Virus record (IMG/VR): IMGVR_UViG_3300032214_000715
Location: 1-64,000 of that record
From: a virus
Strand: one strand, 5' to 3'
Length of the DNA stretch: 64,000 bases
Under the pieces are notes generated by a model. It worked only from the letters and a program-made list of their open reading frames with translations, made no database searches and was not told the origin of the DNA. This document shows positions 1-64,000 of this stretch, one piece after another. How positions within the stretch are numbered: position 1 is the first letter of the stretch; every line of letters begins with the position of its first letter. The translations under genes were made by a program, and so were the position numbers.

Positions 1-1
1 A

Positions 2-304
2 ACGGTAATCGATGATCGTAAGGATAGTAAGATTGTGGTGGTAAGTCACATGGCTCCATCTTACCAAAGTATCCACGAAAATTATCGTAATGATAAAATA
101 ATGAATGGCGCCTATTACACTGAACTAAGTGAATTCATTTTGGATCGTCCACAAATCAAAATATGGATCCATGGGCATGTCCATACTGATTTTGACTACC
201 AAGTTGGTGATTGTCGTGTGGTATGTAATCCTCGTGGTTATGTGGGATTTGAGCGTGACACACAGGAAAATGATCCATATCAACCATTATTGATAGAAGT
301 TTAA
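2..304 (+). CDS. Metallophosphoesterase, C-terminal part (5' end outside window)
   Basis: Open from the first complete codon of the window, so the start lies upstream. The visible 100 residues carry the C-terminal calcineurin-like metal motifs: SHMAP and IHGHVHTDFDY (the GHxH signature), followed by CNPRGY typical of this fold. The N-terminal DxH, GD and GNHE motifs are not visible. Probably a phage phosphodiesterase/phosphatase; substrate unknown. A promoter follows immediately, so it ends its transcription unit. Confidence 0.75.
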   Translation, partial: TVIDDRKDSKIVVVSHMAPSYQSIHENYRNDKIMNGAYYTELSEFILDRPQIKIWIHGHVHTDFDYQVGDCRVVCNPRGYVGFERDTQENDPYQPLLIEV

Positions 305-314
305 CCAATTGACG

Positions 315-343
315 TTGACACTGTGTTACAACTATGTCATAAT
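315..343 (+). promoter_or_regulatory. Sigma70-type promoter
   Basis: TTGACA at 315-320 and CATAAT at 338-343, separated by exactly 17 bp. It sits in the gap before the winged-helix gene at 389 and predicts an early, host-polymerase transcript. Confidence 0.7.
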
Positions 344-388
344 CAGTACACGTTGAGCAAACAACGATTTAATAAGAAGGAAATAAAA

Positions 389-655
389 ATGCAAACAACA
401 AAGACCAAGCAAGCTCGTCTACTAGAAACTCTAAAGAGCGGAGAGCAACTAACCGCAAAGCAAATCTCTTCACGATTTGGAATCGGCAACCCAACTGCCA
501 CCATTAGCGACCTTCGTTTGCGTAGCGGATATGCTATCTATGCTAATCCATATACCAACAGCGAAGGGCGTCGTGGCTTCAAGTATCGTCTTGGCACTCC
601 AAGTCGCGAGGTCGTGGCTGCTGGCTATCGTGCTCTTGCCAGTGAGCAAGTTTAA
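389..655 (+). CDS. Small winged-helix DNA-binding protein
   Basis: 88 residues. The pattern ARLLETLKSGEQLTAKQI followed by SSRFGIGNPTATISDLRLRSGY is a helix-turn-helix with an N-P-T-A-T-I-S-D-L recognition helix, then a two-strand wing (GFKYRLG). Small proteins of this type are frequent in T4-like and marine phages. The ATG at 389 is chosen because AGAAGGA precedes it with good spacing; longer in-frame reading runs into the promoter. Followed by an intrinsic terminator, so probably monocistronic. Target unknown. Confidence 0.7.
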   Translation: MQTTKTKQARLLETLKSGEQLTAKQISSRFGIGNPTATISDLRLRSGYAIYANPYTNSEGRRGFKYRLGTPSREVVAAGYRALASEQV

Positions 656-671
656 TATAGTGTAATACAAT

Positions 672-702
672 AAAAGGCAAGGCGTGGCTTTGCCTTTTTT
701 TC
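672..702 (+). terminator. Intrinsic terminator
   Basis: Stem AAAAGGCAA (672-680) pairs with TTGCCTTTT (689-697), loop GGCGTGGC, followed by a T run to about 701. It closes the winged-helix gene; the next gene starts 6 bp later, so read-through may feed it. Confidence 0.75.
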
Positions 703-707
703 TTATC

Positions 708-992
708 ATGAACAACGAACTATTATTGATCTTATCTGAAGAATGCGCCGAAGTGATTCAGGCTATTTCTAAATGCCAGCGATTTGGATTAGAAGGCAGT
801 AAGCCTGGAAAGCCTCTGACTAATCTTGAACATCTAGAAGAAGAACTGGGCGATCTACTATGTATGATTGATCTACTGCGCGATAGTGGTGTCGTATCAT
901 GGGGCAACATGGAAGTTGCCCGTCGTGCCAAGCGTGAAAAGCTAAGGTGCTGGAGTACGATTGATCAATCTATTCTAAATAATAATGCTTGA
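708..992 (+). CDS. MazG-like nucleotide pyrophosphohydrolase
   Basis: 94 residues. All-alpha MazG/NTP-PPase signature: EECAEVIQA (E-E-x-x-E helix) and, about 40 residues later, EEELGDLLCMIDLL (E-x-x-D helix), the Mg-binding residues of the superfamily. Expected to hydrolyse (d)NTPs to monophosphates; in phages proposed to adjust nucleotide or alarmone pools. ATG at 708 is preferred over a GTG inside the terminator. First of a run of overlapping genes that includes dCMP deaminase, consistent with nucleotide metabolism. Confidence 0.8.
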   Translation: MNNELLLILSEECAEVIQAISKCQRFGLEGSKPGKPLTNLEHLEEELGDLLCMIDLLRDSGVVSWGNMEVARRAKREKLRCWSTIDQSILNNNA

Positions 993-1368
993 AGTATTCA
1001 TCTTTATTGTTGTAATGGTCGTCTGTTGGGTTGGCGGATACTTTTACGCACACTACGCAATCATTCAAGATATCAACAAGGTATCATCCACTCTGAAAAA
1101 TAAAATTCAACCGCATGAAAACGACAATGATGTCATTACTCGTGATGGAATGATGCTTGTTCATGAAATCATCAATGATGTACACTACTTCTTTGATAAG
1201 AAAGATAATAGTTTTATTTGTCAGGGTAGTAGTTTAGAAGATGCTGCTACGTCATTTAATTCTCGTATTAATGGACTCGTCGCGTGTTTCAAACACGTTG
1301 CTGATAATCAGTATTACTGTTTTATTGACGGGAATGTAGTTCCCGCTGATCAGGCGATTGAAGCATGA
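985..1368 (+). CDS. Membrane-anchored hypothetical protein
   Basis: 127 residues with one N-terminal transmembrane helix (about residues 3-25, VFIFIVVMVVCWVGGYFYAH) and a soluble remainder of unknown fold. Overlaps the MazG-like gene by 8 bp and the next gene by 4 bp, so probably translated with them. No recognised family. Confidence 0.6.
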   Translation: MLEVFIFIVVMVVCWVGGYFYAHYAIIQDINKVSSTLKNKIQPHENDNDVITRDGMMLVHEIINDVHYFFDKKDNSFICQGSSLEDAATSFNSRINGLVACFKHVADNQYYCFIDGNVVPADQAIEA

Positions 1369-1583
1369 TTAACACTCCATGGGATCAATTGTTGCCTCGT
1401 GATAATTTCAAAATCTCACTAGATGAATATGAGCAGTTTAAGCGAGAATATGTTATATACGCTCTGGCTGATAAAAGATTTGGACAAGCGTTTTGTGAAA
1501 AATTTAATTTGAGCGGCACACTGTACTTCTTCAAAGATCAAAAAATTAGTGATCGTTGGATAAAAGATAATTACTTAGAATGA
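1365..1583 (+). CDS. Hypothetical protein
   Basis: 72 residues, charged, no recognised domain. Its ATG overlaps the upstream stop (ATGA) and its own stop overlaps the next ATG, so it sits in a tight operon between the membrane protein and dCMP deaminase. Confidence 0.55.
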   Translation: MINTPWDQLLPRDNFKISLDEYEQFKREYVIYALADKRFGQAFCEKFNLSGTLYFFKDQKISDRWIKDNYLE

Positions 1584-2098
1584 AGAAAAAGTTTATTGAC
1601 TACTACATGCGAATAGCGGAAGAAACTGCTAAACTAAGCAGTGCGATTAAACTTCAAGTTGGCAGCGTTATTGTTCGTCAGAATCAAATATTGGCCACTG
1701 GATATAATGGCATGCCCGCAGGTTGGGATAACAACTGCGAAGATAAAGTATGGGACAAAGGTGCAGGTGGTTGGCTAAGTCCCGAAGAGATTGAGGAACA
1801 GTATCCTTACGAAGGATGGCACGAAGGCGCAGGCCGCAATGTTCGATACGGATTAAAAACCAAACCAGAGGTGCTTCATTCAGAATCTAACGCTTTGATG
1901 AAGGTAGCACGTAGTACTGAAAGTAGTCAAGGTGCCACTTTATTCTGCACACATGCGCCGTGTTTACAATGTGCCAAGTTAATATATCAGAGCGGTATTA
2001 GCAAACTATACTATCGTGATACGTATCGTGAGTCTGACGGCGTTGAGTTTTTGAAACGGAGCGGCGTAGATGTTGAACAGTACACAAATCAGAGTTAA
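1580..2098 (+). CDS. dCMP deaminase
   Basis: 172 residues, zinc-dependent cytidine/deoxycytidylate deaminase fold: VGSVIVRQNQILATGYNGMP, a His-Ser-Glu (HSESN) zinc/catalytic motif replacing the usual HAE, and THAPCLQCAKLI supplying the two Cys ligands (PCxxC). Converts dCMP to dUMP for dTMP synthesis, a standard role in T4-like phages (T4 gene cd). About 55 residues with a G-W-D-N-N-C-E-D segment separate the two motifs, the usual dCMP deaminase arrangement. ATGA overlap with the upstream gene. Confidence 0.85.
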   Translation: MKKKFIDYYMRIAEETAKLSSAIKLQVGSVIVRQNQILATGYNGMPAGWDNNCEDKVWDKGAGGWLSPEEIEEQYPYEGWHEGAGRNVRYGLKTKPEVLHSESNALMKVARSTESSQGATLFCTHAPCLQCAKLIYQSGISKLYYRDTYRESDGVEFLKRSGVDVEQYTNQS

Positions 2099-2288
2099 CG
2101 TAAATGTAAAATTTGGTAGTTTAAAATACGTCATGAATTGGTGTCGAGAAAACTGCAGTGGTGATTGGACTATAACAAATTACACACCCGATTTATTTTC
2201 TGGAGATTATAATCTCAACGATGATGTGTATGAGTTTACGTTTGAGAACGAACATGATGTACTAGCGTTTACTTTAAAATGGACATGA
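2070..2288 (+). CDS. Small LRW-tail family protein (member 1)
   Basis: 72 residues; first member of the tandem array of small paralogues. The C-terminus (ENEHDVLAFTLKWT) matches the family tail E-x-D-A-x-x-F-x-L-(R/K)-W-x. It begins inside the deaminase gene (29 bp overlap) and its stop overlaps the next ATG (ATGA). Function unknown. Confidence 0.55.
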   Translation: MLNSTQIRVNVNVKFGSLKYVMNWCRENCSGDWTITNYTPDLFSGDYNLNDDVYEFTFENEHDVLAFTLKWT

Positions 2289-2581
2289 AAACACTAAAAC
2301 TAACAAAAATGGATCGCAGACATAAGGGATACGGCAAATTTAACTATTTTGTTTCTGTTCCCTTTTCACACTCTCCGTTGTTAGCTGATCGTGAAGAGAT
2401 TTTTTGTAATTGGAGAATTTGGTGTTGGAATACCTGGGGTCCTAGTTGTGAGTTAGCGTATCATGATGGATATAAAACGTACAGTAGTAAAAATTGGTGT
2501 TGGGAAACAAGTGAATACGGAATGAGATTATATTTGGCTGACGAACTAGAAGCAAGTGCGTTTTCTCTACAATGGCTATGA
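2285..2581 (+). CDS. Small LRW-tail family protein (member 2)
   Basis: 98 residues, rich in Trp and Tyr (RIWCWNTWGPSC). Tail ADELEASAFSLQWL is the family C-terminus with Q for R. Start chosen at the ATG overlapping the preceding stop; the upstream in-frame ATG at 2279 is possible. Function unknown. Confidence 0.55.
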   Translation: MKTLKLTKMDRRHKGYGKFNYFVSVPFSHSPLLADREEIFCNWRIWCWNTWGPSCELAYHDGYKTYSSKNWCWETSEYGMRLYLADELEASAFSLQWL

Positions 2582-2826
2582 TTACATACAGCATATCTCC
2601 CATCACCATTAATCAAGCACTTGAATTGATTGCTGTGTTACGAATTGATGGATTTAAACAAAGTGTAGACTGGGACTTTTCTTATATTCACGCAAGTGAA
2701 GAGTTTAGGGTTAGAACACCTCCAAAACTACATATCATGATTTACAATGAAAGCATGGCAATCTATTTCATGTTGAAACATGGCGATCTTCGCCCAACAG
2801 AAGTAAACGAAATTTTGGAAGAATAA
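2578..2826 (+). CDS. Small hypothetical protein, LRW-family relative
   Basis: 82 residues. NESMAIYFMLKHG near residues 63-75 resembles the family tail but is followed by a further helix, so the LRW end is not terminal. ATGA overlap with the previous gene. Last gene before a promoter. Confidence 0.55.
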   Translation: MITYSISPITINQALELIAVLRIDGFKQSVDWDFSYIHASEEFRVRTPPKLHIMIYNESMAIYFMLKHGDLRPTEVNEILEE

Positions 2827-2830
2827 GTCT

Positions 2831-2859
2831 TTTACTTTTATCTAAACTCGGAGTATAAT
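2831..2859 (+). promoter_or_regulatory. Sigma70-type promoter abutting a start codon
   Basis: TATAAT at 2854-2859 with TTTACT (4 of 6 consensus) 17 bp upstream at 2831-2836. The expected +1 falls at about 2866-2867, the ATG of the next gene, which has no convincing Shine-Dalgarno. Confidence 0.6.
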
Positions 2860-2866
2860 TACTATT

Positions 2867-3730
2867 ATGGCACAAAGATCACATTATTGGAGTTGCAGCA
2901 AGTTCGCTGACTGGCTGCGTGGTACAGCAAAACCCGGCGCTCAAACTGGCAAAGGATGGAATGATTGGCACAAGATTGCTAAAAAGTCTCATCCTATTCG
3001 CTATTGGATCGCAGAAGAAGGGTTAGACAAAGTTCAAAACTTTATTTGGTATCCTGTGGATAAACTATATGATGTAAAATACTATATCAACAATCGTTGG
3101 GTGACCAAGACGCATCAACTTACCGCGCATTCACGTGATATCAAACCAGGCGAATGGCGTGATGTTGGCAACCGTTTTCTGCCCTGCTTGATGAATGAAC
3201 TAGTTGACTTCGTTGAGGTAGAAACTGCCTGGAGCAACGTTGCTTGGAGCAAGGAAGCACGACAAAAATACAACGCACCATTCTACTCATGGGGATGGTT
3301 CCGTTGGCGTACATGGCGTTGTCCAGAAGCAGGCATTGAACACCTCAAGTGGGCTATGACTTTGACCAACGAAGATTGGTTAGAAGACGATAAAAAACAC
3401 GAAGCAGTTCTTACTGGACAAGCTCTAGCCGCTAAAGAAATCTTTGAACTTTATACATGGTGGAAAGAAGTTTATCCAACTCGTAAGGATCCACATGATC
3501 TAAGTGGCTGGACTGCGTGGTGTAATCGTCGTCGCGAAAAACTCAAAGAAGAAGACGGCGAAGATTATCGTTGGACTGCTATGTTAAGTGGAGAAGATGA
3601 AACAGAAGAGGAACAAACAGAAACACGCCGCATTCTTGATCTTTGTCGTGAGATTGAAAAGCAACAAGAAGACGAGGATACAGAAATGATGATTAGATTG
3701 ATCAAGGTAAGGAATCATTTATGGACTTGA
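2867..3730 (+). CDS. Conserved Trp-rich phage protein
   Basis: 287 residues, unusually rich in Trp (N-terminal SHYWSCSKFADWLRG; FYSWGWFRWRTWRCPEAG near the middle), with an acidic C-terminal helix (EDETEEEQTETRR). I recognise it only as a conserved large-phage hypothetical; no catalytic motif is evident. Expressed from its own promoter, apparently without a leader. The 3' end overlaps the next gene by 10 bp. Confidence 0.65.
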   Translation: MAQRSHYWSCSKFADWLRGTAKPGAQTGKGWNDWHKIAKKSHPIRYWIAEEGLDKVQNFIWYPVDKLYDVKYYINNRWVTKTHQLTAHSRDIKPGEWRDVGNRFLPCLMNELVDFVEVETAWSNVAWSKEARQKYNAPFYSWGWFRWRTWRCPEAGIEHLKWAMTLTNEDWLEDDKKHEAVLTGQALAAKEIFELYTWWKEVYPTRKDPHDLSGWTAWCNRRREKLKEEDGEDYRWTAMLSGEDETEEEQTETRRILDLCREIEKQQEDEDTEMMIRLIKVRNHLWT

Positions 3731-4053
3731 ACTATGAAAAACCAGCAGAAGGTATCCTAAAAACCAATGATTGGGGTAACTCAAAAGTATACAAAGTAGT
3801 TTGTCATTGCGGTAGTGACGGTCATGATCATGATGTTTGGGTAGAAGCAGACCGGTATGATGTAACTGTTACTATATACACTAACGTAAAAAGCAATTGG
3901 CGAGTAAATCGGTTCCGTCAAATTTGGGACTTGTTGACTAAAGGTTATTCACAACACAGTGTAGACATTTCTCTAACTCAACAACAGGCGTTTAATTATT
4001 CTCTGACTCTACAGGAAGCAATTAAAGACGTTGAGTCTTTTAGAAAACAATGA
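3721..4053 (+). CDS. Hypothetical protein with Cys/His cluster
   Basis: 110 residues. A CHCGSDGHDHDVW segment (about residues 29-41) could bind a metal; the rest is beta strands then helix. AAGGA precedes the ATG inside the upstream gene. It resembles conserved marine T4-like phage hypotheticals. Function unknown. Confidence 0.6.
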   Translation: MDLNYEKPAEGILKTNDWGNSKVYKVVCHCGSDGHDHDVWVEADRYDVTVTIYTNVKSNWRVNRFRQIWDLLTKGYSQHSVDISLTQQQAFNYSLTLQEAIKDVESFRKQ

Positions 4054-4062
4054 CTCTTCATA

Positions 4063-4284
4063 ATGGTCATCCGATCACCAGAACACGAAGTTATTTTTGG
4101 TAAGAAAAATCATCAGAGACAAATTGACTGGTGTACTGAAAAGTTTGGCAAACGATGGAGTGTAATAGATAATCGTGAAGGGACTTGGACCTGCTTTTGG
4201 GCAGGTGTAGATTCTCCTAGAAACTATCGTTGGTTATTTAAAGACGAAAAAGATTTGGTAATGTTTGTATTGAGGTGGATGTGA
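4063..4284 (+). CDS. Small LRW-tail family protein (member 3)
   Basis: 73 residues, ending DEKDLVMFVLRWM. Internal QIDWCTEKFGKRWSV matches the W-C-x-x-(N/K)-F-G block of other members. The codons for L-R-W-M read TTGAGGTGGATG, placing GAGGTGG just before the next start. Function unknown. Confidence 0.6.
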   Translation: MVIRSPEHEVIFGKKNHQRQIDWCTEKFGKRWSVIDNREGTWTCFWAGVDSPRNYRWLFKDEKDLVMFVLRWM

Positions 4285-4472
4285 TTACGATACGATATCC
4301 GGACGAACACGATTTTTTGATTGTGTATAAGTGGTGTCAAGATAACTGCCGCGGCAAATTCTATAGTGGAACAGATTGGGATATTCAACGCTGGCAATCA
4401 GACAACCAAAATCGTATATATCAATTTGATTCTGAAGAGGATGCAGCACTATTTGTATTGAGGTGGTCATGA
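4281..4472 (+). CDS. Small LRW-tail family protein (member 4)
   Basis: 63 residues from the GTG that overlaps the preceding stop (GTGA); an in-frame GTG at 4275 is an alternative. Contains VYKWCQDNCRGKF and ends DSEEDAALFVLRWS. Its final codons (TTGAGGTGGTCATGA) give both L-R-W-S-stop and a ribosome binding site for the next ATG. Confidence 0.6.
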   Translation: MITIRYPDEHDFLIVYKWCQDNCRGKFYSGTDWDIQRWQSDNQNRIYQFDSEEDAALFVLRWS

Positions 4473-4678
4473 ATAAATTAGAACGTGATTTGGATGACTT
4501 GATGTGGTTTGAACGTGGCACAGCACCATTTACAAAAGCGTTGACTCCTATGGAGTGGAATGATTTGGAAGACTGGTGTGATTCTAACTTCGGCGTCAAT
4601 AATTGGTTCATCGAAAAGAACAAGATTCATACCAGAAAAGCAGAGCACCTGACACTATTCTTGTTGAGGTGGTCATGA
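4469..4678 (+). CDS. Small LRW-tail family protein (member 5)
   Basis: 69 residues. DLEDWCDSNFGVNNWF is the W-C-x-x-N-F-G core and KAEHLTLFLLRWS the tail. Same TTGAGGTGGTCATGA junction at both ends. Function unknown. Confidence 0.6.
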   Translation: MNKLERDLDDLMWFERGTAPFTKALTPMEWNDLEDWCDSNFGVNNWFIEKNKIHTRKAEHLTLFLLRWS

Positions 4679-4983
4679 AAGCGAATTTTAGTTTTCTATA
4701 TCCTGGTGATCACCGTGATCCAGACACGGTTGCGGATGCTCATGCTGCGTGGATTGGAAGTCATGGAGAGGTAATATCCCTACCTCCAGAAATTCATCCG
4801 GTAAGAGCACCGGATGTACCTCCCGGATTCGAAAACTACTATCTTGTAGATGTAATTGGTAAAGAGTTTGTATGGTTGAACAAAACATTTCCTAAGGAGC
4901 GTTTCAAGTGGTATTGTTGGTATGAGTCAGTGTTTTTGGTACCACCAGAGATGGCTACATTTTTACGGTTGAAATGGTCATGA
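4675..4983 (+). CDS. Small LRW-tail family protein (member 6)
   Basis: 102 residues; longer N-terminal part, tail PEMATFLRLKWS. ATG overlaps the previous stop and sits behind GAGGTGG. The junction at its own end is weaker (TTGAAATGGTCATGA). Function unknown. Confidence 0.55.
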   Translation: MKANFSFLYPGDHRDPDTVADAHAAWIGSHGEVISLPPEIHPVRAPDVPPGFENYYLVDVIGKEFVWLNKTFPKERFKWYCWYESVFLVPPEMATFLRLKWS

Positions 4984-5168
4984 AACTTAATCTAAAAAAC
5001 TTGCCAGCAATAAAATCTATGGAGATTGTTCAGTATTGTTGGGACAATCAAATTGAACCAAAAAAGTGTATGGATTTTGTATATTGGCGTGGAGACCTCG
5101 ATTTTGAATTTGATATTCCAGATGAACACATAACTTGGATGACATTGAAGGGATACTTCAATGAATAA
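4980..5168 (+). CDS. Small hypothetical protein in the LRW array
   Basis: 62 residues. Has a SMEIVQYCWDNQIEPKKC block like the family core but lacks the LRW tail, ending WMTLKGYFNE. Overlaps the next gene by 8 bp. Confidence 0.5.
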   Translation: MKLNLKNLPAIKSMEIVQYCWDNQIEPKKCMDFVYWRGDLDFEFDIPDEHITWMTLKGYFNE

Positions 5169-5415
5169 GATTACCGTATATTGCGGCAATGGTGGCGACT
5201 ATGAATACGAGCGTGATCGTGTTCGGTGGAATATATGGATTGCTGAACATATTCCTGGATGCGGGAGAGTTGGTTATTATACCACAGAAGGATTTACGAT
5301 AACTCCACATAAAGAAGCCGATAAAGCCATCATTGAATTCGACAATCCACATAATGCTACCTTGTTTGCTCTCAAGGCGCCAGAATATATACATACAGAA
5401 TATGAATATGTTTGA
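5161..5415 (+). CDS. Small LRW-family relative
   Basis: 84 residues. DNPHNATLFALKAPEY near the end is the family tail with A-P instead of W, followed by ten extra residues. Function unknown. Confidence 0.5.
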   Translation: MNKITVYCGNGGDYEYERDRVRWNIWIAEHIPGCGRVGYYTTEGFTITPHKEADKAIIEFDNPHNATLFALKAPEYIHTEYEYV

Positions 5416-5800
5416 CTACATCAAAGACAAATGGTTGACTTGGCGTACTGGTCTTAAGAAACAGGATCGAGAATTTAGCAAGTGGGTTGAAGAAACCGTT
5501 GTTCAAAATGCCCCGACGATTGAAAATATGTTTATGAACTTTAAGTTCATACTGCCAGTCTCTACACAGATATTTGATCACAATGAACCATTTGGTTGGG
5601 TGCCTAACGAAGAATTTCGCCAGTATATGTATCCTAATAGAGCAATAGGCGATTGTGCGGTCTATTATTTTGCCCGTGGTTATAGAGATCGTTGGGACGG
5701 TAGGTTTTATAAAGATGATATAAGTTGCGATCAAGACCAAGTGTTTGTAGCGACAAATAATGAACGAGATGCTATAATGATAGCGTTGAGGTGGGTATGA
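5408..5800 (+). CDS. LRW-tail family protein (member 7)
   Basis: 130 residues from ATG 5408 (ATG 5402 is two codons longer and equally possible). N-terminal MFDYIKDKWLTWRTG helix; tail NERDAIMIALRWV. The L-R-W-V codons (TTGAGGTGGGTATGA) again place GAGGTGG before the next ATG. Confidence 0.55.
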   Translation: MFDYIKDKWLTWRTGLKKQDREFSKWVEETVVQNAPTIENMFMNFKFILPVSTQIFDHNEPFGWVPNEEFRQYMYPNRAIGDCAVYYFARGYRDRWDGRFYKDDISCDQDQVFVATNNERDAIMIALRWV

Positions 5801-5994
5801 AGTTATATGTAACTGATCCTCCAGTTCGCCGTGCTGCTAACGCATTGTTTGGCTCGGGTGCTATTGTCAATAGTGACACTATTTTTAAGTTTGAACAAGC
5901 CTACAACTGCCGTATAGAACAATTCGGAATACCCCTCAAAGTCTTCTTCAACAGTGAAAAGGACTTTACATTTTTTGTATTGAGGTGGTCATGA
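5797..5994 (+). CDS. Small LRW-tail family protein (member 8)
   Basis: 65 residues, ending NSEKDFTFFVLRWS, ATGA overlaps at both ends and the TTGAGGTGGTCATGA junction at the 3' end. Function unknown. Confidence 0.6.
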   Translation: MKLYVTDPPVRRAANALFGSGAIVNSDTIFKFEQAYNCRIEQFGIPLKVFFNSEKDFTFFVLRWS

Positions 5995-6263
5995 TTAACT
6001 ACGATCCATGGGCCTCAACAAATTATAAGGCAAACATTCTAGGTATGTTAGCCGTACCTTCTAAGGTTTATCATGGCCGCAACGAATGCTTCTTCTATGG
6101 CCGAAATGGGCAAGAAATAAAGTATTGGATAAGAAGTATGTTTGGTGATACTGATGATTTAGTGTATGCTAATGGGGATATAGACGGAAGCAATGTTCAT
6201 GCAGATTGCGGAGCATTGATCACAGATGGGCAACTCACTATGACATTATTGAGGTGGTCATGA
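5991..6263 (+). CDS. LRW-tail family protein (member 9)
   Basis: 90 residues, tail DGQLTMTLLRWS; TTGAGGTGGTCATGA at its 3' end. The body shows little similarity to the other members, so the tail is the conserved part. Confidence 0.55.
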   Translation: MINYDPWASTNYKANILGMLAVPSKVYHGRNECFFYGRNGQEIKYWIRSMFGDTDDLVYANGDIDGSNVHADCGALITDGQLTMTLLRWS

Positions 6264-6508
6264 CTGTTACATATAAGGCTAACAGCATAGGAATCCAGTG
6301 TCCTGTATTACATAAAGTAGTGTACTACAAGGGTACCGACGGCATACAATCACAGTATTATCATAGTTATAAAGACTGTCTTGTTGATGAATGGTTGAAG
6401 GCAAACTGTAAGCATCCTTATTATCATGGACCAGGATACTTACCAGAAAAGTCAATTCAGTTTGAATGTGACGAAGAGGCCATGTTGTTTGCGTTGAGAT
6501 GGATATGA
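6260..6508 (+). CDS. LRW-tail family protein (member 10)
   Basis: 82 residues, tail CDEEAMLFALRWI; junction TTGAGATGGATATGA. Internal CLVDEWLKANCKHPYY resembles the W-C core. Function unknown. Confidence 0.55.
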   Translation: MTVTYKANSIGIQCPVLHKVVYYKGTDGIQSQYYHSYKDCLVDEWLKANCKHPYYHGPGYLPEKSIQFECDEEAMLFALRWI

Positions 6509-6702
6509 AAAAGATTTACGAGTATAATACTAAGAATAGTAATGAAGCGGTGAACATTCTGAGATGGTTACGAACTAATGGCGTTCATGATGTTACTTAC
6601 AAAGTTCGTCAGGCAAATTATCATAAGTTATCAATTGAGTTTTTTGACGATAAGCTAGAACTAGCTTACACCATTCAATATGATTGGACCAAGCGTGAAT
6701 AA
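6505..6702 (+). CDS. Small hypothetical protein closing the LRW array
   Basis: 65 residues with an internal EAVNILRWLRTNG motif but no terminal LRW. ATGA overlap with the previous gene. Last gene of the array. Confidence 0.5.
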   Translation: MKKIYEYNTKNSNEAVNILRWLRTNGVHDVTYKVRQANYHKLSIEFFDDKLELAYTIQYDWTKRE

Positions 6703-6720
6703 ATACAAAAAGGAAACACT

Positions 6721-6966
6721 ATGGCCCTACCATCAGTACCAGCATCATATCAATCATGGAACGATTACATCAAAACTAATGCTCCAGCGTTGGCAGCAGC
6801 ACAGAGCATAACATTACAACAGGCAAAAGCAAGCTTGAAACTATTGTATGTAGCAAAGCCAATTCGTGAGACAGCAGGACAGCCCTACTATAGAGCGTAC
6901 AATAAATTCACAACATGGGCTGCGAGAGCGTTATCACCTGATTCAGGCAGACCCTGGAAGCTTTAA
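6721..6966 (+). CDS. Small basic hypothetical protein
   Basis: 81 residues, Ala/Lys-rich (LAAAQSITLQQAKASLKLLY), preceded by AAAAAGGA with good spacing, which fixes the start at ATG 6721. It is followed by an 84-bp convergent gap in which I see no clear terminator. Function unknown. Confidence 0.6.
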   Translation: MALPSVPASYQSWNDYIKTNAPALAAAQSITLQQAKASLKLLYVAKPIRETAGQPYYRAYNKFTTWAARALSPDSGRPWKL

Positions 6967-7050
6967 GCAGTACTGCCGATTATGAAGTACGGTGTGTAGT
7001 ATAGCTGTAGAAACATCGCTACATAACAATCGTAGTACAGTTCGTAGATA

Positions 7051-7407
7051 TTAATCATCGTGTCTTCTACGCATGTTCATACTGCTTACATCTTTTCTAA
7101 CTGTATGTAGTAACATAATAAAACCAGTAACAGCTAAGAAGAAATTAATCATTGTTTCTCCAATAATCCCAAATCTACTGTAAGAAAAAATAAATTGAGG
7201 CCCTAGTGTCCATTCGCAAGCTATTGACATAGCAACCAAGAAACACGAAACTCCCAAATACCATAGAGGAGTTCTAATCCAAATTGGTATCATTCTAGAA
7301 TGAATGGCTACATACAAGCTACTTACGAACGCTATTAGCAAACATACAAAGTTAATTTTTGTTGCCATTCCCTGTAGTGTAAAAAAGAAAATTATTAGCT
7401 CGCTCAT
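7051..7407 (-). CDS. Multi-span membrane protein, possible lysis partner
   Basis: 118 residues with about four hydrophobic helices (residues 5-30, 45-65, 68-85, 88-105) and a charged, Arg-rich tail (MNMRRRHDD). Start overlaps the stop of the holin-like gene (ATGA). Size, topology and coupling suggest a holin/antiholin-type pair, but no family is recognised. Confidence 0.5.
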   Translation of the reverse strand: MSELIIFFFTLQGMATKINFVCLLIAFVSSLYVAIHSRMIPIWIRTPLWYLGVSCFLVAMSIACEWTLGPQFIFSYSRFGIIGETMINFFLAVTGFIMLLHTVRKDVSSMNMRRRHDD

Positions 7408-7775
7408 TTATTTTGCTCCGTTTTGGATTTTCCTTGTCTCAAATCATCAACTGCTGTTTTAAGATCACTGACTACTTCAACTATATCTTTATTTTGTCTG
7501 GCGGCAAAAAAATTAGCAACCATGCCCAATACACTGTAGGAAACGAATCCAATGATAAACCCTGCCATTAATTGTGTTTCCCAGTCAAGCGGCCACTCAA
7601 GTAGATGTAATAGCGGAGTACTAAAAATAAGAGCGCTACCGACGCTAGTTCCTCCACGAGTAAACGCTTCGCCTATTGTTTTTGGTCTAATAAAGGTCAA
7701 TATAACCGATCCGCCAATGAATCCGCCTATCATTGATGCTATTTTTGTTCCGATGTAGCTAGCTGGGTCAGCCAT
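7404..7775 (-). CDS. Putative holin
   Basis: 123 residues. N-terminal hydrophobic helix rich in Gly (SMIGGFIGGSVILTFI), two further helices (about 45-60 and 68-90), then an amphipathic C-terminal helix (KDIVEVVSDLKTAVDDLRQG). Start chosen at MADPASY because AGGA lies 6 nt upstream. A late-type TAAATA motif precedes it, fitting a lysis gene. The class is inferred from topology; endolysin is not in the window. Confidence 0.5.
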   Translation of the reverse strand: MADPASYIGTKIASMIGGFIGGSVILTFIRPKTIGEAFTRGGTSVGSALIFSTPLLHLLEWPLDWETQLMAGFIIGFVSYSVLGMVANFFAARQNKDIVEVVSDLKTAVDDLRQGKSKTEQNK

Positions 7776-7796
7776 AATAGTCCTATACTTTAGTAT

Positions 7797-7804
7797 AGTA
7801 TTTA
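7797..7804 (-). promoter_or_regulatory. T4-like late promoter motif for the holin pair
   Basis: Minus-strand TAAATA within ATTAAATACTATA, about 25 nt before the holin ATG. Leader contains AGGA. Confidence 0.45.
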
Positions 7805-7865
7805 ATAGTAGACTTTTATTAATAAAAGCAGCATATATTATAAGCAATATATTGAAAGTTATTGT

Positions 7866-7873
7866 GATAAATA
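7866..7873 (+). promoter_or_regulatory. T4-like late promoter motif
   Basis: GATAAATA (7866-7873), with AGGAGA just downstream of the expected start of transcription, before the gene at 7893. Confidence 0.5.
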
Positions 7874-7892
7874 GTACAGGAGAATGGTCATC

Positions 7893-8651
7893 ATGATAAT
7901 TAGAGACATTACAAATTATGAGCCCGCAATAGGAGACATACTTCAACTAGAGTGCGGTGATACGCTCGTTGAAGCTAGCATCAGTGACATAACTGATGAT
8001 GGTTATGTTGTTGAGATTATGAACGAAGGCGTGTTTGATAAACTTAAACAAAGAGTACAGAATATTGCCGGTGATCTTACACAACGAGTAGAGAAGCATG
8101 CTGGCAATACAGCAATGAAGTCTCTAGGTTATATATTTGGAATAGCAGCCTCACATCCAGACGGCTGGAATGTAGTTACAAAAGCACTAAAAGATGAAGA
8201 CAAATTAAAACTTCAAAGAGCAATTGATCAATTACAAACCGATCCAGAATGGGTTAATAATGAGCAACTTAAAAACGGAATGCGAGACGGAATCAGTGAT
8301 GCTCGTTCAGAGATGTCTAATCTAGACAGCAATATCAAAAACAAATTCTTCAATATTTCAAATTCAATGGAGTTTCTCAATATCAAAGAATCAACAGACG
8401 TAACGGAAGCTGAGTATCAGGGTCGTAAAGTGTCATTGGGCAAACCATTCTTAACACCAGATGGGCCCAAGAAGCGTAGTGTCTATGTTAAGAATCCCAA
8501 GGGCAATATAGTCAAGGTTAACTTTGGTGACAAGAACATGAAGATCAAGAAGAGCAACCCAAATCGTCGCAAGAGTTTTCGTGCCAGACATAATTGCGCG
8601 AATCCTGGGCCAAAGCACAAAGCTAGGTATTGGAGCTGTAAAGCTTGGTAA
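7893..8651 (+). CDS. Conserved phage protein with RRKSFRARHNC C-terminal domain
   Basis: 252 residues. The N-terminal half is unique; residues about 175-252 form a strongly conserved phage module: YQGRKVSLGKPF, KKRSVYVKNPKGN, VNFGDKNM, then RRKSFRARHNCANPGPK and KARYWSCKAW, with Cys/His spacing that could bind zinc. I recognise this C-terminal module from many large phages, often fused to different N-termini, as a probable structural or head-associated domain; its role is not established. ATG 7893 gives 9-nt spacing to AGGAGA; ATG 7884 would touch it. Confidence 0.65.
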   Translation: MIIRDITNYEPAIGDILQLECGDTLVEASISDITDDGYVVEIMNEGVFDKLKQRVQNIAGDLTQRVEKHAGNTAMKSLGYIFGIAASHPDGWNVVTKALKDEDKLKLQRAIDQLQTDPEWVNNEQLKNGMRDGISDARSEMSNLDSNIKNKFFNISNSMEFLNIKESTDVTEAEYQGRKVSLGKPFLTPDGPKKRSVYVKNPKGNIVKVNFGDKNMKIKKSNPNRRKSFRARHNCANPGPKHKARYWSCKAW

Positions 8652-8654
8652 TAT

Positions 8655-9371
8655 ATGCGTATAAGCGAAATTCAACGACAACAGTCTGACACTCAACCGC
8701 TACACATGGAAGTTGATTATGAATCAGTGACTGGACTCAAGCCTGTGCCGCAGAATCCCGAGTACGCTTATACGATTGTCAACGTCAGTGATCAATTAAG
8801 TTTAGTTCAAGCCGACACTAGCGTTGAATTTTATCATGTAAAGAACGACGGCGCTCGATTCATAGGGTTTCTAAATCTTAGAAGAATCGCTCATCGCGGA
8901 TTGAAGAACCCAGTACAAGTTAGCAATGTCGCTTTAGATAGTGACTTTCGTAATCGCGGCGTAGGGTTGATGATGTATGGTGTGATATTGGGTCTTGGTC
9001 ACACTATAGTCGCTGATGATTCTCAAACATCCGAATCGCGCAAGCTGTGGGTACGTCTGTGGAACATGCCCGGAGTTACTGTACGTGGCATGATAGATGT
9101 GTTGAGTAGTTATGTTGACCCAGAGAAAGACAACTCATGGAACAATGAGGCTAAACAAATCAAGTCGCAACTCAAGCGCATAAAAGCACAACCACTTCAA
9201 GATTTTAATCGTAGGCGTGATCGTTATGGTGATGAATGGGAACGATACTCTTTTGAAGTCATGCCAAAGACCGACGGTAGTGAGTTGACTGCTCCCGGAA
9301 TATCAATCTACAGTCGCAATAGTTCATACGATGACTACGATCCTGTTGGTCTGTATGCTACTATGAATTGA
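8655..9371 (+). CDS. GNAT-type N-acetyltransferase, tagged
   Basis: 238 residues. The acetyl-CoA binding motif A is visible in VSNVALDSDFRNRGVGLMMYGVIL (R-x-x-G-x-G), followed by LWVRLWNMPGV. N-terminus MRISEIQ belongs to the short M-R/K leader shared by this cassette. Acceptor unknown; a paralogue follows at 9427. Probably modifies host proteins if injected (inference). Confidence 0.65.
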   Translation: MRISEIQRQQSDTQPLHMEVDYESVTGLKPVPQNPEYAYTIVNVSDQLSLVQADTSVEFYHVKNDGARFIGFLNLRRIAHRGLKNPVQVSNVALDSDFRNRGVGLMMYGVILGLGHTIVADDSQTSESRKLWVRLWNMPGVTVRGMIDVLSSYVDPEKDNSWNNEAKQIKSQLKRIKAQPLQDFNRRRDRYGDEWERYSFEVMPKTDGSELTAPGISIYSRNSSYDDYDPVGLYATMN

Positions 9372-9400
9372 CTACTTGATTGCGTTAATAAATCTATACA

Positions 9401-9408
9401 GATAAATA
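9401..9408 (+). promoter_or_regulatory. T4-like late promoter motif
   Basis: GATAAATACT at 9401-9410, 16 bp before the ATG at 9427. Confidence 0.55.
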
Positions 9409-9426
9409 CTCATAGTACTATACACT

Positions 9427-10146
9427 ATGAGAGCCGATCAATTTATTACCGAAATAGAAGCACTGAGCAAGGACGAGTTTAATCCTCGGGCCGAACAGTT
9501 CAGAATTCAACATATATCCACTCAGTGGTTTGCTGATGCCAAGCCTCTAAAGTCACTGCCTGGGTACACTTACTATCTCAAGCCTGACTTCACTGGGTCT
9601 ATAGCAGTGTATATTTTTGATCCCAAGAATCCCGACATTTTCGTTGGAGAGTTAACCGCACACCCATACTGGGCTATGGATAACGCAGAGCGTAAATCAG
9701 TGTATGGGACTCCCACACTAATGGTACATCCGGATTATAAAAACCAGGGTATAGCAACAGAGCTTTATAAGTTAGTATTGCTGCCACCACCAGAGGGCGC
9801 GGGCATCACTCTACTATCAGACTCAGCGCAAACAAGTGGTGGCGCAGGAGTATGGGCATCATTAGCTAAAAAGATTCCAGGCGTGTCAGTAATTGGGTTG
9901 TTGAGAATGAGGAAACGAGACGAATACAGTGATACTGAACTAAAATTATATAATCATCTGTTTGGTGATTTGGGCGCCACCTATTATGCTCAGACCTTAC
10001 ACTATTACTTTTACTGGATTCCAGTTAGGAAAATGGGCCGTCGTTTAGAGAACGCCGTTAAAGACTCACTTGTAAAAATTTATCCCAAGGCTCATCACAG
10101 AATGTACGATAGCTTTTTAATGGCGCGATGGATGAGTGAACAATGA
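9427..10146 (+). CDS. GNAT-type N-acetyltransferase, tagged
   Basis: 239 residues. N-terminal MRADQFITE-I is a clear match to a T4-type capsid-targeting leader with an I-x-E cleavage site. GNAT core: GTPTLMVHPDYKNQGIATEL (Q-x-x-G-I-A), with VWASLAKKIPGV aligning to LWVRLWNMPGV of the preceding paralogue. Late promoter upstream, ATGA overlap with the kinase-like gene downstream. Confidence 0.7.
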   Translation: MRADQFITEIEALSKDEFNPRAEQFRIQHISTQWFADAKPLKSLPGYTYYLKPDFTGSIAVYIFDPKNPDIFVGELTAHPYWAMDNAERKSVYGTPTLMVHPDYKNQGIATELYKLVLLPPPEGAGITLLSDSAQTSGGAGVWASLAKKIPGVSVIGLLRMRKRDEYSDTELKLYNHLFGDLGATYYAQTLHYYFYWIPVRKMGRRLENAVKDSLVKIYPKAHHRMYDSFLMARWMSEQ

Positions 10147-10793
10147 AAATACACGACATAATCAACGAAATACGTTGGACAAAAACTAATGAGCCATATA
10201 GTTCTATGGTCAGTAGAATGGCCAACATTAACAAATATGAAACACTTGGAAGCGGTGAATACGGACATGTGTTTAAGCATCCTAGCATGGATCGCGCAGT
10301 CATCAAATTGTTTGCCAATGATCGTGGGTACGCTGAGTACTTGCGTTGGATGGCTCAAAATCAACAAAACAGTTATGTGCCAAAAATTATTCCCTACGAA
10401 GACGGTAGCATTATAAAACCATATAAGCAAGTTATGAAAACCGCTGATGGTATTTTAAGTTCTCGCATAGGTATGATTCAATTGCGTAAATTAGAACCTA
10501 TATCTACTGCTCAATTATTTGAATTAAAAAAATACATATTCAATTTTTTGAATCCAGACAACAAAACTCGTATAAGCGTTCGCACACATTTCTTGTTTGA
10601 TATACGAGAAAATGATTTAGAACAGATTCAACAAAATAGTCGCGAAGCAGATCCTGATTTAAGTAATCTATTCACGGAGTTACTTCGCATGTATCGTCGT
10701 TGGGGTGGTCTAGATATACACAATCAAAATTTGATGTGGGATCCAGAAACAAATCATGTAGTATTCATTGATGTATTGAGCGTAAGCAAATGA
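10143..10793 (+). CDS. Protein-kinase-fold protein, tagged
   Basis: 216 residues. MKIHDIINE-I leader; glycine-rich loop LGSGEYGHVF; VIK lysine (AVIKLF); catalytic-loop equivalent GLDIHNQNLMW (D...N) and metal Asp in VFIDV. This is the compact phage/bacterial kinase-like (APH/choline-kinase-like) arrangement, so it is probably active on a small molecule or protein. ATGA overlaps on both sides. Related kinase modules occur at 19773 and in the C-terminal half of 24145. Confidence 0.65.
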   Translation: MKIHDIINEIRWTKTNEPYSSMVSRMANINKYETLGSGEYGHVFKHPSMDRAVIKLFANDRGYAEYLRWMAQNQQNSYVPKIIPYEDGSIIKPYKQVMKTADGILSSRIGMIQLRKLEPISTAQLFELKKYIFNFLNPDNKTRISVRTHFLFDIRENDLEQIQQNSREADPDLSNLFTELLRMYRRWGGLDIHNQNLMWDPETNHVVFIDVLSVSK

Positions 10794-11419
10794 AAATTCT
10801 AGACATTATTACCTACGAGACTGACATAGATCCACTATTCATTACTAAAAATGTATTAGACGAGAGCACCGATATATCTTCAGAATTACAGCAATTAATT
10901 GATACCTCAATAATGAATGGTAACAAAATGGCAAGTTCAAGAACTCTCAAGTATCAATTATATGTTCCTCGTGTTGCTAAAGTAAATGAAGATATTAAAC
11001 CCAATGCTGAATTATGGACCAGTACTGCTGAGTTTCGTGGCGACAATGATTATACCAGTGCCTGGGCAGAATGGTGTTACTATAATATGCCCCAGTGGTT
11101 AGCTAAACGTGGTAAATTATATCAGGTTCAACCTGGCGCACGAGTATTATATATAGGTAGCGATGCGGTTGCTAAAAAGGTAGCACGAATACTAGGACAC
11201 GAATTTGCTGGCAGTAAATATACTATTCTACAATATCCTTGGGAAAAATTATCGGAACATTTTGATGCTATCAGATATCCAGCAAGATTAAAAAATCGAT
11301 TTACCAGTAGAATGAATAATATACTAATGAGTTTATGGGACGTAGAGTCTACTGCTTGGTTCAGAACTGATAAATTAAAACTGTTAAATGAAGTAGATAT
11401 AAAAACAAGAGAGTGGTAA
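10790..11419 (+). CDS. Unknown protein of the tagged cassette
   Basis: 209 residues, starting MKILDIITYE. Mixed alpha/beta with SAWAEWCYYNMPQW, ARVLYIGSDAVAKKVARIL and SLWDVESTAWFRTDKL blocks. No family recognised. Coupled by ATGA to the kinase and directly abutting the next gene. Shares only the leader with its neighbours. Confidence 0.55.
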   Translation: MKILDIITYETDIDPLFITKNVLDESTDISSELQQLIDTSIMNGNKMASSRTLKYQLYVPRVAKVNEDIKPNAELWTSTAEFRGDNDYTSAWAEWCYYNMPQWLAKRGKLYQVQPGARVLYIGSDAVAKKVARILGHEFAGSKYTILQYPWEKLSEHFDAIRYPARLKNRFTSRMNNILMSLWDVESTAWFRTDKLKLLNEVDIKTREW

Positions 11420-12892
11420 ATGAGAGCAAATCAATTTTTGTTAGAATATAGTAGACAGATAACTGCTCAACAGTTAGGCAACAAGATATTGAATGCCATG
11501 GTCAATACCGTTGAGGGAGATATTCCCGATAATGACGTTGGTCTGGCTAGAGCTGCGTGGATATTAGGTGCCGCAAATAATCCAAGCGCGTATCGAGCTT
11601 ATAATTCGCGACTTTCAAAAGGCACTGCTATGTATCTGTTTGGCAAAATTTATATTATAAACAACGTTAATGATGCTATTCCATTAGCAGAAGAAATAAA
11701 ACCAAAAGTCATTGATTACATACTGAACTATATAGAAAGCAATGATCCCACACCAAATCATCAATACACACAATGGATGGCACGTGCGTGGGCCAATGAA
11801 AATGGCGATTGGAGATTAGAAGATTTAAATCGTAATGACATATTAACTGCCTTTCATGTCGGTAAAAGCAGTAGAAAGATTAAAGCGGAACATCTTGACA
11901 TTAACAAATTTAAAACTTATCGCGAGCTTGAGAAAACAATGCGCGAAAATTATGATATTAATGAGTTGCTAGGTAATAAAGCAACTCCAAATCAAATGGG
12001 TAAATTTGAAATCATACATAAAGATTCAGATGTCACACTAGTAAAATTAATAGATTTTCGTTCCAGCGAATACTGGGGCGAAAAATACGGTCCAAAAGAA
12101 AGACGAGCAGTATGGTGTACGCTACAGCCAAATAAATTCAATGAATATAACAGTAAGGGTCCGCTGTATGTTATAAAACCCAATCAAGAAGAATATGTGG
12201 GTGAAAAATATCAACTACATTTTCCAACTAGTCAGTTTATGGATGTAGAAGACGAGCCAGTTGATTTAGTAGTACTGCTAAAACAAAAATACCCACAACT
12301 TGAAGAAGTATTTAAAAAAATAGAGCCGGAAATAAAAGATTATGTATTTTTTGCTCCAGATGATGTTCTACTGGAATTATGGAGCAAGATATACAATATA
12401 GCAGACATGTATTATGATAAGATACTAGATGAGTGGATAGAAACAGATTATGATTATCAGAATTTAGTAGAGCCACGAGCAAAACAATTGGGATATGTTA
12501 CCGATAGTGGTGAAGTTGATTGGAATAAAATACCAAGAACTAGCAAACTTCATTATTCTAAGCATGAAAGACAGGCTGCGACGATGTTGGATGATCTTAA
12601 GACTATAAAAATCACTCGTGCTTCAGCTATAAGAAACATGGCAGCACGACTTCTTGAAACTGTTGATTATGAAGAAGAATTAACATTAAGTATATTACCT
12701 AGATTGGCCTCTGACACAATTACTTATAGTAATGTATATGGATCACGAATATCCAGTTTCTTGGGTGATTATGTGTATGTTGAGAAAATGCCAAAAGATG
12801 ATTCTTCCAAACGAAGTCAAGAAATAAAACGATCAATAAATCCCGATATGATTGTTGGCGATTGGTTTGTTAAATCAACTAGAGATTTATAA
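11420..12892 (+). CDS. WCTA-domain protein, tagged (paralogue 1)
   Basis: 490 residues. Leader MRANQFLLE-Y; then the shared helical N-domain (ITAQQLGNKILNAM ... DPTPNHQYTQWMARAW ... LEDL), a linker with DINKFKTYRELE, and the core RRAVWCTLQPNKFNEYN, GPLYVIKP, EKYQLHFPTSQFMD (residues about 230-280). The conserved Cys and His could form a dyad; no characterised family is recognised. Followed by a variable C-terminal half. Not a close match to any T4 internal protein I know. Confidence 0.6.
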   Translation: MRANQFLLEYSRQITAQQLGNKILNAMVNTVEGDIPDNDVGLARAAWILGAANNPSAYRAYNSRLSKGTAMYLFGKIYIINNVNDAIPLAEEIKPKVIDYILNYIESNDPTPNHQYTQWMARAWANENGDWRLEDLNRNDILTAFHVGKSSRKIKAEHLDINKFKTYRELEKTMRENYDINELLGNKATPNQMGKFEIIHKDSDVTLVKLIDFRSSEYWGEKYGPKERRAVWCTLQPNKFNEYNSKGPLYVIKPNQEEYVGEKYQLHFPTSQFMDVEDEPVDLVVLLKQKYPQLEEVFKKIEPEIKDYVFFAPDDVLLELWSKIYNIADMYYDKILDEWIETDYDYQNLVEPRAKQLGYVTDSGEVDWNKIPRTSKLHYSKHERQAATMLDDLKTIKITRASAIRNMAARLLETVDYEEELTLSILPRLASDTITYSNVYGSRISSFLGDYVYVEKMPKDDSSKRSQEIKRSINPDMIVGDWFVKSTRDL

Positions 12893-12893
12893 T

Positions 12894-13931
12894 ATGAGAG
12901 CTACACAGTTTATAACAGAAGCCGCCACTGATATTGTGTATCATTATATGAATACATACGATGCCATTAGAACTCTGCGTGATAATCATTATTCATTAGA
13001 AAGTAGTACTGGTTTAGATGTTGAAGAAAAAATGATGCCAAAGAATAAGCACTGGTATCTAGCAACTACACGCAGCAAAGTAGGTGATTATCATATACAA
13101 AAAGCAGGTACCAGTGGAGCAATATTTGTATTGAATGGTCGTTGGTTAAATCAAAATTACGAAACTAGACCAGTAGATTATTGGTCACCAGTCTGGAATT
13201 ATAAATCATTTCTAAAGAAGGGAGTATGGAGTAAAGAAATATCAGCGTCTAGTAAACGAAGTATGTGGCAAGATAAACCCTATAGTGGTAGTGAAGCCGA
13301 AGATCGCGTATTCAGCGATACTCACGCTATACCGCTGCGTGGTAGTACACTAGAAATACACGTATTTGTAATATCTACGGTACATAAACCATTTTCTGAT
13401 ACTACAAAAAAGTCATTACAATTATCTACCTATTATGATAAAGAATCATTAGGCGCAAGAGCGGCCGAAGTTAGAGAAATATTGAGGTGGGGGCAAAAAC
13501 GAGATATACCCGTGTATCTGTATGATAATAAACAGGATTGGATAACACAGCGACCCAATAATCGTATTGACCCCAACAGTGAATATGGGCGCAAATTATT
13601 ATCTGGTAAACCCGCAAAATCTTATATTAGAACGCCATACGTATCAGATTATTATAATAATGCCCCATATTGGATTGAATTGATTGAAAAGAATCCTGCT
13701 ACTGATAAATTAAGTGAACCTGCTGATAAACTGCGATACAATATACTATATTATTGGGATACCTTTAAATCATTTCAAACAAATGTTATGGGTAATGCTG
13801 CTCGTAATCCTGAATCACCAGATTATCCTGGTGTAATAGAAATCAATAAATTTTTATCACAAAAGCGACTACCAGATATTAAATCACTACAAGAATTCTT
13901 AAAGCGTAAATGGTCCAGCTATAAACACTAA
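12894..13931 (+). CDS. Putative ADP-ribosyltransferase-like protein, tagged
   Basis: 345 residues. Leader MRATQFITE-A. VYHYMNTYDAIRTL (possible ART His strand), WYLATTRSKVGDYH (S/T-x-R-like strand), FVLNGRWLNQNY ... PVDYW, and GSEAEDRVFS (E-x-E-like) follow the order seen in R-S-E type ART folds and in a widespread jumbo-phage family. T4 packages ART enzymes (Alt) with the same kind of leader. Fold assignment is inference; other explanations are open. ATG 12894 chosen for its leader; longer frames overlap the upstream gene. Confidence 0.45.
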   Translation: MRATQFITEAATDIVYHYMNTYDAIRTLRDNHYSLESSTGLDVEEKMMPKNKHWYLATTRSKVGDYHIQKAGTSGAIFVLNGRWLNQNYETRPVDYWSPVWNYKSFLKKGVWSKEISASSKRSMWQDKPYSGSEAEDRVFSDTHAIPLRGSTLEIHVFVISTVHKPFSDTTKKSLQLSTYYDKESLGARAAEVREILRWGQKRDIPVYLYDNKQDWITQRPNNRIDPNSEYGRKLLSGKPAKSYIRTPYVSDYYNNAPYWIELIEKNPATDKLSEPADKLRYNILYYWDTFKSFQTNVMGNAARNPESPDYPGVIEINKFLSQKRLPDIKSLQEFLKRKWSSYKH

Positions 13932-13934
13932 GAT

Positions 13935-13942
13935 GATAAATA
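13935..13942 (+). promoter_or_regulatory. T4-like late promoter, leaderless arrangement
   Basis: GATAAATA at 13935-13942 with 7 nt before ATG 13950; the predicted +1 lies at or next to the start codon. Confidence 0.6.
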
Positions 13943-13949
13943 CTAAATT

Positions 13950-16103
13950 ATGCGTGTAAAAGAATACTATTCAAATAAATCAGTACTACTTGAGTACAAT
14001 CGCTCAATTACGGCAAGACATTATGGTGCCAAATTAATTAGAGCACTATTAAATACTGAGTATGGTAAGAAAACATTAGCCTCATACGGTACAAATGAAA
14101 AAGAATTACTTGATAAATTAAGCACAGATCAGAATTTACAAACGGCAGTATTGGCTCCGTTTGAAGAAATGGACCCTACCAGCAATAAAGAATTTACACC
14201 TTGGATAATCAATAAGTTTGTAAATAATGAATTACCCAGTATTGATGGGACTGATATTGCGACTTATATTAAAAAATTATTAACTAACTTTGCTTGGGCT
14301 CGGGGTAAAAAACTATTATCACAAACAGATATTAATCGTTATTCATACGCAGAATTAGTAAGTAAATGTGATTTCTATCCTGAGATAGCGGATACCAAAG
14401 TATTGTATAACGGTCCGGAAGGTCAATTTGTAATACCAAATACCGTAAAGGCAAGTATGGAATTACAAAAGATTGGAACTGTAACTAGTTGGTGTACTGC
14501 TGACAGTCGTGCTCCTAGACATTATCCTGGATACACCAGTCGTGGTCCCTTATATGTTTGGATTGATCATACTGGCGACAAAGTTCAATTTCATTTTCCC
14601 GATGGTCAGTTTCAAAAAGAAAATAATATGAGTATTAGGCCCGAAGAACTTGAAACTCTATTAAATAGCAGACCGCAATTTGCTAAAGTGTTTATGCCAA
14701 TACTAACACGAGAGTTTGTTAATCGCCCAGAACTTTCTAGATTATTACCACAGAGCATAATTAAGAAAATTAGTGAGCGAGTAAATCTAGATTGGGCTAG
14801 AGTTATTAAAGGCAATCCAGAAATAATTCTGACCCTACCATCATATGTAATTACTCGTGAAATGCTTGAAGTAGCAATTGATTCTGACGCAATGCTTTTA
14901 TTAAGAGTTCCATCACAATTAGTAGATCGTGAATTATTAGAATTAGCTATTCTACACAAAGCATATAAAGTAGATTTATTCGTAGAGAGATTTCCAAAAC
15001 TTGTAGACAATAAATTATTATTTGATCTGATGAAGGAGGATTATACTGTAGCTAAAGCCTTATCTCCACTATATTGGAATCAAGAGTTGGTAACTGCTGC
15101 TGTAAATGCTGTGCCAGAATATATTAAATATGTTCCGATACAGTATGTTAATAAAGAACTGTTATTAAAAGCCGGGCATTATGATCCAAATTTATTTTTA
15201 ATATCAGAATTTAAAGAATATATGACACCCGCGGTTGCCATGGGTATTGTGAAGGAAAACGGTCTAAGACATTTTGACAAAATACCAGAACGATTAGTAA
15301 ATAAGACGTTATTGGCAACTGCGTTAAAGTATTCTGAATCAAGATTAGATAGAGATGGACAACCAAGTGCTTATGTAAATCGTGAATTTCTCACTAAAGC
15401 ATATCAAGCATATCCCGACTTATTTACTGATGATGTAATTAAAATTGGTATCAAATATAACTCGGCTATGCTTAGAATAATGCCCGATGATAGAAAAACT
15501 TTAGAGGTATGTACCACGGCAGTTAAAAAGAATCCTACAAATATTGCTTATGTGCCGGAAGAATTTAGACCTAAATTATGGGTGTTGGCATTGACAATGG
15601 AGCCAGATTTGATAGTTCATAACGAGTCACATCAATATATTACCAAAGAAGTAGCACACGCTATGATAAAACGAGATGGCGGTCAAATTCTGAATCCAGT
15701 GATACCAAAAGAGTTTAAAACTCTACCGATGTATAGATTGGCTGCTATTAGTACGCCCAGTATAAACTCTCAAGTAAGAATATCAGATGCTATAAAAGAA
15801 CAAAGAAAATCAGCAAATATATTTGCTGATGTTGATTCAGAAAAATACCCAACACTAAGTGCGGTATATCAAAAGTACGGTAATAAAAACTGGCCACACG
15901 GCGAAAACTCATTATTAACCCGAGTACCAATTAATTTATTTGATAGTCTCAGAGCAGATTTAAGTAAATTCTCTCGTGATATTGGCGGTCGTTATAAAGT
16001 AATGTGGCGTGGTAAACGTGCCGAAAGAAGAGCACATACTAAACGAGAGGAAGCAGTGGCATTCTCAATTTATGCCTCTATGAGTCACCTTTACAAAAGA
16101 TAA
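13950..16103 (+). CDS. WCTA-domain protein with DUF4116-like repeats, tagged (paralogue 2)
   Basis: 717 residues. Leader MRVKEYYSNKSVLLE-Y, helical domain (ITARHYGAKLIRALL ... DPTSNKEFTPWIINKF), core VTSWCTADSRAPRHY, GPLYVWID, VQFHFPDGQF (about 175-225). Residues about 290-560 are helical repeats with recurring (V/I)P-x-x-(L/Y)-V-N-(K/R)-E-L-L, resembling DUF4116 repeats. C-terminal 120 residues basic. Preceded by a late promoter with almost no leader. Function unknown. Confidence 0.6.
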   Translation: MRVKEYYSNKSVLLEYNRSITARHYGAKLIRALLNTEYGKKTLASYGTNEKELLDKLSTDQNLQTAVLAPFEEMDPTSNKEFTPWIINKFVNNELPSIDGTDIATYIKKLLTNFAWARGKKLLSQTDINRYSYAELVSKCDFYPEIADTKVLYNGPEGQFVIPNTVKASMELQKIGTVTSWCTADSRAPRHYPGYTSRGPLYVWIDHTGDKVQFHFPDGQFQKENNMSIRPEELETLLNSRPQFAKVFMPILTREFVNRPELSRLLPQSIIKKISERVNLDWARVIKGNPEIILTLPSYVITREMLEVAIDSDAMLLLRVPSQLVDRELLELAILHKAYKVDLFVERFPKLVDNKLLFDLMKEDYTVAKALSPLYWNQELVTAAVNAVPEYIKYVPIQYVNKELLLKAGHYDPNLFLISEFKEYMTPAVAMGIVKENGLRHFDKIPERLVNKTLLATALKYSESRLDRDGQPSAYVNREFLTKAYQAYPDLFTDDVIKIGIKYNSAMLRIMPDDRKTLEVCTTAVKKNPTNIAYVPEEFRPKLWVLALTMEPDLIVHNESHQYITKEVAHAMIKRDGGQILNPVIPKEFKTLPMYRLAAISTPSINSQVRISDAIKEQRKSANIFADVDSEKYPTLSAVYQKYGNKNWPHGENSLLTRVPINLFDSLRADLSKFSRDIGGRYKVMWRGKRAERRAHTKREEAVAFSIYASMSHLYKR

Positions 16104-16105
16104 TT

Positions 16106-17461
16106 ATGAGATACAGTGAATTATTACTTGAATATCAGCAGACAGTTACTGTGCGTAATTATGGAGATGCTCTATTTGATAAATTCTTACGGCACGAATC
16201 TGATACTACAAAAATCAATATATTGAAACACGTACATAGCGATGCTCAATTTGAATTAATACTAAATCGTACAAAACTTAATCAAGAATTAATTGCTCGT
16301 AAAACTGAAATTGTTGGCGCGATTGTAGGAATAATTGAAGATGCTGATCCTACACCAAATAAACAATATGTAGTATGGTTAATCAGAATGTATATCAAAG
16401 ATAATCATACAGAAAAATTAGAAGATGTAGCTAGTACTATCAGTGATTATCTTAAAGATTTTGTTAATTTAAATAGTCGTGGTATTATACCCAGCCCACA
16501 AAATGATATTAATAGATATCGGAGTTTTGATGAGTTTTCTTTTGAAGTAGTATCATTACGCACAGAGTATAAAGACAAATTAAAAATACAAACTGATTTG
16601 AAAAATAGTCAAAGTCGTGTGTATTACGAAGATGAATTACTTAAAGTAATTGTGCCGTTTAATATGGAAGCCGCGATTAAGTATGGACAATATGTAAATG
16701 GTGCTACTGGTCGCTCTGAGCCAAATCAACATACTAAATGGTGTACGGCTGCCACCAAGGCTAATAATTATTTTCAAGACTATCATGATAGTGGTCCACT
16801 GTATATAGTATTCCCTAAACAACCCGAATATGAGGGAGAAAAATATCAGATACATCCTGCTACTGGTGAGTTTATGGATCCAACAAATAAACCGGCTGAT
16901 TCAAGAAAAGTATTTGATAGATTTCCCGAGTTTGCTGATACTATAATAGATGATGAGCCCGATCTAAAAAATATGATAGGGTTAACTGACGATAAAACAT
17001 TAATTGAAATATTTGACGCTTGTGTGCGAATGGCTCAGGTATCTATTGAAAATATACATAGCAATGATTCTGATGCTGAAGAGTATGGTTCTCAGTATGA
17101 TGTGTTGTACAGAGCGTTATTCTATCTATACAGTGATAAAGTTCCACACAGTACCGTACTCAATCAAATAAAACAAAAAACTGCTGATTCTAGAATTTAC
17201 AGTGTACTTCAAATGTCAGTCATAGTCAGAGACATGATTACTATTATAATAATGAAATCCACTGGTAATACCAGTAAAGATATTCAATCTCAATTCGGTG
17301 ATCTATTAGATTTAATAGAAATGGATGTCAAGGTATTAGTTAATAATCCAGACGATGATTCACAAATTCGCAAAATAACACCGATTGATAGTGAAGAAGT
17401 GGGTAATTATATAGTAGCAGCAATTGTTGGTATGGGTAATTACTTGAATCGTGACTATTAA
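16106..17461 (+). CDS. WCTA-domain protein, tagged (paralogue 3)
   Basis: 451 residues. Leader MRYSELLLE-Y, then TVTVRNYGDALFDKF, DADPTPNKQYVVWLIRMY, DINRYRSFDEF, core HTKWCTAATKANNYFQDY, GPLYIVFP, EKYQIHPATGEFMD (about 210-255). Same architecture as paralogue 1 with a different C-terminal half. Follows the previous gene after 2 bp. Confidence 0.6.
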   Translation: MRYSELLLEYQQTVTVRNYGDALFDKFLRHESDTTKINILKHVHSDAQFELILNRTKLNQELIARKTEIVGAIVGIIEDADPTPNKQYVVWLIRMYIKDNHTEKLEDVASTISDYLKDFVNLNSRGIIPSPQNDINRYRSFDEFSFEVVSLRTEYKDKLKIQTDLKNSQSRVYYEDELLKVIVPFNMEAAIKYGQYVNGATGRSEPNQHTKWCTAATKANNYFQDYHDSGPLYIVFPKQPEYEGEKYQIHPATGEFMDPTNKPADSRKVFDRFPEFADTIIDDEPDLKNMIGLTDDKTLIEIFDACVRMAQVSIENIHSNDSDAEEYGSQYDVLYRALFYLYSDKVPHSTVLNQIKQKTADSRIYSVLQMSVIVRDMITIIIMKSTGNTSKDIQSQFGDLLDLIEMDVKVLVNNPDDDSQIRKITPIDSEEVGNYIVAAIVGMGNYLNRDY

Positions 17462-17465
17462 AATT

Positions 17466-17475
17466 ACTAAATACT
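17466..17475 (+). promoter_or_regulatory. T4-like late promoter variant, leaderless arrangement
   Basis: ACTAAATACT; TAAATA ends 5 nt before ATG 17479, so +1 is predicted at the A of ATG. Confidence 0.55.
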
Positions 17476-17478
17476 AAT

Positions 17479-19770
17479 ATGCGTGCGTCGGAATTTTATA
17501 GATCAGTATTACTTGAATATAATCGTGATGTTACCAAGCGTCAATTTGGTAATAAATTATTGGCGGCGTGGGAGCGTGGTGCTGATTTAGGCAATGATTC
17601 ACATGCTGCTGGACATATTCTGAAACTATACGGACCAGATGAAACTCCCGAGAATATAGTAAATAAAATACTGTCAATAATAGAGCGCAGTGACCCTACA
17701 TATACTCAAGGAGGCGGAGGGTTATATGTGCCCTGGTTAGCTCGCGAATATGCTGCTGGTAATATCAAAAGATTAGAAGACTTATTTGGTTGGAAACAAT
17801 TATTAGCCGATTTTCATCGCTATAAAGTGCGTGGTAATTTCCCACAACAATATAAAGATATTGGTAAATTAACTGCTACAAGTGGTATCAGTGAGTATGG
17901 ATTGGCTGATGTGTTGGAGAAATATTCAGGTAATGTCACAACTGAATTCAGTAATACCTATCGCAGTACAGTAACCGAATTAGTTAAGCGTGGCGAAGCA
18001 ACAGAATTATATAGCGACAATAATGTCATATTGGTGAGACCATTAACAGAATCAGCCTCTAAACAATTAGGCTCGCCAAGATGGTGTACTGCGTGGGAGA
18101 AAAATAATCGTTTTCATTTCTACAATAACGCAGGTCCACTTTACATACTATTACCCTTACACCCAACTCATCGCACTGAAAGATATCAGATACATTTTGA
18201 ATCTAGACAAATAATGAATGAGCACGATAATGAGGTGTCACTCAGTATTATTTTCAAACGATTCCCAGAATTACAGAAGGTATTTAATCAAATAGTACCA
18301 GATCAGATAGACTATATTTCTACAATTCCGCACGCCACGGTAATGAAATTATTTCAGGCATGCTGTAAATTAATTACAACGCCCGAGGCAACAAATGTAA
18401 TTGAATTAGGTATAGACGATGATTCAAATACTCCAGTCAAATATTATATAGATGATATTGAAAATTTGTTATCAGATTTTGCCGATAATTTTGATGAAGA
18501 GTATATGGAAGCAATGATAACTGAAGGATTAGGAATAGATACTCATATATCTGATTTACCAAGATTAATTGGTGCTATGTTAGCTAACAACTTCTATGCC
18601 GATAGAGCTATCAATGGAAGAGAATCTCTATTAACAGGAGAATTACTAGAGCCATATATTAAGTGGATCAATGAACATATTGAAATCAGTAGAAAAGATG
18701 CCAATTTATCAGCCGAGATTCGCAGCACTATTCGCAAATCTATTAATGTTGATCGTTGGATGGCATATATGTCTATTCCGAAAAAAACATATAAATTACG
18801 AGAATCAATATTAACAGAAGATCCAGAACGAAGAAGAGAATATGTATATACCAAATACTTTGACAAGTTATTTAATAAAGCGACTAATGACGACACTGAT
18901 TTATATATGTTCTTCAATGAGCGTGGGGATGATGTCAGTGACGAATATTTTGATTTCTTCACTCGCGAGTGGTACAAACCAGGAGTAGTAGAGAAAATAA
19001 TTCAGATACTGGTAGATAGTGATCCAACTCGTGAGTTAATATATATTGACTGGTTAGCTCGTCAATACTTAAATGAAACTATTCCTAGTCTAGAAGATGT
19101 TTATTCTTATGAGAATCCTCTTAGACAGTATCAACGATATAAGAACTCACCCGATTTCCCACAAGAATACAAAGATATCAATCGTTTAAATGGTTCCAAC
19201 TTCATGGAGTTAATGACAAAATGGTATAAACCTCCAGAAAACAAAAACCCAGGAAAAACTTTAGTCGTAGACGATAACGAACTATATACTGCTATGGTAC
19301 CATTAGATGAACCGGGTTCTCAAAAACTAGGGTTGGGTACTAACTGGTGTACGGCATATACTCAAGCACCGTGTAGATATGTTGATTACAGTGAGCGCGG
19401 TGAATTAATAGTATTGATACCTAAGAAACCAGCACAAGCCGGAGAAAAGTATCAGATACATTTAAGACTAAGACTAAGAAAATCAGATTCTGGTATTCGT
19501 GGATGGCAAGTTATTACAGACATGGGAGATTTTAACGAATATTTCGGTAAAGATAGTGAAATTGCTTTGGGCGAGTGTAGCACTCAAACAAATCATGATA
19601 TCAGATTTCGTGGAATAGTTAATAGATTTGGTGCTGGTCCAGTACTTAATACTCTAAACAAACTAGGTGCTCTACAAGCCACTGGAAAATATAAGTCTCA
19701 TGCTAATCAAAATATCTCAGATATTGCTGAGTTATATGGTCAATTATATGAATATGATTGGAAAGACTGA
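17479..19770 (+). CDS. Double WCTA-domain protein, tagged (paralogue 4)
   Basis: 763 residues with two complete modules. Module A: leader MRASEFYRSVLLE-Y, DVTKRQFGNKLLAAW, PRWCTAWEKNNRFHFYN, GPLYILLP, ERYQIHFESRQIMN. Module B begins after an internal LRESILTE-D site near residue 440 and has DPTRELIYIDWLARQY, DINRLNG, TNWCTAYTQAPCRYVDY, GELIVLIP, EKYQIHLR. The internal site looks like a second copy of the leader/cleavage signal, as expected for a fusion of two genes. Function unknown. Confidence 0.6.
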   Translation: MRASEFYRSVLLEYNRDVTKRQFGNKLLAAWERGADLGNDSHAAGHILKLYGPDETPENIVNKILSIIERSDPTYTQGGGGLYVPWLAREYAAGNIKRLEDLFGWKQLLADFHRYKVRGNFPQQYKDIGKLTATSGISEYGLADVLEKYSGNVTTEFSNTYRSTVTELVKRGEATELYSDNNVILVRPLTESASKQLGSPRWCTAWEKNNRFHFYNNAGPLYILLPLHPTHRTERYQIHFESRQIMNEHDNEVSLSIIFKRFPELQKVFNQIVPDQIDYISTIPHATVMKLFQACCKLITTPEATNVIELGIDDDSNTPVKYYIDDIENLLSDFADNFDEEYMEAMITEGLGIDTHISDLPRLIGAMLANNFYADRAINGRESLLTGELLEPYIKWINEHIEISRKDANLSAEIRSTIRKSINVDRWMAYMSIPKKTYKLRESILTEDPERRREYVYTKYFDKLFNKATNDDTDLYMFFNERGDDVSDEYFDFFTREWYKPGVVEKIIQILVDSDPTRELIYIDWLARQYLNETIPSLEDVYSYENPLRQYQRYKNSPDFPQEYKDINRLNGSNFMELMTKWYKPPENKNPGKTLVVDDNELYTAMVPLDEPGSQKLGLGTNWCTAYTQAPCRYVDYSERGELIVLIPKKPAQAGEKYQIHLRLRLRKSDSGIRGWQVITDMGDFNEYFGKDSEIALGECSTQTNHDIRFRGIVNRFGAGPVLNTLNKLGALQATGKYKSHANQNISDIAELYGQLYEYDWKD

Positions 19771-19772
19771 CA

Positions 19773-20447
19773 ATGAGAGTCAAAGACTTATTAGAATATG
19801 ACAGTGATAGTCCAGCCGGCAAACAGATAATGGACATATTGTCTGATAACGGATATGAATTATTAGGCAGCGGTGTAGATAAATCAGTATGGGCAAAAAC
19901 TGAAGACAATGTTGTTGGTATATTGATGCCGTCATCAAAAAAGATAGATGATGCTATGAAGAGCTTTTTAGTTCTGTATAACTTGGCAAAAGAATTTCCC
20001 AATAATAAACATTTGCCACGATATGTTAAGTTTAGAGATGAATCGGGTAAAGAATCGCACTATAGTGAATTTACTGTAGCGGGACGAAAATTCATACAAT
20101 TTGGTATGGAACGATTAATATCAATTGACTGGAATAGCGATCTTATGAATGTTTTATATCAAGTAAGAAACTTTGCTCAATTTCGTCATCATATGCGTTG
20201 GCCCGAAATATGGACTAGATTATGTGGTATGTCTAAGTATTTAAAATCTAAAGAGATTAAATCTCGTTTAGAAGATGTAGAGATATCATTCAAAGAGTTA
20301 TACGATACTATGAAATTAATTATTGATCGTGGTATGGCGGCTGACTTATATATTGATAGATTTGAAAATAATATAATGATGCGTAAAGATGGTACTCCAG
20401 TAATAGTTGACCCATATTACTACACTTCAGTTAATAGACCCAAGTAA
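19773..20447 (+). CDS. Kinase-fold protein, tagged
   Basis: 224 residues. Leader MRVKDLLE-Y. LGSGVDKSVWAK glycine loop; QFGMERL hinge; ADLYIDRFENNIMM catalytic-loop equivalent; VIVDPYY metal Asp. Clearly paralogous to the C-terminal domain of 24145-25509 (LGSGAEATVWAK ... IGMERL ... VDPWFA). The VAIK-type lysine is not obvious (VVGILM), so this copy may be inactive. Confidence 0.6.
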   Translation: MRVKDLLEYDSDSPAGKQIMDILSDNGYELLGSGVDKSVWAKTEDNVVGILMPSSKKIDDAMKSFLVLYNLAKEFPNNKHLPRYVKFRDESGKESHYSEFTVAGRKFIQFGMERLISIDWNSDLMNVLYQVRNFAQFRHHMRWPEIWTRLCGMSKYLKSKEIKSRLEDVEISFKELYDTMKLIIDRGMAADLYIDRFENNIMMRKDGTPVIVDPYYYTSVNRPK

Positions 20448-20450
20448 ATT

Positions 20451-21914
20451 ATGAGAGCAGATCAGTTTATATTATTAGAGTATGATGCCAAGAAAACGAT
20501 ACAGGCACTGGGCAATAAATTATTAATTGCTCTGGCTAAAACTCACCCATTTTTTATACCTGATCATCTATATGGCGCAAGTGTATTAGCAGCAACGGCA
20601 TTTTTTCCAGCAAAATATGATCAGGGTCGTGATATTGTGATGGATATTGTTGGTAAAATGGCGGCATTTAGTTCATTAAATGCTCCCGAAGTACTTGAAA
20701 AATTCAAAGAGCCAATATTAATCGCATTGTTGAAAGAGATAGAAGAAAAAGATCCAACCGCACACAAAGAATATACTCCGTGGTTAGCCCGGGTATGGGC
20801 CGCGGCTGGTCAGCCGAACTCTACTGAGGGAAGTCTTAAACTTGAAGATTTAAATCGTGGTAATGTCTTGGGCGCTTTTGATATAGGTAAGCGTAAAAGA
20901 AAGATTAAACCAGAACACAGTGATATTGGTAGATATCGCAGTTACGCGGAGTTTGAAAACACAATTAAATCAAATTACAATATATATAATTTACTGGGCG
21001 TGGAAGACCCAGATGAAGATCCAGGTAATTATGAGGTTGTTTATAATGACGGCAGTATTGTGCGTGTAATTGTTCCGCTAGATAAACAAGCTGCTTGTTA
21101 TTGGGGGAAAAATACTGAGTGGTGTACTGCTACTCGCACTGGAAAAAATTATTATGACTACTATAGTAGTCGTGGCAAACTATACATAATACTACCATAT
21201 AACCCAAAATATCCCGAAGAAAAATATCAATTACATTTTGAAACTGAACAATTCAAAGATGAAAATGATGATGATGTAGATTTGTCAGCAATACTACGCA
21301 AGTATCCTGGATTAGAAGAATTCTTTGTCAGACAAATCCCCCAATTAAAAAAATACATGGCGTTTATTAAAGATGACACACTGACTGAAATTATAAAAGT
21401 AATACTACCAGTGGCACTTGATACGGCATGGGAGATTGTAAATGAGTGGGAATCAAATGATGAGTACTGGTATTCATGGCGAGCAGAACAAGCAATTGAA
21501 TTGGGATATGTCACTGATGATGGAGATATAGATTGGGATCGTGTAAATGAAGATGATCGTCTAAATGATTATACTAGATATAGTGATGAAGCTCGTAGAT
21601 TTATTAATGATGTAAAAAGTATCGGCAACTTAACTGGTAAAACAATTAAAAAATTAACCACCGAGTATGTAGAAAGCGGGCATGCTGAAGAATCTATGCC
21701 AACGATAAGTTTATTACCATATATATTAATCTATTACGTAAATGGATTCAAGAATGGTGATAATGGTGATTCTTTACGCTCAGTGTTTTTTAAGTTTTCT
21801 TTCTATGAGTCTGATTACTATAATACTGTCAGTGTTAATCGTGAATTAAAAAAATATATTCAAAAAATAGGCGAAGTTGATGATATTTCCATTATGGCAA
21901 GAACCAACATATAA
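20451..21914 (+). CDS. WCTA-domain protein, tagged (paralogue 5)
   Basis: 487 residues. Leader MRADQFILLE-Y, TIQALGNKLLIAL, DPTAHKEYTPWLARVW, KLEDLNRGNVLGAFDIGKRKRKIK (nearly the same stretch as paralogue 1), DIGRYRSYAEFE, core NTEWCTATRTGKNYYDYY, GKLYIILP, EKYQLHFETEQFKDE. Closest to paralogue 1 at 11420, including the C-terminal EQAIELGYVTDDGDIDW block. Confidence 0.6.
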   Translation: MRADQFILLEYDAKKTIQALGNKLLIALAKTHPFFIPDHLYGASVLAATAFFPAKYDQGRDIVMDIVGKMAAFSSLNAPEVLEKFKEPILIALLKEIEEKDPTAHKEYTPWLARVWAAAGQPNSTEGSLKLEDLNRGNVLGAFDIGKRKRKIKPEHSDIGRYRSYAEFENTIKSNYNIYNLLGVEDPDEDPGNYEVVYNDGSIVRVIVPLDKQAACYWGKNTEWCTATRTGKNYYDYYSSRGKLYIILPYNPKYPEEKYQLHFETEQFKDENDDDVDLSAILRKYPGLEEFFVRQIPQLKKYMAFIKDDTLTEIIKVILPVALDTAWEIVNEWESNDEYWYSWRAEQAIELGYVTDDGDIDWDRVNEDDRLNDYTRYSDEARRFINDVKSIGNLTGKTIKKLTTEYVESGHAEESMPTISLLPYILIYYVNGFKNGDNGDSLRSVFFKFSFYESDYYNTVSVNRELKKYIQKIGEVDDISIMARTNI

Positions 21915-21915
21915 C

Positions 21916-21923
21916 GATAAATA
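21916..21923 (+). promoter_or_regulatory. T4-like late promoter, leaderless arrangement
   Basis: GATAAATA ends 5 nt before ATG 21929. Confidence 0.6.
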
Positions 21924-21928
21924 TTACT

Positions 21929-22360
21929 ATGAAAATACTACTATCACTATTACTAGCAATATCTGTTTTATCAGCAACTGCCGCAGAAAAATCCGGCGTG
22001 GCATATAACTATAAAGTCACTAGAGTCGTTGATGGTGACACCGTTGGATTTGAAGCATCGTTTTTACCTGTCCCTCTCAAAAAAGAGTTAAGCGTCAGAG
22101 TGTATGGTGTTGATACTCCAGAAAAGGGACATCGTGCTAAGTGTGACGCAGAAAACAAGCGTGGATTAGAAGCAACTGCGTTTACTAAAAAAATGATAAC
22201 CTCGGCCAAAAGAACACAGATTGTTATCATTGATTGGGACAAATACGGTGGGCGTGTATTGGGCGATGTTCTAATAGATGGAATCAGTTTGCGTTCTATG
22301 TTGATTAGCAGCGGATATGCTAGACCGTATTTTGGCGAAGCAAAACAAAGCTGGTGTTAA
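21929..22360 (+). CDS. Secreted thermonuclease (SNase family)
   Basis: 143 residues. Sec signal peptide MKILLSLLLAISVLSATA, cleavage near A-A-E. SNase core: VTRVVDGDTVGFEA, VRVYGVDTPEKG (catalytic Arg), GLEATAFTKKM, DKYGGRVLGDV (second Arg). Predicted Ca-dependent nuclease acting in the periplasm or envelope. Possible roles are host DNA/RNA degradation or exclusion of incoming DNA. Has a signal peptide instead of the cassette leader. Confidence 0.8.
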   Translation: MKILLSLLLAISVLSATAAEKSGVAYNYKVTRVVDGDTVGFEASFLPVPLKKELSVRVYGVDTPEKGHRAKCDAENKRGLEATAFTKKMITSAKRTQIVIIDWDKYGGRVLGDVLIDGISLRSMLISSGYARPYFGEAKQSWC

Positions 22361-22380
22361 TATACTAGGAAAAATATATC

Positions 22381-22890
22381 ATGAAGAAAAAATTAGATGA
22401 GAATAAAATTGTTGGTAGTTTTTTTGGAATACCAGTTTCAAAAAAACAACTGAATGAATTTGCTAATCTATCTAAGTCAGCGATCACAGATGACGATGTT
22501 GTTATTGACAGACCGGATCAAGTCACCGATGTAAGTTCAGCCAGAAATGAACTACTAAGAATAATGAAGTTGGCTGGGCAAGGCGGTTCTCAAAATAAAC
22601 CCGCTGGTTGGAATCTAGTATTATACAACGATGATATTACTCCGGGAGAAGCAGTTATTGACGGGCTTAAAAGTGTCATGAACATGAGTGGGGCTGCGAT
22701 ATCAAGAGTTATACATGACTGTACTCTTAAGGGTCACGCAGTTCTTGGAACATATGCAATAGAAGACAAAGCACTCAGATTAAGAGATTCACTGAAACAA
22801 GCAATAGACAGTAATCGTGAACATGTCGGTGGAAATAATACTAACGGGCCCTGGGATGTAAAGATAGAAGTGCTTAAAGCAGGCGACTAA
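22381..22890 (+). CDS. ClpS-like adaptor
   Basis: 169 residues. The C-terminal 90 residues match ClpS: GWNLVLYNDDITPGEAVIDGL (Y-N-D-D-x-T-P), SRVIHDCTLKGHAVLGTYAIEDKALRL. N-terminal 70 residues are unique. ClpS delivers N-degron substrates to ClpA; in a phage with its own ClpX/ClpP it may redirect degradation. A second, shorter ClpS is at 32692. Confidence 0.65.
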   Translation: MKKKLDENKIVGSFFGIPVSKKQLNEFANLSKSAITDDDVVIDRPDQVTDVSSARNELLRIMKLAGQGGSQNKPAGWNLVLYNDDITPGEAVIDGLKSVMNMSGAAISRVIHDCTLKGHAVLGTYAIEDKALRLRDSLKQAIDSNREHVGGNNTNGPWDVKIEVLKAGD

Positions 22891-22891
22891 T

Positions 22892-23356
22892 GTGAAAATT
22901 TTTGATATTCTCAATGAGATAGCCAATAATCCTTATCCAGTTGAGTTGGCAAAAGATACTGGTGACACTATCAATTACAAATTTGTCACTGACAGTGGTG
23001 TAGATTATTGGGTTAGTTTTAGAACAGAAAAAAATAAAGATAAGCGTGGTGCTTGGTTGGTGGTAACAGCGGGCAAACCAACAGGGCTAAAAGACAAAAA
23101 CTATAAAAACAAAACAGGAATTACTGGTACTGGCGATCAATTTCGTGTATTCGCATCTATAGGAAATGCCATCAATCAATATGTTAATTCCTCTCATCAA
23201 CCAGACTTTATTACATTTACAGCAAGAGAAGAATCACGCGTCAAATTGTACAATTTGATTACTAGAAATATCAGTGATTATGTCAGTGGATGGACTCGCG
23301 GAAAAGTAATAAGAACTCCCAAATACACTTTATACACTGTAGTAAAGCAAAAATAG
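22892..23356 (+). CDS. Conserved phage protein, tagged
   Basis: 154 residues, GTG start two bases after the previous stop. Leader (V)KIFDILNE-I. Body: NPYPVEL, YKFVTDSGVDYWVSF, GITGTGDQFRVFASI, ITFTAREESRVKLYNLI. The GDQFRVFASI/FTAREESR pair is a conserved phage signature I have seen in large-phage virion-associated proteins; its activity is unknown. Confidence 0.6.
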   Translation: MKIFDILNEIANNPYPVELAKDTGDTINYKFVTDSGVDYWVSFRTEKNKDKRGAWLVVTAGKPTGLKDKNYKNKTGITGTGDQFRVFASIGNAINQYVNSSHQPDFITFTAREESRVKLYNLITRNISDYVSGWTRGKVIRTPKYTLYTVVKQK

Positions 23357-23363
23357 ATAAATA
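23356..23363 (+). promoter_or_regulatory. T4-like late promoter motif
   Basis: GATAAATACT (23356-23365), overlapping the upstream stop and followed by a structured leader. Confidence 0.55.
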
Positions 23364-23365
23364 CT

Positions 23366-23424
23366 AATAGCACACTACCTTGGGACTTTTTAGTCACGGT
23401 GTGTTCAGAGCGGCTGCTGCTATT
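23366..23424 (+). ncRNA. Structured 5' leader of the metalloprotease gene
   Basis: Nested pairing begins right after the late promoter: AATAGC (23366-23371) with GCTATT (23419-23424); CACAC-T-ACC with GGTGTG (23398-23403, one bulge); GACT-TTTT-AGTC hairpin at the tip. About 50 nt of unstructured leader follow before ATG 23477. Single copy, so no covariation support. Confidence 0.4.
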
Positions 23425-23476
23425 TCTACTCTTATCGCCATTCGTGTAGAATAAAGTGAGCACTAATTTATGTATT

Positions 23477-24112
23477 ATGCTGTCAAAAGAAATTATAAAT
23501 GAGATGGATAGAAGAAATTTTCTAGGGGCAACTTTAGGAACAGTCGCCGGTGTCGGACAAGCACAGGCAGCACCCTATGTGAATTTTGATAATATGACTA
23601 CTCAACAGCATAACTTTTATAGAGAAAAAATCTCTGATCTTCAATGGAGAGCATCAAGAATATTAGGAAATCTTAAAGAGACATTAGCCTCCAAAAATGC
23701 AGCAGCCTATAAAAAAATAGAAAATAAAAAAGTGACGGTGTTTTACTATAAGTGGCTAGCAGGCGTTACAGAAAAGGGTTTAGAACTGGACGTTACTGTT
23801 TTTTGGGATTTGCCAGACGATAGTATTGCTTGTACACTCGGGCATGAATTGGCACACATTGTGCTAGGGCACAATTCAAATGTAAATAATAAGCAGGAAG
23901 AACACGCCGCCGATTTATGGGGAGCAAAATTGGCGCAACAAGCAGGATACTCAGTAGAAGAGGCATTACGAGGTGTTTATGAGGCCGGGGGACAGTATGG
24001 CAAGGGAAGCGCTAGTCATCCGAGTTATACTGAAAGAGTATTACATCTTAGAAAAAATGGATATCCATTAAAAATCAATGGAACATTTCATCCAGAAACA
24101 ATAAAAAAATAA
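23477..24112 (+). CDS. M48-like zinc metalloprotease with leader and Tat-type signal
   Basis: 211 residues. Leader MLSKEIINE-M, then RRNFLGATLGTVAGVGQAQA, a twin-arginine type signal with an A-Q-A site near residue 31. Catalytic HELAH at 123-127, third ligand in EEHAADLWG (about 141-146), YTERVLHL downstream. Expected to be an exported peptidase. Start at 23477 chosen because the upstream TATTATG context matches the next gene and gives the leader; a GTG at 23456 would be longer. Shares an ATAAAGTGAGYACTAAT element upstream with the next gene. Confidence 0.65.
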   Translation: MLSKEIINEMDRRNFLGATLGTVAGVGQAQAAPYVNFDNMTTQQHNFYREKISDLQWRASRILGNLKETLASKNAAAYKKIENKKVTVFYYKWLAGVTEKGLELDVTVFWDLPDDSIACTLGHELAHIVLGHNSNVNNKQEEHAADLWGAKLAQQAGYSVEEALRGVYEAGGQYGKGSASHPSYTERVLHLRKNGYPLKINGTFHPETIKK

Positions 24113-24144
24113 CGAACATAAAGTGAGTACTAATATCAAGTATT

Positions 24145-25509
24145 ATGCGTGTAAATGAAATAGAACGATATCCGGCCGATTCTGATAACAACGATATACA
24201 AGCTAATCGTGAGTCTATGGTATCCGAAGCAGAAACTAGAACCAAAGCCGCAGATATAAAATCAAATCGTGTTCATCTAATCGTGTTTGATATAGATGAC
24301 ACCTTATTTCATACCACGGCAAAGATCAATGTTATAAAGCCAGACGGTACTAAACTTAGTTTAACTAATCAACAATACAACAACTACGTTTCTGAACCCG
24401 GTGATAAATTTGACTTTGAAGAGTTTAAGGACGCGGAAAAGTTTAGTCGCGAAAGTGATCCTATCCGTCCAATGATAGCAAAGCTAAAAGCAATACTAAA
24501 CAACTCACGAACTAGCAAAATCATTATGCTTACCGCACGTAGTGATTTTGACGATAGAGATAAATTTCTAGAAACGTTTGCCAGATACGGCATAGATATG
24601 AGTCGCGTACACGTACATCGTGCTGGTAACTTGAATCACCCAAATAGTCCAGCAGAAAAAAAGGCAGTGTTTATTAGAAACTATCTGAATACTAATAAGT
24701 ATGATCGCGTTACAATGTACGATGATAGTATGAAGAATCTACGTGTATTCTCTGAATTAAAGAGTGAGTATCCGAACGTACAATTTTCTCCCTACTTCGT
24801 AGATCATCACGGAAGAATTAAGTTAATTCGTGAGTCTATGGTATCCGAAGCAGAAACTAGAACCAAAGCCGCAAAAGAAATCAACAAGACTTTCAAAGAA
24901 AGTGGCTACAAAAAATTAGGTAGTGGCGCAGAAGCAACTGTATGGGCAAAAGATGAGCATAGCGTTATAAAAATAATTATGCCAGAAGATCGCTCAAGTA
25001 TGGATTCTGCTGTGCGTACATTTAAGAAGTTCTATGAATTTTGTATTAAAAATGCGGAGCAGTCAAATTTGCCACGATTCGTACAAGTTACCAAAAACGG
25101 ACACGTGGAAACATTTACTGCTGCCAATCGTGAATTTACTATGATCGGCATGGAACGTCTAAAGCCTCTAAAAGAGGGTAGCTTCAGTCAAGCGCTAATA
25201 TGGATGATGAGCGATCTTGTCACTCACGGAAAAAGATGGAACGAAGCACACAAATTAATGACTAAGCCATCAACATGGAAACACTGGGACGGTCCACCAA
25301 CCGTAAAAGAGTTAGTAGCTAAAATAAAAAATCTTGATGATCTAACTTATGCCAAGTTTGATGTGCTATATACTCTAATGCTGCTATTGTACAAGCGAGG
25401 CAAGCTAGACAAAGTTGGTTGGGATTTACACACAGAGAATGTCATGCAGCGTTCTGACGGAACACTGGTTATAGTTGATCCATGGTTTGCCAGTGAGATG
25501 AAAGATTAA
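24145..25509 (+). CDS. HAD phosphatase-kinase fold fusion, tagged
   Basis: 454 residues. Leader MRVNEIE-R. Residues 45-215: HAD domain with VFDIDDTLFHT (D49, D51), IIMLTARSDF (motif II T), and MYDDSMKNL (acidic motif). Residues 244-454: kinase-like domain with LGSGAEATVWAK, VIKIIM, MIGMERL, GWDLHTENVM and VIVDPWF. A perfect 15-codon repeat (RESMVSEAETRTKAA) precedes both domains, marking a modular fusion. Substrates unknown; opposing phosphatase and kinase activities in one protein would be notable. Confidence 0.6.
   Translation: MRVNEIERYPADSDNNDIQANRESMVSEAETRTKAADIKSNRVHLIVFDIDDTLFHTTAKINVIKPDGTKLSLTNQQYNNYVSEPGDKFDFEEFKDAEKFSRESDPIRPMIAKLKAILNNSRTSKIIMLTARSDFDDRDKFLETFARYGIDMSRVHVHRAGNLNHPNSPAEKKAVFIRNYLNTNKYDRVTMYDDSMKNLRVFSELKSEYPNVQFSPYFVDHHGRIKLIRESMVSEAETRTKAAKEINKTFKESGYKKLGSGAEATVWAKDEHSVIKIIMPEDRSSMDSAVRTFKKFYEFCIKNAEQSNLPRFVQVTKNGHVETFTAANREFTMIGMERLKPLKEGSFSQALIWMMSDLVTHGKRWNEAHKLMTKPSTWKHWDGPPTVKELVAKIKNLDDLTYAKFDVLYTLMLLLYKRGKLDKVGWDLHTENVMQRSDGTLVIVDPWFASEMKD
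24208..24252 (+). repeat. 45-bp direct repeat, copy 1
   Basis: Perfect match to 24829-24873, in frame, 621 bp apart; starts CGTGAGTCTATGGTATCC. Encodes RESMVSEAETRTKAA before the HAD domain. Confidence 0.9.
24829..24873 (+). repeat. 45-bp direct repeat, copy 2
   Basis: Second copy, before the kinase-like domain. Recombination between copies would precisely remove the HAD domain and leave a tagged kinase. Confidence 0.9.
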
Positions 25510-25835
25510 CTCTTTGGCACAAAACTGCTGCCACACCCGCAACTAGTTTCTGCGTTTGGATTATCAACGACGAATTTCTTTTCCCACAATTCATCTACAT
25601 AATCAACTTTGGCGCCCTCTAAGTACTGAGCACTTATGGGATCAATTACCACTCTAGCAGAGTCAGCATTCAATAGAAAATCATCTTCACTGAAATCTTC
25701 GTCCAACACGAATTGATAACTTAAACCAGCACATCCTCCACCACGCACTGCTATGCGTATGCGAGTATCGTTGTTGTTGGTTTCTAACAATACATCAGTT
25801 ATCTTTGCTCGGGCACTGTCTGTAAAATTTATCAT
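25506..25835 (-). CDS. A-type iron-sulfur carrier (IscA/ErpA family)
   Basis: 109 residues. Three conserved cysteines C35 (GGGCAGLSY), C99 and C101 (SCGCGS) are all present, as in functional A-type carriers. Start MINFTDSARAK overlaps the SOD stop (ATGA); longer reading frame lies within SOD. Would deliver Fe-S clusters to client enzymes. The neighbouring SOD suggests an oxidative-stress or metal-protection operon. Confidence 0.9.
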   Translation of the reverse strand: MINFTDSARAKITDVLLETNNNDTRIRIAVRGGGCAGLSYQFVLDEDFSEDDFLLNADSARVVIDPISAQYLEGAKVDYVDELWEKKFVVDNPNAETSCGCGSSFVPKS

Positions 25836-26392
25836 TTGTATCCCTGACCCCATCTTGTGTTCAGTACATTCCAATCCATTATTCGCCAGATGTTGTCAAG
25901 ATATCGTTGCTTATTAGAACCATAATCATGTTGATAGGCATGCTCCCATAAATCTATCAGAATTAGAATGTCATTTCTAACTTGATGATTATTTATGATT
26001 TTAATAGAACCATCACGTGATAGATATATCCATCCGCTACCGTGTAGCTTCATTGCTTCTGTTTCTATAGCATCTTTGAACCCATCAAAACTTTTGAATT
26101 TAGTTTTTATCAGATTTCCAATTGGACCGTTGGGCACATTATTCATTCTAGCTGGTCTAAATTGCTGAAAATACACATTGTGTAACCAGGCACCAGCATA
26201 GTTGAATACGGAATCGCCCTGTCTGTTATTGAAGCGATCAGCATAGCCATGAGCAAGTTTCTCGTAGTGTAGCTTCATCAATGATGAAGATAACACCGGA
26301 GCAAATTGACTGATGCTATGTGCCAACTTAACAATCTCAACTTTGTCTTGAGAGTTAAGTTTTGATTCAACTAAATCTATAATATCACGCAT
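25832..26392 (-). CDS. Fe/Mn superoxide dismutase
   Basis: 186 residues. Metal ligands all present: H42 (LHYEKLAHGY), H71 (YAGAWLHNVY), D147 and H151 (DLWEHAYQHDY), plus gateway Tyr50. Gly67 and Gln137 (NNHQ) at the second-sphere positions resemble the Mn type; metal choice is inferred. Start at MRDIIDLVE-S chosen because GATAAATA lies 5 nt upstream; a start 5 codons earlier overlaps that motif. The N-terminus itself fits the cassette leader pattern (L-V-E). Converts superoxide to peroxide. Confidence 0.88.
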   Translation of the reverse strand: MRDIIDLVESKLNSQDKVEIVKLAHSISQFAPVLSSSLMKLHYEKLAHGYADRFNNRQGDSVFNYAGAWLHNVYFQQFRPARMNNVPNGPIGNLIKTKFKSFDGFKDAIETEAMKLHGSGWIYLSRDGSIKIINNHQVRNDILILIDLWEHAYQHDYGSNKQRYLDNIWRIMDWNVLNTRWGQGYK

Positions 26393-26395
26393 AAA

Positions 26396-26405
26396 TGTAT
26401 TTATC
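26396..26405 (-). promoter_or_regulatory. T4-like late promoter, leaderless arrangement
   Basis: Minus-strand GATAAATACA; GATAAATA ends 5 nt before the SOD ATG. Confidence 0.6.
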
Positions 26406-26420
26406 ATGCGTGATCACGAA

Positions 26421-26639
26421 TCACAGTCGTTTCACAATTCGTCCCTTGCTCAAATCGTAGGGTGAAAATTCTAGTTCTACTGCGTCTCCGAGTAGAATTC
26501 TAATTTCATGCTGTCTCATACGCCCGCTAATATGCCCAATAACTATTTGATTATTGTTTCCTAGCTTAACGCGAAACATTGCGTTAGGTAGTACATCTGT
26601 TACTGTACCTTCAAGTTTGATTACATCTGTTTTTGCCAT
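26421..26639 (-). CDS. infA: Translation initiation factor IF-1
   Basis: 72 residues, the same length as bacterial IF-1. [36 protein letters not shown] and [13 protein letters not shown] are the S1/OB-fold landmarks. Expected to bind the 30S A site with IF-2/IF-3 and bias start-site selection. Downstream of a conserved phage gene, 2-bp gap. With bS21 elsewhere in the window this suggests the phage adjusts host initiation, relevant given its many leaderless or embedded-SD genes. Confidence 0.92.
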
Positions 26640-26641
26640 AA

Positions 26642-27016
26642 TTAATTCCGTCGCATAGTTGCGATTTCCAATGCCTCCTGATCCGAAAAAATTGGAACTG
26701 CGTTACTCTTGTGCATGGTTCCAATGCCAACGAGTTTTGTGCCCGTATACTGTTGTGTGATTTTTGACGATACTGCCCCGACAGTCCAAGAATTAAGACT
26801 CGTGGGACGTTCTGTAGTACGAATTGATGATTTTGCCACAGTGGGTAGTTCCACCACTGTAGATGATTGCTTAGACTTATCAGTTACACCCCACTTGGAC
26901 TTGAGAGATTCCCAGTCACGCTGTAGTTGTTCGTGATTGCGCTTAGCCTCAGCACTTGCGAATTTTACTTTGCGCTTGGTTCTGCCAGTGGTCGTAAGAC
27001 CTCGTACTAGACTCAT
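26642..27016 (-). CDS. Conserved phage protein (MHKSN motif)
   Basis: 124 residues. Basic helical N-terminus ([31 protein letters not shown]) and conserved C-terminal [33 protein letters not shown], which I recognise as a common conserved hypothetical of large phages. Function unknown. First gene after a strong early-type promoter, co-transcribed with infA. Confidence 0.65.
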
Positions 27017-27047
27017 AGAGTTGACACCGTTTTGCTACGATTTATAC

Positions 27048-27076
27048 AGTATAATACAAAGATCATTATTTGTCAA
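27048..27076 (-). promoter_or_regulatory. Sigma70-type promoter
   Basis: Minus strand TTGACA (27071-27076) - 17 bp - TATACT (27048-27053). Drives the infA pair. Confidence 0.75.
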
Positions 27077-27465
27077 GTTTTGAGTATGTTGTAGATTTTT
27101 TCTTTTTCAATAATTTCAGCCTCTAGTTCCATATACATTTTACGCAATCCACGAAGATTTTCCCATTTTTCTTCTAGTTCTTTGTTCGGGTGTAGTATCG
27201 CTAGACGATCTTCTATTTTTTTCAAAGACTCTGCGATATCTTTTCCGCCCACTTTGAGACTTCCTGATATTTCAGCATTACCGCTAACTGAAAGCTCAGA
27301 ATGATTGGGGCTAGTAAAAGTATCCCATGTATTATTGGTCACATAGACACGATTGGAATAAATTCCTGTATTCACACTGTGATTGTAATAATCCGCGGGT
27401 GAGCCAGTAGTTGTAGTTCCTAAAGTTATAGTGTCAGTGTAATTGGTTGACATATTATCGTTCAT
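27073..27465 (-). CDS. Conserved phage structural-type protein
   Basis: 130 residues. N-terminal Thr-rich beta segment, then HSELSVSGNAEISGSLKVGG (head-fibre/beta-helix-like), KDIAESLKKIEDRLAIL and a coiled coil to the C-terminus. This combination recurs in cyanophage-type conserved proteins. Directly follows the AbrB-like gene. Confidence 0.6.
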   Translation of the reverse strand: MNDNMSTNYTDTITLGTTTTGSPADYYNHSVNTGIYSNRVYVTNNTWDTFTSPNHSELSVSGNAEISGSLKVGGKDIAESLKKIEDRLAILHPNKELEEKWENLRGLRKMYMELEAEIIEKEKIYNILKT

Positions 27466-27648
27466 TTATGAATTCGTTTTTGAAAGATACCAGGCCCCGT
27501 TTTCTCCTGGTTGCCAATCTAGAGTGTCGCCCTCTTTCCAGTTCAGCTTTTCAAGTAACTCTGGTGGAAGAGGTAGAATAACGTCTCCAGTCTCAGTGTC
27601 TTCCTGAGCAGTTACTTCATAGGTAATTTTTTCGTTGTGTGTAGTCAT
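27466..27648 (-). CDS. AbrB/SpoVT-like DNA-binding protein
   Basis: 60 residues. EDTETGDVILPLPPELLEKLNWKEGDTLDW is the swapped-hairpin AbrB/MazE-type fold. Probably a small transcription regulator; no toxin partner is adjacent, so an antitoxin role is not supported. Overlaps the upstream zinc-ribbon gene by 4 bp. Confidence 0.75.
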   Translation of the reverse strand: MTTHNEKITYEVTAQEDTETGDVILPLPPELLEKLNWKEGDTLDWQPGENGAWYLSKTNS

Positions 27649-27938
27649 TTTTTCGTTGATTTTTGTCGCATTTGTTTTTCAAGCAAATTGAGTTCTCGTT
27701 CACGAATAGCAAGCTCGGCTTGTTTTGTCTTTATTCCCTCGGCATATGCTAATCCTAATAGTCGTCCAAGTTCAAACAAGTTATCGTAATTACTACTTCT
27801 GACCGAATTGCCCGAATTTGCTGAATACACCGATCTAGAAGATTCTCGCACAGTTCTTTGGATTCTACACGTGTTACAGTGAATTTGTCCTCCAGCCGGC
27901 ATTTCGGAATTACAACTAGAGCATCTATATTTGTACAT
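27645..27938 (-). CDS. Zinc-ribbon protein with C-terminal coiled coil
   Basis: 97 residues. CSSCNSEMPAGGQIHCNTC is a four-Cys zinc ribbon (residues about 6-24), Ser-rich linker, then helical RERELNLLEKQMRQK. First gene of an operon behind a strong promoter. Function unknown. Confidence 0.6.
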   Translation of the reverse strand: MYKYRCSSCNSEMPAGGQIHCNTCRIQRTVRESSRSVYSANSGNSVRSSNYDNLFELGRLLGLAYAEGIKTKQAELAIRERELNLLEKQMRQKSTKK

Positions 27939-27968
27939 AATTAATATAAAATTGTTACTATAATCTAT

Positions 27969-27997
27969 AGTATATTATATAAAAAACTAAATGTCAA
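27969..27997 (-). promoter_or_regulatory. Sigma70-type promoter
   Basis: Minus strand TTGACA (27992-27997) - 17 bp - TATACT (27969-27974), before the zinc-ribbon gene. Confidence 0.78.
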
Positions 27998-27999
27998 GT

Positions 28000-29553
28000 T
28001 TATCGGCGTTCTCTTCCAGCGCCCCCACGAGCACGAGCACCCTTGGTGACTTCAAGTTCCTCTCCTGGTGCTCTAATATCTGGCTCTACATCGTTAGAGT
28101 TTGGTACTTCATCCGTATCATCTTCTGGAGCGACTTTAGCATTTCCGCGTAAAATCTTGAATGTAAAGTTTCCTTTTATTCCCTTGCTAGCGTAGTTTTT
28201 TTGAGCACTTAAAACAACTCCGCTAATACTGGTACCAGGATAAACAGTATCAAATCTTTCAAGAATCCACTTTCCATTTTTTTCTTTTGCTTTAGTGTAC
28301 ACTTGAACCAGCGCACCGTTATTTAGAATGTCGGACGCGGCGTCACTGAAATTTGTCTTTTCGTTAACTTGATCTGCTGCTTTATGAGCTACCGCAGCAA
28401 TCAAGTGATAAAACATACTAGTACTTTCAGGTGTTTTTGTTCCGCGACTCTGCGCCAGTGTTATAAGAGATGCGGTTAATCCAGCTTTCTTCAGTTGTTC
28501 TTTGCTATTAATATCAACCGGGCCTGAATTTTTTAGTCCTCGTATGATATCAGCCTCTTCTTTTGTAATGACGTCAAATTTAACACCAAGATAAAGAGGG
28601 GCATTACTCTGACCCTGCTTTTGAAGCTCCTTGATCATTTCAATTACGTCTTTGTACTTGCTAAGTAGTTTTTTACCACGATCAGTTTCTGCCAATTCGT
28701 TAACACTATCAACCAGATTCTTGGCACTGGCCTCAGCGCCCTTGTCGCCTTTACTACTGACCTTGACGTACTTACCATCAGCGGTATCTAGAATACTATC
28801 ACTTAGACCGGCATTTTTTGCCGCATCAAAATTTATTCTAGTTGATGCGAATCCAGCGCCACCAAGAAAAATTTCCGCCGCTTCCCCGGCATTGCCTTCG
28901 TATAGACCCTTGTGTAGTGCTATTGGTTGTAGTATCTCACAAAAGTAATCACGAAACGCAGTAAAACTTTGACCTTCAGGAGCATCAAATTCAAACGGAA
29001 GCGGTTGACCAAGAGCAACATGATGCGCAGCATGATATAGCGGGCTATCAGTTCCTAACTTTTTGGCAAGTTGATTCATTATCTCAGAAATAGATAGACC
29101 ATCTCTTTTTTCTAACAAATCCTGCGGAGTCAACCCAGCCTGGGTTTTTGCGGCTGCTTTCCCGGCAAATTGATATCGTCCTAACACTGTGTTGGATATA
29201 TAATTTTCTGATGAGATTGGTTTAATTTCTTGTAGATAGGTTCCAACTGCCAACTGAGTGCCGTCGTCTTTACTGAACGTGGCAATACCAAAACCACCAG
29301 ATTTTGGTCCACGCTTATTTTCCCACTGTACTGGAATCTCTAGTTCAGCTTCAATTTTTGTCACAGCATTGAGTAAATCTTCTGGTGAAAATTTACCGCC
29401 CTCTTGTGGATAAAACTGTAGATCATTAAATATCAGAGTTTCGTTCGTTTGCGCATCAGTAAACACAGCGCCAGACTTGCGTCCAGCAAGCCCTGTGCTT
29501 TCAGTAAGCATATTTACTTTGTTAAGTATATTTCGTATTGCTATTGGATCCAA
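28000..29553 (-). CDS. Large conserved phage protein of unknown function
   Basis: 517 residues, TTG start supported by AGAGGT 7 nt upstream. N-terminus MDPIAIRNILNKVNMLTE-S fits a longer form of the leader/cleavage pattern; GRKSGAVFTDAQTNETLIF follows. C-terminus acidic then Arg-rich (GARARGGAGRERR). Transcribed from a late-type promoter. The N-terminal portion resembles virion-associated proteins of T4-like marine phages; no enzyme motif recognised. Confidence 0.6.
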   Translation of the reverse strand: MDPIAIRNILNKVNMLTESTGLAGRKSGAVFTDAQTNETLIFNDLQFYPQEGGKFSPEDLLNAVTKIEAELEIPVQWENKRGPKSGGFGIATFSKDDGTQLAVGTYLQEIKPISSENYISNTVLGRYQFAGKAAAKTQAGLTPQDLLEKRDGLSISEIMNQLAKKLGTDSPLYHAAHHVALGQPLPFEFDAPEGQSFTAFRDYFCEILQPIALHKGLYEGNAGEAAEIFLGGAGFASTRINFDAAKNAGLSDSILDTADGKYVKVSSKGDKGAEASAKNLVDSVNELAETDRGKKLLSKYKDVIEMIKELQKQGQSNAPLYLGVKFDVITKEEADIIRGLKNSGPVDINSKEQLKKAGLTASLITLAQSRGTKTPESTSMFYHLIAAVAHKAADQVNEKTNFSDAASDILNNGALVQVYTKAKEKNGKWILERFDTVYPGTSISGVVLSAQKNYASKGIKGNFTFKILRGNAKVAPEDDTDEVPNSNDVEPDIRAPGEELEVTKGARARGGAGRERR

Positions 29554-29572
29554 GATAGTTACCTCTGTATCT

Positions 29573-29582
29573 AATATTTATC
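29573..29582 (-). promoter_or_regulatory. T4-like late promoter motif
   Basis: Minus-strand GATAAATATT before the 517-residue protein gene; back to back with the plus-strand late motif at 29582. Confidence 0.55.
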
Positions 29583-29589
29583 ATAAATA
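29582..29589 (+). promoter_or_regulatory. T4-like late promoter of GIY-YIG gene 1
   Basis: CATAAATA, followed after 4 nt by the conserved hairpin leader. Confidence 0.55.
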
Positions 29590-29593
29590 AAGT

Positions 29594-29623
29594 GTAGTTC
29601 GCGAATGTTGGAATTCCAACTAC
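29594..29623 (+). ncRNA. Conserved 5'-terminal hairpin, copy 1
   Basis: Outer stem GTAGTT/AACTAC, 5' bulge CGC, inner stem GAAT/ATTC, 6-nt loop GTTGGA, unpaired C on the 3' side, then TCTAT. Same architecture with compensatory changes at 56419 and 61672. Confidence 0.7.
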
Positions 29624-29649
29624 TCTATAACTGATAGGAGTCACAGCAA

Positions 29650-30462
29650 ATGTATTTAGCATACGTGTATAGACTTACACACAAAATTAATGGGCATTTT
29701 TATATAGGATATCGATGTAGAAACATAAAACTCAAACTTCTTCCAGAAGATGATTTGGGAGTAGTATACTTTACTTCGTCAAAATATATTAATAAAACCA
29801 ATTTTTCTGAATATCACGCTGAGATATTATTTAAATCAACTTCTTCAAATGAAGCATATGATTTTGAAAATAAACTCATACAGGAATCTTGGAATAATCC
29901 CTTATTACTGAATAGAAGTTTTCAACAAAACGGAAATCTTAGATTCAAAATAACAGAGGACGGGTCTAACAAGCTGAGTAAACTAAATAAAAATAAAAAA
30001 TGGTATAACAACGGCGTCAAAGAAATTTATTCTCACTATAAACCAGATAATTTTGAAGAAGGGAGACTTAAAAATCCATTTCCAAAAAATAAAGGGTGGA
30101 CAAAAAATTATAATTGGTATAATAACGGGAACAAAGAAATACTTCTCGAAAAAGACAAAGTTCCTCCTTTCGGATTTATTAAAGGAAAATTACCTGCCAC
30201 AGAAGATACTAATAAAAAAATTAGTATCACTATGAAACAAATTGCCCCAGCAAAAGGAAAAAAATGGTATACTAACGGAAAACAGTCTGTTTTGACACAC
30301 AAGTGCCCACATGGGTGGAATCCAGGACACTCGCATGGATCAGGAAATTCTCATTTAAATAGAGATTACAGCGGCTATCATTGGTATACAGACGGAAAGA
30401 ACACTATAAGGGCACGAGAGTGCCCAGAAGGATTTTCATTAGGAAGAAAAGTTAAATTCTAG
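29650..30462 (+). CDS. GIY-YIG homing endonuclease
   Basis: 270 residues. N-terminal GIY-YIG signature [19 protein letters not shown]-terminal DNA-binding part has four repeats around K-x-W-Y-x-(N/D)-G ([48 protein letters not shown]), a NUMOD-like array. AGGAG precedes the ATG. It lies opposite to its neighbours and its 3' end overlaps the convergent clpP gene by 11 bp, typical of a recently inserted free-standing homing gene. Confidence 0.8.
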
Positions 30463-31036
30463 AATTAATTACTTTGTCGGCTAATCCAAAATTAACTGAT
30501 GACTGAGCGTCCATATAGTTATCTCTAGTCATTGCTTGCTTTAATTCTTCTACACTTTTTCCGGTATTTTTTGAATATATATCTATAAGTGTATTATTCA
30601 GTCTAATCATTTCTTCCATTTGAATTTCTGCATCCCACACTGTTCCACGCGACCCGCCAGAAACAGAATGAATCATGTGTCTTGCTCGCGGCAATATAAA
30701 TCTTTTACTTTTGACGCCAGCACTCGCAAGTAAACTACCCATTGAGCAAACGCTTCCGATAGCTATGGTACTTACGTCGCAACTTATAAAATCCATAGTG
30801 TCCAATATAGCCAATCCAGCTGTAACAGACCCACCGGGACTATTAATATAGAGATGAATATCCTTATTGGAATCTTCGCTTTCTAGAAACAATAATTGAG
30901 CTACAATTAAATTTGCCATTTGATCATTAACTTCGCCTTCTAATAAAATAACTCTGTCTTTTAGAAGACGACTATAGATATCCATAGCCCTTTCGCCTTT
31001 TGAAGTGTTCTCAATTACCATTGGTACTAGTGCCAT
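30452..31036 (-). CDS. clpP: ClpP serine protease subunit 1
   Basis: 194 residues. Catalytic triad intact: S98 (GSVCSMGS), H123 (HMIHSVSGG), D172 (TRDNYMDA). [15 protein letters not shown] and GLADKVI are family landmarks. Forms the proteolytic chamber fed by ClpX/ClpA. Overlaps clpP2 by one base (TAATG). Confidence 0.93.
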
Positions 31037-31641
31037 TATTTAACCTTTCTTGTTGTTGAGTTTGTAATCATTTGTGTGGGTGTGGATATCATATCGCACA
31101 CTTTAAATTTTAGTGCCTCTTCGGCGCTAAGCCAACGATCTTGCGCCGGCAATAAGTATTCTTTTATCACATCATCGTCCGCTTCAGTACAAAGACGATA
31201 ATTTTCTATCATCCTTGTGTGAGTCAACTCATATTCACGCATAGTAGCAAAAAGCTCGTGTAGTTTTCCTTCGTTATACCAACTAAATTGATGAGATAGT
31301 ATGCTTGTATTTGGAGTTAGTGTTCTACGACCCTTTGTACCGTTCATAAAAATAAGTAATCCACAACTAGCAATCTGCCCTAGACCTACTGTTTTAATCG
31401 GTATGTTGCTGTTTCTCATTACATCAATCAGAGCAAAAGTAGTTTGTAATTCTCCGCCCTCGCTACAGATCAGTAACTGTAACTCAGTCTTTTTTTTCTT
31501 AGAAACGTAGTTTTCGTACAGAATCCATTCAATAACCGGCTTTATTGACTCGTCATTTACTTCGCCCATAAACACGTATATTCCGGAATTATTCAATGCT
31601 TCAGAATGCGTGCTATCAGTGTCTTCTTGTTCAGTTGCCAT
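31036..31641 (-). CDS. ClpP-like serine protease subunit 2
   Basis: 201 residues, divergent. Triad still present: S92 (GQIASCGLL), H117 (ILSHQFS), D168 ([12 protein letters not shown]). [18 protein letters not shown] replaces the usual S-P-G-G. The acidic N-terminal 18 residues are extra. Likely forms a mixed ClpP1P2 tetradecamer with the adjacent gene product, as in bacteria with paired ClpPs (inference). Confidence 0.85.
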
Positions 31642-31745
31642 AGTGTAATCCTTTGTGTATACTACATTAAAAATTTATCACGGTCAAGCGATAAGGAAAA
31701 TTTTTACTTACAGTCGTACCAATAAATATTACTGAGGAGAACATT
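31642..31745. promoter_or_regulatory. Divergent promoter region
   Basis: Minus strand: TTGACC (plus 31692-31697 region) with TAGTAT 17 bp downstream, before clpP2. Plus strand: AATAAATATT at 31721-31730 resembles a late promoter before the gene at 31746. Both assignments are moderate. Confidence 0.4.
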
Positions 31746-31994
31746 ATGTTTAAGAAAATAAAAGAATTCTTTTTTGGGAAAGCAGAGCAAAAACCAGAAC
31801 AAGAGAAGATAGTACCGCCTATGATCAACGATCAAATCACCGATTCTGTTACTCAAGCAAATCCAAAGAGACCGCGTAGACCAAGAGCATTAAAAAATTC
31901 AGAAGTAAAATCTTCTCAATCAAAAAGTACCGCTCCAGCTATAAAAGCAGTTGCTTCAAAGACAGCAAAGAAAACTACAACGAATAAAAAATAA
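31746..31994 (+). CDS. Small Lys/Pro-rich basic protein
   Basis: 82 residues, preceded by GAGGAGA. Amphipathic N-terminal helix MFKKIKEFFFG, then a disordered basic tail (KRPRRPRALK, TAKKTTTNKK). Likely nucleic-acid binding or a virion-internal protein. TAATG overlap with the next gene. Confidence 0.55.
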   Translation: MFKKIKEFFFGKAEQKPEQEKIVPPMINDQITDSVTQANPKRPRRPRALKNSEVKSSQSKSTAPAIKAVASKTAKKTTTNKK

Positions 31995-32695
31995 TGAAAA
32001 CTTCACTGGCAATAGACTTTATAAGTGATTTGAACTTGGATCACGATGATGTGTTTGACTGGTCCGACAAGCCTACTAGCTTATTTTGTGTTGTTGCCGG
32101 CGGAATAAGTTACAGTATTGAAAAAGTAAAAGAAGTACTAGATCATTTAAGTAAGCATTATCGTGGTATATTTTACATTGATGGAGCGCTAGAACACGAG
32201 TTGATTCCGGAATATGAAAGTAACATAGAGCAAATTAAGACTATCTGCGATAACATCAACAATGTGGTATTCTTACACAATCACGTTGTTGTTCTAAATG
32301 GGGTCGCGTTTGTTGCGTGTAATGGATGGTTTAGAAACAATCCTAATATTCAAACATCCGATGACATCGCGCTAGTATCAAGTCTAAAAATAGAAGATAT
32401 TGGCTATTTAACTAACACTATAAAAAATCTACAAAGTCACAGTGAGACCAAGCAAATAGTTGTTATTACAAGTTCAATACCGTCAGAGGAATTTTTATAC
32501 AAGTCCGAACACGAACTACAGGATAAAGTTGATCCAATAATAGCATTGCTAAACGATACCTCAAGTAAAGTAAAAACTTGGCTATTTGGCGGATCAAATT
32601 TATCGGTAGACGTTAAATTGAATAGCAGACGTTATGTTAATAACTCATTTAATTCTGCTCAGCCGTACTGGCCAAAAAGAATTGAAATAGATTAA
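31994..32695 (+). CDS. Degenerate metallophosphoesterase-fold protein
   Basis: 233 residues that follow the calcineurin-like order with each metal motif altered: FISDLNLD (DxH to DxN), VVAGGIS (GD to GG), IDGALEHE (GNHE lost), WLFGGSN (GHxH lost). NGWFRNNP and an N-terminal beta-alpha pattern support the fold. Probably a non-catalytic relative with a binding role. Co-transcribed with the basic protein; convergent with clpS. Confidence 0.5.
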   Translation: MKTSLAIDFISDLNLDHDDVFDWSDKPTSLFCVVAGGISYSIEKVKEVLDHLSKHYRGIFYIDGALEHELIPEYESNIEQIKTICDNINNVVFLHNHVVVLNGVAFVACNGWFRNNPNIQTSDDIALVSSLKIEDIGYLTNTIKNLQSHSETKQIVVITSSIPSEEFLYKSEHELQDKVDPIIALLNDTSSKVKTWLFGGSNLSVDVKLNSRRYVNNSFNSAQPYWPKRIEID

Positions 32696-32997
32696 GCTTC
32701 GCTTTCTATTTTAATTTGTAATGGATACCCTTGATTTCTTGCTTCAACTGTAACTTCTATTCCTTTTTGCTCGGCAATTTCGTAAGGAAGTACAGCCACT
32801 ACGGCACTACCACTGGTATGAATGTTTTCTGTTACTTTAATCGCCGAGTCACTAGTGTAATCAAAGTGAGACATTAAACTTTCTACTACAAATTCCATAG
32901 TAGTTATATCATCATTTACATAGATAATCTTAAACAGAGAAGGCTCTGAAATTTTTAGATTGGGTTTAATTTTTGTTTTGGTTTCTGTGTTTGCCAT
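32692..32997 (-). CDS. clpS: ClpS adaptor protein
   Basis: 101 residues. SLFKIIYVNDDITTMEFVVESL (canonical N-D-D-x-T), a helix, and NIHTSGSAVVAVLPYEIAEQKGIEV match ClpS core and its substrate-binding face. Delivers N-degron substrates to ClpA in bacteria; no ClpA is present in this window. Preceded by AGGA and a 28-bp palindrome. Confidence 0.88.
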   Translation of the reverse strand: MANTETKTKIKPNLKISEPSLFKIIYVNDDITTMEFVVESLMSHFDYTSDSAIKVTENIHTSGSAVVAVLPYEIAEQKGIEVTVEARNQGYPLQIKIESEA

Positions 32998-33008
32998 ATT
33001 GTGTTCCT

Positions 33009-33036
33009 ATACACAGTGAGATATCTCACTGTGTAT
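33009..33036. repeat. 28-bp perfect palindrome before clpS
   Basis: ATACACAGTGAGAT and its exact complement, centred at 33022/33023, between hsp20 and clpS. Overlaps the late motif AATAAATACA (minus, 33032-33041), so it would fold at the 5' end of the clpS transcript or act as an operator. Confidence 0.8.
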
Positions 33037-33041
33037 TTATT
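33032..33041 (-). promoter_or_regulatory. T4-like late promoter motif of clpS
   Basis: Minus-strand AATAAATACA overlapping the palindrome arm. Confidence 0.45.
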
Positions 33042-33044
33042 ATA

Positions 33045-33479
33045 TTACTTAACGTAAGTTATAGCAATAGATTTTGGTCGGCTTTCTTCTGGAATTACAC
33101 GCTCCAAATGAATACTAAGAATTCCATTCTCTTGTGTGGCATCACGCACTTCTACGTGATCAGCAAGAGTCCAACTACGTACAAAATCACGACTGCTCAA
33201 ACCACGATGTACATAATCATAATGATCGTTACCAGTTTGTTTTCCTTCAATAGTTAGTTGCTGCTGCTTCACAGTAATGTTAATATCCCCCTGCTTAAAA
33301 CCAGCCACTGCTAATTCAATGAGCCAATTGTTTTCATCGGTTTTGATGATGTTAAAAGGGGGATAATTAGTTTGATTCGCACGTACAGCTTCTTCAAAGT
33401 GATCAAACATACGATCAAAGCCTACACCAAAGCGATGTAGTTGTGGAATATCAATAGAACGAACTTGTAGATTTGTCAT
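33045..33479 (-). CDS. Small heat-shock protein (Hsp20/IbpA family)
   Basis: 144 residues. Alpha-crystallin domain: YPPFNIIKTDENNWLIELAV, ITVKQQQLTIEGKQ, YVHRGLSSRDFVRSWTLADHV, and ENGILSIHLERVIPEE (the A-x-x-x-x-G-x-L/L-x-I motif region). Start at 33479 supported by AGGAG. ATP-independent holdase. Grouped with clpS, clpX and bS21. Hsp20 genes are common in T4-like cyanophages and large phages. Confidence 0.92.
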   Translation of the reverse strand: MTNLQVRSIDIPQLHRFGVGFDRMFDHFEEAVRANQTNYPPFNIIKTDENNWLIELAVAGFKQGDINITVKQQQLTIEGKQTGNDHYDYVHRGLSSRDFVRSWTLADHVEVRDATQENGILSIHLERVIPEESRPKSIAITYVK

Positions 33480-33536
33480 TTTATTTCTCCTATAAGCAAG
33501 AATGACTTTTGAACCGTAACCCTCTAGGGCGTTACT

Positions 33537-33565
33537 AATGTAGTGTGACTCATTCACACTACATT
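33537..33565 (-). ncRNA. 5'-terminal hairpin of hsp20 mRNA
   Basis: 12-bp perfect stem (33537-33548 with 33554-33565) and 5-nt loop, directly downstream of the late motif on the minus strand. The predicted +1 falls in the first stem strand. Confidence 0.65.
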
Positions 33566-33575
33566 CTTATTTATC
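33566..33575 (-). promoter_or_regulatory. T4-like late promoter of hsp20
   Basis: Minus-strand GATAAATAAG next to the hairpin. Confidence 0.55.
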
Positions 33576-33590
33576 TTAACATACACTACG

Positions 33591-33610
33591 CAAAATAGTA
33601 TACTATTTTG
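33591..33610. repeat. 20-bp perfect palindrome after bS21 gene
   Basis: CAAAATAGTA and its exact complement, 4 bp past the rpsU stop. No U-run follows on the minus strand, so it is not a standard terminator; may be a processing site or 3' stabiliser. Confidence 0.7.
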
Positions 33611-33614
33611 GTAA

Positions 33615-33821
33615 TTAGTACATCTTTTTTGGAAGTTCCTGACTATCTAGATATTTTTTCCAGCGATTACGAGCTTTGCTCTTTGCTACTTTTTTATCTA
33701 TGCTGGGCTTTACATAAAATTCACGTTCTCGTAGTGTTTGTAGCAAACCACTATCGGCTACTTTCTTTTTGAACTTACGCATCGCAATTTCGAAATTGTC
33801 TTTTGTATTAACTACCTTCAT
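33615..33821 (-). CDS. rpsU: Ribosomal protein bS21
   Basis: 68 residues. FEIAMRKFKKKVADSGLLQTLREREFYVKPS and the basic KSKARNRWKKY segment match bS21, close to the bacterial length of 71. bS21 sits by the anti-Shine-Dalgarno on the 30S; phage copies are thought to bias translation. Overlaps clpX by ATGA, with GGAG inside the clpX end. Confidence 0.9.
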   Translation of the reverse strand: MKVVNTKDNFEIAMRKFKKKVADSGLLQTLREREFYVKPSIDKKVAKSKARNRWKKYLDSQELPKKMY

Positions 33822-35032
33822 TGTTTCTCCAACAAAAACTTAGCGTCTTGTACTAATTCCGCTGTTATATTTATACTCTTTATCTTTTCTTTAAGATAAC
33901 TCTGTATATTGTACATATGAGGCAAAAGCACTCTTTCTATTTCACTGTGTAAGCCTCTTGCCCCAGTTTTTAGAGATAAACAATTTTCTGCTATAAGTTC
34001 TATAGCATTGTTATCAAATGAAAGTGATATTCCATCTAACTGAAATAGATACTTGTATTGATCAATATAGCTATTTTTTACATTTAACAAAATTTGAATC
34101 AATTGTTCTTTTGTCAATTCTCCAATAGACACTCTGCTGGTAAATCTTCCAGTAAATTCCGGTATCATTCCAAATTTAGTCAAGTCATCAGGAGTAACTA
34201 GTGGTAAATAATCCTGTTCTTTTACGTCAGCTTTTATTTTTGCTCCAAAGCCAATACTGTTTCCATCTACTCGTTTAGCTATGATTTCATTTAATCCAAC
34301 GAATGCTCCTCCGGCAATAAAGAGAATATTAGTAGTATCCACTTCTATCATATCGCTATTTGGGTTTTTTCGCTTGCTGCCCTGTGGCACTCTACACATA
34401 GTGCCTTCTACTAATTTAAGCAGTGCTTGTTGAACACCCTCACCGCTAACGTCACGTGTGATACTGGCACTTTCACTTTTACGAGCAACTTTGTCGATTT
34501 CGTCTATAAATACTATACCACGTTGAGCCTTGTCAACGTCTCCATCGGCGGCAGCCAATAGTCTAACAATCATACTTTCAACATCGTCGCCAACATAGCC
34601 AGCTTCAGTTAAGCTAGTAGCATCGGCCACGACAAATGGAACATCCAGATACTCGGCAACCGTTTTTGCTAACAATGTTTTTCCACTGCCAGTGGGTCCC
34701 AATACAAGAACATTACTTTTTTGTATTTTGATGTTTGAATCTTTATTGTTGATTCTCTTGTAATGATTGCTCACGGCAACACTTAGTATCATTTTGGCGT
34801 GTTCTTGCCCAATAACATAACGATCCAAGAACGATTTGATATCATCTGGATACAAACTCGTCTTTACATTTTGTAAATCGTTGATGCTATCGGACTCATC
34901 CAATAGTAACTCATTACATAGTTCAACGCAGTCATTACATATGGCTGTTTTTTCACCTACGATTAGCTTTTTTACTACACTCTTGTGTTTACCACAAAAG
35001 GAGCATTCTTGGAAATAAAGTACTTCGCTCAT
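33818..35032 (-). CDS. clpX: ATP-dependent Clp protease ATPase ClpX
   Basis: 404 residues. N-terminal zinc domain C10-x2-C13 ... C32-x2-C35; Walker A GPTGSGKT; pore loop AGYVGDD; Walker [10 protein letters not shown]; sensor region and [15 protein letters not shown] loop that docks ClpP; C-terminal [10 protein letters not shown] sensor II. The RKH loop is altered to KRKN. Expected to unfold substrates for the phage ClpP. The gap to the upstream gene carries CTAAATATC, a late-like motif. Confidence 0.95.
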
Positions 35033-35057
35033 TAATTTAGTTGTAATATACAGATAT

Positions 35058-36566
35058 TTAGTTATTTTTTAAGTAATTTGATATTTCAGCTTGTTCGCCA
35101 TCGGTCAAGTACTCTAGCTTGTATTTGTTTGCTTCTAACTGAGAAATCAAGTACATAATGTATTTTACACTATGTGTGTAATCAGTCACTACTTTTTTAT
35201 CAATGCTTACCCATTTTTTAGAATCAAACACGTACACCTTATTTGGAACACTATCTGTTCTTATATAAAACTCTCCATTAAACGCTTCCTTAGGAAACTC
35301 AGTTCCAAAATTTACAATAGTCGTATTTTTGCTTGAGTTCTTAAATACCAAATCAGGTCTAATAGCTTTCAGCGCGTTTATACTGGTTAATTTTCCATTA
35401 TAGTGAACATAGGACTGATCTTCATAAAATTTAATTTTTTCAACAGTATTACTAGTATCCTCACTGTTAGTCTCGATTACTATTGTAGTTGGTAGCAGAT
35501 TGTAACGAGTACTGTAATTATCAGCACGATAATCGGCGACGTTATGCGGAACATCATCTTCATTCGATGAGTGCTTAAACACTTGTGGACCTACTGGTTC
35601 AACACCCGGTGGATGTCTAGTGTCTGGAGTTTTAAATAAATATTTGTGTTTACTCAAATCAAACTGATCTTTTATCGCATCTGATAAATTTTCTGCTGTG
35701 ACTGGCTCAACACCGTCATTTAACGCTTTTTGCTCTATATCATCTGTCGTTTCAGTCACCTCATCAGTCATCACAGCTTGTTGTGGTTTCTTTTCTTCTC
35801 GTTCCCATTTTAGACTGTTATTTGCGGCCAAAATTAATATGATGGCAAGCGGATCAAACACAATAACTATCATAATAATTACCCAGCGAACCGCTCTTTC
35901 AAGTAAATTTGTATCGGGATTATCACCGTATATCAGCGCTGCGATATATTTAATTGGCCCAACTTCTGCCTCTACTTTGCGCTGACTTGCTGATATTGGT
36001 GCTCGTTCCTCGTTGAGTTTAGCAATTATTGTTTGTGCCTCGCCAATTTCCTTTTGTAGCTTTGTTCTTTCTGCTGACTGTTGACGGCGAATTTGTACAG
36101 AACGTTCAGCACTCTGCTCACTATCACTGCGAGACATTCTTTGATTTACTTGCTCGTCCATCTGCTGTAATGCGCGACGAGCAGTATCTATATTATCACG
36201 CTGTGTTTTAATTTTTTCATCAATCAACGCAACTTTTGCCGCTACATCTCCGCTAACTAATCCGGTGTCACTGTGTGCTTTTGAAAGTAATCCAAAAATT
36301 CCCATACTGGTTAAAAATGCCAGCGCAATAACCGCTGCGGTAAGATAAAGCTTGATGCTCCAAGCGGCACGATTCCAATATTTGTGTAGCCATACTGTAG
36401 TAGTAATTTTGGCTATCTCTAAAATTGCTCCCATTACTATGATTGGGATAACTGCTCCGGCAAATATCGCAGTCAAACCAATTACACTGTAATAAGCGGC
36501 AATAGCACTGATACACAGTGCTATAAATAGTACAAATCTACTAAAGGTAAAAAAATTATTAAGCAT
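35058..36566 (-). CDS. Large membrane protein with coiled coil
   Basis: 502 residues. Hydrophobic helices at about 8-28, 32-50, 72-97 and 225-247 flank a long coiled coil (about 110-205: DEKIKTQRDNIDTARRALQQ). C-terminal 250 residues soluble, Thr/Asn-rich, with HYNGKLTSINALKAIRPDLV. Similar membrane proteins are conserved in marine T4-like phages; role unknown. GCTAAATACT lies 4-5 nt before the ATG. Confidence 0.6.
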   Translation of the reverse strand: MLNNFFTFSRFVLFIALCISAIAAYYSVIGLTAIFAGAVIPIIVMGAILEIAKITTTVWLHKYWNRAAWSIKLYLTAAVIALAFLTSMGIFGLLSKAHSDTGLVSGDVAAKVALIDEKIKTQRDNIDTARRALQQMDEQVNQRMSRSDSEQSAERSVQIRRQQSAERTKLQKEIGEAQTIIAKLNEERAPISASQRKVEAEVGPIKYIAALIYGDNPDTNLLERAVRWVIIMIVIVFDPLAIILILAANNSLKWEREEKKPQQAVMTDEVTETTDDIEQKALNDGVEPVTAENLSDAIKDQFDLSKHKYLFKTPDTRHPPGVEPVGPQVFKHSSNEDDVPHNVADYRADNYSTRYNLLPTTIVIETNSEDTSNTVEKIKFYEDQSYVHYNGKLTSINALKAIRPDLVFKNSSKNTTIVNFGTEFPKEAFNGEFYIRTDSVPNKVYVFDSKKWVSIDKKVVTDYTHSVKYIMYLISQLEANKYKLEYLTDGEQAEISNYLKNN

Positions 36567-36570
36567 AGAT

Positions 36571-36580
36571 AGTATTTAGC
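36571..36580 (-). promoter_or_regulatory. T4-like late promoter variant, leaderless arrangement
   Basis: Minus-strand GCTAAATACT; TAAATA ends 6 nt before ATG 36566. Confidence 0.5.
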
Positions 36581-36594
36581 GACAAGATGTCGCT
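36578..36594. repeat. Inverted repeat overlapping a late promoter
   Basis: AGCGAC-AAGAT-GTCGCT, 6-bp stem, between two minus-strand genes. It may end the upstream transcript or act at the promoter; no T run. Confidence 0.5.
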
Positions 36595-36606
36595 CAAAAC
36601 ACTAGA

Positions 36607-37056
36607 CTACTTTACTAGACTATACACAAGCATGAATTGCTCATATGCTTTCTTTACTTCAGGATGTTGTAGCTTTTTATTGGCCTCAACGATTAAAGCA
36701 TCTACTCCAGCTTCGGCTGCTTCTCTGGCACTTGGCCATTCTAATTGTTTTGCGCTTTTTCCGAATACTTCAACTAAATTATCCCACGCTTGTTTTTGTT
36801 CGGGCGTGAGTAGTGTTTTAGATTCACGATGTCTTAGAGAAGTAGCTTGAACTAATACTCCACTAATAGCATCAGTGGCAAACGTTCCAGCCGCAATTAA
36901 TGGAGCAAATTCTGGATCAATATTATAGCGTGTGATCTTATGCCCAGGCTCACTTACAACAATGTGTGTGCCCTTTTGATAGGCATCCATCAACTGATCG
37001 TCATACTCCTTGACCGGAATATATTTACGACCTTCTTTTCTGTAAAAAGTAGTCAT
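36607..37056 (-). CDS. Conserved phage hypothetical protein
   Basis: 149 residues. FYRKEGRKYIPVKEYD ... YQKGTHIVVSEPGHKITRYNIDPEFAPLIAA and a C-terminal helical QLEWPSAREAAEAGVDALI block. I recognise it as a recurring conserved protein in large phage accessory regions; role unknown. 4-bp overlap with the upstream gene. Confidence 0.6.
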   Translation of the reverse strand: MTTFYRKEGRKYIPVKEYDDQLMDAYQKGTHIVVSEPGHKITRYNIDPEFAPLIAAGTFATDAISGVLVQATSLRHRESKTLLTPEQKQAWDNLVEVFGKSAKQLEWPSAREAAEAGVDALIVEANKKLQHPEVKKAYEQFMLVYSLVK

Positions 37057-37277
37057 ACAACTTTGCCTAATACTTCGTAAATGTAACTATCTAACTCAGC
37101 ATCAAAGGACTTGCCTATACGGCGCAGTTCATAAATTCTCATTAGCAGTTCATTATCACCGTCAACGTTTTGTCCACGATTTTCTAATTCTTCAACTAAA
37201 TCAGCAGTATCGATATCCGCCAAATCAATGTCTACAGTGACATAGGTTTCAACAGGTATGGTTCGTTTGTATCTCAT
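37053..37277 (-). CDS. Conserved small phage protein
   Basis: 74 residues. VTVDIDLADIDTADLVEELENRG is the conserved block, followed by a helix. Acidic. Function unknown. Part of a compact run of seven minus-strand genes from 38953. Confidence 0.6.
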   Translation of the reverse strand: MRYKRTIPVETYVTVDIDLADIDTADLVEELENRGQNVDGDNELLMRIYELRRIGKSFDAELDSYIYEVLGKVV

Positions 37278-37279
37278 GA

Positions 37280-37558
37280 TTACCTCGCCAGAATTTCTAC
37301 AATTTTCTTTGAATCAACAACATCAATTACTTCTTTGGTATCCTTGACTACCATTTCTAGTTCAACGATTTCCCATTCACCTAAGTCTACGTGTCTGCTG
37401 TACCGACCGTACTGACAATTCATAACACCAGTTAAGAATGCCCTAAGTCGTCCCATTTTTTGAAAGATACGCCCAGTGCCATCATATGAAAGATAGTGTG
37501 GGGTACCCTTCACAAAAAGGCCTGTTTCTTTATGCCGAATTTTGTAGTAAACAGTCAT
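37280..37558 (-). CDS. Conserved small phage protein
   Basis: 92 residues. YYKIRHKETGLFVKGTPHYLSYDGTGRIFQKMGRLRAFLTG, a conserved phage pattern (Y-x-I-R-x-K-x-T-G-L-F ... G-x-x-R). Stop and start of neighbouring genes nearly coincide. Function unknown. Confidence 0.6.
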   Translation of the reverse strand: MTVYYKIRHKETGLFVKGTPHYLSYDGTGRIFQKMGRLRAFLTGVMNCQYGRYSRHVDLGEWEIVELEMVVKDTKEVIDVVDSKKIVEILAR

Positions 37559-37842
37559 CAGTCATACTCAACATGATGAATCATCTTTTCGCCCATCCAA
37601 GGGCTACCACTCTCTGGACGATAGTGTGTACCATCTCCGTGTTCTTCTAATGACTTACTCATGCGAGTGAATTCCTCACGGGTGATTTCATGACCAGTGA
37701 TAATCTGTTCACCTAAACTCATTTGACTGAATTCTTCGGCTTCTTCCATAGCTACAGTATCATAAGCATGATCTAGACTCTTACAGTCAATCACGTACTT
37801 GTGACGAAATGTGTGAATAGTTTCAACTACAAATAATGGCAT
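37558..37842 (-). CDS. Conserved small phage protein
   Basis: 94 residues. TFRHKYVIDCKSLDHAYDTVAMEE then QIITGHEITREEFTRMS and SPWMGEKMIHHVEYD. Known only as a conserved phage hypothetical. TAATG-type one-base overlap with the next gene. Confidence 0.6.
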   Translation of the reverse strand: MPLFVVETIHTFRHKYVIDCKSLDHAYDTVAMEEAEEFSQMSLGEQIITGHEITREEFTRMSKSLEEHGDGTHYRPESGSPWMGEKMIHHVEYD

Positions 37843-37844
37843 GG

Positions 37845-38438
37845 TTATTCCTCTTCTGTTTCTTCAATATGATGTAGTGAGAAGTCACCGTACTTGCCAG
37901 ACCAGTCACCGCCGTAGTTTTCAATGTCTACGCCATTATATTCTACACTGGTGATAACTTCGCAGTTCTCGACTTCTGTTACTTTAAACTTTAGTAATTT
38001 AGGATCAAACTTTTCAATTTCAATTTCACCATGGAAGTATAGTCCCTTACCTCCTTGTTCCCAGTATACGTAGTATCCAGGCTTTAGATCATCAATGAAC
38101 GTTGACTCAATACACTCCATATTTTCATCGGTGCCATCTTCCTCATTCAGGAACGCTGAGATTTCATCATTGAAAATTTCAGTTTCGCCTTCCTTGATAA
38201 CTAGCGTACTATAGTTGGCGTCAGCTCCATATGCTTCTGCTTCACTAGAATAGTCATTGTAATACCATTCAAACCGCGCATCTTCGGGAACTTCTTCTGA
38301 ATCATAGTCAATATTTTGATTTAGCGCTTCGCCCAAATCAGCTTCACGCTCAGACCAATATTCGTATTGTTCTTTGGTAATCTCACCAATACCGACTTCG
38401 TATCCGCGACTATAAATTTCAATTTTATACTTATTCAT
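37845..38438 (-). CDS. Acidic hypothetical protein
   Basis: 197 residues, strongly acidic and Tyr-rich. N-terminal YKIEIYSRGYEVGIGEITKEQYEYW; Gly/Tyr-rich GYYVYWEQGGKGLYFHGEIE in the middle. No family recognised. Overlaps the upstream gene by 8 bp. Confidence 0.55.
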   Translation of the reverse strand: MNKYKIEIYSRGYEVGIGEITKEQYEYWSEREADLGEALNQNIDYDSEEVPEDARFEWYYNDYSSEAEAYGADANYSTLVIKEGETEIFNDEISAFLNEEDGTDENMECIESTFIDDLKPGYYVYWEQGGKGLYFHGEIEIEKFDPKLLKFKVTEVENCEVITSVEYNGVDIENYGGDWSGKYGDFSLHHIEETEEE

Positions 38439-38712
38439 CGTTATCTCCTAGTTCGTAAGTTACATCAAACCCGCCCTTACGACTTGTCCACCAGTCATCA
38501 TAGACAGGATTCCATTCTAGATCAACATCGTTATTAATAGCGTCAGTTACGATATCATCAATGTCTGCTTCACCGTTTTCAAGAGCAACGAGAAATTTCT
38601 CTAGTTCTTCTTCTGGTAGATCAGGATAAATCTCTGACAATAAATCAATATCAAAATTTAGTTCAAACTGACTATCCACTTGGTGCCATTCGTGCTTTAC
38701 TACAGTTACCAT
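38431..38712 (-). CDS. Conserved small phage protein (WWTSRKGG)
   Basis: 93 residues, acidic N-terminal helices, C-terminal WNPVYDDWWTSRKGGFDVTYEL, a motif shared by small proteins of many large phages. Function unknown. Confidence 0.6.
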   Translation of the reverse strand: MVTVVKHEWHQVDSQFELNFDIDLLSEIYPDLPEEELEKFLVALENGEADIDDIVTDAINNDVDLEWNPVYDDWWTSRKGGFDVTYELGDNDE

Positions 38713-38713
38713 T

Positions 38714-38953
38714 TTACTTCTCCAGTTTGTTGCGTAGTGCTTCTAGATTATTGTTGATGTTGATCATTAGAGCGATATAGCCACATGTTAGAATGCCTAC
38801 ACCAATAATTGTAAGAGACTCAAATACTGCGCCTAGAAAGTTCTCAGTAAGAAGATCAACGAATTTAAAAATTGCCAGGAAAGCAAAGATGCCAGCTAAA
38901 ACCTTGTTTAAGTGATCCAAGCTTTCTACGATTGTTGTATTGAATTTGCCCAA
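38714..38953 (-). CDS. Two-span membrane protein
   Basis: 79 residues, TTG start supported by AGGAGT. Two hydrophobic helices (about 18-38 and 42-65) and a charged C-terminus. First gene after a promoter. Confidence 0.55.
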   Translation of the reverse strand: MGKFNTTIVESLDHLNKVLAGIFAFLAIFKFVDLLTENFLGAVFESLTIIGVGILTCGYIALMININNNLEALRNKLEK

Positions 38954-38978
38954 GATGTACTCCTGATGTTAAGTTGTT

Positions 38979-39007
38979 ATTATATGATCTTGTTGATATA
39001 GAAGCAA
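38979..39007 (-). promoter_or_regulatory. Probable sigma70-type promoter
   Basis: Minus strand TATAAT (38979-38984) with TTGCTT 17 bp upstream (39002-39007). The 91-bp gap holds nothing else. Confidence 0.55.
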
Positions 39008-39044
39008 TAATTTTGGATTAATGACAGCATTCAAACATCAATCA

Positions 39045-39245
39045 TTATTTTAACCCAAAGTGTTCTTTAATTTCTTTAGCAGTTGCTGTATCACCTTTGA
39101 ACACAGCAATCTTTACGCATTCAAACAGAATTAAGTCGGCGAACTTTTCAATATTCTCATAACCAACCAATGCTCGTTCCCTCGGTGCACCACCAATAGG
39201 AACTGCCCTAGCCTGTTCGGCAAGTTCTCTAACTAGTCCGTTCAT
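39045..39245 (-). CDS. NERIKEL/HFGVE family protein
   Basis: 66 residues: MNGLVRELAEQARAV ... FADLILFECVKI ... IKEHFGLK. Divergent N-terminus, otherwise a full family member. ATGA overlap with the upstream gene. Last member of the array. Confidence 0.65.
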   Translation of the reverse strand: MNGLVRELAEQARAVPIGGAPRERALVGYENIEKFADLILFECVKIAVFKGDTATAKEIKEHFGLK

Positions 39246-39619
39246 CGTGGATCCATTCCGCCATCACTGACCACATCGCTATAAGTAGCACCGCCGCCTT
39301 CTTGAAGTTTCTTCTTTAGACGACGGATTTCAGCCTTGAGATTACGATTCTCATAGTCTGCCCAACCGGCACGTTCCTGCATCTCTGTCATTTGCTTGAC
39401 GAAGTCTCGATCACTTGGTGTTAGGTCTTCTTCAGGTGTGATGATGAATTTACCATGATCCCAATCAAAGCCCATCTGGATATTTTTTACCTTAACAGTA
39501 GGTAGTCCACCAACAGTAGAGTATGGCAGTTTGATCTTAATCACCACTTCGGGGTCTTCGTAGTGACCATCACGGTGGTGGCAATCAACAATGTGCTTTA
39601 GTTCACTTAGTTTCATCAT
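39242..39619 (-). CDS. Conserved phage protein with C-terminal coiled coil
   Basis: 125 residues. PEVVIKIKLPYSTVGGLPTVKVKNIQMGFDWDHGKFIITPEEDL is a conserved beta domain of phage accessory proteins; NRNLKAEIRRLKKKL is a coiled coil. Function unknown. Confidence 0.65.
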   Translation of the reverse strand: MMKLSELKHIVDCHHRDGHYEDPEVVIKIKLPYSTVGGLPTVKVKNIQMGFDWDHGKFIITPEEDLTPSDRDFVKQMTEMQERAGWADYENRNLKAEIRRLKKKLQEGGGATYSDVVSDGGMDPR

Positions 39620-39766
39620 TCAACTCCCGTTCTTCTTACGTTGTTGGATATAGTATTCATCCATCTTCTTTTTCCATTCTTCGGGTGTAGGATCACGAAA
39701 GTATCCTTGTGGCTTACTTGAACCACGCCCGCTTTTGAAACTATTGTATGCTGTTCTAAAACTCAC
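39620..39766 (-). CDS. Very small protein
   Basis: 48 residues, GTG start with AGGAG 7 nt upstream. SFRTAYNSFKSGRGSSKP, then RDPTPEEWKKKMDEYYI. Its last codons (GGG AGT TGA) supply the next ribosome site. Real-looking codon use and tight junctions support it. Confidence 0.6.
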   Translation of the reverse strand: MSFRTAYNSFKSGRGSSKPQGYFRDPTPEEWKKKMDEYYIQQRKKNGS

Positions 39767-39769
39767 GAT

Positions 39770-39925
39770 TCAACTCCTATTCAACACTGCCTGTAGAGCA
39801 TAGACAGCATCGTGTGTAGTAAAGAGTATAACATCATTTTCAATTACTGTATAGAGGTTAGGTTCTACCTCATTGGCTTCATTTACCCGCTTTTCAACTT
39901 TTAGAACTATAGTTTCAGTTTTCAC
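39770..39925 (-). CDS. Very small protein
   Basis: 51 residues, GTG overlapping the upstream stop (GTGA). VILFTTHDAVYALQAVLNRS at the end; the terminal N-R-S codons contain AGGAGT used by the next gene. Function unknown. Confidence 0.55.
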   Translation of the reverse strand: MKTETIVLKVEKRVNEANEVEPNLYTVIENDVILFTTHDAVYALQAVLNRS

Positions 39926-40155
39926 GATTCAACTCCAAAAAATGTTTTATGTAAGGCTTCGAGATAATCGTCTGTGCCCATATGCGAATTGCCATTGTCA
40001 ATCTTACTATAGATGCCAGCACATTCTTTCACAATCAACTCGGCGAGTTTTTCCGCAAACGCATATAATTCAGGGTTGGCAGAAATTTTCCTGTTGACTG
40101 TTTCTTCTGCCATAAACTTTGCCTGATTCGCAAGTTCCTTAATTCGTTCGTTCAT
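39922..40155 (-). CDS. NERIKEL/HFGVE family protein
   Basis: 77 residues: MNERIKELANQAKFMAEE ... KLAELIVKECAGIYSKID ... FFGVES. Full family architecture. The F-G-V-E-S codons (TTTGGAGTTGAATCGTGA) carry GGAG for the next GTG start. Confidence 0.7.
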   Translation of the reverse strand: MNERIKELANQAKFMAEETVNRKISANPELYAFAEKLAELIVKECAGIYSKIDNGNSHMGTDDYLEALHKTFFGVES

Positions 40156-40274
40156 TTTGTTATCCTATATCCTACATACCAGAGATCAATACGGAAAAAC
40201 CAATTGCCTTTATTTTTACCAAAGCCGATTCGTAGCATACGGTCATCTTTGTCTAGTAAGATTTTTGTCAACAT
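40152..40274 (-). CDS. Very small conserved phage protein
   Basis: 40 residues: MLTKILLDKDDRMLRIGFG, KNKGNWFFRIDLWYVGYRI. I recognise this as a short conserved phage protein. One-base overlap upstream (TAATG) and ATGA overlap downstream. Confidence 0.65.
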   Translation of the reverse strand: MLTKILLDKDDRMLRIGFGKNKGNWFFRIDLWYVGYRITK

Positions 40275-40492
40275 TATAAGAACAGACCTTTTCTGTCTAC
40301 GCCAGTTTCATAGTATTCTTTTGCGGCCCCACTGTAATACATTACCTCTCCACATTGAGCACACTTATAGCGATGTAGGTCCAAGTCCACTGTGGTACTA
40401 ACAGTTTCAGACTCCCACTCACCTTCAGTTTCTTCACCAAAGCAATTTGTGGTTACCCATGTCTGTTTGGTTCTACTATGTGAGCAAGTCAT
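40274..40492 (-). CDS. Small zinc-ribbon protein
   Basis: 72 residues. N-terminal CSHS and central YKCAQCGEVMYYSG suggest a zinc site. A recurrent small protein of phage accessory regions; function unknown. ATGA overlap with the family gene upstream. Confidence 0.6.
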   Translation of the reverse strand: MTCSHSRTKQTWVTTNCFGEETEGEWESETVSTTVDLDLHRYKCAQCGEVMYYSGAAKEYYETGVDRKGLFL

Positions 40493-40770
40493 TCTTTAAC
40501 TCCGAAATGTTGTTTCAATCGTTCTACACACACATCCTGTCCATCAATAAAGGCCTTGTCTATTGCGCTGGCCTGCTCATACAGAATATCCGATTCTCCG
40601 CCTGGCCAACAAACCATAATACATTCCCGAACAATCAACTCGGCGAACTTTTCAATTCTGTCATCCCATAGTTCCACAGTTTCAACATGCTGTGGAGGAT
40701 TTGACATTAGATTTCTAGTGCTAATATGAGCACCGGCCTCTTTAGCAAGTTTCCTAATTCGTTCGTTCAT
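40489..40770 (-). CDS. NERIKEL/HFGVE family protein
   Basis: 93 residues: MNERIRKLAKEAG ... KFAELIVRECIMVCW ... LKQHFGVKE. ATG 40770 preferred to a TTG two codons upstream. End codons GGAGTTAAAGAATGA provide the next site. Confidence 0.7.
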   Translation of the reverse strand: MNERIRKLAKEAGAHISTRNLMSNPPQHVETVELWDDRIEKFAELIVRECIMVCWPGGESDILYEQASAIDKAFIDGQDVCVERLKQHFGVKE

Positions 40771-40873
40771 TTGCAATCTCTTTTAATCTAAGGACAAAAT
40801 CTGTTTGTTCGTATTCACCATAAACATTAACGAGCCTTGAGGCTAACCATAGTAGAAATTCTTTATCACTCAT
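40754..40873 (-). CDS. Very small conserved phage protein
   Basis: 39 residues: MSDKEFLLWLASRLVNVYGE, YEQTDFVLRLKEIA, a pattern I know from several T4-like phages. It ends NERTN because its last codons run through the MNERI start of the next gene in another frame. Confidence 0.65.
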   Translation of the reverse strand: MSDKEFLLWLASRLVNVYGEYEQTDFVLRLKEIANERTN

Positions 40874-41061
40874 TATTCAACTCCAAAGTATTCCTTGATC
40901 ATTGGTCCAGGATATTCACCACCGTCGTGGGCATAGTTGCCAATCATAACACACTTTTTGATAATCAACTCGGCGAATTTATCCTGCCACTTGTCTCGGT
41001 CAAACGCTGGACTAAATTCCTGAGTAGCCTGTTTAGCCAGTTCTTTAATTCGTTCGTTCAT
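40873..41061 (-). CDS. NERIKEL/HFGVE family protein
   Basis: 62 residues: MNERIKELAKQATQEF ... DKFAELIIKKCVMI ... MIKEYFGVE. Compact member. ATG 41061 chosen over longer frames in the upstream gene. Confidence 0.7.
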   Translation of the reverse strand: MNERIKELAKQATQEFSPAFDRDKWQDKFAELIIKKCVMIGNYAHDGGEYPGPMIKEYFGVE

Positions 41062-41062
41062 A

Positions 41063-41257
41063 TCAATCATCCCTACAATTACAATCACCAGTGCCGAAAC
41101 GAAGTTCTCCGCAATATGGACAACCTATACGATAATGTGGATCTAACTCGTTGAGAACACGATAGTATTCTGTTGTGCCAACAGGGCCGCCGCAATCCAT
41201 AGCAATTGCTACATGTGAGTAGCCTTTACTCAACAGTTCCTTAATTCGTTCGTTCAT
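41063..41257 (-). CDS. Chimeric small protein: NERIKEL start, zinc-ribbon end
   Basis: 64 residues. Begins MNERIKELLSKGYSHVAIAM but lacks the FAELI and HFGVE blocks; ends YRIGCPYCGELRFGTGDCNC, a probable zinc ribbon. Looks like the family start joined to another small gene. Confidence 0.6.
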   Translation of the reverse strand: MNERIKELLSKGYSHVAIAMDCGGPVGTTEYYRVLNELDPHYRIGCPYCGELRFGTGDCNCRDD

Positions 41258-41430
41258 AATGTTAGACCGCCCTTCTTTTCAAGACTTGCTTGATGCTCTT
41301 GTGGACTACGATTTACACACAACCCACCATCGTAAAGCAGGGGTTGTCCACACCAAGCTAACCATTCTAACCCACTCGGAGTAAATTTAGTTCCTGTGAC
41401 ATTCCAAGCCCGCCTGAATTGTTCGTTCAT
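41254..41430 (-). CDS. Small protein with NEQ start
   Basis: 58 residues: MNEQFRRAWNVTGTKFTPSG, LEWLAWCGQPLLYDGGLCVN. Begins like the family (MNEQ) but is otherwise different. ATGA overlap at both ends. Confidence 0.55.
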   Translation of the reverse strand: MNEQFRRAWNVTGTKFTPSGLEWLAWCGQPLLYDGGLCVNRSPQEHQASLEKKGGLTL

Positions 41431-41750
41431 ACCATACTCCTTCCAATCTCAGCCGCAGCCCTGACGATGGCGCGGCGTGTGGCGGCATATCCATCTTCGC
41501 CGCACTTTTCCCAGTCCTCTCTTGAGTAGCGCAGGGTGTAGAAGGGTAGGCATTTCACCGCCAGCCTGAAAGCATCGCCGTCGTCGGTGAGGGGGTTCCA
41601 AAGCGTTGGGTAGTCACTTGTTCTAGTCGGATGCCTTGACCTAAGATAGAACTCGAAAGCCGAAGGGAACAAAGGAAATCGTTTTTCAATGAAATCGTAC
41701 TTAGCCGCCTTCGCAGCGTATTCCAGCAGTTCTCTATCTGTATCAATCAT
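41427..41750 (-). CDS. Conserved phage protein of DUF2591-like type
   Basis: 107 residues. DRELLEYAAKAAKYDF, WNPLTDDGDAFRLAVKC and C-terminal TRRAIVRAAAEIGRSM, a set common in temperate and lytic phage genes. GC-rich codon use unlike its neighbours points to recent transfer. Function unknown. Confidence 0.65.
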   Translation of the reverse strand: MIDTDRELLEYAAKAAKYDFIEKRFPLFPSAFEFYLRSRHPTRTSDYPTLWNPLTDDGDAFRLAVKCLPFYTLRYSREDWEKCGEDGYAATRRAIVRAAAEIGRSMV

Positions 41751-41751
41751 T

Positions 41752-41946
41752 TTACTTACTCTGAATACAACGGTATTCGTTAGTTTTGAGACTCAATTGC
41801 CTAGCAGCATCATCGCACATTTCTCGTGCTGTCTTTTTGCCCATACGACCCTCTTCCATATGGAACTCCCCAATAGGTCGCCAATCGTACTTACAGACAG
41901 CAGGCACACAGGCAATCACGGTCCAAATTACAAGAATGTAGGTCAT
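41752..41946 (-). CDS. Small exported or membrane-anchored protein
   Basis: 64 residues; hydrophobic start MTYILVIWTVIACVPAV (signal or anchor), then a charged tail with MCDDAARQLSLKT. Two cysteines follow. Function unknown. Confidence 0.55.
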   Translation of the reverse strand: MTYILVIWTVIACVPAVCKYDWRPIGEFHMEEGRMGKKTAREMCDDAARQLSLKTNEYRCIQSK

Positions 41947-41949
41947 GGT

Positions 41950-42078
41950 TCAATTACCTTTCCACTTACTATAGATCCAACTTGTTAATAAAGTCACGCC
42001 GGATGCTACCATAATAATACCAACAATTCCAACGGTTGCTATTAAAATGTCTATTAGAGCGCCAGCCACTTCACTCAC
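41950..42078 (-). CDS. Very small membrane protein
   Basis: 42 residues, GTG start (GTG 42069 is an alternative). ALIDILIATVGIVGIIMVAS spans the membrane; basic end SKWKGN. Third of three consecutive single-span proteins. Confidence 0.5.
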   Translation of the reverse strand: MSEVAGALIDILIATVGIVGIIMVASGVTLLTSWIYSKWKGN

Positions 42079-42190
42079 CTCTCCACGCACTATAAATCAT
42101 CTGATAAGCACAATAGGGAATCATAAGTGTGACTCCAGTAATGGCCAATAGCCAAACGGTTATAAACACATCCATCAAAATGTTAATCAT
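42071..42190 (-). CDS. Very small membrane protein
   Basis: 39 residues: MINILMDVFITVWLLAITGV, then TLMIPYCAYQMIYSAWRG. ATGA overlap upstream. Its last codons (GGAGAGGTGAGTGA) overlap the next start. Confidence 0.5.
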   Translation of the reverse strand: MINILMDVFITVWLLAITGVTLMIPYCAYQMIYSAWRGE

Positions 42191-42321
42191 TTCAGTGATC
42201 TCCTAAATTCTCTGTAAGCATCATATAGCAAGGGAATTACCAGTGACAGGAACATAGCCATAGAACCCAGCAATATAATTATCATGACTAATTGTACCAC
42301 AAAAATAAAAATGCTTTCCAT
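42187..42321 (-). CDS. Very small membrane protein
   Basis: 44 residues: MESIFIFVVQLVMIIILLGS and LLYDAYREFRRSLK. Starts in the stop of the family gene upstream (TAATG). Confidence 0.5.
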   Translation of the reverse strand: MESIFIFVVQLVMIIILLGSMAMFLSLVIPLLYDAYREFRRSLK

Positions 42322-42545
42322 TATTTTACTCCAAAATGTTCCCGAATCGCACCTTCTGCAATTCGCAATCCATCTTCCCATTCATCTTTAGAATTCATAG
42401 ATTCGTTTTGAATTGCTTGAATACATTCCTGAATAATTAGTTCAGCAAACATTTTATGATCGACCAAACGCTGGCTGTCACCACGATACCAGTAATCATG
42501 GACTTCTGAAGCCTGCTCTAATAGTTCTTGGAGTCTTTCGTTCAT
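42321..42545 (-). CDS. NERIKEL/HFGVE family protein
   Basis: 74 residues: MNERLQELLEQASEVHDYW ... MFAELIIQECIQAI ... AIREHFGVK. TTTGGAGTAAAATAATG junction to the next gene. Confidence 0.7.
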   Translation of the reverse strand: MNERLQELLEQASEVHDYWYRGDSQRLVDHKMFAELIIQECIQAIQNESMNSKDEWEDGLRIAEGAIREHFGVK

Positions 42546-42790
42546 AGTCCCAGTACCTTTCGTTCTTGCTCAGTAAGTTTAGCAAGGGCACGTTTACGGA
42601 GTTCACCGTTTTTGTATTCTTCCAGTTCTGTCAGATCATCCAAGATAACAATCTCTCGCTCGTAGATTTCGTCAAACTTGTTTTTGGCTTTCCAAGCATC
42701 CGCAGCTTCCTTAGTTGCCACATAGTACAGATGGTTGTGACGTTCGCCGCCGTCCCACACTTGAATGTCCCAGCATTTGATGATTTTCAT
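42542..42790 (-). CDS. Conserved phage protein (KCWDIQ)
   Basis: 82 residues: MKIIKCWDIQVWDGGERHNH, LYYVATKEAADAWK, EIVILDDLTELEE, RKRALAKLTEQERKVLGL. A familiar conserved accessory protein; role unknown. ATG 42790 overlaps the upstream FGVSE stop. Confidence 0.65.
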   Translation of the reverse strand: MKIIKCWDIQVWDGGERHNHLYYVATKEAADAWKAKNKFDEIYEREIVILDDLTELEEYKNGELRKRALAKLTEQERKVLGL

Positions 42791-43044
42791 TCCGAAACTC
42801 CGAAACGCCACTTGATCATTTGACTGAATGTTAGTTGAGCATTAGTCCAAATCTTACCCTCATTATCGGTCTTTGCCTTTGTTAGATTAACCACGAGGTC
42901 TTTTTCAACAATATCAATACATTCCCTAACAATCAACTCGGCGAACTTTCTTTGTGCTTTAGTAAGGCCAGTGGGATCAAATCCGTTATATTCTGCTGAA
43001 ATGATTCCAGCCTCAACAGCAAGTTCTTTAATTCGTTCGTTCAT
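42787..43044 (-). CDS. NERIKEL/HFGVE family protein
   Basis: 85 residues: MNERIKELAVEAGIIS ... KFAELIVRECIDIVEKD ... MIKWRFGVSE. AGGAGC precedes the ATG; first gene after a sigma70-type promoter. Confidence 0.7.
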   Translation of the reverse strand: MNERIKELAVEAGIISAEYNGFDPTGLTKAQRKFAELIVRECIDIVEKDLVVNLTKAKTDNEGKIWTNAQLTFSQMIKWRFGVSE

Positions 43045-43076
43045 CGTCTGCTCCTGATTTCTAACTTAGTGAATAT

Positions 43077-43105
43077 AGTATAACAGGAAACGAAATTATT
43101 GTCAA
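43077..43105 (-). promoter_or_regulatory. Sigma70-type promoter
   Basis: Minus strand TTGACA (43100-43105) - 17 bp - TATACT (43077-43082). Nearly the same sequence as the promoter at 48257. Confidence 0.78.
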
Positions 43106-43112
43106 GTGCTGG

Positions 43113-43583
43113 TCATTTATTACCCTGGGATACGCTACTAGCAGAACTAGAACTACTTGAACCAGAACCTGACGAAACCAATTGTAGTAGTCTAGCAGTT
43201 CCACTAGCATCGCTTTGTTGAAAGATTGCGACAAGTTTTGATTGTAGTGTTTGACCAGTATTGTCACGCCAACTGACAACCACTTGAATGTTCTTGTGTT
43301 GAGCGTTTGGTTGTGACACTGTATATCTTACACTATAAGTAGCAGATTTTCCCAGTGTGTCGGGCAAAGTTTTTTCACCTACTCCAAGTTCTGGGTCAGT
43401 CCAAGACCGTGTTCGTAGATTTTCAATAACACCTTGAGCAATGAATCCTGCTTCAGATTGTTGTTTAGCCGCTGAACTTGCGGTAAATTGAATACCCTGT
43501 AGTCTAGTCAGAGCCAACAGCCCGCCGCCGATTATGATCGTTGCGATCATAATATCAATTAGTCCTACTCCACGCTGATTCAT
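43113..43583 (-). CDS. Type IV pilin-like (minor pilin/PilV-type) protein
   Basis: 156 residues. Prepilin leader MNQRG followed by VGLIDIMIATIIIGGGLLAL: short basic leader ending in Gly, then the hydrophobic helix with Asp at +5 in place of the usual Glu. NQRGVGLI-x-x-(M/V) is the PilV/GspI-type start. Soluble domain has GFIAQGVIENLRTRSW and VVVSWRDNTGQ, as in minor pilins; Ser-rich tail. Likely host-derived. It could alter host pili or phage adsorption. Embedded in the small-gene array with ATGA coupling. Confidence 0.75.
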   Translation of the reverse strand: MNQRGVGLIDIMIATIIIGGGLLALTRLQGIQFTASSAAKQQSEAGFIAQGVIENLRTRSWTDPELGVGEKTLPDTLGKSATYSVRYTVSQPNAQHKNIQVVVSWRDNTGQTLQSKLVAIFQQSDASGTARLLQLVSSGSGSSSSSSASSVSQGNK

Positions 43584-43774
43584 TCTGAAACTCCGAAATG
43601 TTTTTTAGCAGCATTCCAACCATAGCAGAAGGCTTCCCATTCTGCTTCGTCATACCCTAGTGCTTCATGGTTTCTGGGCCTATCTCTGAGGTCTGCGGTT
43701 TCTTTAACATATTCTTCGAACATGTCTACTTGTTCTTTAGTATCCCATTCCCAACCTGGTTCGCCGTATCCCAT
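43580..43774 (-). CDS. Small protein with family C-terminus only
   Basis: 64 residues: MGYGEPGWEWDTKEQVDMFE, DEAEWEAFCYGWNAAKKHFGVSE. Lacks MNERI and FAELI but has the HFGVSE end, the converse of 41063-41257. End codons GGAGTTTCAGAATGA serve the pilin-like gene. Confidence 0.6.
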   Translation of the reverse strand: MGYGEPGWEWDTKEQVDMFEEYVKETADLRDRPRNHEALGYDEAEWEAFCYGWNAAKKHFGVSE

Positions 43775-44019
43775 CACTTGACTCCGAAATGTTCTTTAAT
43801 CAATTGCGCCGTTTCCCATAGTGGGTCTGCTTCATGATATGAATATTCTTTGCGATTGACAATAGCCAAACATTCCCTAATAATCAAGTTAGCGAATCGT
43901 TGGGCACTGGCTTCACCTTGCCAATATACGGTAGGAGGATTACCATCAAGTGCAGGATCACCATCGTAGTGGCGAGTTCCGTGGGCTTGGCGATATAGTT
44001 CTTTCAATCTTTCGTTCAT
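43774..44019 (-). CDS. NERIKEL/HFGVE family protein
   Basis: 81 residues: MNERLKELYRQAHGTRHYDG ... RFANLIIRECLAIVNRKE ... LIKEHFGVK. ATGA overlap upstream; TTCGGAGT near its end. Confidence 0.7.
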   Translation of the reverse strand: MNERLKELYRQAHGTRHYDGDPALDGNPPTVYWQGEASAQRFANLIIRECLAIVNRKEYSYHEADPLWETAQLIKEHFGVK

Positions 44020-44396
44020 ACTGTCTCCAATTCATCAATTTTTTCGTATGCGACAACCGCTGGTAGTAGTAAAATTGCGGCTGGGTCTTCACTTAGAACT
44101 GCCCATACTCGCAATTTATCACTAGACATATCTAGGTATTTGGCAGCATCATCATATGCGATTAGTGCTAGGATCGCATCCCGAGCCGCATTCCAAACCG
44201 CAGCCCTCGCCGCAGCCCGCCCCGTCAGCGCCAGAGCCGCATCCCAAGCCGCAATCCGAGCCGCATCATAAGCCGCATCATAAGCCGCATCATAAGCCGC
44301 ATCCCAAGCCGCATCCCAAACTTCGGGATGTGATTTTGAAGACTCCAACACGCGATCAATATGTGTCGCATTTGGCAAATGACTCCAGGCGTTCAT
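44016..44396 (-). CDS. Ala-rich (W/Y)DAA repeat protein
   Basis: 126 residues. Residues about 26-60 are tandem W/Y-D-A-A tetrapeptides encoded by a 12-bp DNA repeat, forming a continuous Ala-rich helix; C-terminus DDAAKYLDMSSDKLRVWAVL. Such repeat helices are common in phage accessory genes. GC-rich compared with neighbours. Function unknown. Confidence 0.65.
   Translation of the reverse strand: MNAWSHLPNATHIDRVLESSKSHPEVWDAAWDAAYDAAYDAAYDAARIAAWDAALALTGRAAARAAVWNAARDAILALIAYDDAAKYLDMSSDKLRVWAVLSEDPAAILLLPAVVAYEKIDELETV
44259..44318. repeat. 12-bp tandem repeat in the DAA-repeat gene
   Basis: Units of GCCGCATCATAA, with variants GCCGCATCCCAA, about five in a row; copy number likely variable. 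Confidence 0.8.
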
Positions 44397-44632
44397 TTTA
44401 CAAACCTACCGTCCTCTTCAATGTAAATATCAAAATGTGATTCAATATTGCTGGCAATAGCAAGTCCTGGTCCAGACAGTTTAGGTTTGTCATACTCGTA
44501 TGCGATATTGATACATTCCCTGATCAACAACTCGGCGAACTTTAGTTGAATGCGTTCATAGTAATCTGCACAGTCGGAATCAACTATTTCGTCCTGCGCC
44601 TGTTCGTAAAGTTTTATAATTCGTTCGTTCAT
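44393..44632 (-). CDS. NERIKEL family protein with altered tail
   Basis: 79 residues: MNERIIKLYEQAQDEIVDSD ... KFAELLIRECINIAYEYD ... IESHFDIYIEEDGRFVK. The G-V-E end is replaced by a longer tail. Confidence 0.65.
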   Translation of the reverse strand: MNERIIKLYEQAQDEIVDSDCADYYERIQLKFAELLIRECINIAYEYDKPKLSGPGLAIASNIESHFDIYIEEDGRFVK

Positions 44633-44645
44633 TATCAACTTTCTG

Positions 44646-44978
44646 TTAAGTATTCTCAGTTTGGCACTGCCCGTCTGGACCATAGGTACAAGCATAGACA
44701 GCAGAACTATCAGTTAGTGGCTGCTCAAAGATACGGTAGAAACAATATTGCTCCCCTTCTGTGTCAAAGAAGAACATACTACCATTGACCAACCCTGCCA
44801 TGATATTATAGAACTCATCAGTCTCACCGTAAAGGGCTTTGACTTCTGCCATGATAAACTTCCAAATTTCGTCATCTTCGGGTTTATCGTACTCTAACCC
44901 ATTGCCTACATAAACAGCAGGTTTACCCATTTGCTTCACAGCAAGACTTTGAATTTCATTCCATTGACAAACTTTCAT
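44646..44978 (-). CDS. Hypothetical protein
   Basis: 110 residues: MKVCQWNEIQSLAVKQMGKP, then KFIMAEVKALYGETDEFYN, FDTEGEQYCFYRIFEQ. No family recognised. Starts in the FGVEE stop of the gene upstream. Confidence 0.55.
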   Translation of the reverse strand: MKVCQWNEIQSLAVKQMGKPAVYVGNGLEYDKPEDDEIWKFIMAEVKALYGETDEFYNIMAGLVNGSMFFFDTEGEQYCFYRIFEQPLTDSSAVYACTYGPDGQCQTENT

Positions 44979-45232
44979 TCCTCAACTCCGAAATGTTGTT
45001 TAATGTTATCAATACATTTTTTTACGCCCCTATTATGTGCGTTAGAATGCGTACCGACTGTACCGACAAAATTAACATTACATTGCTCAACACATTCTGC
45101 CACAATGAGTTCGGCGAACTTTTTTCGGTCAAATACTGTCCGGATAGTGCTCAATCCACCAGCATTCATATCAAAGTCGCAAGGCACCTTTACCCAACAT
45201 TGGGATTCAAGTTCTTTAATTCGTTCGTTCAT
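44975..45232 (-). CDS. NERIKEL/HFGVE family protein
   Basis: 85 residues: MNERIKELESQCWVKVPCDF ... KFAELIVAECVEQCN ... NIKQHFGVEE. GGAGTTGAGGAATGA at the end gives both F-G-V-E-E-stop and the next start. Confidence 0.7.
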   Translation of the reverse strand: MNERIKELESQCWVKVPCDFDMNAGGLSTIRTVFDRKKFAELIVAECVEQCNVNFVGTVGTHSNAHNRGVKKCIDNIKQHFGVEE

Positions 45233-45468
45233 ACCATACCCTTTCCAATCTCTGCTGCGCGGATGTGCCAGGCGCACCATGAGGCTCCGACGCCGCGTTC
45301 GAGTCCAGAGTTCCGATGAGCGATCTTGTCGCACTCCTTCGCGCACTGCTCCCGCTCATCAGCCCGGACAAGGGCGGCGAAGCGTTCAAGTTGCCTGTCG
45401 AAATAGACGTCGGTGTGTTTTGCGGAAAACCCAGCCTGCTTGGCAAGTTGTCGAATTTGTTCGTTCAT
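45229..45468 (-). CDS. NERIKEL-type start fused to a conserved phage C-domain
   Basis: 79 residues: MNEQIRQLAKQAGFSAKHTD, then LVRADEREQCAKECDKIAHR and CAWHIRAAEIGKGM, a GC-rich block known from many other phages. Composition changes inside the gene, suggesting a junction near residue 30. Confidence 0.6.
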   Translation of the reverse strand: MNEQIRQLAKQAGFSAKHTDVYFDRQLERFAALVRADEREQCAKECDKIAHRNSGLERGVGASWCAWHIRAAEIGKGMV

Positions 45469-45698
45469 TCCGAAACTCCGAAATGTCTGGCAATATGCTC
45501 TGCGGCGGTTAATTTGGTTTGGGGGTGTGGATAATTTACTGTGACTGCCATACATTCACTGATCAACAACTCGGCAAACTTTTCAAATTCTGAATACGAA
45601 ACAAACCGAGCCATTCCTCTCGGATCGCCATCTAATATAGCCATTCTACCGAAACGTATATTAGCCTGTTCGGCAAGTAGTTTAATTCGTTCGTTCAT
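45465..45698 (-). CDS. NERIKEL/HFGVE family protein
   Basis: 77 residues: MNERIKLLAEQANIRFGR ... EFEKFAELLISECMAVT ... HIARHFGVSE. Its ribosome site comes from the relic at 45695-45740. Confidence 0.7.
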   Translation of the reverse strand: MNERIKLLAEQANIRFGRMAILDGDPRGMARFVSYSEFEKFAELLISECMAVTVNYPHPQTKLTAAEHIARHFGVSE

Positions 45699-45740
45699 TC
45701 TTTAACTCCGAGATGTTGTTTAATCAATCCCCACTTGACG
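45695..45740 (-). pseudogene. Relic of a family C-terminus overlapping the lipoprotein gene
   Basis: Reads VKWGLIKQHLGVKE-stop in a different frame from the lipoprotein, whose stop is at 45720. It matches family ends such as LIKEHFGVK and still carries GGAGTTAAAGAATGA before the next gene. Confidence 0.6.
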
Positions 45741-45959
45741 AGTACAGCCTTTGCCACATTGTTCTTGCCAACTGGTAGAACCTTGACAGTTGGTAAAGTA
45801 GCGAATGATGCCACCGTCACTGAATCGATAGACAGTACAGCCTTCGTGAGTAAACAGTTTATCCACTACAAACTCTTTGCCTACAGCAGTGCTGGTTTCA
45901 GCAGGCTTGCTACAGCCCGCCAACAGGGTGATAGCGAGGATAGTCAATACAGTTTTCAT
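45720..45959 (-). CDS. Small lipoprotein
   Basis: 79 residues. Lipobox LLAGC: signal MKTVLTILAITLLAG, Cys16 lipidated. Mature part: VVDKLFTHEGCTVYRFSDGG and FTNCQGSTSW with four Cys. A similar small lipoprotein is widespread in phages; roles in superinfection exclusion are possible but unproven. Replaces most of a family gene whose tail remains in another frame. Confidence 0.7.
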   Translation of the reverse strand: MKTVLTILAITLLAGCSKPAETSTAVGKEFVVDKLFTHEGCTVYRFSDGGIIRYFTNCQGSTSWQEQCGKGCTRQVGID

Positions 45960-46207
45960 TCTTCAACTCCAAAATGTGTTTTGATCATTGTAGCACAACT
46001 ATCAGCCGTTGCTTTAGTTTTGCGAGCCATTTCACCTGTGTTGGTGATTGTAGCCATATTAGCAACAAACTCACACTTGCCTACGCATTCTGCCACAATC
46101 AACTCAGCGAACTTTTCAAACTGCTGACTATATGAAAAAGTACCATCTTGCTCATAATGAAGTTCAAACCCAGCCTGTTCGGCTAGTTCCTTGATTCGTT
46201 CGTTCAT
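45956..46207 (-). CDS. NERIKEL/HFGVE family protein
   Basis: 83 residues: MNERIKELAEQAGFELHYEQ ... QFEKFAELIVAECVGKCEF ... MIKTHFGVEE. Prototype member. Confidence 0.72.
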   Translation of the reverse strand: MNERIKELAEQAGFELHYEQDGTFSYSQQFEKFAELIVAECVGKCEFVANMATITNTGEMARKTKATADSCATMIKTHFGVEE

Positions 46208-46359
46208 TTTACAAACCTTCCCCAAATGAATTTCAGCGATAGACCATCCATAAATGCCTGCTTGAACGGTGTTAGAGGTGCCCAAATAATGTAGCCAATT
46301 ACAAGACCTTCAAGCCAAGCAATGACAACAAAGATAGCAATGGTTAGATCACTCATCAT
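46204..46359 (-). CDS. Very small membrane protein
   Basis: 51 residues: M(M)SDLTIAIFVVIAWLEGLVIG, then YIIWAPLTPFKQAFMDGLS and FIWGRFVK. I recognise it as a short conserved phage membrane protein. ATGA overlaps at both ends. Confidence 0.6.
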   Translation of the reverse strand: MMSDLTIAIFVVIAWLEGLVIGYIIWAPLTPFKQAFMDGLSLKFIWGRFVK

Positions 46360-46601
46360 TCAACCTCGAACAACAGATGCTCACCTTGACTACGGATGCG
46401 AACAACCTTACGACCTTCGATTCGATAACCAATACCAATAAAAGGTCCACCGCTGGGGTCAACAAACCCTAGATTGTCGTAGTCAATACGCTCTTGACCT
46501 TCTTGACCACCATAACGCCAGTATTGTAGATCACCGATAATGGTGTAAGTGTTGTCACTAATCTTTACGAATTGGTATTCAACACCATTACGATTACGCA
46601 T
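46356..46601 (-). CDS. Small beta-rich conserved phage protein
   Basis: 81 residues: MRNRNGVEYQFVKISDNTYT, QYWRYGGQEG, FVDPSGGPFIGIGYRI. Starts inside the tail of the family gene upstream, using GGAG from its F-G-V-E codons. Function unknown. Confidence 0.6.
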   Translation of the reverse strand: MRNRNGVEYQFVKISDNTYTIIGDLQYWRYGGQEGQERIDYDNLGFVDPSGGPFIGIGYRIEGRKVVRIRSQGEHLLFEVE

Positions 46602-46842
46602 TTTCAACTCCAAATCTTTCTTGAATTTTCGTAACACAGTCTCTACGGAATGCGTCTTCAATTTGATTCCTGTAATCAATGTAACCAGGAGGCAAGTTTT
46701 CTACAATGTGTGTACATTCACGTACAACGTATTTCGCGAATTTCACTAATTCTGCATTAGTGAAGGTCCAACTTTGTAGCGTAGGTTGATCCTTCAACAC
46801 CTCTAACGCAAGGTCAAAAATAATGTCGTTTTCCTTGTCCAT
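46594..46842 (-). CDS. Divergent NERIKEL/HFGVE family protein
   Basis: 82 residues: KFAKYVVRECTHIVENLPPG and KIQERFGVENA retain the middle and end blocks; N-terminus MDKENDIIFDLALEVL differs. First (5'-most) member of the array. Confidence 0.62.
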   Translation of the reverse strand: MDKENDIIFDLALEVLKDQPTLQSWTFTNAELVKFAKYVVRECTHIVENLPPGYIDYRNQIEDAFRRDCVTKIQERFGVENA

Positions 46843-47213
46843 TATACTTCCTTCATTTCATCAACGTGCTTACACTTGTGCCTAAACTGGTAGCCGGGAC
46901 AAGAACAGGACCAACCCTTGCCAAACTTGCTAAGAAAATACTTCTTACCGTTACTACCTGACACTTCGATAACTTGACCTACAGGCTTTTCTACAGACTT
47001 AGGAAAATATACTTCGTCACTCTCACCCTTCTTGGGGAGGACAACAAACTTGCGACCTTTAGAGTCAAAGTTCATGGGCTTGCTGAACTTGATCAGTGCC
47101 TTAGTACCAGTCTTGATATAACCTACCATCTTACGCTTGTCGTCAGTAAGGTAGTAAACGTGATTAGGGACGTAGCTAGCGTCCCATTCTGTGACTTCTT
47201 GAAAGTATTTCAT
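46842..47213 (-). CDS. SWIM-type zinc-finger protein
   Basis: 123 residues: MKYFQEVTEWDASYVPNHVY, KFSKPMNFDSKGRKFVV, then the zinc motif WSCSCPGYQFRHKCKH (C-x-C-x(n)-C-x-H). Likely nucleic-acid or protein binding. Start 47213 chosen; upstream in-frame ATGs lie within the next gene. Confidence 0.7.
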   Translation of the reverse strand: MKYFQEVTEWDASYVPNHVYYLTDDKRKMVGYIKTGTKALIKFSKPMNFDSKGRKFVVLPKKGESDEVYFPKSVEKPVGQVIEVSGSNGKKYFLSKFGKGWSCSCPGYQFRHKCKHVDEMKEV

Positions 47214-47214
47214 C

Positions 47215-47628
47215 TCACGCAGCCTTCTTAAAGTAGTCGAAGGGCAGACCGTTCTTGTAGCAGAGGAACTCATCATCCCCGTCCGTGCCGTCTGCCTCGT
47301 GAATCCAACGCAGTGCGGTCTCGCGAGTCTTTGCCCCCAATGCGATCATCTCTCCAATCCGTGCTTCGAAGTCCACAGCCGCAGCCTTCTCATTCTCACG
47401 GCGCCGTGCCTCCTCGCGCTCAATCACAGTGCCCAAGTAGGTGATCTCACGCTGGAAATCCTCTGCGGTGAAGTGTGACACCTCCTGCCCGCGTGGACGG
47501 AAACCAAACGCATCCTTGTAGGCATCCCACCAGATGGTGTGAAGCTGCTCAACATCGCTCATCTGCTCCCAAGAAGGGAACTCTTCGGTTTGAGTGGCCA
47601 GGGCTTGGGACAGTGTGACTTGAGACAT
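47215..47628 (-). CDS. Conserved phage hypothetical, GC-rich
   Basis: 137 residues. VEQLHTIWWDAYKDAFGFRP, helical EREEARRRENEKAAAVDFEA, ETALRWIHEADGTDGDDEF. Markedly higher GC than its neighbours. GGAG precedes the ATG. Function unknown; recent acquisition likely. Confidence 0.6.
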   Translation of the reverse strand: MSQVTLSQALATQTEEFPSWEQMSDVEQLHTIWWDAYKDAFGFRPRGQEVSHFTAEDFQREITYLGTVIEREEARRRENEKAAAVDFEARIGEMIALGAKTRETALRWIHEADGTDGDDEFLCYKNGLPFDYFKKAA

Positions 47629-47657
47629 TTCTTACTCCGTTTTCTGACTATGAATAC

Positions 47658-47686
47658 AGTATATCAAATACCGTATTATTTGTCAA
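47658..47686 (-). promoter_or_regulatory. Sigma70-type promoter
   Basis: Minus strand TTGACA (47681-47686) - 17 bp - TATACT (47658-47663). Confidence 0.78.
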
Positions 47687-47694
47687 ATTTTGGT

Positions 47695-47937
47695 TCAGTA
47701 TTCTGCTACAAGTTCACCATTGGTGTTTTCAGAGACAAATACCTTACAGTAGGTCAATCCCTGCCCGGCAAGATCAATATCTTGATAACCAATTTGATAG
47801 CAGAAATGACCACTATTTGTGATTCCTAGAAATTCACTTCTGATAACATGATCATTAGCGTAGCGTTTACGCAACAGTGATTCCAGTGTAATAGTATCAA
47901 TCCAAGCGCCTTTGCGTATAGATTCTGCGGAAATCAT
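47695..47937 (-). CDS. Hypothetical protein
   Basis: 80 residues, AGGAGA before the ATG. SEFLGITNSGHFCYQIGYQD with beta character. No family recognised. Confidence 0.6.
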   Translation of the reverse strand: MISAESIRKGAWIDTITLESLLRKRYANDHVIRSEFLGITNSGHFCYQIGYQDIDLAGQGLTYCKVFVSENTNGELVAEY

Positions 47938-47951
47938 AAAACTCTCCTAAA

Positions 47952-48224
47952 TCAGTGAAGATCAATCTGAACTTGACGAAACCCAGCTACATCCTTGACT
48001 AGTCCAGTGGGGATAGGCTTACTCTGACTCTTAGCCATGTAACGATCATACGCCAATCGCTCAAGTGCGGTCCATACGGCCACTCGGGCATCACGTGTAG
48101 CGAACAGATCCGACATTTGCTGAATGGTAATCGTCATACCAACTTCTTCACCGCTGTTGGCAGTCAGAATGAAACGAAACTTTTGTGAATTCTTGAAACC
48201 GTCAACAATAGTCTTAGTACGCAT
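47952..48224 (-). CDS. Hypothetical protein
   Basis: 90 residues, CAGGAGC before the ATG, first gene behind a strong promoter. MTITIQQMSDLFATRDARVA ... ALERLAYDRYM. No family recognised. Confidence 0.6.
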   Translation of the reverse strand: MRTKTIVDGFKNSQKFRFILTANSGEEVGMTITIQQMSDLFATRDARVAVWTALERLAYDRYMAKSQSKPIPTGLVKDVAGFRQVQIDLH

Positions 48225-48256
48225 TTGTCGCTCCTGTTTTCTAACTCAGTGAATGC

Positions 48257-48285
48257 AGTATATCAGGAAACGAATTTATTGTCAA
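48257..48285 (-). promoter_or_regulatory. Sigma70-type promoter
   Basis: Minus strand TTGACA (48280-48285) - 17 bp - TATACT (48257-48262). Confidence 0.78.
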
Positions 48286-49037
48286 ACTATTTGTAACTCT
48301 TTTGATAAGTCTGGAATATCAAAAATCCATTGTTCAAGCATGTATTCGCTATAGTAGTCAAATGGCATGTAAAAGTAGCCCGCATCGCCCCAGTTTTTCC
48401 CAAAACTGTTCTCAACGATAAACACTTTTTTGGAACTGTCGTATCCAACTAATAACACCGCGTGACCTTCTGATGATCCTACATCTTCGGTTATTATTGA
48501 ACGCTCTTCGGTCAAATCGTAAAATGATTCAAAAACTTCAATGCCAGAAACAACAGGATAATAATTATTTATGGCATCTATTGCGTCCGCGATACTGACC
48601 AATCGTTCATATTTAGTAATTTGTCTATGTTTTGCCTCAGCGTATGCTTCATCGCTTGGTTTAGCAAACAAATTGTTTAATGTATATGGCCAAATAGATT
48701 CTTTACACACTCCGTATGTTTTTAAGCCACGCAGACCACTTTTGATGCTGGCCCCACTGTCCCAAGTTACAGTGTCTTCGTATATTCGTGCGTTGTAATA
48801 TACAAACATTCTACTAAGTTCGGTATAGTGTTCTGGATATAAACGTTGAGTCATTAATTCATACGCACTCACCAACGCATTTCCGGTACAACTGCCAACT
48901 TGTTGTTGATTCTCAATCAACATTCCCCATTGACGCAAATCAATCGCATCGGCGGATTGTTTTCCAGAATTAGAATATATGTAATTGTTAATATCCGGAT
49001 CGCTGCTCTTGTATCTTGAAGTTTTTAAAATATTCAT
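48282..49037 (-). CDS. Papain-like (C1 family) cysteine peptidase
   Basis: 251 residues. Catalytic set intact: Q46 and C50 (QQQVGSCTGNAL), H192 (EGHAVLLVGYD), N210 (VENSFGKNWGDAGYFY). No signal peptide or long pro-segment. C1-like peptidases occur in some large phages; targets could be host or virion proteins. It lies before the fibre-like region, so virion maturation is possible (inference). Confidence 0.88.
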   Translation of the reverse strand: MNILKTSRYKSSDPDINNYIYSNSGKQSADAIDLRQWGMLIENQQQVGSCTGNALVSAYELMTQRLYPEHYTELSRMFVYYNARIYEDTVTWDSGASIKSGLRGLKTYGVCKESIWPYTLNNLFAKPSDEAYAEAKHRQITKYERLVSIADAIDAINNYYPVVSGIEVFESFYDLTEERSIITEDVGSSEGHAVLLVGYDSSKKVFIVENSFGKNWGDAGYFYMPFDYYSEYMLEQWIFDIPDLSKELQIV

Positions 49038-49091
49038 CGGTCACTCGCTCTCTATGCTACTTGAATGTGAAAGATATGACATGTTGTCTTC

Positions 49092-49754
49092 CTATGATTT
49101 GTTATTTCTTCTCAACGAATCTAGAATGTTAGTTATTATTCTCGTTGACGTTGGAGTTCTGTTCTCTATCTCATTGGCAACTTTTAGACGAGTGTATGCT
49201 AACAAATTATCAGGAAGATTGAAGTTCTTCATGCCAGGAATTTTTTCACTATCATTTTCAAGTGCTTCAATCTGAGATACATTTGGTTTAACTTCAGCTT
49301 GTTTATTCTCTACTGTTTCTGTTTTATTTTCTGTTGGCGGAAGTTCTTTAACTTCTTCCTTAACTTCTTCCTTAACTTCTTCCTTAACTTCTGTAACTGG
49401 CTCGGCAACTGTATTCGTAGAGATGTCTTCAGTATTTTTAAGTTCTTCTTTCGGTTCTTCTTTTACTGATTCCTTCGGCTCTTCTATGATAGGTTCAATC
49501 ATTGGTTTTAATTTTTCTTCTTTTGATGTTTGAGCATCAACGAATTCCATTAGGCTACGAGCCTTTTCCAAAATTAGCGTTTCTGTTGGGAATGGAGGGA
49601 ATGAAGGATGTTCTAACTTTGTTCTACTAATCATCCATGCCTTCTCACTTTCAATTATCCACCGATTATGATCTTGCGCTTTCTTATCGTGATACTCAAG
49701 CATCAACAGTTCTTTTGCTATTTCTAGCATCTTAACATTAATATCTTTACTCAT
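49092..49754 (-). CDS. Acidic repeat-containing protein
   Basis: 220 residues. Helical N-terminus, then a disordered Pro/Glu/Lys region with tandem E-V-K-E repeats (12-bp DNA repeats at about 49350-49392), and a folded C-terminus (NLPDNLLAYTRLKVANEIEN, TRIITNILDSLRRN). Possibly virion-associated. ATGA overlap with the upstream gene. Confidence 0.55.
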   Translation of the reverse strand: MSKDINVKMLEIAKELLMLEYHDKKAQDHNRWIIESEKAWMISRTKLEHPSFPPFPTETLILEKARSLMEFVDAQTSKEEKLKPMIEPIIEEPKESVKEEPKEELKNTEDISTNTVAEPVTEVKEEVKEEVKEEVKELPPTENKTETVENKQAEVKPNVSQIEALENDSEKIPGMKNFNLPDNLLAYTRLKVANEIENRTPTSTRIITNILDSLRRNNKS

Positions 49755-49999
49755 GGGTATCTACGTCTTTCTGCTCTTAATTGATTTACGATAGAGTTTT
49801 GTTGAACATCATACATATAACCGAAATTGCTTATATTTTGGCTTACATTTGATAATTGACTATCATATATGTAGTTATTGTATGGATATGGATTATAGTA
49901 TGGACGATAGTATGGATATGGATTATAGTATGGACGATAATAATTATCATATCTACGTCTAAACATAACATCAGTATAGTAGTCGCCTAATCTTTTCAT
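49751..49999 (-). CDS. Tyr/Pro/Asn-rich repeat protein
   Basis: 82 residues. R-P-Y-Y-N-P-Y-P-Y decapeptide repeats; about a third of residues are Tyr. Encoded by two identical 30-bp units. AGGAG precedes ATG 49999. Possibly a sticky structural protein; function unknown. Confidence 0.55.
   Translation of the reverse strand: MKRLGDYYTDVMFRRRYDNYYRPYYNPYPYYRPYYNPYPYNNYIYDSQLSNVSQNISNFGYMYDVQQNSIVNQLRAERRRYP
49881..49940. repeat. 30-bp perfect tandem duplication
   Basis: Units 49881-49910 and 49911-49940 are identical, beginning GTATGGATATGGATTATAG. Confidence 0.9.
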
Positions 50000-50009
50000 A
50001 ATAATTCTC

Positions 50010-50597
50010 CTAGATAATGTGAAATGAGTTGTCGCGATAAAGTAGCGAGGCACTTTCGCATGACGCACTCATTGCGTATTCGTTATGAAATACGAATGTA
50101 ATATTGCGATTGCTTGATGAGTTCTCTTCTTTTACTACAAGAGCTTTACAATCTTTAATATTTCCGGGAAGTGTAAAAGTAACCGATCCATCACTAGTAA
50201 CGCCAATATAATAATCATCCATCGTAGCAGTGCGGTCTTGTGATACCAGAATTGTCTTGCTCCTCCGATTACACTTTCCAGTCGGGCCAATAAATTCTGA
50301 AGACTCTGATTCTCCACGAGTGCCAGTTTTTCCAGATGAGTCACTCTCTTCACTATATCCTTGTGAATCATCATTTCCAGATGGAGTAGCCGATCCTCTA
50401 TATCTCTGTGAACCTGTTGATCTAGTCGGTTCGGTAGGTTCAGTGGGTTCTGAGAGAGATTTGTATCCATTATTATCTCCTTGATTTATTATAACGGTGT
50501 CGTTTTCGAGATCATCGTTAATGCCATTGTCGGCGAGGATGTCGGCTTGAACTACGCCTAAACTTGAAGTAGTTGCTATTAGAAATAAGTATGTCAT
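50010..50597 (-). CDS. Fibre-like beta protein with degenerate collagen segment
   Basis: 195 residues. SSLGVVQADILADNG (family N-motif), a Ser/Gly/Pro/Thr middle with traces of G-x-y (FIGPTGK, SSGKTGTRG), then DDYYIGVTSDGSVTFTLPG, the shared C-terminal beta domain. Likely trimeric tail/head fibre component. Start overlaps the upstream stop (ATGA). Confidence 0.55.
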   Translation of the reverse strand: MTYLFLIATTSSLGVVQADILADNGINDDLENDTVIINQGDNNGYKSLSEPTEPTEPTRSTGSQRYRGSATPSGNDDSQGYSEESDSSGKTGTRGESESSEFIGPTGKCNRRSKTILVSQDRTATMDDYYIGVTSDGSVTFTLPGNIKDCKALVVKEENSSSNRNITFVFHNEYAMSASCESASLLYRDNSFHII

Positions 50598-51073
50598 AGT
50601 ATATTCCAACGTGTTCCATCAAACACCACAATCATACCAGACTCGCTACCTAAAGTTTTAAAAGCAGCGCCGTCAAGAGTTTGCCCGCCCGATCCTTGAA
50701 CTTTAATATTTCCACGAGATTGATTTTTTACATAATAAACTCTACCAAGAATACCTGTAGGTAGAGTAATGGTTATGTTATTATTAGTAGCACCTACATA
50801 ATAATCATCATCGGTAATTGTGTAATTTGTGCTAGTTAATTTAACTTTGACCTTTTCACAGCAATCATCGTCTCCACCAGTGGCACTTAATACACCACTT
50901 GGAGTAATAGACAACCCACTACCAACCTGAACTACGCCCAAGCCAGTGGTAGTTGCTATAGCAGCATCCAATGTGACAGGAACAATACCTGCCGGCTGAA
51001 TCACACTTGGTGGGGGATTTTGTTTTAACGCAGTCCCCGCCAAGACGGTCTGTGGTTGTCTATTGTAAGCCAT
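50594..51073 (-). CDS. Fibre-like beta protein
   Basis: 159 residues. GLGVVQVGSGLSITPSGVLS, DDYYVGATNNNITITLPTG, IKVQGSGGQTLDG, MIVVFDGTRWNIL. Same C-terminal domain as its neighbours, ending G-T-x-W-x-I-L. Probable virion surface protein. Confidence 0.6.
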   Translation of the reverse strand: MAYNRQPQTVLAGTALKQNPPPSVIQPAGIVPVTLDAAIATTTGLGVVQVGSGLSITPSGVLSATGGDDDCCEKVKVKLTSTNYTITDDDYYVGATNNNITITLPTGILGRVYYVKNQSRGNIKVQGSGGQTLDGAAFKTLGSESGMIVVFDGTRWNIL

Positions 51074-51074
51074 A

Positions 51075-51476
51075 TTATAAAATCAACCACTGTGTACCGT
51101 TATACACAAATGTCAATGATCCGTATGGTGCGTTGATAACAGCAGTTGCTGCCCCATCGATTGTGCCAGCAGTTGGTGTAATAGTAATAGGAGTTGCCGG
51201 AGCAGCCAATCCTAAACCATCTTTGATTGTGAACTCTTGACCCAGTACACCAGCTGGTAATGTTACTGCTACAGCAACTGGTCCGGGAACTGCTACATCA
51301 ATTATATTATCGGTTGCGGCTACTACTGTAATAGGAGTTGCCACTGCGGTTCTAATATCTACGATTGTAGCGCCACTCGAACTGATGGTAATAGTAGTAG
51401 CACCTGTAGCGGTTGTTGGTGTTACTGAGATGCCTGCTCCCGCGGCGATTGATAATGAGTTATTTGTATATGACAT
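51075..51476 (-). CDS. Fibre-like beta protein
   Basis: 133 residues. SIAAGAGISVTPTTATGATT, VAVTLPAGVLGQEFTIKDG, GTIDGAATAVINAPYGSLTF, ending NGTQWLIL. Entirely beta-strand pattern; probable knob/fibre domain. Confidence 0.6.
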   Translation of the reverse strand: MSYTNNSLSIAAGAGISVTPTTATGATTITISSSGATIVDIRTAVATPITVVAATDNIIDVAVPGPVAVAVTLPAGVLGQEFTIKDGLGLAAPATPITITPTAGTIDGAATAVINAPYGSLTFVYNGTQWLIL

Positions 51477-51495
51477 TTAGTTTCTCCTTTTATGT

Positions 51496-52059
51496 TTATA
51501 CTTGTAATAGTGTCACTCTGACACTAACTCCCGATGGTATTGCTGGCGGACCTACTTGTGCGGGTACCGCCAGCAATTGAACATTTGTCGAATCGCTTAC
51601 CCAAGCAATTTGTAAATACTGTCCTGCTGTCATTGTCAATGTATAATTTGCTGCCAATAAACTGGTTGGCGTAGCATTGCTTATAAAAGTACTTGCGGTA
51701 CTGTTGGCAACGTCTGCTCCATTTAATCTTACCCAAAGTCGTATTTCAGCATTGGTAGCGCCACCTGTTAATTTTTCCATCTGCATGACATAAGTGAAAG
51801 TATAGTTTCCATTTTTACTCACTGTAAAATCTGTACCACCTACTACTGTCACGCCTTGACTTAATGTTGTGCCGTTTGCGGTTATGATGTTTATAGCATT
51901 GGCAACAGGATTAGTTTGTGTTGTCGTGCTAAAAAAATATCCAACATCTAATGCGGTCGTGGGATCAACGCTGACTATGCCATTTGAGACACTCAGTCCA
52001 GTGCCGGCGCGCATAATGCCCCAGTTGGAACTTGTCGCGAATGGCTCCTTGTAAGCCAT
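51496..52059 (-). CDS. Fibre-like protein with C1q/jelly-roll-like domain
   Basis: 187 residues. NWGIMRAGTGLSVSNGIVS N-motif, then a different C-terminal domain: FTVSKNGNYTFTYVMQMEKL, AEIRLWVRLNGADV, YTLTMTAGQYLQIAWVSD, resembling TNF/C1q-like receptor-binding knobs. Start by TGATG overlap. Confidence 0.55.
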   Translation of the reverse strand: MAYKEPFATSSNWGIMRAGTGLSVSNGIVSVDPTTALDVGYFFSTTTQTNPVANAINIITANGTTLSQGVTVVGGTDFTVSKNGNYTFTYVMQMEKLTGGATNAEIRLWVRLNGADVANSTASTFISNATPTSLLAANYTLTMTAGQYLQIAWVSDSTNVQLLAVPAQVGPPAIPSGVSVRVTLLQV

Positions 52060-52607
52060 CACACTATACTCCAATTAGTTCCGTTGAATACTAATTGTAA
52101 GCTACCAAAATTAGTGTTAATCGTAGCTGCGCCGCCATCAACTAGTTGTCCACCTGTACCTTGTACAGTAATTGGATTATTTGCCGCATCGCCAAAACAA
52201 TCTTTAACTATGTAAACTGTGCCTAATATTCCAGTTGGTAGAGTAATTGTAACTGGAGCATTGGTCAACACACATAAAAAATAATCGGTGCTTAGTGCTG
52301 TATACGTTGCGGTGGCAACATCAGTTACTGTTACTGGGCTAGGATTTCCTGATGGTCCTGGAGGACCTGATGGTCCTGGAGGACCTGATGGTCCCGGAGG
52401 ACCTGGTGGACCTGGTGGACCTGGTGGGCCTGGAGGGCATTCGCAATTTTCTCCTTGTATTACTTGTCTGACGTTAATAATATCATCACCTCCAGTTTGA
52501 AACTGTTCGGCATAATTTATCGCCTGTACGGCATAAGAAACTTCACTGGATCTTAATTGTTCCATTAAAGTTCTTAGTTCTATTAATCGTCTGTCTAATG
52601 AATCCAT
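52059..52607 (-). CDS. Collagen-like fibre protein
   Basis: 182 residues. N-terminal helix (LDRRLIELRTLMEQLRS), about 34 residues of uninterrupted Gly-Pro-Pro-type triplets starting after CEC, and the shared C-terminal beta domain (TDYFLCVLTNAPVTITLPTG ... NGTNWSIV). Typical trimeric phage fibre with collagen stalk. Encoded by 9/18-bp DNA repeats at about 52349-52438. Confidence 0.72.
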   Translation of the reverse strand: MDSLDRRLIELRTLMEQLRSSEVSYAVQAINYAEQFQTGGDDIINVRQVIQGENCECPPGPPGPPGPPGPPGPSGPPGPSGPPGPSGNPSPVTVTDVATATYTALSTDYFLCVLTNAPVTITLPTGILGTVYIVKDCFGDAANNPITVQGTGGQLVDGGAATINTNFGSLQLVFNGTNWSIV

Positions 52608-52622
52608 TTACGATCTCCAAGC

Positions 52623-52648
52623 AAAAAAGGCGGGCATTTGCCCGCCTT
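52623..52648 (-). terminator. Intrinsic terminator
   Basis: Minus strand AAGGCGGGC-AAAT-GCCCGCCTT followed by six T. Ends the coiled-coil protein gene upstream. Confidence 0.9.
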
Positions 52649-52658
52649 GAAGCTCACT

Positions 52659-53348
52659 TTAGCGAACGTTGTTTGATGTTGAAGTTTGTCCAACACCAGC
52701 CATTGTGCCAAAGTTTACCATTCCTTGACGAGTCTCTTGTAGTTGACTCTGGAATGCCTGTAGCTGACTGTTTAGAGCCTGCCACTGACCTTGGTCATAA
52801 CGGCCGCGCCAATGACGACCATCATCGAGAGCGGCAACCAATTCGGTATTACGCTCAATCAGATTACGATTCAACCCATCATCGTTGAGTCTATTGATCA
52901 ACTCGCGTGTTTTTTCTGCTTGTCCGTCAATCTTATCGCTTAGATAAGTTGACTGTCTAGCCAAATCTACTTGCGTCTTGAGTGCGTTGATCTCAGCGTC
53001 CTTAGCTGCGCCCATGAATCCGGCGACCATTGCCTGCTGTGCGGAGATGACTTGAGCACGGATGTCTTGCGTGTCGCGAGCAACGTCAAAGAAACGAGCG
53101 TCTAGACGATCTGCGTTGCGATCTACATCCGCTGTGATTCTTGATGTTGAATCAGTGATGCGACTGTTGATGTCGAAGCGTGCGTCCTTGAGAGAACCCT
53201 GCGTGTTATAGTCGCCTTTTAGACCTTCTTTGACGATTTCGTTTGTGTGCTCAACTGCCTCACGACGAATGTCGCTTAGACTTGCTGCTGTCTGTTCCGG
53301 ATAATTGTTTACAAAACCAGTAACAGTACCTGATACGATGTCTGCCAT
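52659..53348 (-). CDS. Coiled-coil protein, probable structural
   Basis: 229 residues, AGGAG before ATG 53348. Mostly helical with repeated DSTSRITADVDRNADRLDAR, DAEINALKTQVDLARQS, and LNSQLQAFQSQLQE. Similar proteins occur beside tail/fibre genes in metagenomic phages. A leader terminator/attenuator precedes it and a strong terminator follows. Confidence 0.6.
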   Translation of the reverse strand: MADIVSGTVTGFVNNYPEQTAASLSDIRREAVEHTNEIVKEGLKGDYNTQGSLKDARFDINSRITDSTSRITADVDRNADRLDARFFDVARDTQDIRAQVISAQQAMVAGFMGAAKDAEINALKTQVDLARQSTYLSDKIDGQAEKTRELINRLNDDGLNRNLIERNTELVAALDDGRHWRGRYDQGQWQALNSQLQAFQSQLQETRQGMVNFGTMAGVGQTSTSNNVR

Positions 53349-53364
53349 AATTTTTTCTCCTAAT

Positions 53365-53397
53365 AAAAAAATATGAGAGATTTTTACGTCTCTCATA
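53365..53397 (-). terminator. Intrinsic terminator or attenuator in the leader
   Basis: Minus strand TATGAGAGA - 8 nt - TCTCTCATA, then seven T, only 17 nt before the next ATG. It ends the LuxR-type transcript or attenuates the next gene. Confidence 0.7.
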
Positions 53398-53459
53398 ACT
53401 ACTTACTAGAAGAAAAAGGCAGGTAAGTACTACTTGGGTTTATACTGTACTAAATAATT

Positions 53460-54194
53460 TTACATCAGACTGATGTTTTCTTTTTGTGTTTCTTTAGAAA
53501 ATACCGCTAACTGAGTTCTGTTACGAACTTTGTGCTTCTTTAGCAATGCGCTCATGTGTAATTTAACAGTGCTCTCACTTATGTTTAACATCTTGGCAAT
53601 AATCTTGTTACTGACGCCGCGATTGGCCACAAGATTAAAAATCTGACGCTGACGAGGAGTCAGATTAATAGTATTTTTAGATTCGTTGCTTTTTTTCTTT
53701 CGTGACAAAATTTCTTGTACTTGCGAAGGAATCGTAGTATCATTATTAATGATTGCTCGTAAAGACTTTGCGATTTCATCGTCACTAAACCCATCACCTG
53801 TTCTCAGACCAATGAATGAAACCATTGGCAAAGACATTACTTCTTTAATGTACTCGGCGGGTGTTTTTGTTCCCACCAAAATAACAATTTTTGTCTTACG
53901 TTGAACAAAAGCTCCGTTTTCGTCGCGAACTAGCGTACAAGTAAGAAGCGTGTTGATCGTATTAAGTAGAGCAAAAATATCAACATTGTTGACATGATAT
54001 AGCTGCTCCAAGTCAACACTGATATAATCACAGTAAAAATCTTCTTTGCTAAGTAGCGGTAACAGTTCCTTTACTCCGTCTAAAGAAACAAATTCTATTG
54101 GAAATTCTTTTACTAATTTGTCATGTAGACATTGCCCTTGACTAGGATTAATGTCTGGGCAAATTGTAATCATAATTTTGTTATCTTGTGTCAT
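53460..54194 (-). CDS. LuxR-type transcriptional regulator
   Basis: 244 residues. C-terminal LuxR HTH: LTPRQRQIFNLVANRGVSNK, IIAKMLNISESTVKLHMSAL. N-terminal domain is receiver-like in layout (IMITICPDINPSQ ... YISVDLEQL ... KIVILVGT) but lacks a clear phospho-Asp/Lys set. Start by GGGAG. Probably controls phage or host genes late; an 11-bp palindrome lies in its promoter. Confidence 0.75.
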   Translation of the reverse strand: MTQDNKIMITICPDINPSQGQCLHDKLVKEFPIEFVSLDGVKELLPLLSKEDFYCDYISVDLEQLYHVNNVDIFALLNTINTLLTCTLVRDENGAFVQRKTKIVILVGTKTPAEYIKEVMSLPMVSFIGLRTGDGFSDDEIAKSLRAIINNDTTIPSQVQEILSRKKKSNESKNTINLTPRQRQIFNLVANRGVSNKIIAKMLNISESTVKLHMSALLKKHKVRNRTQLAVFSKETQKENISLM

Positions 54195-54358
54195 GCTGTA
54201 CTCCCTTGTTTTGTGATGTGCTAAGTATATATGATTATTGTCACTGTGACTAGATATGCCCTGGTACAATATAGACTACAGTAGTAGTACTATTTTTGAC
54301 CAAAAGTAATCTGGTGGCTTATTTTAGTTACGAATAACTGAAGAAAAATTATATAGCG
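54195..54358. promoter_or_regulatory. Upstream region of the LuxR-type gene
   Basis: Minus strand TATACT about 30 nt before the ATG; 17 bp upstream lies GTCACA, part of the palindrome GTCAC-A-GTGAC (about 54239-54249). Nothing else recognised in the 164 bp. Confidence 0.4.
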
Positions 54359-55207
54359 TTAGCTAATAGCCAAGCGTTGTTTGATTTCTGGGATTGCGTC
54401 ATCTACGTCAGGTGAATAAATCGCAATGATGTTTAGTAATTCATTTCTGACTTGAACTTGCTGTGATATTGGAATATTTCTGAATGCTTGTGATAGAGTT
54501 GGATTGGATCTAAAGAGTCTCACCAGATCAGGCTCATATTTTTTAAGAGTAGCAGAAGACAGTTTAGTTGAACCCGTGTTCGCTGTAGCAGTCGCTTGAG
54601 TGGGCGTAGAAACGGGATAGCTATCGCGTGGGTTAACTTCAACCGCAACGTTGCTAGTGTCTTCTGGATACACTGAGCGTAAATATTCTGCCAAATTCTT
54701 AAACTCATAGGGCATACTTCTTAAGTTTTTACCGTTTATATACACGTGTACATATCCATAGTCGCGAATCAATCGCTTGATAAGCGTGAATAATCGTTGT
54801 GATAGTGGGCTATTACCTAATCGCTCTACTTGACCATATGGCTCAACCAAATCAATGTTTTCAATACCAGATTTTGACCAATAAGCCCAGACATTTTGTT
54901 CTTTGCTTAGTGGATCTTTTCGCGTAGTGAAGTTAAGATAAACGCCCTGTTCGTCATCGTCAGATACCGCGTATTTTGCTAATTCTGGATCAGCAAGAAA
55001 GCCAGTAGGCTCCTCTTTTTTTGGAACTTCAATCGGTTTTAGCTGCTGTGCTACTTTTTGTTGACGCAGCGTTGCTCTTAACTTGTCCTGATTTACGGTA
55101 CTTGCTCGCGTAGTAGCAGAAGCAAGTTTTCTAGCCGCCAAAACTTCTTTTCGTTGTCTGACTTTTTCTGCCTTGCTTACTTCAACTATAATCTGATTAA
55201 TTTTCAT
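54359..55207 (-). CDS. Tagged virion-type protein
   Basis: 282 residues. Leader MKINQIIVE-V, basic helix (KAEKVRQRKEVLAARKLAS), central VYLNFTTRKDPLSKEQNVW and LRDYGYVHVYINGKNLRS-like block, low-complexity Thr/Ala linker, helical C-terminus. Late-type promoter AATAAATATC and AGGA upstream. Matches the cassette pattern although 30 kb away. Confidence 0.55.
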   Translation of the reverse strand: MKINQIIVEVSKAEKVRQRKEVLAARKLASATTRASTVNQDKLRATLRQQKVAQQLKPIEVPKKEEPTGFLADPELAKYAVSDDDEQGVYLNFTTRKDPLSKEQNVWAYWSKSGIENIDLVEPYGQVERLGNSPLSQRLFTLIKRLIRDYGYVHVYINGKNLRSMPYEFKNLAEYLRSVYPEDTSNVAVEVNPRDSYPVSTPTQATATANTGSTKLSSATLKKYEPDLVRLFRSNPTLSQAFRNIPISQQVQVRNELLNIIAIYSPDVDDAIPEIKQRLAIS

Positions 55208-55226
55208 AATAAATATCCTGCTATTA

Positions 55227-55236
55227 GATATTTATT
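55227..55236 (-). promoter_or_regulatory. T4-like late promoter motif
   Basis: Minus-strand AATAAATATC, about 20 nt before the ATG at 55207. Confidence 0.5.
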
Positions 55237-55456
55237 ATTTTAATTTATTAATTACTTCGTTGGCCTCTTCTAAAGAACTCGTAGTCACTACTTCATCTAT
55301 GTAATTTACTATCAACAGTTCCTGTAGAGCTACCGCCAGAGTGTGATCGGACTTACTTAATGATAGCTTCCAAAGTTCCAATTCTAGAGCATCGGGTATA
55401 TTCCACATGATGTCTAGCATTTCAATTTGTTTTGTAGTTAATCCAGTTATTATCAT
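55235..55456 (-). CDS. Conserved small phage protein (ITGLTTKQIEMLD)
   Basis: 73 residues from ATG 55456: MIITGLTTKQIEMLDIMWNI, then LSLSKSDHTLAVALQELLIV and a short tail. A well-conserved family in phages that normally begins M-x-I-T-G-L-T, which supports this start over a GTG at 55483. Function unknown. Confidence 0.65.
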   Translation of the reverse strand: MIITGLTTKQIEMLDIMWNIPDALELELWKLSLSKSDHTLAVALQELLIVNYIDEVVTTSSLEEANEVINKLK

Positions 55457-55491
55457 TGTTTTCTTACTAGTTGTATACACCACAATCTGAA

Positions 55492-55782
55492 TTAATGTAG
55501 TGTCTCGGTAAGTGGTAGAGCGAAATCATCAACCGCCTTCTTTAAATCTTCTATTTCCCATCCACTATCTACTAGAATTTCTATTAGTCTTGTAAATAAT
55601 GTAAAAGAGGCCATGCCCTGAACATAGTTTTCGTCACGATTATCAAAGTCAAAACTTTGTAATTTTGGCAATACGTCGTCTTCTAAGAATTCATCTACGA
55701 TATTACTGGTATAGTCAAATTCCCAATCTTCGTAAACAGCATCGTCTACATCCGCGCTAACTTCATTTGTTTCGTTTTTCAT
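55492..55782 (-). CDS. Acidic hypothetical protein
   Basis: 96 residues, strongly acidic N-terminal half; FTLFTRLIEILVDSGWEIED then a helix. Preceded by AGGAGC and a late promoter. Function unknown. Confidence 0.55.
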   Translation of the reverse strand: MKNETNEVSADVDDAVYEDWEFDYTSNIVDEFLEDDVLPKLQSFDFDNRDENYVQGMASFTLFTRLIEILVDSGWEIEDLKKAVDDFALPLTETLH

Positions 55783-55805
55783 ATTTGCTCCTATAGTAGA
55801 CTTAA

Positions 55806-55815
55806 GTATTTATCT
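55806..55815 (-). promoter_or_regulatory. T4-like late promoter
   Basis: Minus-strand GATAAATACT about 24 nt before ATG 55782. Confidence 0.6.
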
Positions 55816-55858
55816 ACTATAGCACAACTAGCAAGCCGAGTCACTATATTTAGTAGTG

Positions 55859-56290
55859 TTATTTGTACCGATAATTTATAGAGTCTACGTTTTCTCTGAA
55901 AATCACCGCGCCGTTTTTTAGATGAAATCTGCGAGCCATCTCTGTTTTTGGACTTAGTGTTACAAAAGTGTTTATGGTATTGAATTTTTCAGTGATGGCA
56001 GACAAACATTCACGCAACAATTGTGCTCCAGCGCCCGGGCAGTAACTCCATATGGTATAGAAAACCGCGGTAGTTGGACACGATGATGTTAGGATTAAAT
56101 CATTTACAGATTCTGGAATAAAATCGTGAAGACTTATACACACCATACTAGTTGGTCGTTGATTCTCAACTAAAGTGGCTATAAATCTATTTTCAGTAAC
56201 ACGAAATTCTCTTGAAATTTCTGGACGAACTGGGTCATCCTTAATGTATTCAATCAATGAGTCGGCGGTAGAGGTAATTAAATGTAGCAT
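55859..56290 (-). CDS. GNAT-like acetyltransferase
   Basis: 143 residues. AVFYTIWSYCPGAGAQLL (acetyl-CoA loop position), TFVTLSPKTEMARRFHLKNGA, a conserved phage GNAT-like family. Untagged, unlike the 8.6-10 kb pair. Has both an early-type and a late-type promoter upstream. Confidence 0.6.
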   Translation of the reverse strand: MLHLITSTADSLIEYIKDDPVRPEISREFRVTENRFIATLVENQRPTSMVCISLHDFIPESVNDLILTSSCPTTAVFYTIWSYCPGAGAQLLRECLSAITEKFNTINTFVTLSPKTEMARRFHLKNGAVIFRENVDSINYRYK

Positions 56291-56297
56291 AATAACC

Positions 56298-56307
56298 GTA
56301 TTTATGA
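56298..56307 (-). promoter_or_regulatory. T4-like late promoter motif
   Basis: Minus-strand CATAAATACG, 8 nt before ATG 56290. Confidence 0.45.
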
Positions 56308-56368
56308 CGTAAAGTTAAAAATAGCATTTTATATAAAAAAATAGAGACTATATCAACTTAGAATCAAT

Positions 56369-56397
56369 ACTGTAACAGGAGTTTGATTTATTGTCAA
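56369..56397 (-). promoter_or_regulatory. Sigma70-type promoter
   Basis: Minus strand TTGACA (56392-56397) - 17 bp - TACAGT (56369-56374). Confidence 0.6.
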
Positions 56398-56405
56398 GTA
56401 ATAAT

Positions 56406-56413
56406 GATAAATA
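56406..56413 (+). promoter_or_regulatory. T4-like late promoter of GIY-YIG gene 2
   Basis: GATAAATA; the hairpin starts 5 nt downstream, at the predicted +1. Confidence 0.6.
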
Positions 56414-56418
56414 AAGGT

Positions 56419-56448
56419 GTAGGTCACGGAATTGGCGTTCCCACCTAC
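56419..56448 (+). ncRNA. Conserved 5'-terminal hairpin, copy 2
   Basis: Outer stem GTAGGT/ACCTAC, bulge CAC, inner stem GGAA/TTCC, 6-nt loop TTGGCG, unpaired C, then TCTAA. Same layout as 29594 and 61672 with different paired bases. Confidence 0.7.
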
Positions 56449-56474
56449 TCTAATGCTTACAAGGAGCAATCAGC

Positions 56475-57347
56475 ATGTTTATTTATTACGTTTACGCATA
56501 CCTCAGAAAAGATGGCACACCCTACTACATTGGTAAGGGTAAAGGTTACAGGGCGTGGATAGATCACCGTAAAAAGAAGAATGGAAAACTTATTGGAGTA
56601 TCAACACCAACAGACAGAAGTCGAATAGTTCTTCTAGAGACTAATCTGAGTGAAGTTGGAGCATTGGCGTTGGAGCGTAGATACATCATTTGGTATGGAC
56701 GCAAAGACAACAAGACAGGAATCCTTAGAAACCTTACCAATGGTGGTGAAGGATTGTCAGGAATAGTTAGAGATCCTGTAAAATTTATGGGGGAAAAGAA
56801 TGGAATGTATGGTAAAAATCATACAGAGAAAGTTCGCACTGAGCACTCTCAAAGAATGCTTGGGAACAAGAATGGGTGTGGATGGGAACCTACTCCCGAG
56901 CAGCTTGCCAAGATGAGGCATCGTGCAAAAAACAGAGAACAGAAAGTCTGTCCTCATTGTGGAAAGAGTGTCAGCGGATCAAATTACACACGTTGGCATG
57001 GTGACAACTGTAGAGTTATTTTAGATCCAGTATTACTGGAGAAACGTGGATCAAAGTTTAGAAAAGAAAAGATAAAGTGCTTATATTGCGATGGTGAATT
57101 TATACCATGTAGGTATCATGAACTGCACGGGGAAAATTGTTCTAAAAGTCCTTCTAAAATTGCCACGCGAGAAGAGAATAGAAGAAGATCGTTAGACTTG
57201 AGACCAGAGTATACATGTGAATACTGTAGTATAAAGACAAAGACCCGCACCAACTACACGAGATGGCACGGGCCTAATTGCAAGGACAGTATCAGATGTC
57301 GTAGCGAGGAATCATTACTGCCTTCCTCATTACAAATTCTGGGGTGA
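56475..57347 (+). CDS. GIY-YIG homing endonuclease with zinc fingers
   Basis: 290 residues. [26 protein letters not shown]. The catalytic Arg/Glu region follows ([11 protein letters not shown]-like, ALERRYI). C-terminal half has three C-x2-C ... (W/L)HG-x-x-C units: [60 protein letters not shown] precedes the ATG. 3' end overlaps the convergent Ro60-like gene by 56 bp. Confidence 0.82.
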
Positions 57348-58719
57348 ACTGCTCACTGTCTCCACTCAGCACTGCACTAGCGATAGCAGGTGAGAACCCA
57401 CTAACCAGTGCAACACCGCTCTCATCAAACTTGGCAGGTGCATGTCCTGAATGGTTTAGGTTCCAGAAAACGATGCGGGGCACTTGATAACCTGCTTCTT
57501 CGTATTGACGAGCGATCATTTGCATGGCACTCTCGGATACGCTTACAGACTGGTCAAAATTCATGTCACTTAGGATCACCAGAGTTCCTGGCATCTCAGA
57601 CTGACCTACGCCAGCATTGACTGCGGTTCTCAGGATCAACTCCATGGCCGCGTTCAAGTTGGTGTTCATGCCCCAATCACTCCTAGTCATCTGAGCGATC
57701 TTCTCGGTGATAGTGCCCTTCAAACGCAGCAGTTCCGGTTGTGCGCTGAAGGTCAGAAAACAGTCCTTGAATACGCCACTGTTCTTGTCAGCGAAGTACA
57801 GACCAAGACTCACAGCAACATCCATGCAAGACAACTCGCTCTTACTGTTACGACCACCGACCTTACAGGTCATACTGCCACTAACGTCTACTAGAGGCAG
57901 AACACTAGCGTCACCGATGAAGTCGGGCAGTGCAGCCCACTGTGCTTCAATCACCGCGATCTCATCAGCAGAGACTTCACTCTCACGCATCCAAGTGTCG
58001 ATAGGGGTGATGTGACCCTTCAACACATCATAGGGGTATACTGCGCTGGCCGAAATTTTTACACCGTCCTCACCCTTGATCAGAGACTGGACATACTCAC
58101 TGTACTTGGCTGTGTTGCGACCAAAAGCCTTCTTGTAACGTGCGTGAGCAACACTAGGAACATGGCTGAAGTTGATGTTGTCCCAGTCCTTGGCGCACAT
58201 CTGGGACTCCACGACCTTAGTCAGACCGACCAACATCTTGCGGTAAGCCTTAGGGCTCAGACCCATGAAGACGCGCAGTTCCAGTGCCAGCGGACCCTGA
58301 CGAGGCATCCACTTCGCGCACAGTCCGTTTCCAGACTTCAGCGCATCACTGATCATGGTGTATGCTACCTGCTTGAGTTCAGGTGTCATTACGACCAACA
58401 GATCGTCCCAACGGCCCAACTCAGGCAACTTGGTCATAAGACGCATTGCGTCCTGTGGGTAGTACTGCTCCATGTGAAGCAGAATGTCCCGAACCAGTTG
58501 TCGTTCGCCGCTACCACCACGAGCATCACGGATCCACTGTACCACGCGCAGTGTCAGTTCGCTGTCCTGCACGTATGCAGCTACGAACTTAGGCACAATG
58601 CCAACACCACGGGTAGCGCCGTAGAACAGGTCTATCACAGCGTTAGCGGTAGCCACACGTGCTACCATACCGTTCTCGGTAACGGTCAGTTGATTGTCGA
58701 TTGCTTGTGCGAATGTCAT
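57292..58719 (-). CDS. Ro60-like TROVE/vWA-domain protein (DUF2828-like)
   Basis: 475 residues. N-terminal helical-repeat part (about 1-265) with [19 protein letters not shown] and [11 protein letters not shown], as in TROVE/DUF2828 proteins; C-terminal von Willebrand A domain with intact MIDAS DVSGS (278-282), a Thr in MNTNLNAA and Asp in LSDMNFD. Ro60 (bacterial Rsr) rings bind Y RNAs and misfolded RNAs and can tether PNPase. A Y-RNA-like RNA lies just upstream on the same strand. AAAGGA precedes the ATG. Confidence 0.8.
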
Positions 58720-58875
58720 TTATTTTTTCCTTTCAACAGATTAGTTATCATTGGTCCTATCACGGTCTCCAGCCAGATTCGGGCTTTTTTATAGTGATTA
58801 AAATTGGTTGCTGGATCTAATCTAAGAACTTATTATATGTTACTTACTATTTTTAGTCTACAAATTCGGATAAAC

Positions 58876-58989
58876 TGTATACGTTTCTTGCCTGCTGCTC
58901 TGCCGACTGAGCTACATCTCACATTTGAGAGATGGAAGGACTCGAACCTTCGACACACTGGGTGATTTAATCGTTGCTGTATGTATACA
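58876..58989 (-). ncRNA. Y-RNA-like (YrlA-type) RNA with tRNA-like domain
   Basis: Order on the minus strand: closing strand TGTATAC; T-arm GAAGG-TTCGAGT-CCTTC (58935-58951); acceptor strand CATCTC; 8-nt loop; acceptor strand GAGATG (58915-58920); TA; D-arm GCTC-AGTCGGCA-GAGC (58897-58912); closing strand GTATACA (58876-58882). The tRNA halves are in permuted order with the acceptor capped, as in bacterial Y RNA tRNA-like modules, and the ends pair to form the putative Ro60-binding stem. Exact ends uncertain. Alternative: permuted tRNA gene. Confidence 0.65.
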
Positions 58990-59381
58990 AAAATATAACA
59001 GGATGATCGATACGGGTATTTTATTTCTCTGCTTGCCCCTTACACTAAAGGATTTTGTATCACAAGCACAGTCTAAATCGTTTAGACCCGATCCTAGTAT
59101 CTTGACTAGACACAAAGTTGGCTAACCCCAACAGGACGATTAGTTGACTAATCAGTTCAGAGTATTTTAAATTGCCGAAATCATCCTAATCAAATAACGG
59201 GATAGTTGTTGCCTTCTTTTATTCAAGTGAGAAATGCTAGACTCACCTCGACCGGATAAACATAAAACGCTTCACAGGTTGCCCTCTGCAAGATATGTCT
59301 ACTTTGCCCAGTCCATCCATAATTTTATGAATTTGCTGTACCTATCCCAAATCTCTTTGTTGTTACGATAGATGTATTATG
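58990..59381. other. Hairpin-rich non-coding region upstream of the Y-like RNA
   Basis: About 390 bp without a credible gene. Several perfect hairpins: GTCTAAA-TCG-TTTAGAC (59071-59087), GTTGG-CTAAC-CCAAC-like at about 59117-59133, GATTAGT-TG-ACTAATC (59138-59153), GTGAG-10 nt-CTCAC (about 59227-59246). Could hold further Y-like RNAs or a larger structured RNA. Confidence 0.45.
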
Positions 59382-59594
59382 TCATCGTTTACTATTCATT
59401 TCAAGCATTTTGGATGACTTGCTTTCTTTGACCTTGACCAAATTGGCAAGATTCATCCAAACTAAACGCTGATTGTCCGGGCGATGAACCTCAACGAAGT
59501 CCACGCCATCTACACGCCTACGATTATCAAAATTCTCGCATACCCATACTTCACCGGTACGTGGATTAGATAGAGTCACTGACTTTGCCTTCAT
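59382..59594 (-). CDS. Conserved small phage protein
   Basis: 70 residues: MKAKSVTLSNPRTGEVWVCE, RVDGVDFVEVHRPDNQRLVW. Known as a short conserved phage protein (SH3-like strand pattern). AGGAG precedes the ATG. Function unknown. Confidence 0.6.
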   Translation of the reverse strand: MKAKSVTLSNPRTGEVWVCENFDNRRRVDGVDFVEVHRPDNQRLVWMNLANLVKVKESKSSKMLEMNSKR

Positions 59595-59604
59595 AGTTTT
59601 CTCC

Positions 59605-60090
59605 TTACGCTGTCTGACGACGAGATTCCAAACTTTTGAATTGATCCGCAGCATACGATGCCGCAAAAGCACGAGGTTTCACAAATGGAATTACTCCACA
59701 CATGCCCTTAACGTAACCAATGGCTTCATTGATAACGAGATTGCTATTGTGAAACTCACTTGGATTTAGGTCCAAGTGAACTTCTACCTCAAATGGCACT
59801 TCCTTGGCTAGTTCTAGATAAAGATTGGCTACACGATATACTTCATTCATTAATCGCATGCGTGGCTTATCCGCACGTTGATCGTAGTCACGTTCACGAT
59901 CCACTGCGCCGAAAATCTTACAACCATTATTGCCGTTTACGTGAATAACTACAGCGGTAATATAATCAGCATACCAGACATTGTTATGCTGTAGGCGTTC
60001 ACTGTCACAGCCAATATAAATTTTAGTGTTGTCGGACAGATTTTCACAAAACGTCACAACTTCATCAATGTCAATATGCTTCTTATACAT
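59605..60090 (-). CDS. RNase H-fold protein (YkuK/DUF458-like)
   Basis: 161 residues. TKIYIGCDSERLQHN (first Asp strand of an RNase H-like fold), YADYITAVVIHVNG, VEVHLDLNPSEFHNS, and a C-terminal AIGYVKGMCGVIPFVKPRAF. Conserved in phages and bacilli (YkuK); nuclease activity is unproven. AGGAG precedes the ATG. Part of the RNA-related cluster. Confidence 0.7.
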   Translation of the reverse strand: MYKKHIDIDEVVTFCENLSDNTKIYIGCDSERLQHNNVWYADYITAVVIHVNGNNGCKIFGAVDRERDYDQRADKPRMRLMNEVYRVANLYLELAKEVPFEVEVHLDLNPSEFHNSNLVINEAIGYVKGMCGVIPFVKPRAFAASYAADQFKSLESRRQTA

Positions 60091-60101
60091 TTTAGTCTCC
60101 T

Positions 60102-60389
60102 TTAAAAAACATCATGCCTCTTTGGTTTATTTCTTTCACTTCTATCTTTGATTTTACCTAGATACTCTCGCCCAACTGCGCCAGACTCAATATCATCAAA
60201 TACAATCTTAGTGGGAATACTTTTTAGCTTGCGCTGCTCCAAATACGTAGACACGTTCATGTCACTGTACTTCATAGCATCGTCTTCTTGCTTACGCACA
60301 CGATGTATTTCCCTCAATCGCTCACTGGCAACTAGAATCAAATCGAATCTGTTGCCGATGCGATCACACATTTTATCAAAATCATTCAT
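60102..60389 (-). CDS. RNA polymerase omega (RpoZ)-like protein
   Basis: 95 residues. RIGNRFDLILVASERLREIH matches the hallmark of bacterial omega (G-N-R-F-D-L-V-L-V-A-x-R-A-R), and TKIVFDDIESGAVGREYL aligns with the second omega helix (x-x-I-A-L-R-E-I-E-E-G). Would bind beta-prime of host RNAP. ATG 60389 chosen behind AGGA. Possible role in redirecting host polymerase. Confidence 0.72.
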   Translation of the reverse strand: MNDFDKMCDRIGNRFDLILVASERLREIHRVRKQEDDAMKYSDMNVSTYLEQRKLKSIPTKIVFDDIESGAVGREYLGKIKDRSERNKPKRHDVF

Positions 60390-60414
60390 TATTAGTCCTA
60401 TCAAAGTTATTATA

Positions 60415-60442
60415 ATTATACACAAGCATCAACCGATGTCAA
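60415..60442 (-). promoter_or_regulatory. Sigma70-type promoter
   Basis: Minus strand TTGACA (60437-60442) - 16 bp - TATAAT (60415-60420), before the omega-like gene. Confidence 0.78.
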
Positions 60443-60459
60443 GCAGTATTTTACTATTT

Positions 60460-60469
60460 ACTAAATAAT
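60460..60469 (+). promoter_or_regulatory. T4-like late promoter variant, leaderless arrangement
   Basis: ACTAAATAAT; TAAATA ends 5 nt before ATG 60473. Confidence 0.5.
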
Positions 60470-60472
60470 AGT

Positions 60473-60637
60473 ATGGCATCACGCACTGTATACACGCTAA
60501 ACGGTCTTACTTTTCACGTAAGCATAAGTGATATGAGCACTTATTGTATTATAATACTTGATCGTTACACTGGTGACGTTGATATTAAGTACTTCAGTGA
60601 TTGGTATGAAGCACTAATGTACATTAAAGAATTTTAA
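60473..60637 (+). CDS. Very small protein
   Basis: 54 residues: MASRTVYTLNGLTFHVSISD ... IIILDRYTGDVDIKYFSDWY. No family recognised. Convergent with the gene at 60634 (4-bp overlap). Confidence 0.55.
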   Translation: MASRTVYTLNGLTFHVSISDMSTYCIIILDRYTGDVDIKYFSDWYEALMYIKEF

Positions 60638-60825
60638 TTAGCAATTAATTCTCTAAGCTTAAGCAATTGTGTCGGCGTCAGCACCATTTCAAACCGCATT
60701 TCTGTATTGTCATTCCATTGAGTGTAAAAACGCAAATGTTGAAATTCGGGACCGACCGAAATTGGCTGAGTCAACTCAGCATATACACGATAATTTCCAT
60801 TTTCACTAATTAGAACTTTGCTCAT
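60634..60825 (-). CDS. Small conserved phage protein
   Basis: 63 residues: VLISENGNYRVYAELTQPIS, FYTQWNDNTEMRFEMVLTPT, QLLKLRELI. Beta-rich then helix; a short family seen in other phages. Function unknown. Confidence 0.6.
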   Translation of the reverse strand: MSKVLISENGNYRVYAELTQPISVGPEFQHLRFYTQWNDNTEMRFEMVLTPTQLLKLRELIAN

Positions 60826-60841
60826 ATTATACCTTTATGTT

Positions 60842-60931
60842 TGGCGGATAGTGTGAGATTCGAACTCACGATAGAATTTCTCCTATGACGGTTTAGTAGA
60901 CCGTTGGTTTCAGCCGCTCACCCAACTATCC
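60842..60931 (-). tRNA. tRNA-Ser, anticodon ACT
   Basis: Acceptor GGATAGT/ACTATCC, D-loop with GCGGCTGAA, anticodon stem ACGGT/ACCGT with loop CTACTAA (anticodon ACT at 34-36), class II variable arm ATAG...CTAT, T-arm GTGAG-TTCGAAT-CTCAC, discriminator G and encoded CCA. All 7 acceptor and 5 anticodon pairs are perfect. A34 is unusual; the normal form would be GCT. Near tilS. Confidence 0.88.
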
Positions 60932-60974
60932 TTTAGATATATTTACTACGCGAGACAAACGCTAAAATATTTTA

Positions 60975-61577
60975 CTACACAGTTTGTTGACGCTGTTCTA
61001 ACTTTTTGCGAAGCATGGTATGAATGCCAGGATTCACTCTGAGTACATCAGCCATAAGTTTATGCCTAATAAAATTCCTAGTATAACGAGTATCGTTATT
61101 AGAATGATCCTCAATCCACTTAACATTTTTGCGTCTCGCCCAATCTTCTAATTCATACTTTCTATTTAATAGAAATGGTCTGATAACGTTGCCACGACGA
61201 TATGGGATCAAGCTACTGGTTCCATGTAAACTACTCCACACCCAAGTCTCAGCTACATCATCTAAATGATGAGCAGTGACTACAGTATCAAATTGATTTA
61301 GAAAATTATATCGTTCCTCACGCCAATGTTCTTCTGGACTTTGCTCACGATCACGATGAACTTTTGTCATTTCACCAATATGTAATGCTACATTATTTTT
61401 TGAGCAAAAATCAGTTAAAAACTCCTGAGCACGATTACTGTTTTCGGTGTTATGATTAAAGAAAGCAGCATCGACGTTATGATTTCGTTGTAAGAAATCT
61501 AACAATACCATACTGTCAATGCCACCACTAAGTGCCACGGTCAACTTTCTGGGCAATGATCCTAAAACTTTGATCAT
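60975..61577 (-). CDS. tilS: tRNA(Ile)-lysidine synthase-like PP-loop protein
   Basis: 200 residues. PP-loop VALSGGIDSMVLLDFL (17-22), AAFFNHNTENS, VTAHHLDDVAETWVW, GNVIRPFL, and WIEDHSNNDTRYTRNFIRHKL, the N-terminal catalytic domain of TilS without the C-terminal domains, as in T4-like phages. Would convert C34 of tRNA-Ile(CAU) to lysidine; no such tRNA lies in this window. Confidence 0.88.
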   Translation of the reverse strand: MIKVLGSLPRKLTVALSGGIDSMVLLDFLQRNHNVDAAFFNHNTENSNRAQEFLTDFCSKNNVALHIGEMTKVHRDREQSPEEHWREERYNFLNQFDTVVTAHHLDDVAETWVWSSLHGTSSLIPYRRGNVIRPFLLNRKYELEDWARRKNVKWIEDHSNNDTRYTRNFIRHKLMADVLRVNPGIHTMLRKKLEQRQQTV

Positions 61578-61612
61578 ACTACATCACAACACTGTTTCCA
61601 TTACAGAATTTA

Positions 61613-61640
61613 AGTATAACATAATAAAAGAAAAACGCAA
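61613..61640 (-). promoter_or_regulatory. Probable sigma70-type promoter
   Basis: Minus strand TTGCGT (61635-61640) - 16 bp - TATACT (61613-61618), before tilS. Confidence 0.55.
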
Positions 61641-61658
61641 GAACTATCTTGTTCAAAT

Positions 61659-61666
61659 GATAAATA
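61659..61666 (+). promoter_or_regulatory. T4-like late promoter of GIY-YIG gene 3
   Basis: GATAAATA; hairpin starts 5 nt downstream. Confidence 0.6.
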
Positions 61667-61671
61667 AAAGT

Positions 61672-61701
61672 GTCAGTCGCGATACGTCAATATCCACTGA
61701 C
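61672..61701 (+). ncRNA. Conserved 5'-terminal hairpin, copy 3
   Basis: Outer stem GTCAGT/ACTGAC, bulge CGC, inner stem GATA/TATC, 6-nt loop CGTCAA, unpaired C, then TCTAA. Confidence 0.7.
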
Positions 61702-61727
61702 TCTAACGCTTTTTGGGAGCATCAGCA

Positions 61728-62339
61728 ATGTATTTACACTATATCATCTATCGTGTCCAACATAAAAATGGACACTACTATATTGGACGACACGCTACAA
61801 ATAATCTCAACGATGATTATATTGGTAGCGGCACTTGGTCCAGAAGCATAAAAAATCCAAACAATGTTAGCAGAATCATTTTGGAAGTTTGCCAAAATGA
61901 ACAGCACTACATTGAGCGAGAACAATACTATTTGGATTTACATTTTGGCAAGCCTGGATGTATGAACCAAAGTAATAGGGCTACAGGATTTCCCTGCGGT
62001 GAAGCACACCATATGAAACAGCCCAAAAATAGACTCAAACATTCTATTCGCCAAAAGTCTTTAGGTAGTAATCATCATTTTAATACTCCAGAGAATCGCG
62101 AGCGTATGCGTATCAACAACCCCGGATCATTCCCAGAGAATCGTGCTCGTGCCTCTAAACAACTATTAGAAAACAATCCAATGTATGATCCTGTAGCATT
62201 AGCAAAGATAAGCGGTGAAAATCATTGGACAAAAAACAATGCCCACTTAAAAACTTGTGAGCATTGTAGTATTGCCGACATATCCAAATCGAACTACACC
62301 CGATGGCACGGTCCCAAATGTAAGTCTATTACATTGTAG
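61728..62339 (+). CDS. GIY-YIG homing endonuclease with zinc finger
   Basis: 203 residues. YIIYRVQHKNGHYYIGRHAT core, ERQYYLDLHFG-like Glu region, and a C-terminal [19 protein letters not shown] finger like those of the 56475 gene. GGGAGC before ATG 61728; homologue starts (MYLAY, MFIYY) support it over an upstream codon. 3' end overlaps the convergent phosphoesterase by 11 bp. Confidence 0.82.
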   Translation: MYLHYIIYRVQHKNGHYYIGRHATNNLNDDYIGSGTWSRSIKNPNNVSRIILEVCQNEQHYIEREQYYLDLHFGKPGCMNQSNRATGFPCGEAHHMKQPKNRLKHSIRQKSLGSNHHFNTPENRERMRINNPGSFPENRARASKQLLENNPMYDPVALAKISGENHWTKNNAHLKTCEHCSIADISKSNYTRWHGPKCKSITL

Positions 62340-62931
62340 GACCGTTTCCACTCTTAAAGCCCACAGAGCCACCTTGTTCCGTAATCCTCTTTAAGGCATC
62401 CTCAAAAAGGATAGGAGCAAAGTCTGTTTGTTCAACACAGGCACACCAGTATCTTGGATCTATCTCATCGCTGTATAAGATTTCACCAGTTCGGGCATCG
62501 ACACCTCTCGCCTTCATAACTCTGTTGGCGTGTAAGTGTCCGTGTATGTTACACGCCATCCTACCAAGGCTTGCTTCGTGGACAGGAATATGACTTAAAA
62601 TAAGTCCATTCATCACATGGTAGGCACGTAATTCTCTAAAGTACTGCCTGTACTCGTCATCACGAAAGATGTCGTGATTACCACGAATCAATACCTTGTC
62701 GCCGTTTAAGCGGGCTAATGTCTTTAAACTCTTACGATTGATAACCACATCGCCTAGGTGATATACCTTATCACTAGGTTTAACCCGTTCGTTCCAAGCC
62801 TTAACCATGTACTCGTCCATTTCTTCAGCGCAACTAAATGGGCGCAGTGAGCTACCATCTTCGCGCTTAAATACGGTACATGTCTTTTCGTGCCCGAAAT
62901 GCGTATCACTAATTAACCATACTGCTGGCAT
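62329..62931 (-). CDS. Calcineurin-like metallophosphoesterase
   Basis: 200 residues. All motifs present: ISDTHFGH, YHLGDVVIN, LIRGNHD, ILSHIPVH, NIHGHLHANR. Typical phage phosphodiesterase; possible substrates are cyclic nucleotides or phosphate ends. AGGAGA precedes the ATG. Confidence 0.85.
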   Translation of the reverse strand: MPAVWLISDTHFGHEKTCTVFKREDGSSLRPFSCAEEMDEYMVKAWNERVKPSDKVYHLGDVVINRKSLKTLARLNGDKVLIRGNHDIFRDDEYRQYFRELRAYHVMNGLILSHIPVHEASLGRMACNIHGHLHANRVMKARGVDARTGEILYSDEIDPRYWCACVEQTDFAPILFEDALKRITEQGGSVGFKSGNGPTM

Positions 62932-62976
62932 ATTATTCTCCTAACTTGTTAGAATTCAGTGATATCGGGAATTAAT

Positions 62977-63093
62977 TTATCGTATAAGAAATTGAAACGA
63001 TAGAATCGCAATCATCATTACCACTAGAATATGACCTACATTCTGCCAGAATGTAAAGTCTTTACTATAAAACCACTCTAAAATAGACTTCAT
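62977..63093 (-). CDS. Very small membrane protein
   Basis: 38 residues: MKSILEWFYSKDFTFWQNVG then HILVVMMIAILSFQFLI, one membrane helix. AGGTAA upstream at the end of the HNH gene. Function unknown. Confidence 0.5.
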   Translation of the reverse strand: MKSILEWFYSKDFTFWQNVGHILVVMMIAILSFQFLIR

Positions 63094-63096
63094 ATT

Positions 63097-63564
63097 TTAC
63101 CTAAAACTCAGTGCTGTAGTACAAATCTTGTGAAAATTTTCTGTATCCTCTTTATACAGATCATGTGCGAATTGAATAAGTTTAAGTTTTTTCTCAATAT
63201 CTTCCTGTTTCTTGTTCTTAGAACGTTCAACGTATGTAGGACTAAGAGTTTCTTTAAAATGCTTCATGTTTCCGGCGTGATTAGTCCACTCTAGATTAGA
63301 AACATCATTATTTGACTTGTTACCATCAATATGATTGACAACATTATATCCTGGCGGGGGCCCCTTCAAAAATGTCATAGCAACGAGACGATGAACTGAA
63401 ATCGTTACTGTTTTGCCGTTTACTGACAGCCCAACTTTGCGATACCCTTGCCAGTAACTGCCATTAATTTCAACTGGTTCGCCTCCTCGTTTAGAGGAAA
63501 ATACTTTTCCACTATTAGTGACAAAGTAACCTGGAAAATTTTTGATTTCTACTGCGTCTTTCAT
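63097..63564 (-). CDS. HNH endonuclease (NUMOD4-HNH)
   Basis: 155 residues. NUMOD4-like start IKNFPGYFVTNSGKVFSSKR, then HNH core VHRLVAMTFLKG, NVVNHIDGNKSNNDVSNLEW, and a basic helical tail. Typical free-standing phage homing endonuclease. It lacks the hairpin leader of the GIY-YIG genes. Confidence 0.85.
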   Translation of the reverse strand: MKDAVEIKNFPGYFVTNSGKVFSSKRGGEPVEINGSYWQGYRKVGLSVNGKTVTISVHRLVAMTFLKGPPPGYNVVNHIDGNKSNNDVSNLEWTNHAGNMKHFKETLSPTYVERSKNKKQEDIEKKLKLIQFAHDLYKEDTENFHKICTTALSFR

Positions 63565-63573
63565 TATTGTTCC

Positions 63574-63792
63574 TTAATAAATCCCAAGAATTCGTAGTTC
63601 ATCAGCGGTGAGTAGTGATTGTAGCCTACTTACCAATATCTTACGATTTTCTTTGTATTCTCGCCAATGAGCATCAATTTGAACCCAACGTTTCTTGCTC
63701 ACTGTTTTGTTGTATCGTGCGATCTCCTCATCAATCTCTTGAAGTTTGCGCGTTGCGCCAGACTTTGGAGTGCTTTCGTCATCAGTTGTCAT
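63574..63792 (-). CDS. Hypothetical helical protein
   Basis: 72 residues, charged helices (RKLQEIDEEIARYNKTVSKK). No family recognised. Confidence 0.55.
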   Translation of the reverse strand: MTTDDESTPKSGATRKLQEIDEEIARYNKTVSKKRWVQIDAHWREYKENRKILVSRLQSLLTADELRILGIY

Positions 63793-63804
63793 GATTTTTC
63801 TTGA

Positions 63805-64000
63805 TTATTTTGTAAGAAGATAGGGCTTGTTCCACTTGCCGACCTTTACATCAACGTAGTAAGCAATGTCAAAGTGATCAACCATAGTATCACTGTTGTC
63901 ATACCAACCAGCCGACTTGAGAGCCCGAAAAGCCTCAGCCAGAAAATTCTTGGCACTGCCAGAAAAATGCTCCTGAAACCAATATGGATTCACATCAATA
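63805..64000 (-). CDS. Hypothetical protein, 5' end possibly outside window
   Basis: The frame stays open to the window edge; a GTG at 63993 could be the start but earlier codons are also open. SGSAKNFLAEAFRALKSAGW and DHFDIAYYVDVKVGKWNK; a small conserved-looking protein with no known role. Confidence 0.5.
   Translation of the reverse strand, partial: IDVNPYWFQEHFSGSAKNFLAEAFRALKSAGWYDNSDTMVDHFDIAYYVDVKVGKWNKPYLLTK

What the first reader, a model, noticed from the sequence alone, without database searches (positions are those of the whole stretch)
57292..58989. Phage-encoded Ro60-like protein with an adjacent Y-RNA-like tRNA mimic
Directly upstream of the TROVE/vWA gene and on the same strand, the sequence holds a T-arm (GAAGG-TTCGAGT-CCTTC), an acceptor strand CATCTC, 8 nt, the matching strand GAGATG, and a canonical D-arm (GCTC-AGTCGGCA-GAGC). 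This is a tRNA in permuted order with a capped acceptor, and the outer ends can pair (TGTATAC/GTATACA). Bacterial Y RNAs bound by Ro60/Rsr carry exactly such tRNA-like modules and are encoded beside Rsr. A complete RNP (ring protein plus tRNA-mimic RNA) in a T4-like phage could steer RNA decay or tRNA-modifying enzymes during infection. The neighbours (TilS, tRNA-Ser, YkuK-like RNase H fold, omega-like) are also RNA-related.
Basis: partly seen in the sequence, partly recalled or inferred. Interest (0 to 1): 0.92.

Follow-up and report, generated by a model that had tools for sequence, protein, structure and literature searches.

The report
Phage Ro60-like protein with Y RNAs
A phage gene for a ring-shaped RNA-binding protein, related to the human autoantigen Ro60, sits just downstream of four tandem small RNAs built on one shared stem, one of which copies a tRNA in rearranged order, and the same kit recurs in many phages, so that phage-made RNA machines of this kind can now be tested directly.

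Summary
A covariance model built only from other phages finds the tRNA-like RNA (58989-58872) at E=5e-13, Rfam's YrlA model finds its core at E=8.5e-6, and 20 of 22 pairs show two-sided changes across 21 loci. The protein folds like TROVE/Rsr.

It is one of four tandem RNAs upstream of the gene (59348-58734). All share a 7-bp end-to-end stem followed by NNN-CAGCAA. Offset tests, strand asymmetry and shuffles show this is not chance. The arrays occur beside the gene in 45 of 46 nonredundant viral loci, 14 of 21 named phage lineages and 47 of 63 bacterial-contig loci. The inserts differ: permuted tRNA, linear tRNA pieces, two other large folds, short hairpins. The last element usually ends 17-31 nt before the start codon (window: 18 nt), so the Ro gene's mRNA leader is itself such an RNA. 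Some related phages carry the same hairpin inside real tRNA genes.

Phage Ro60 and YrlA were already known (mycobacteriophages, jumbo phages). The shared stem, the array, its reach, the leader element and the tRNA insertions appear new. Best reading: a phage Ro60-Y RNP that tethers different effectors. RNA binding, expression and function are unproven.

The parts
57292..58719 (-). Ro60/Rsr-like gene, 475 aa (DUF2828 + DUF7788 vWA, phrog_850); MIDAS residues D278, S280, S282, T353, D385 invariant
   Evidence: Pfam/PHROGs; alignment A2 of 25 sequences; AlphaFold model pLDDT 76, pTM 0.71 matching PDB 9kop E=5e-10 and 2nvo E=7e-7
58872..58989 (-). Y3: tRNA-like Y RNA, 7-bp outer stem TGTATAC/GTATACA, ATA-CAGCAA, permuted T-arm / capped acceptor / D-arm, tail GTTT
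   Evidence: R2 model built without the window, 73.7 bits E=5.4e-13; Rfam YrlA 34.8 bits; covariation over 21 loci
58935..58951 (-). T-arm of Y3 (GAAGG TTCGAGT CCTTC)
   Evidence: sequence; 100% of cells paired in A3
58915..58934 (-). capped acceptor-like stem of Y3 (CATCTC, TCAAATGT, GAGATG)
   Evidence: 97.6% of cells paired, all 6 pairs with two-sided changes
58897..58912 (-). D-arm of Y3 (GCTC AGTCGGCA GAGC)
   Evidence: 97.6% of cells paired
59195..59348 (-). Y1: class-B Y-like RNA, stem GGGATAG/CTATCCC, GTA-CAGCAA, T-arm-like hairpin near the 3' end, tail GTTA
   Evidence: strict motif scan; alignment A5 with 19 homologues
58996..59187 (-). Y2: class-C Y-like RNA, stem AGGATGA/TCATCCT, TTT-CGGCAA, tail GTTA (a competing inner 3' arm TCGTCCT-GTTG at about 59129 gives a 59-nt form)
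   Evidence: motif scan; alignment A6 with 9 homologues, inner helix with two-sided changes
58734..58823 (-). Y4: Y-like element forming the 5' leader of the Ro60-like gene, stem AGATTAG/CTAATCT, ATC-CAGCAA, tail GTTG; 14 nt separate the tail from the ATG
   Evidence: motif scan; R2 model 23.6 bits E=0.018; last element ends 17-31 nt before the start in 41 of 45 loci
58832..58860 (-). promoter-like site TAGACT-17 nt-TATAAT, 8 nt before the first base of Y4
   Evidence: sequence; chain-opening elements elsewhere often carry TTGACA-17-TATAAT
60842..60931 (-). tRNA-Ser (neighbour)
   Evidence: ARAGORN, Rfam 53.7 bits
60975..61577 (-). TilS-like PP-loop protein (neighbour; the name TilS is inferred from the PP-loop family match)
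   Evidence: PF01171 E=1e-37

Best explanation
The locus encodes a phage Ro60-Y RNA ribonucleoprotein system. A Ro60/Rsr-like ring protein is made together with a tandem set of small RNAs that share one Ro-binding handle: a 7-bp stem joining the RNA ends, then NNN-CAGCAA opposite an A-rich strand. Each RNA carries a different effector module on that handle. Y3 carries a tRNA mimic in circularly permuted order, as in bacterial YrlA, and would dock enzymes that recognise tRNA (modification enzymes, nucleases such as host PNPase, or anticodon nucleases) onto the ring, steering which RNAs are processed or decayed during infection. Y4 is the leader of the ring protein's own mRNA, so surplus protein probably binds it and limits its own synthesis. 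Shown: the protein fold, the RNAs and their pairing, their co-conservation and layout. Inferred: binding, tethering, autoregulation and effect on infection.
For: Fold matches TROVE 9kop and Rsr 2nvo. tRNA-like RNA: leave-one-out model E=5.4e-13, 97% of 460 cells paired, 142 two-sided changes against 41 +/- 5 in shuffles. Handle: of 93 CAGCAA motifs in the 800 nt upstream of 46 nonredundant genes, 75 have the exact reverse complement of the 7-mer lying 3 nt before them within 300 nt downstream, against at most 8 at any other offset and 0 of 33 in the coding region at that offset. 197 elements on the gene's strand, 8 on the other, 5 in shuffles. 45 of 46 loci have one or more, and the last ends 17-31 nt before the gene in 41 of 45. 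Named phages across many hosts; bacterial-contig loci 47 of 63 against 6 of 63 on the opposite strand. Promoters precede 33 of 77 chain-opening elements but 6 of 68 internal ones. Literature: YrlA's stem binds Rsr and its tRNA-like domain binds PNPase in RYPER, and YrlA is a substrate of DusA and TruB (PMC8394870).
Against: No binding or expression data for this phage. The protein does not match Pfam TROVE by sequence and its fold match is moderate (TM 0.55). The outer handle differs in sequence from the Rfam YrlA consensus, and Y3 is below Rfam's gathering score. Several phages with the protein show no element within about 4 kb (Ci1, Munch, OC, CBB, 1.081.O, PG-2021_27, avDM12). The closest viral relatives (L001-L008, L010) have handles but no tRNA-like module close to the gene, so the tRNA mimic is not essential to the system.
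Confidence: 0.68

Rival explanations
1. Decoy and repair platform: the tRNA mimics, several with intact anticodon loops, lure host anticodon nucleases or other tRNA-targeting defences, and the ring protein holds the decoy or its cleaved product for RNA ligases.
For: Anticodon stem-loops of canonical shape kept in several mimics (loops CTTGTAA, CTGAAAA, CTTATAA, CTGGTAA). RNA ligase or RtcB genes within a few kb in P100, Munch, LAh_9, CBB. The rtc operon in Salmonella links Rsr, Y RNA and tRNA cleavage, and its authors raise competitive inhibition (PMC7790460).
Against: The window's own mimic has no anticodon arm. No RtcB or T4 Rnl1 was found in this record (the second has no working control). 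YrlA was not cut by the Salmonella nuclease (PMC7790460).
Confidence: 0.25
2. Cis-acting elements only: the stems are processing, attenuation or leader signals of tRNA-array and Ro-gene transcripts, bound by the protein but not acting as free RNAs.
For: Tandem placement within one transcript, the last element in the mRNA leader, internal elements without promoters, elements inside tRNA arrays.
Against: Large inner modules with their own covariation, and elements downstream of the gene in mycobacteriophage and staphylococcal phages, which cannot be leaders.
Confidence: 0.12
3. A circularly permuted tRNA gene that is cut and rejoined into a functional tRNA, as in some algae and archaea.
For: Permuted order; some relatives keep all four arms and a 7-bp acceptor (L012); related phages carry the same hairpin inside CCA-encoding tRNA genes.
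Against: Y3 lacks an anticodon arm, has 6 acceptor pairs and no CCA in its cap. No splicing enzyme is known here.
Confidence: 0.04
4. Chance pairing or leftover tRNA fragments next to an unrelated vWA gene.
For: Large tRNA arrays do produce the permuted order across neighbouring tRNAs.
Against: Leave-one-out score, covariation, the offset test and strand asymmetry.
Confidence: 0.01

Closest known systems
Bacterial YrlA Y RNA (Rfam RF02553) with Rsr, and the RYPER complex with PNPase
   Same: Permuted T-arm, capped acceptor and D-arm on an end-to-end stem, beside a Ro60-fold gene; Rfam's model finds the core
   Different: Outer handle is a 7-bp stem with NNN-CAGCAA rather than the Rfam consensus; score below the gathering threshold; four tandem RNAs with unlike modules; one is the Ro gene's own leader; some phage mimics keep an anticodon arm
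Mycobacteriophage Ro-like protein and YrlA (phage Y RNAs reported by Chen et al. 2014, RNA 20:1715; paper not held, known through citations)
   Same: LeBron (L088) has the protein, a full-length YrlA match and the same 7-bp stem with CAGCAA, in a run of three elements
   Different: LeBron's elements lie downstream of the gene; the window's lie upstream and its leader is one of them
Ro60-like genes in jumbo phages (PMC7824862, PMC7765460)
   Same: Ro60/TROVE-type protein in large phages
   Different: The passages read there report no array of RNAs or shared handle
Listeria phage CKA15 (PMC12282133)
   Same: Rsr-like CKA15_055; the authors suggest nearby abundant RNAs may be Y RNAs
   Different: Their most abundant candidates (CKA15_059-061) lie inside a ROOL RNA (90.1 bits); the actual Y-like array is three elements directly upstream of CKA15_055

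Membership tests
Ro60/Rsr (TROVE) protein | Sequence match to Pfam TROVE | tested here: not met
   Pfam hits are DUF2828 and DUF7788 only, no TROVE at E <= 0.01; profile search of PDB gives Ro60 weakly, E=0.023
Ro60/Rsr (TROVE) protein | HEAT-repeat ring plus vWA fold | tested here: met
   Foldseek against PDB: 9kop TROVE E=5e-10, TM 0.55; 2nvo Rsr E=7e-7; the other listed matches are mostly vWA domains. Model confidence moderate
Ro60/Rsr (TROVE) protein | vWA MIDAS residues DxSxS...T...D | tested here: met
   D278, S280, S282, T353, D385 invariant in 25 diverse sequences
Ro60/Rsr (TROVE) protein | Binds Y RNA on its outer surface and misfolded RNA in the ring | not testable with these tools
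   needs biochemistry
YrlA Y RNA | Rfam gathering score of 69 bits | tested here: not met
   34.8 bits, E=8.5e-6, model positions 24-84; LeBron's full-length match also stays below it at 39.8
YrlA Y RNA | Permuted tRNA-like domain: T-arm, capped acceptor, D-arm | tested here: met
   97% of cells paired, covariation 0.864 against 0.239 in shuffles
YrlA Y RNA | Ends pair into a stem that carries the Ro-binding site | tested here: inconclusive
   A conserved end-to-end stem exists but its sequence differs from the Rfam consensus and binding is untested
YrlA Y RNA | Encoded beside an rsr-type gene | tested here: met
RYPER | Y RNA tethers Rsr to PNPase | not testable with these tools
   host unknown, no biochemistry
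Permuted tRNA gene | All four arms and a mature acceptor end | tested here: not met
   window Y3 lacks an anticodon arm and has no CCA site

The most novel reading that the evidence does not exclude
Phages run a general Ro60-linked tRNA-remodelling system: one handle hairpin is used both as the stem of free-standing permuted tRNA mimics and as an insertion near position 29/30 of genuine CCA-encoding tRNA genes, the two being circular permutations of each other, so the ring protein may hold, open or splice phage tRNAs.
Probability: 0.08. Interest if true: 0.95.

Novelty: new variant of a known kind. Interest (0 to 1): 0.76.

Why it matters
Bacterial Ro60-Y RNA function is known in detail from very few organisms. 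Here is a defined sequence handle that predicts Y-like RNAs beside Ro60-like genes in well-studied laboratory phages (Listeria P100, Aeromonas LAh_9, mycobacteriophage LeBron, Escherichia phage SUSP2), so partners, modules and effects on infection can be tested by simple deletions and pull-downs. The arrays offer natural swaps of effector modules on one stem, a direct way to ask what each module recruits and why phages keep tRNA mimics. It also gives a testable autoregulation site, and links Y RNAs to interrupted phage tRNA genes.

Tried and rejected
Single-sequence folding energy: not informative (z=-1.17). Rfam at the gathering threshold: finds only tRNA-Ser in the window. Pseudoknot between CAGC and the 3' GTTG tail: rejected on geometry (a 3-nt linker cannot span the helix; inference) and because the tail varies (GTAA, GATT, GAAA). 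Permuted hits with long caps inside tRNA arrays were rejected as junctions of neighbouring tRNAs. That Lak megaphage 'enigmatic' tRNA introns (PMC6784885) are this hairpin: three long Lak-C1 tRNAs checked, no clear CAGCAA hairpin, although Lak-C1 has similar handle-like sequences with a 4-nt gap upstream of its Ro-like gene (by eye). That the abundant CKA15 RNAs are Y RNAs: they fall in ROOL instead. RtcB in this record: no match; T4 Rnl1 search had no working control. A second viral scan with a distant homologue gave nothing.

Full report
OBSERVATION. ARAGORN and Rfam at curated thresholds find only tRNA-Ser in the window, but a sensitive Rfam search of the 701 nt region returns a single family, YrlA, 34.8 bits, E=8.5e-6, on 58958-58894(-), with the permuted T-arm, capped acceptor and D-arm aligned to the YrlA model.

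PROTEIN. The 475-aa product matches DUF2828, DUF7788 and phrog_850 ('RNA-binding protein', E=4e-126). tblastn finds it in 682 of 50,697 phage records, all below 60% identity, best 45.8% in Synechococcus phage BUCT-ZZ01. It does not match Pfam TROVE by sequence. An AlphaFold model from 44 window and IMG/VR sequences (pLDDT 76, pTM 0.71) has as its best PDB matches a TROVE domain (9kop, E=5e-10, TM 0.55) and D. radiodurans Rsr (2nvo, E=7e-7); the other listed matches are mostly vWA domains. The MIDAS residues are invariant in 25 diverse sequences. So it is Ro60-like by fold, with a complete vWA metal site.

tRNA-LIKE RNA IN OTHER LOCI. Scans of 80 IMG/VR loci around homologues and of named phages recovered the permuted module, each time enclosed by a 7-bp stem, in loci L009, L012, L013, L027, L029, L030, L041, L051, L054, L055, L057, L060, L061, L065, L068 and, among named phages, SUSP2, LeBron, phiM12 and Enterococcus phage Bop (two copies). 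On 21 such RNAs (alignment A3) the 22 pairs of the window's structure are formed in 97.0% of cells (66.1% in shuffles, 38-45% when slid by 1-3 columns), 20 pairs have changes on both sides, and the covariation score is 0.864 against 0.239 +/- 0.022. Caveat: members were picked partly by their ability to pair. The clean test is R2, built from 17 loci without the window: it scores window 58989-58872 at 73.7 bits, E=5.4e-13.

THE SHARED HANDLE AND THE ARRAY. Reading the upstream sequences showed that loci without a tRNA-like module still carry short RNAs with the same ends. The handle is: 7-nt arm (consensus AGGATNN), 3 nt, CAGCAA, insert of about 40-250 nt, A-rich run, complementary arm, then GTTG or similar. 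The window holds four on the gene's strand: Y1 59348-59195, Y2 59187-58996, Y3 58989-58872, Y4 58823-58734 (for Y2 the scan stopped at a nearer inner arm, the long form is read). Tests: 197 elements on the gene's strand against 8 on the other and 5 in shuffles over 519 kb. Of 93 CAGCAA motifs in the 800 nt before 46 nonredundant genes, 75 have the exact reverse complement of the 7-mer at offset 3 within 300 nt; no other offset exceeds 8; in coding sequence it is 0 of 33. CAGCAA occurs 4.0 times per kb in the last 400 nt on the gene's strand and never on the other. 45 of 46 loci have at least one element, and the last ends 17-31 nt before the gene in 41 of 45.

REACH. Named phages with handle elements near the gene: P100 and CKA15 (three upstream), BUCT-ZZ01, DLP_6, SUSP2 (downstream, in a tRNA array), LeBron (three downstream; the middle one is a full-length YrlA match), LAh_9 (seven, two overlapping the annotated gene start), Campylobacter PC14, Vibrio nt-1 (one, 2.7 kb away), Milchi (about 3 kb downstream), phiM12, Staphylococcus SEP9 and BE22 (three downstream), Enterococcus EF5 and Bop, Vibrio MS02; that is 14 of 21 lineages. 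Homologues on contigs filed as bacterial genomes, including complete chromosomes (AP018533, NZ_CP067089), show elements within 1.5 kb on the same strand in 47 of 63 loci, against 6 of 63 on the opposite strand, and R1 finds tRNA-like members there, for example in Mycolicibacterium sphagni, 64 bits. Many of these contigs may be phage or prophage DNA; this was not sorted out.

MODULES. Inserts fall into kinds: permuted tRNA mimic (Y3); linear D-arm, anticodon-arm, T-arm with the handle in place of the acceptor (L065, L066, L068); anticodon plus T-arm (L016, L027, L047); class B with a T-arm-like hairpin and AAAAAGTAGAAAAC (Y1, 20 aligned members); class C with an internally covarying helix (Y2, 10 aligned members); and short hairpins of about 55-65 nt. 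In several permuted mimics a five-pair anticodon stem with a seven-base loop of canonical shape survives (CTTGTAA, CTGAAAA, CTTATAA, CTGGTAA); the window's mimic has lost it.

TRANSCRIPTION. TTGACA-17-TATAAT type promoters precede 33 of 77 elements that open a chain and 6 of 68 internal ones; in L001, L005 and L009 the -10 box ends 7-8 nt before the first base of the last element. The window's Y4 has TAGACT-17-TATAAT-8 nt before its first base. So the Ro-gene mRNA would begin with Y4. Autoregulation is inference from this layout.

REST OF THE GENOME. The record is 239,163 nt. A 26-tRNA array lies at about 73.6-87.6 kb and contains two more short handle elements, 76661-76606 and 76230-76171(-).

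LINK TO tRNA GENES. Some related phages carry 112-118 nt tRNA genes, mostly with an encoded CCA end, whose D-arm and anticodon arm are separated by the same hairpin run the other way round: A-rich, 3' arm, GNNN, 5' arm, NNN, CNGCAA (BUCT-ZZ01 x2, Ci1 x2, avDM12 x2, LAh_9, MS02, and L040/L043/L045). Topologically the permuted Y RNA and the interrupted tRNA are circular permutations of each other. What this means is open.

MECHANISM. Known for bacteria (PMC8394870; PMC7790460): the YrlA stem binds Rsr, the tRNA-like domain binds PNPase, giving a machine for structured-RNA decay; YrlA is modified by DusA and TruB; in Salmonella the operon answers to tRNA fragments. By analogy the phage ring protein would be tethered through each handle to whatever the module recruits. 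I give identity as a Ro60-like protein with Y-like RNAs about 0.9, tethering of RNA-processing enzymes about 0.5, and a decoy role against tRNA-cleaving defences about 0.25. In CKA15 the Rsr-like protein was found in purified virions (57% coverage; PMC12282133), so it may be delivered with the DNA; this is not tested for the present phage.

NOVELTY. Phage Ro60 proteins and phage YrlA are published, so the core claim is not new. I found no paper in the held library on the shared handle, tandem arrays, leader element or tRNA insertions, but key papers (Chen 2014; Sim and Wolin 2018; Sim 2020) are not held and may describe part of it. I therefore call it a new variant of a known kind.

Noticed in passing
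L083 5575-5686 and 5705-5817, L084 5876-5989 and 5997-6109, L090 1364-1479, L101 3707-3819, L102 7659-7771 and 7793-7910, L040/L043/L045: tRNA genes of 112-118 nt, most with an encoded CCA end, interrupted between D-arm and anticodon arm by the same handle hairpin in circularly permuted form.
   Followed up: partly
L097 1539-2090 (Listeria phage CKA15), L082 3438-3989 (P100): ROOL RNA (RF03087, 86-90 bits, just below its gathering score) covers the small ORFs CKA15_059-061, published as the most abundant phage transcripts and guessed there to be Y RNAs.
   Followed up: yes
G000:C1 73600-87600 (beyond the window): Array of 26 tRNAs with two more short handle RNAs at 76661-76606 and 76230-76171(-).
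   Followed up: partly
L101 3632-3878 (Vibrio phage MS02): Two tRNA-like halves interlock: each T-arm half pairs its acceptor with the other's D-arm half, inside one outer handle.
   Followed up: partly
56475-57347(+) and 61713-62339(+): Homing-endonuclease-like genes (GIY-YIG/phrog_314 related) flank the block; the first overlaps the 3' end of the Ro-like gene on the opposite strand.
   Followed up: no
30452-31036(-) and 31036-31641(-): Two adjacent ClpP-type head maturation protease homologues (phrog_94).
   Followed up: no
53460-54269(-): LuxR/GerE-type DNA-binding protein (PF00196) in a phage genome.
   Followed up: no
L181 4700-5010 (Lak-C1): Lak megaphage has handle-like sequences with a 4-nt gap upstream of its Ro-like gene; its long tRNAs do not show the hairpin clearly.
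   Followed up: partly
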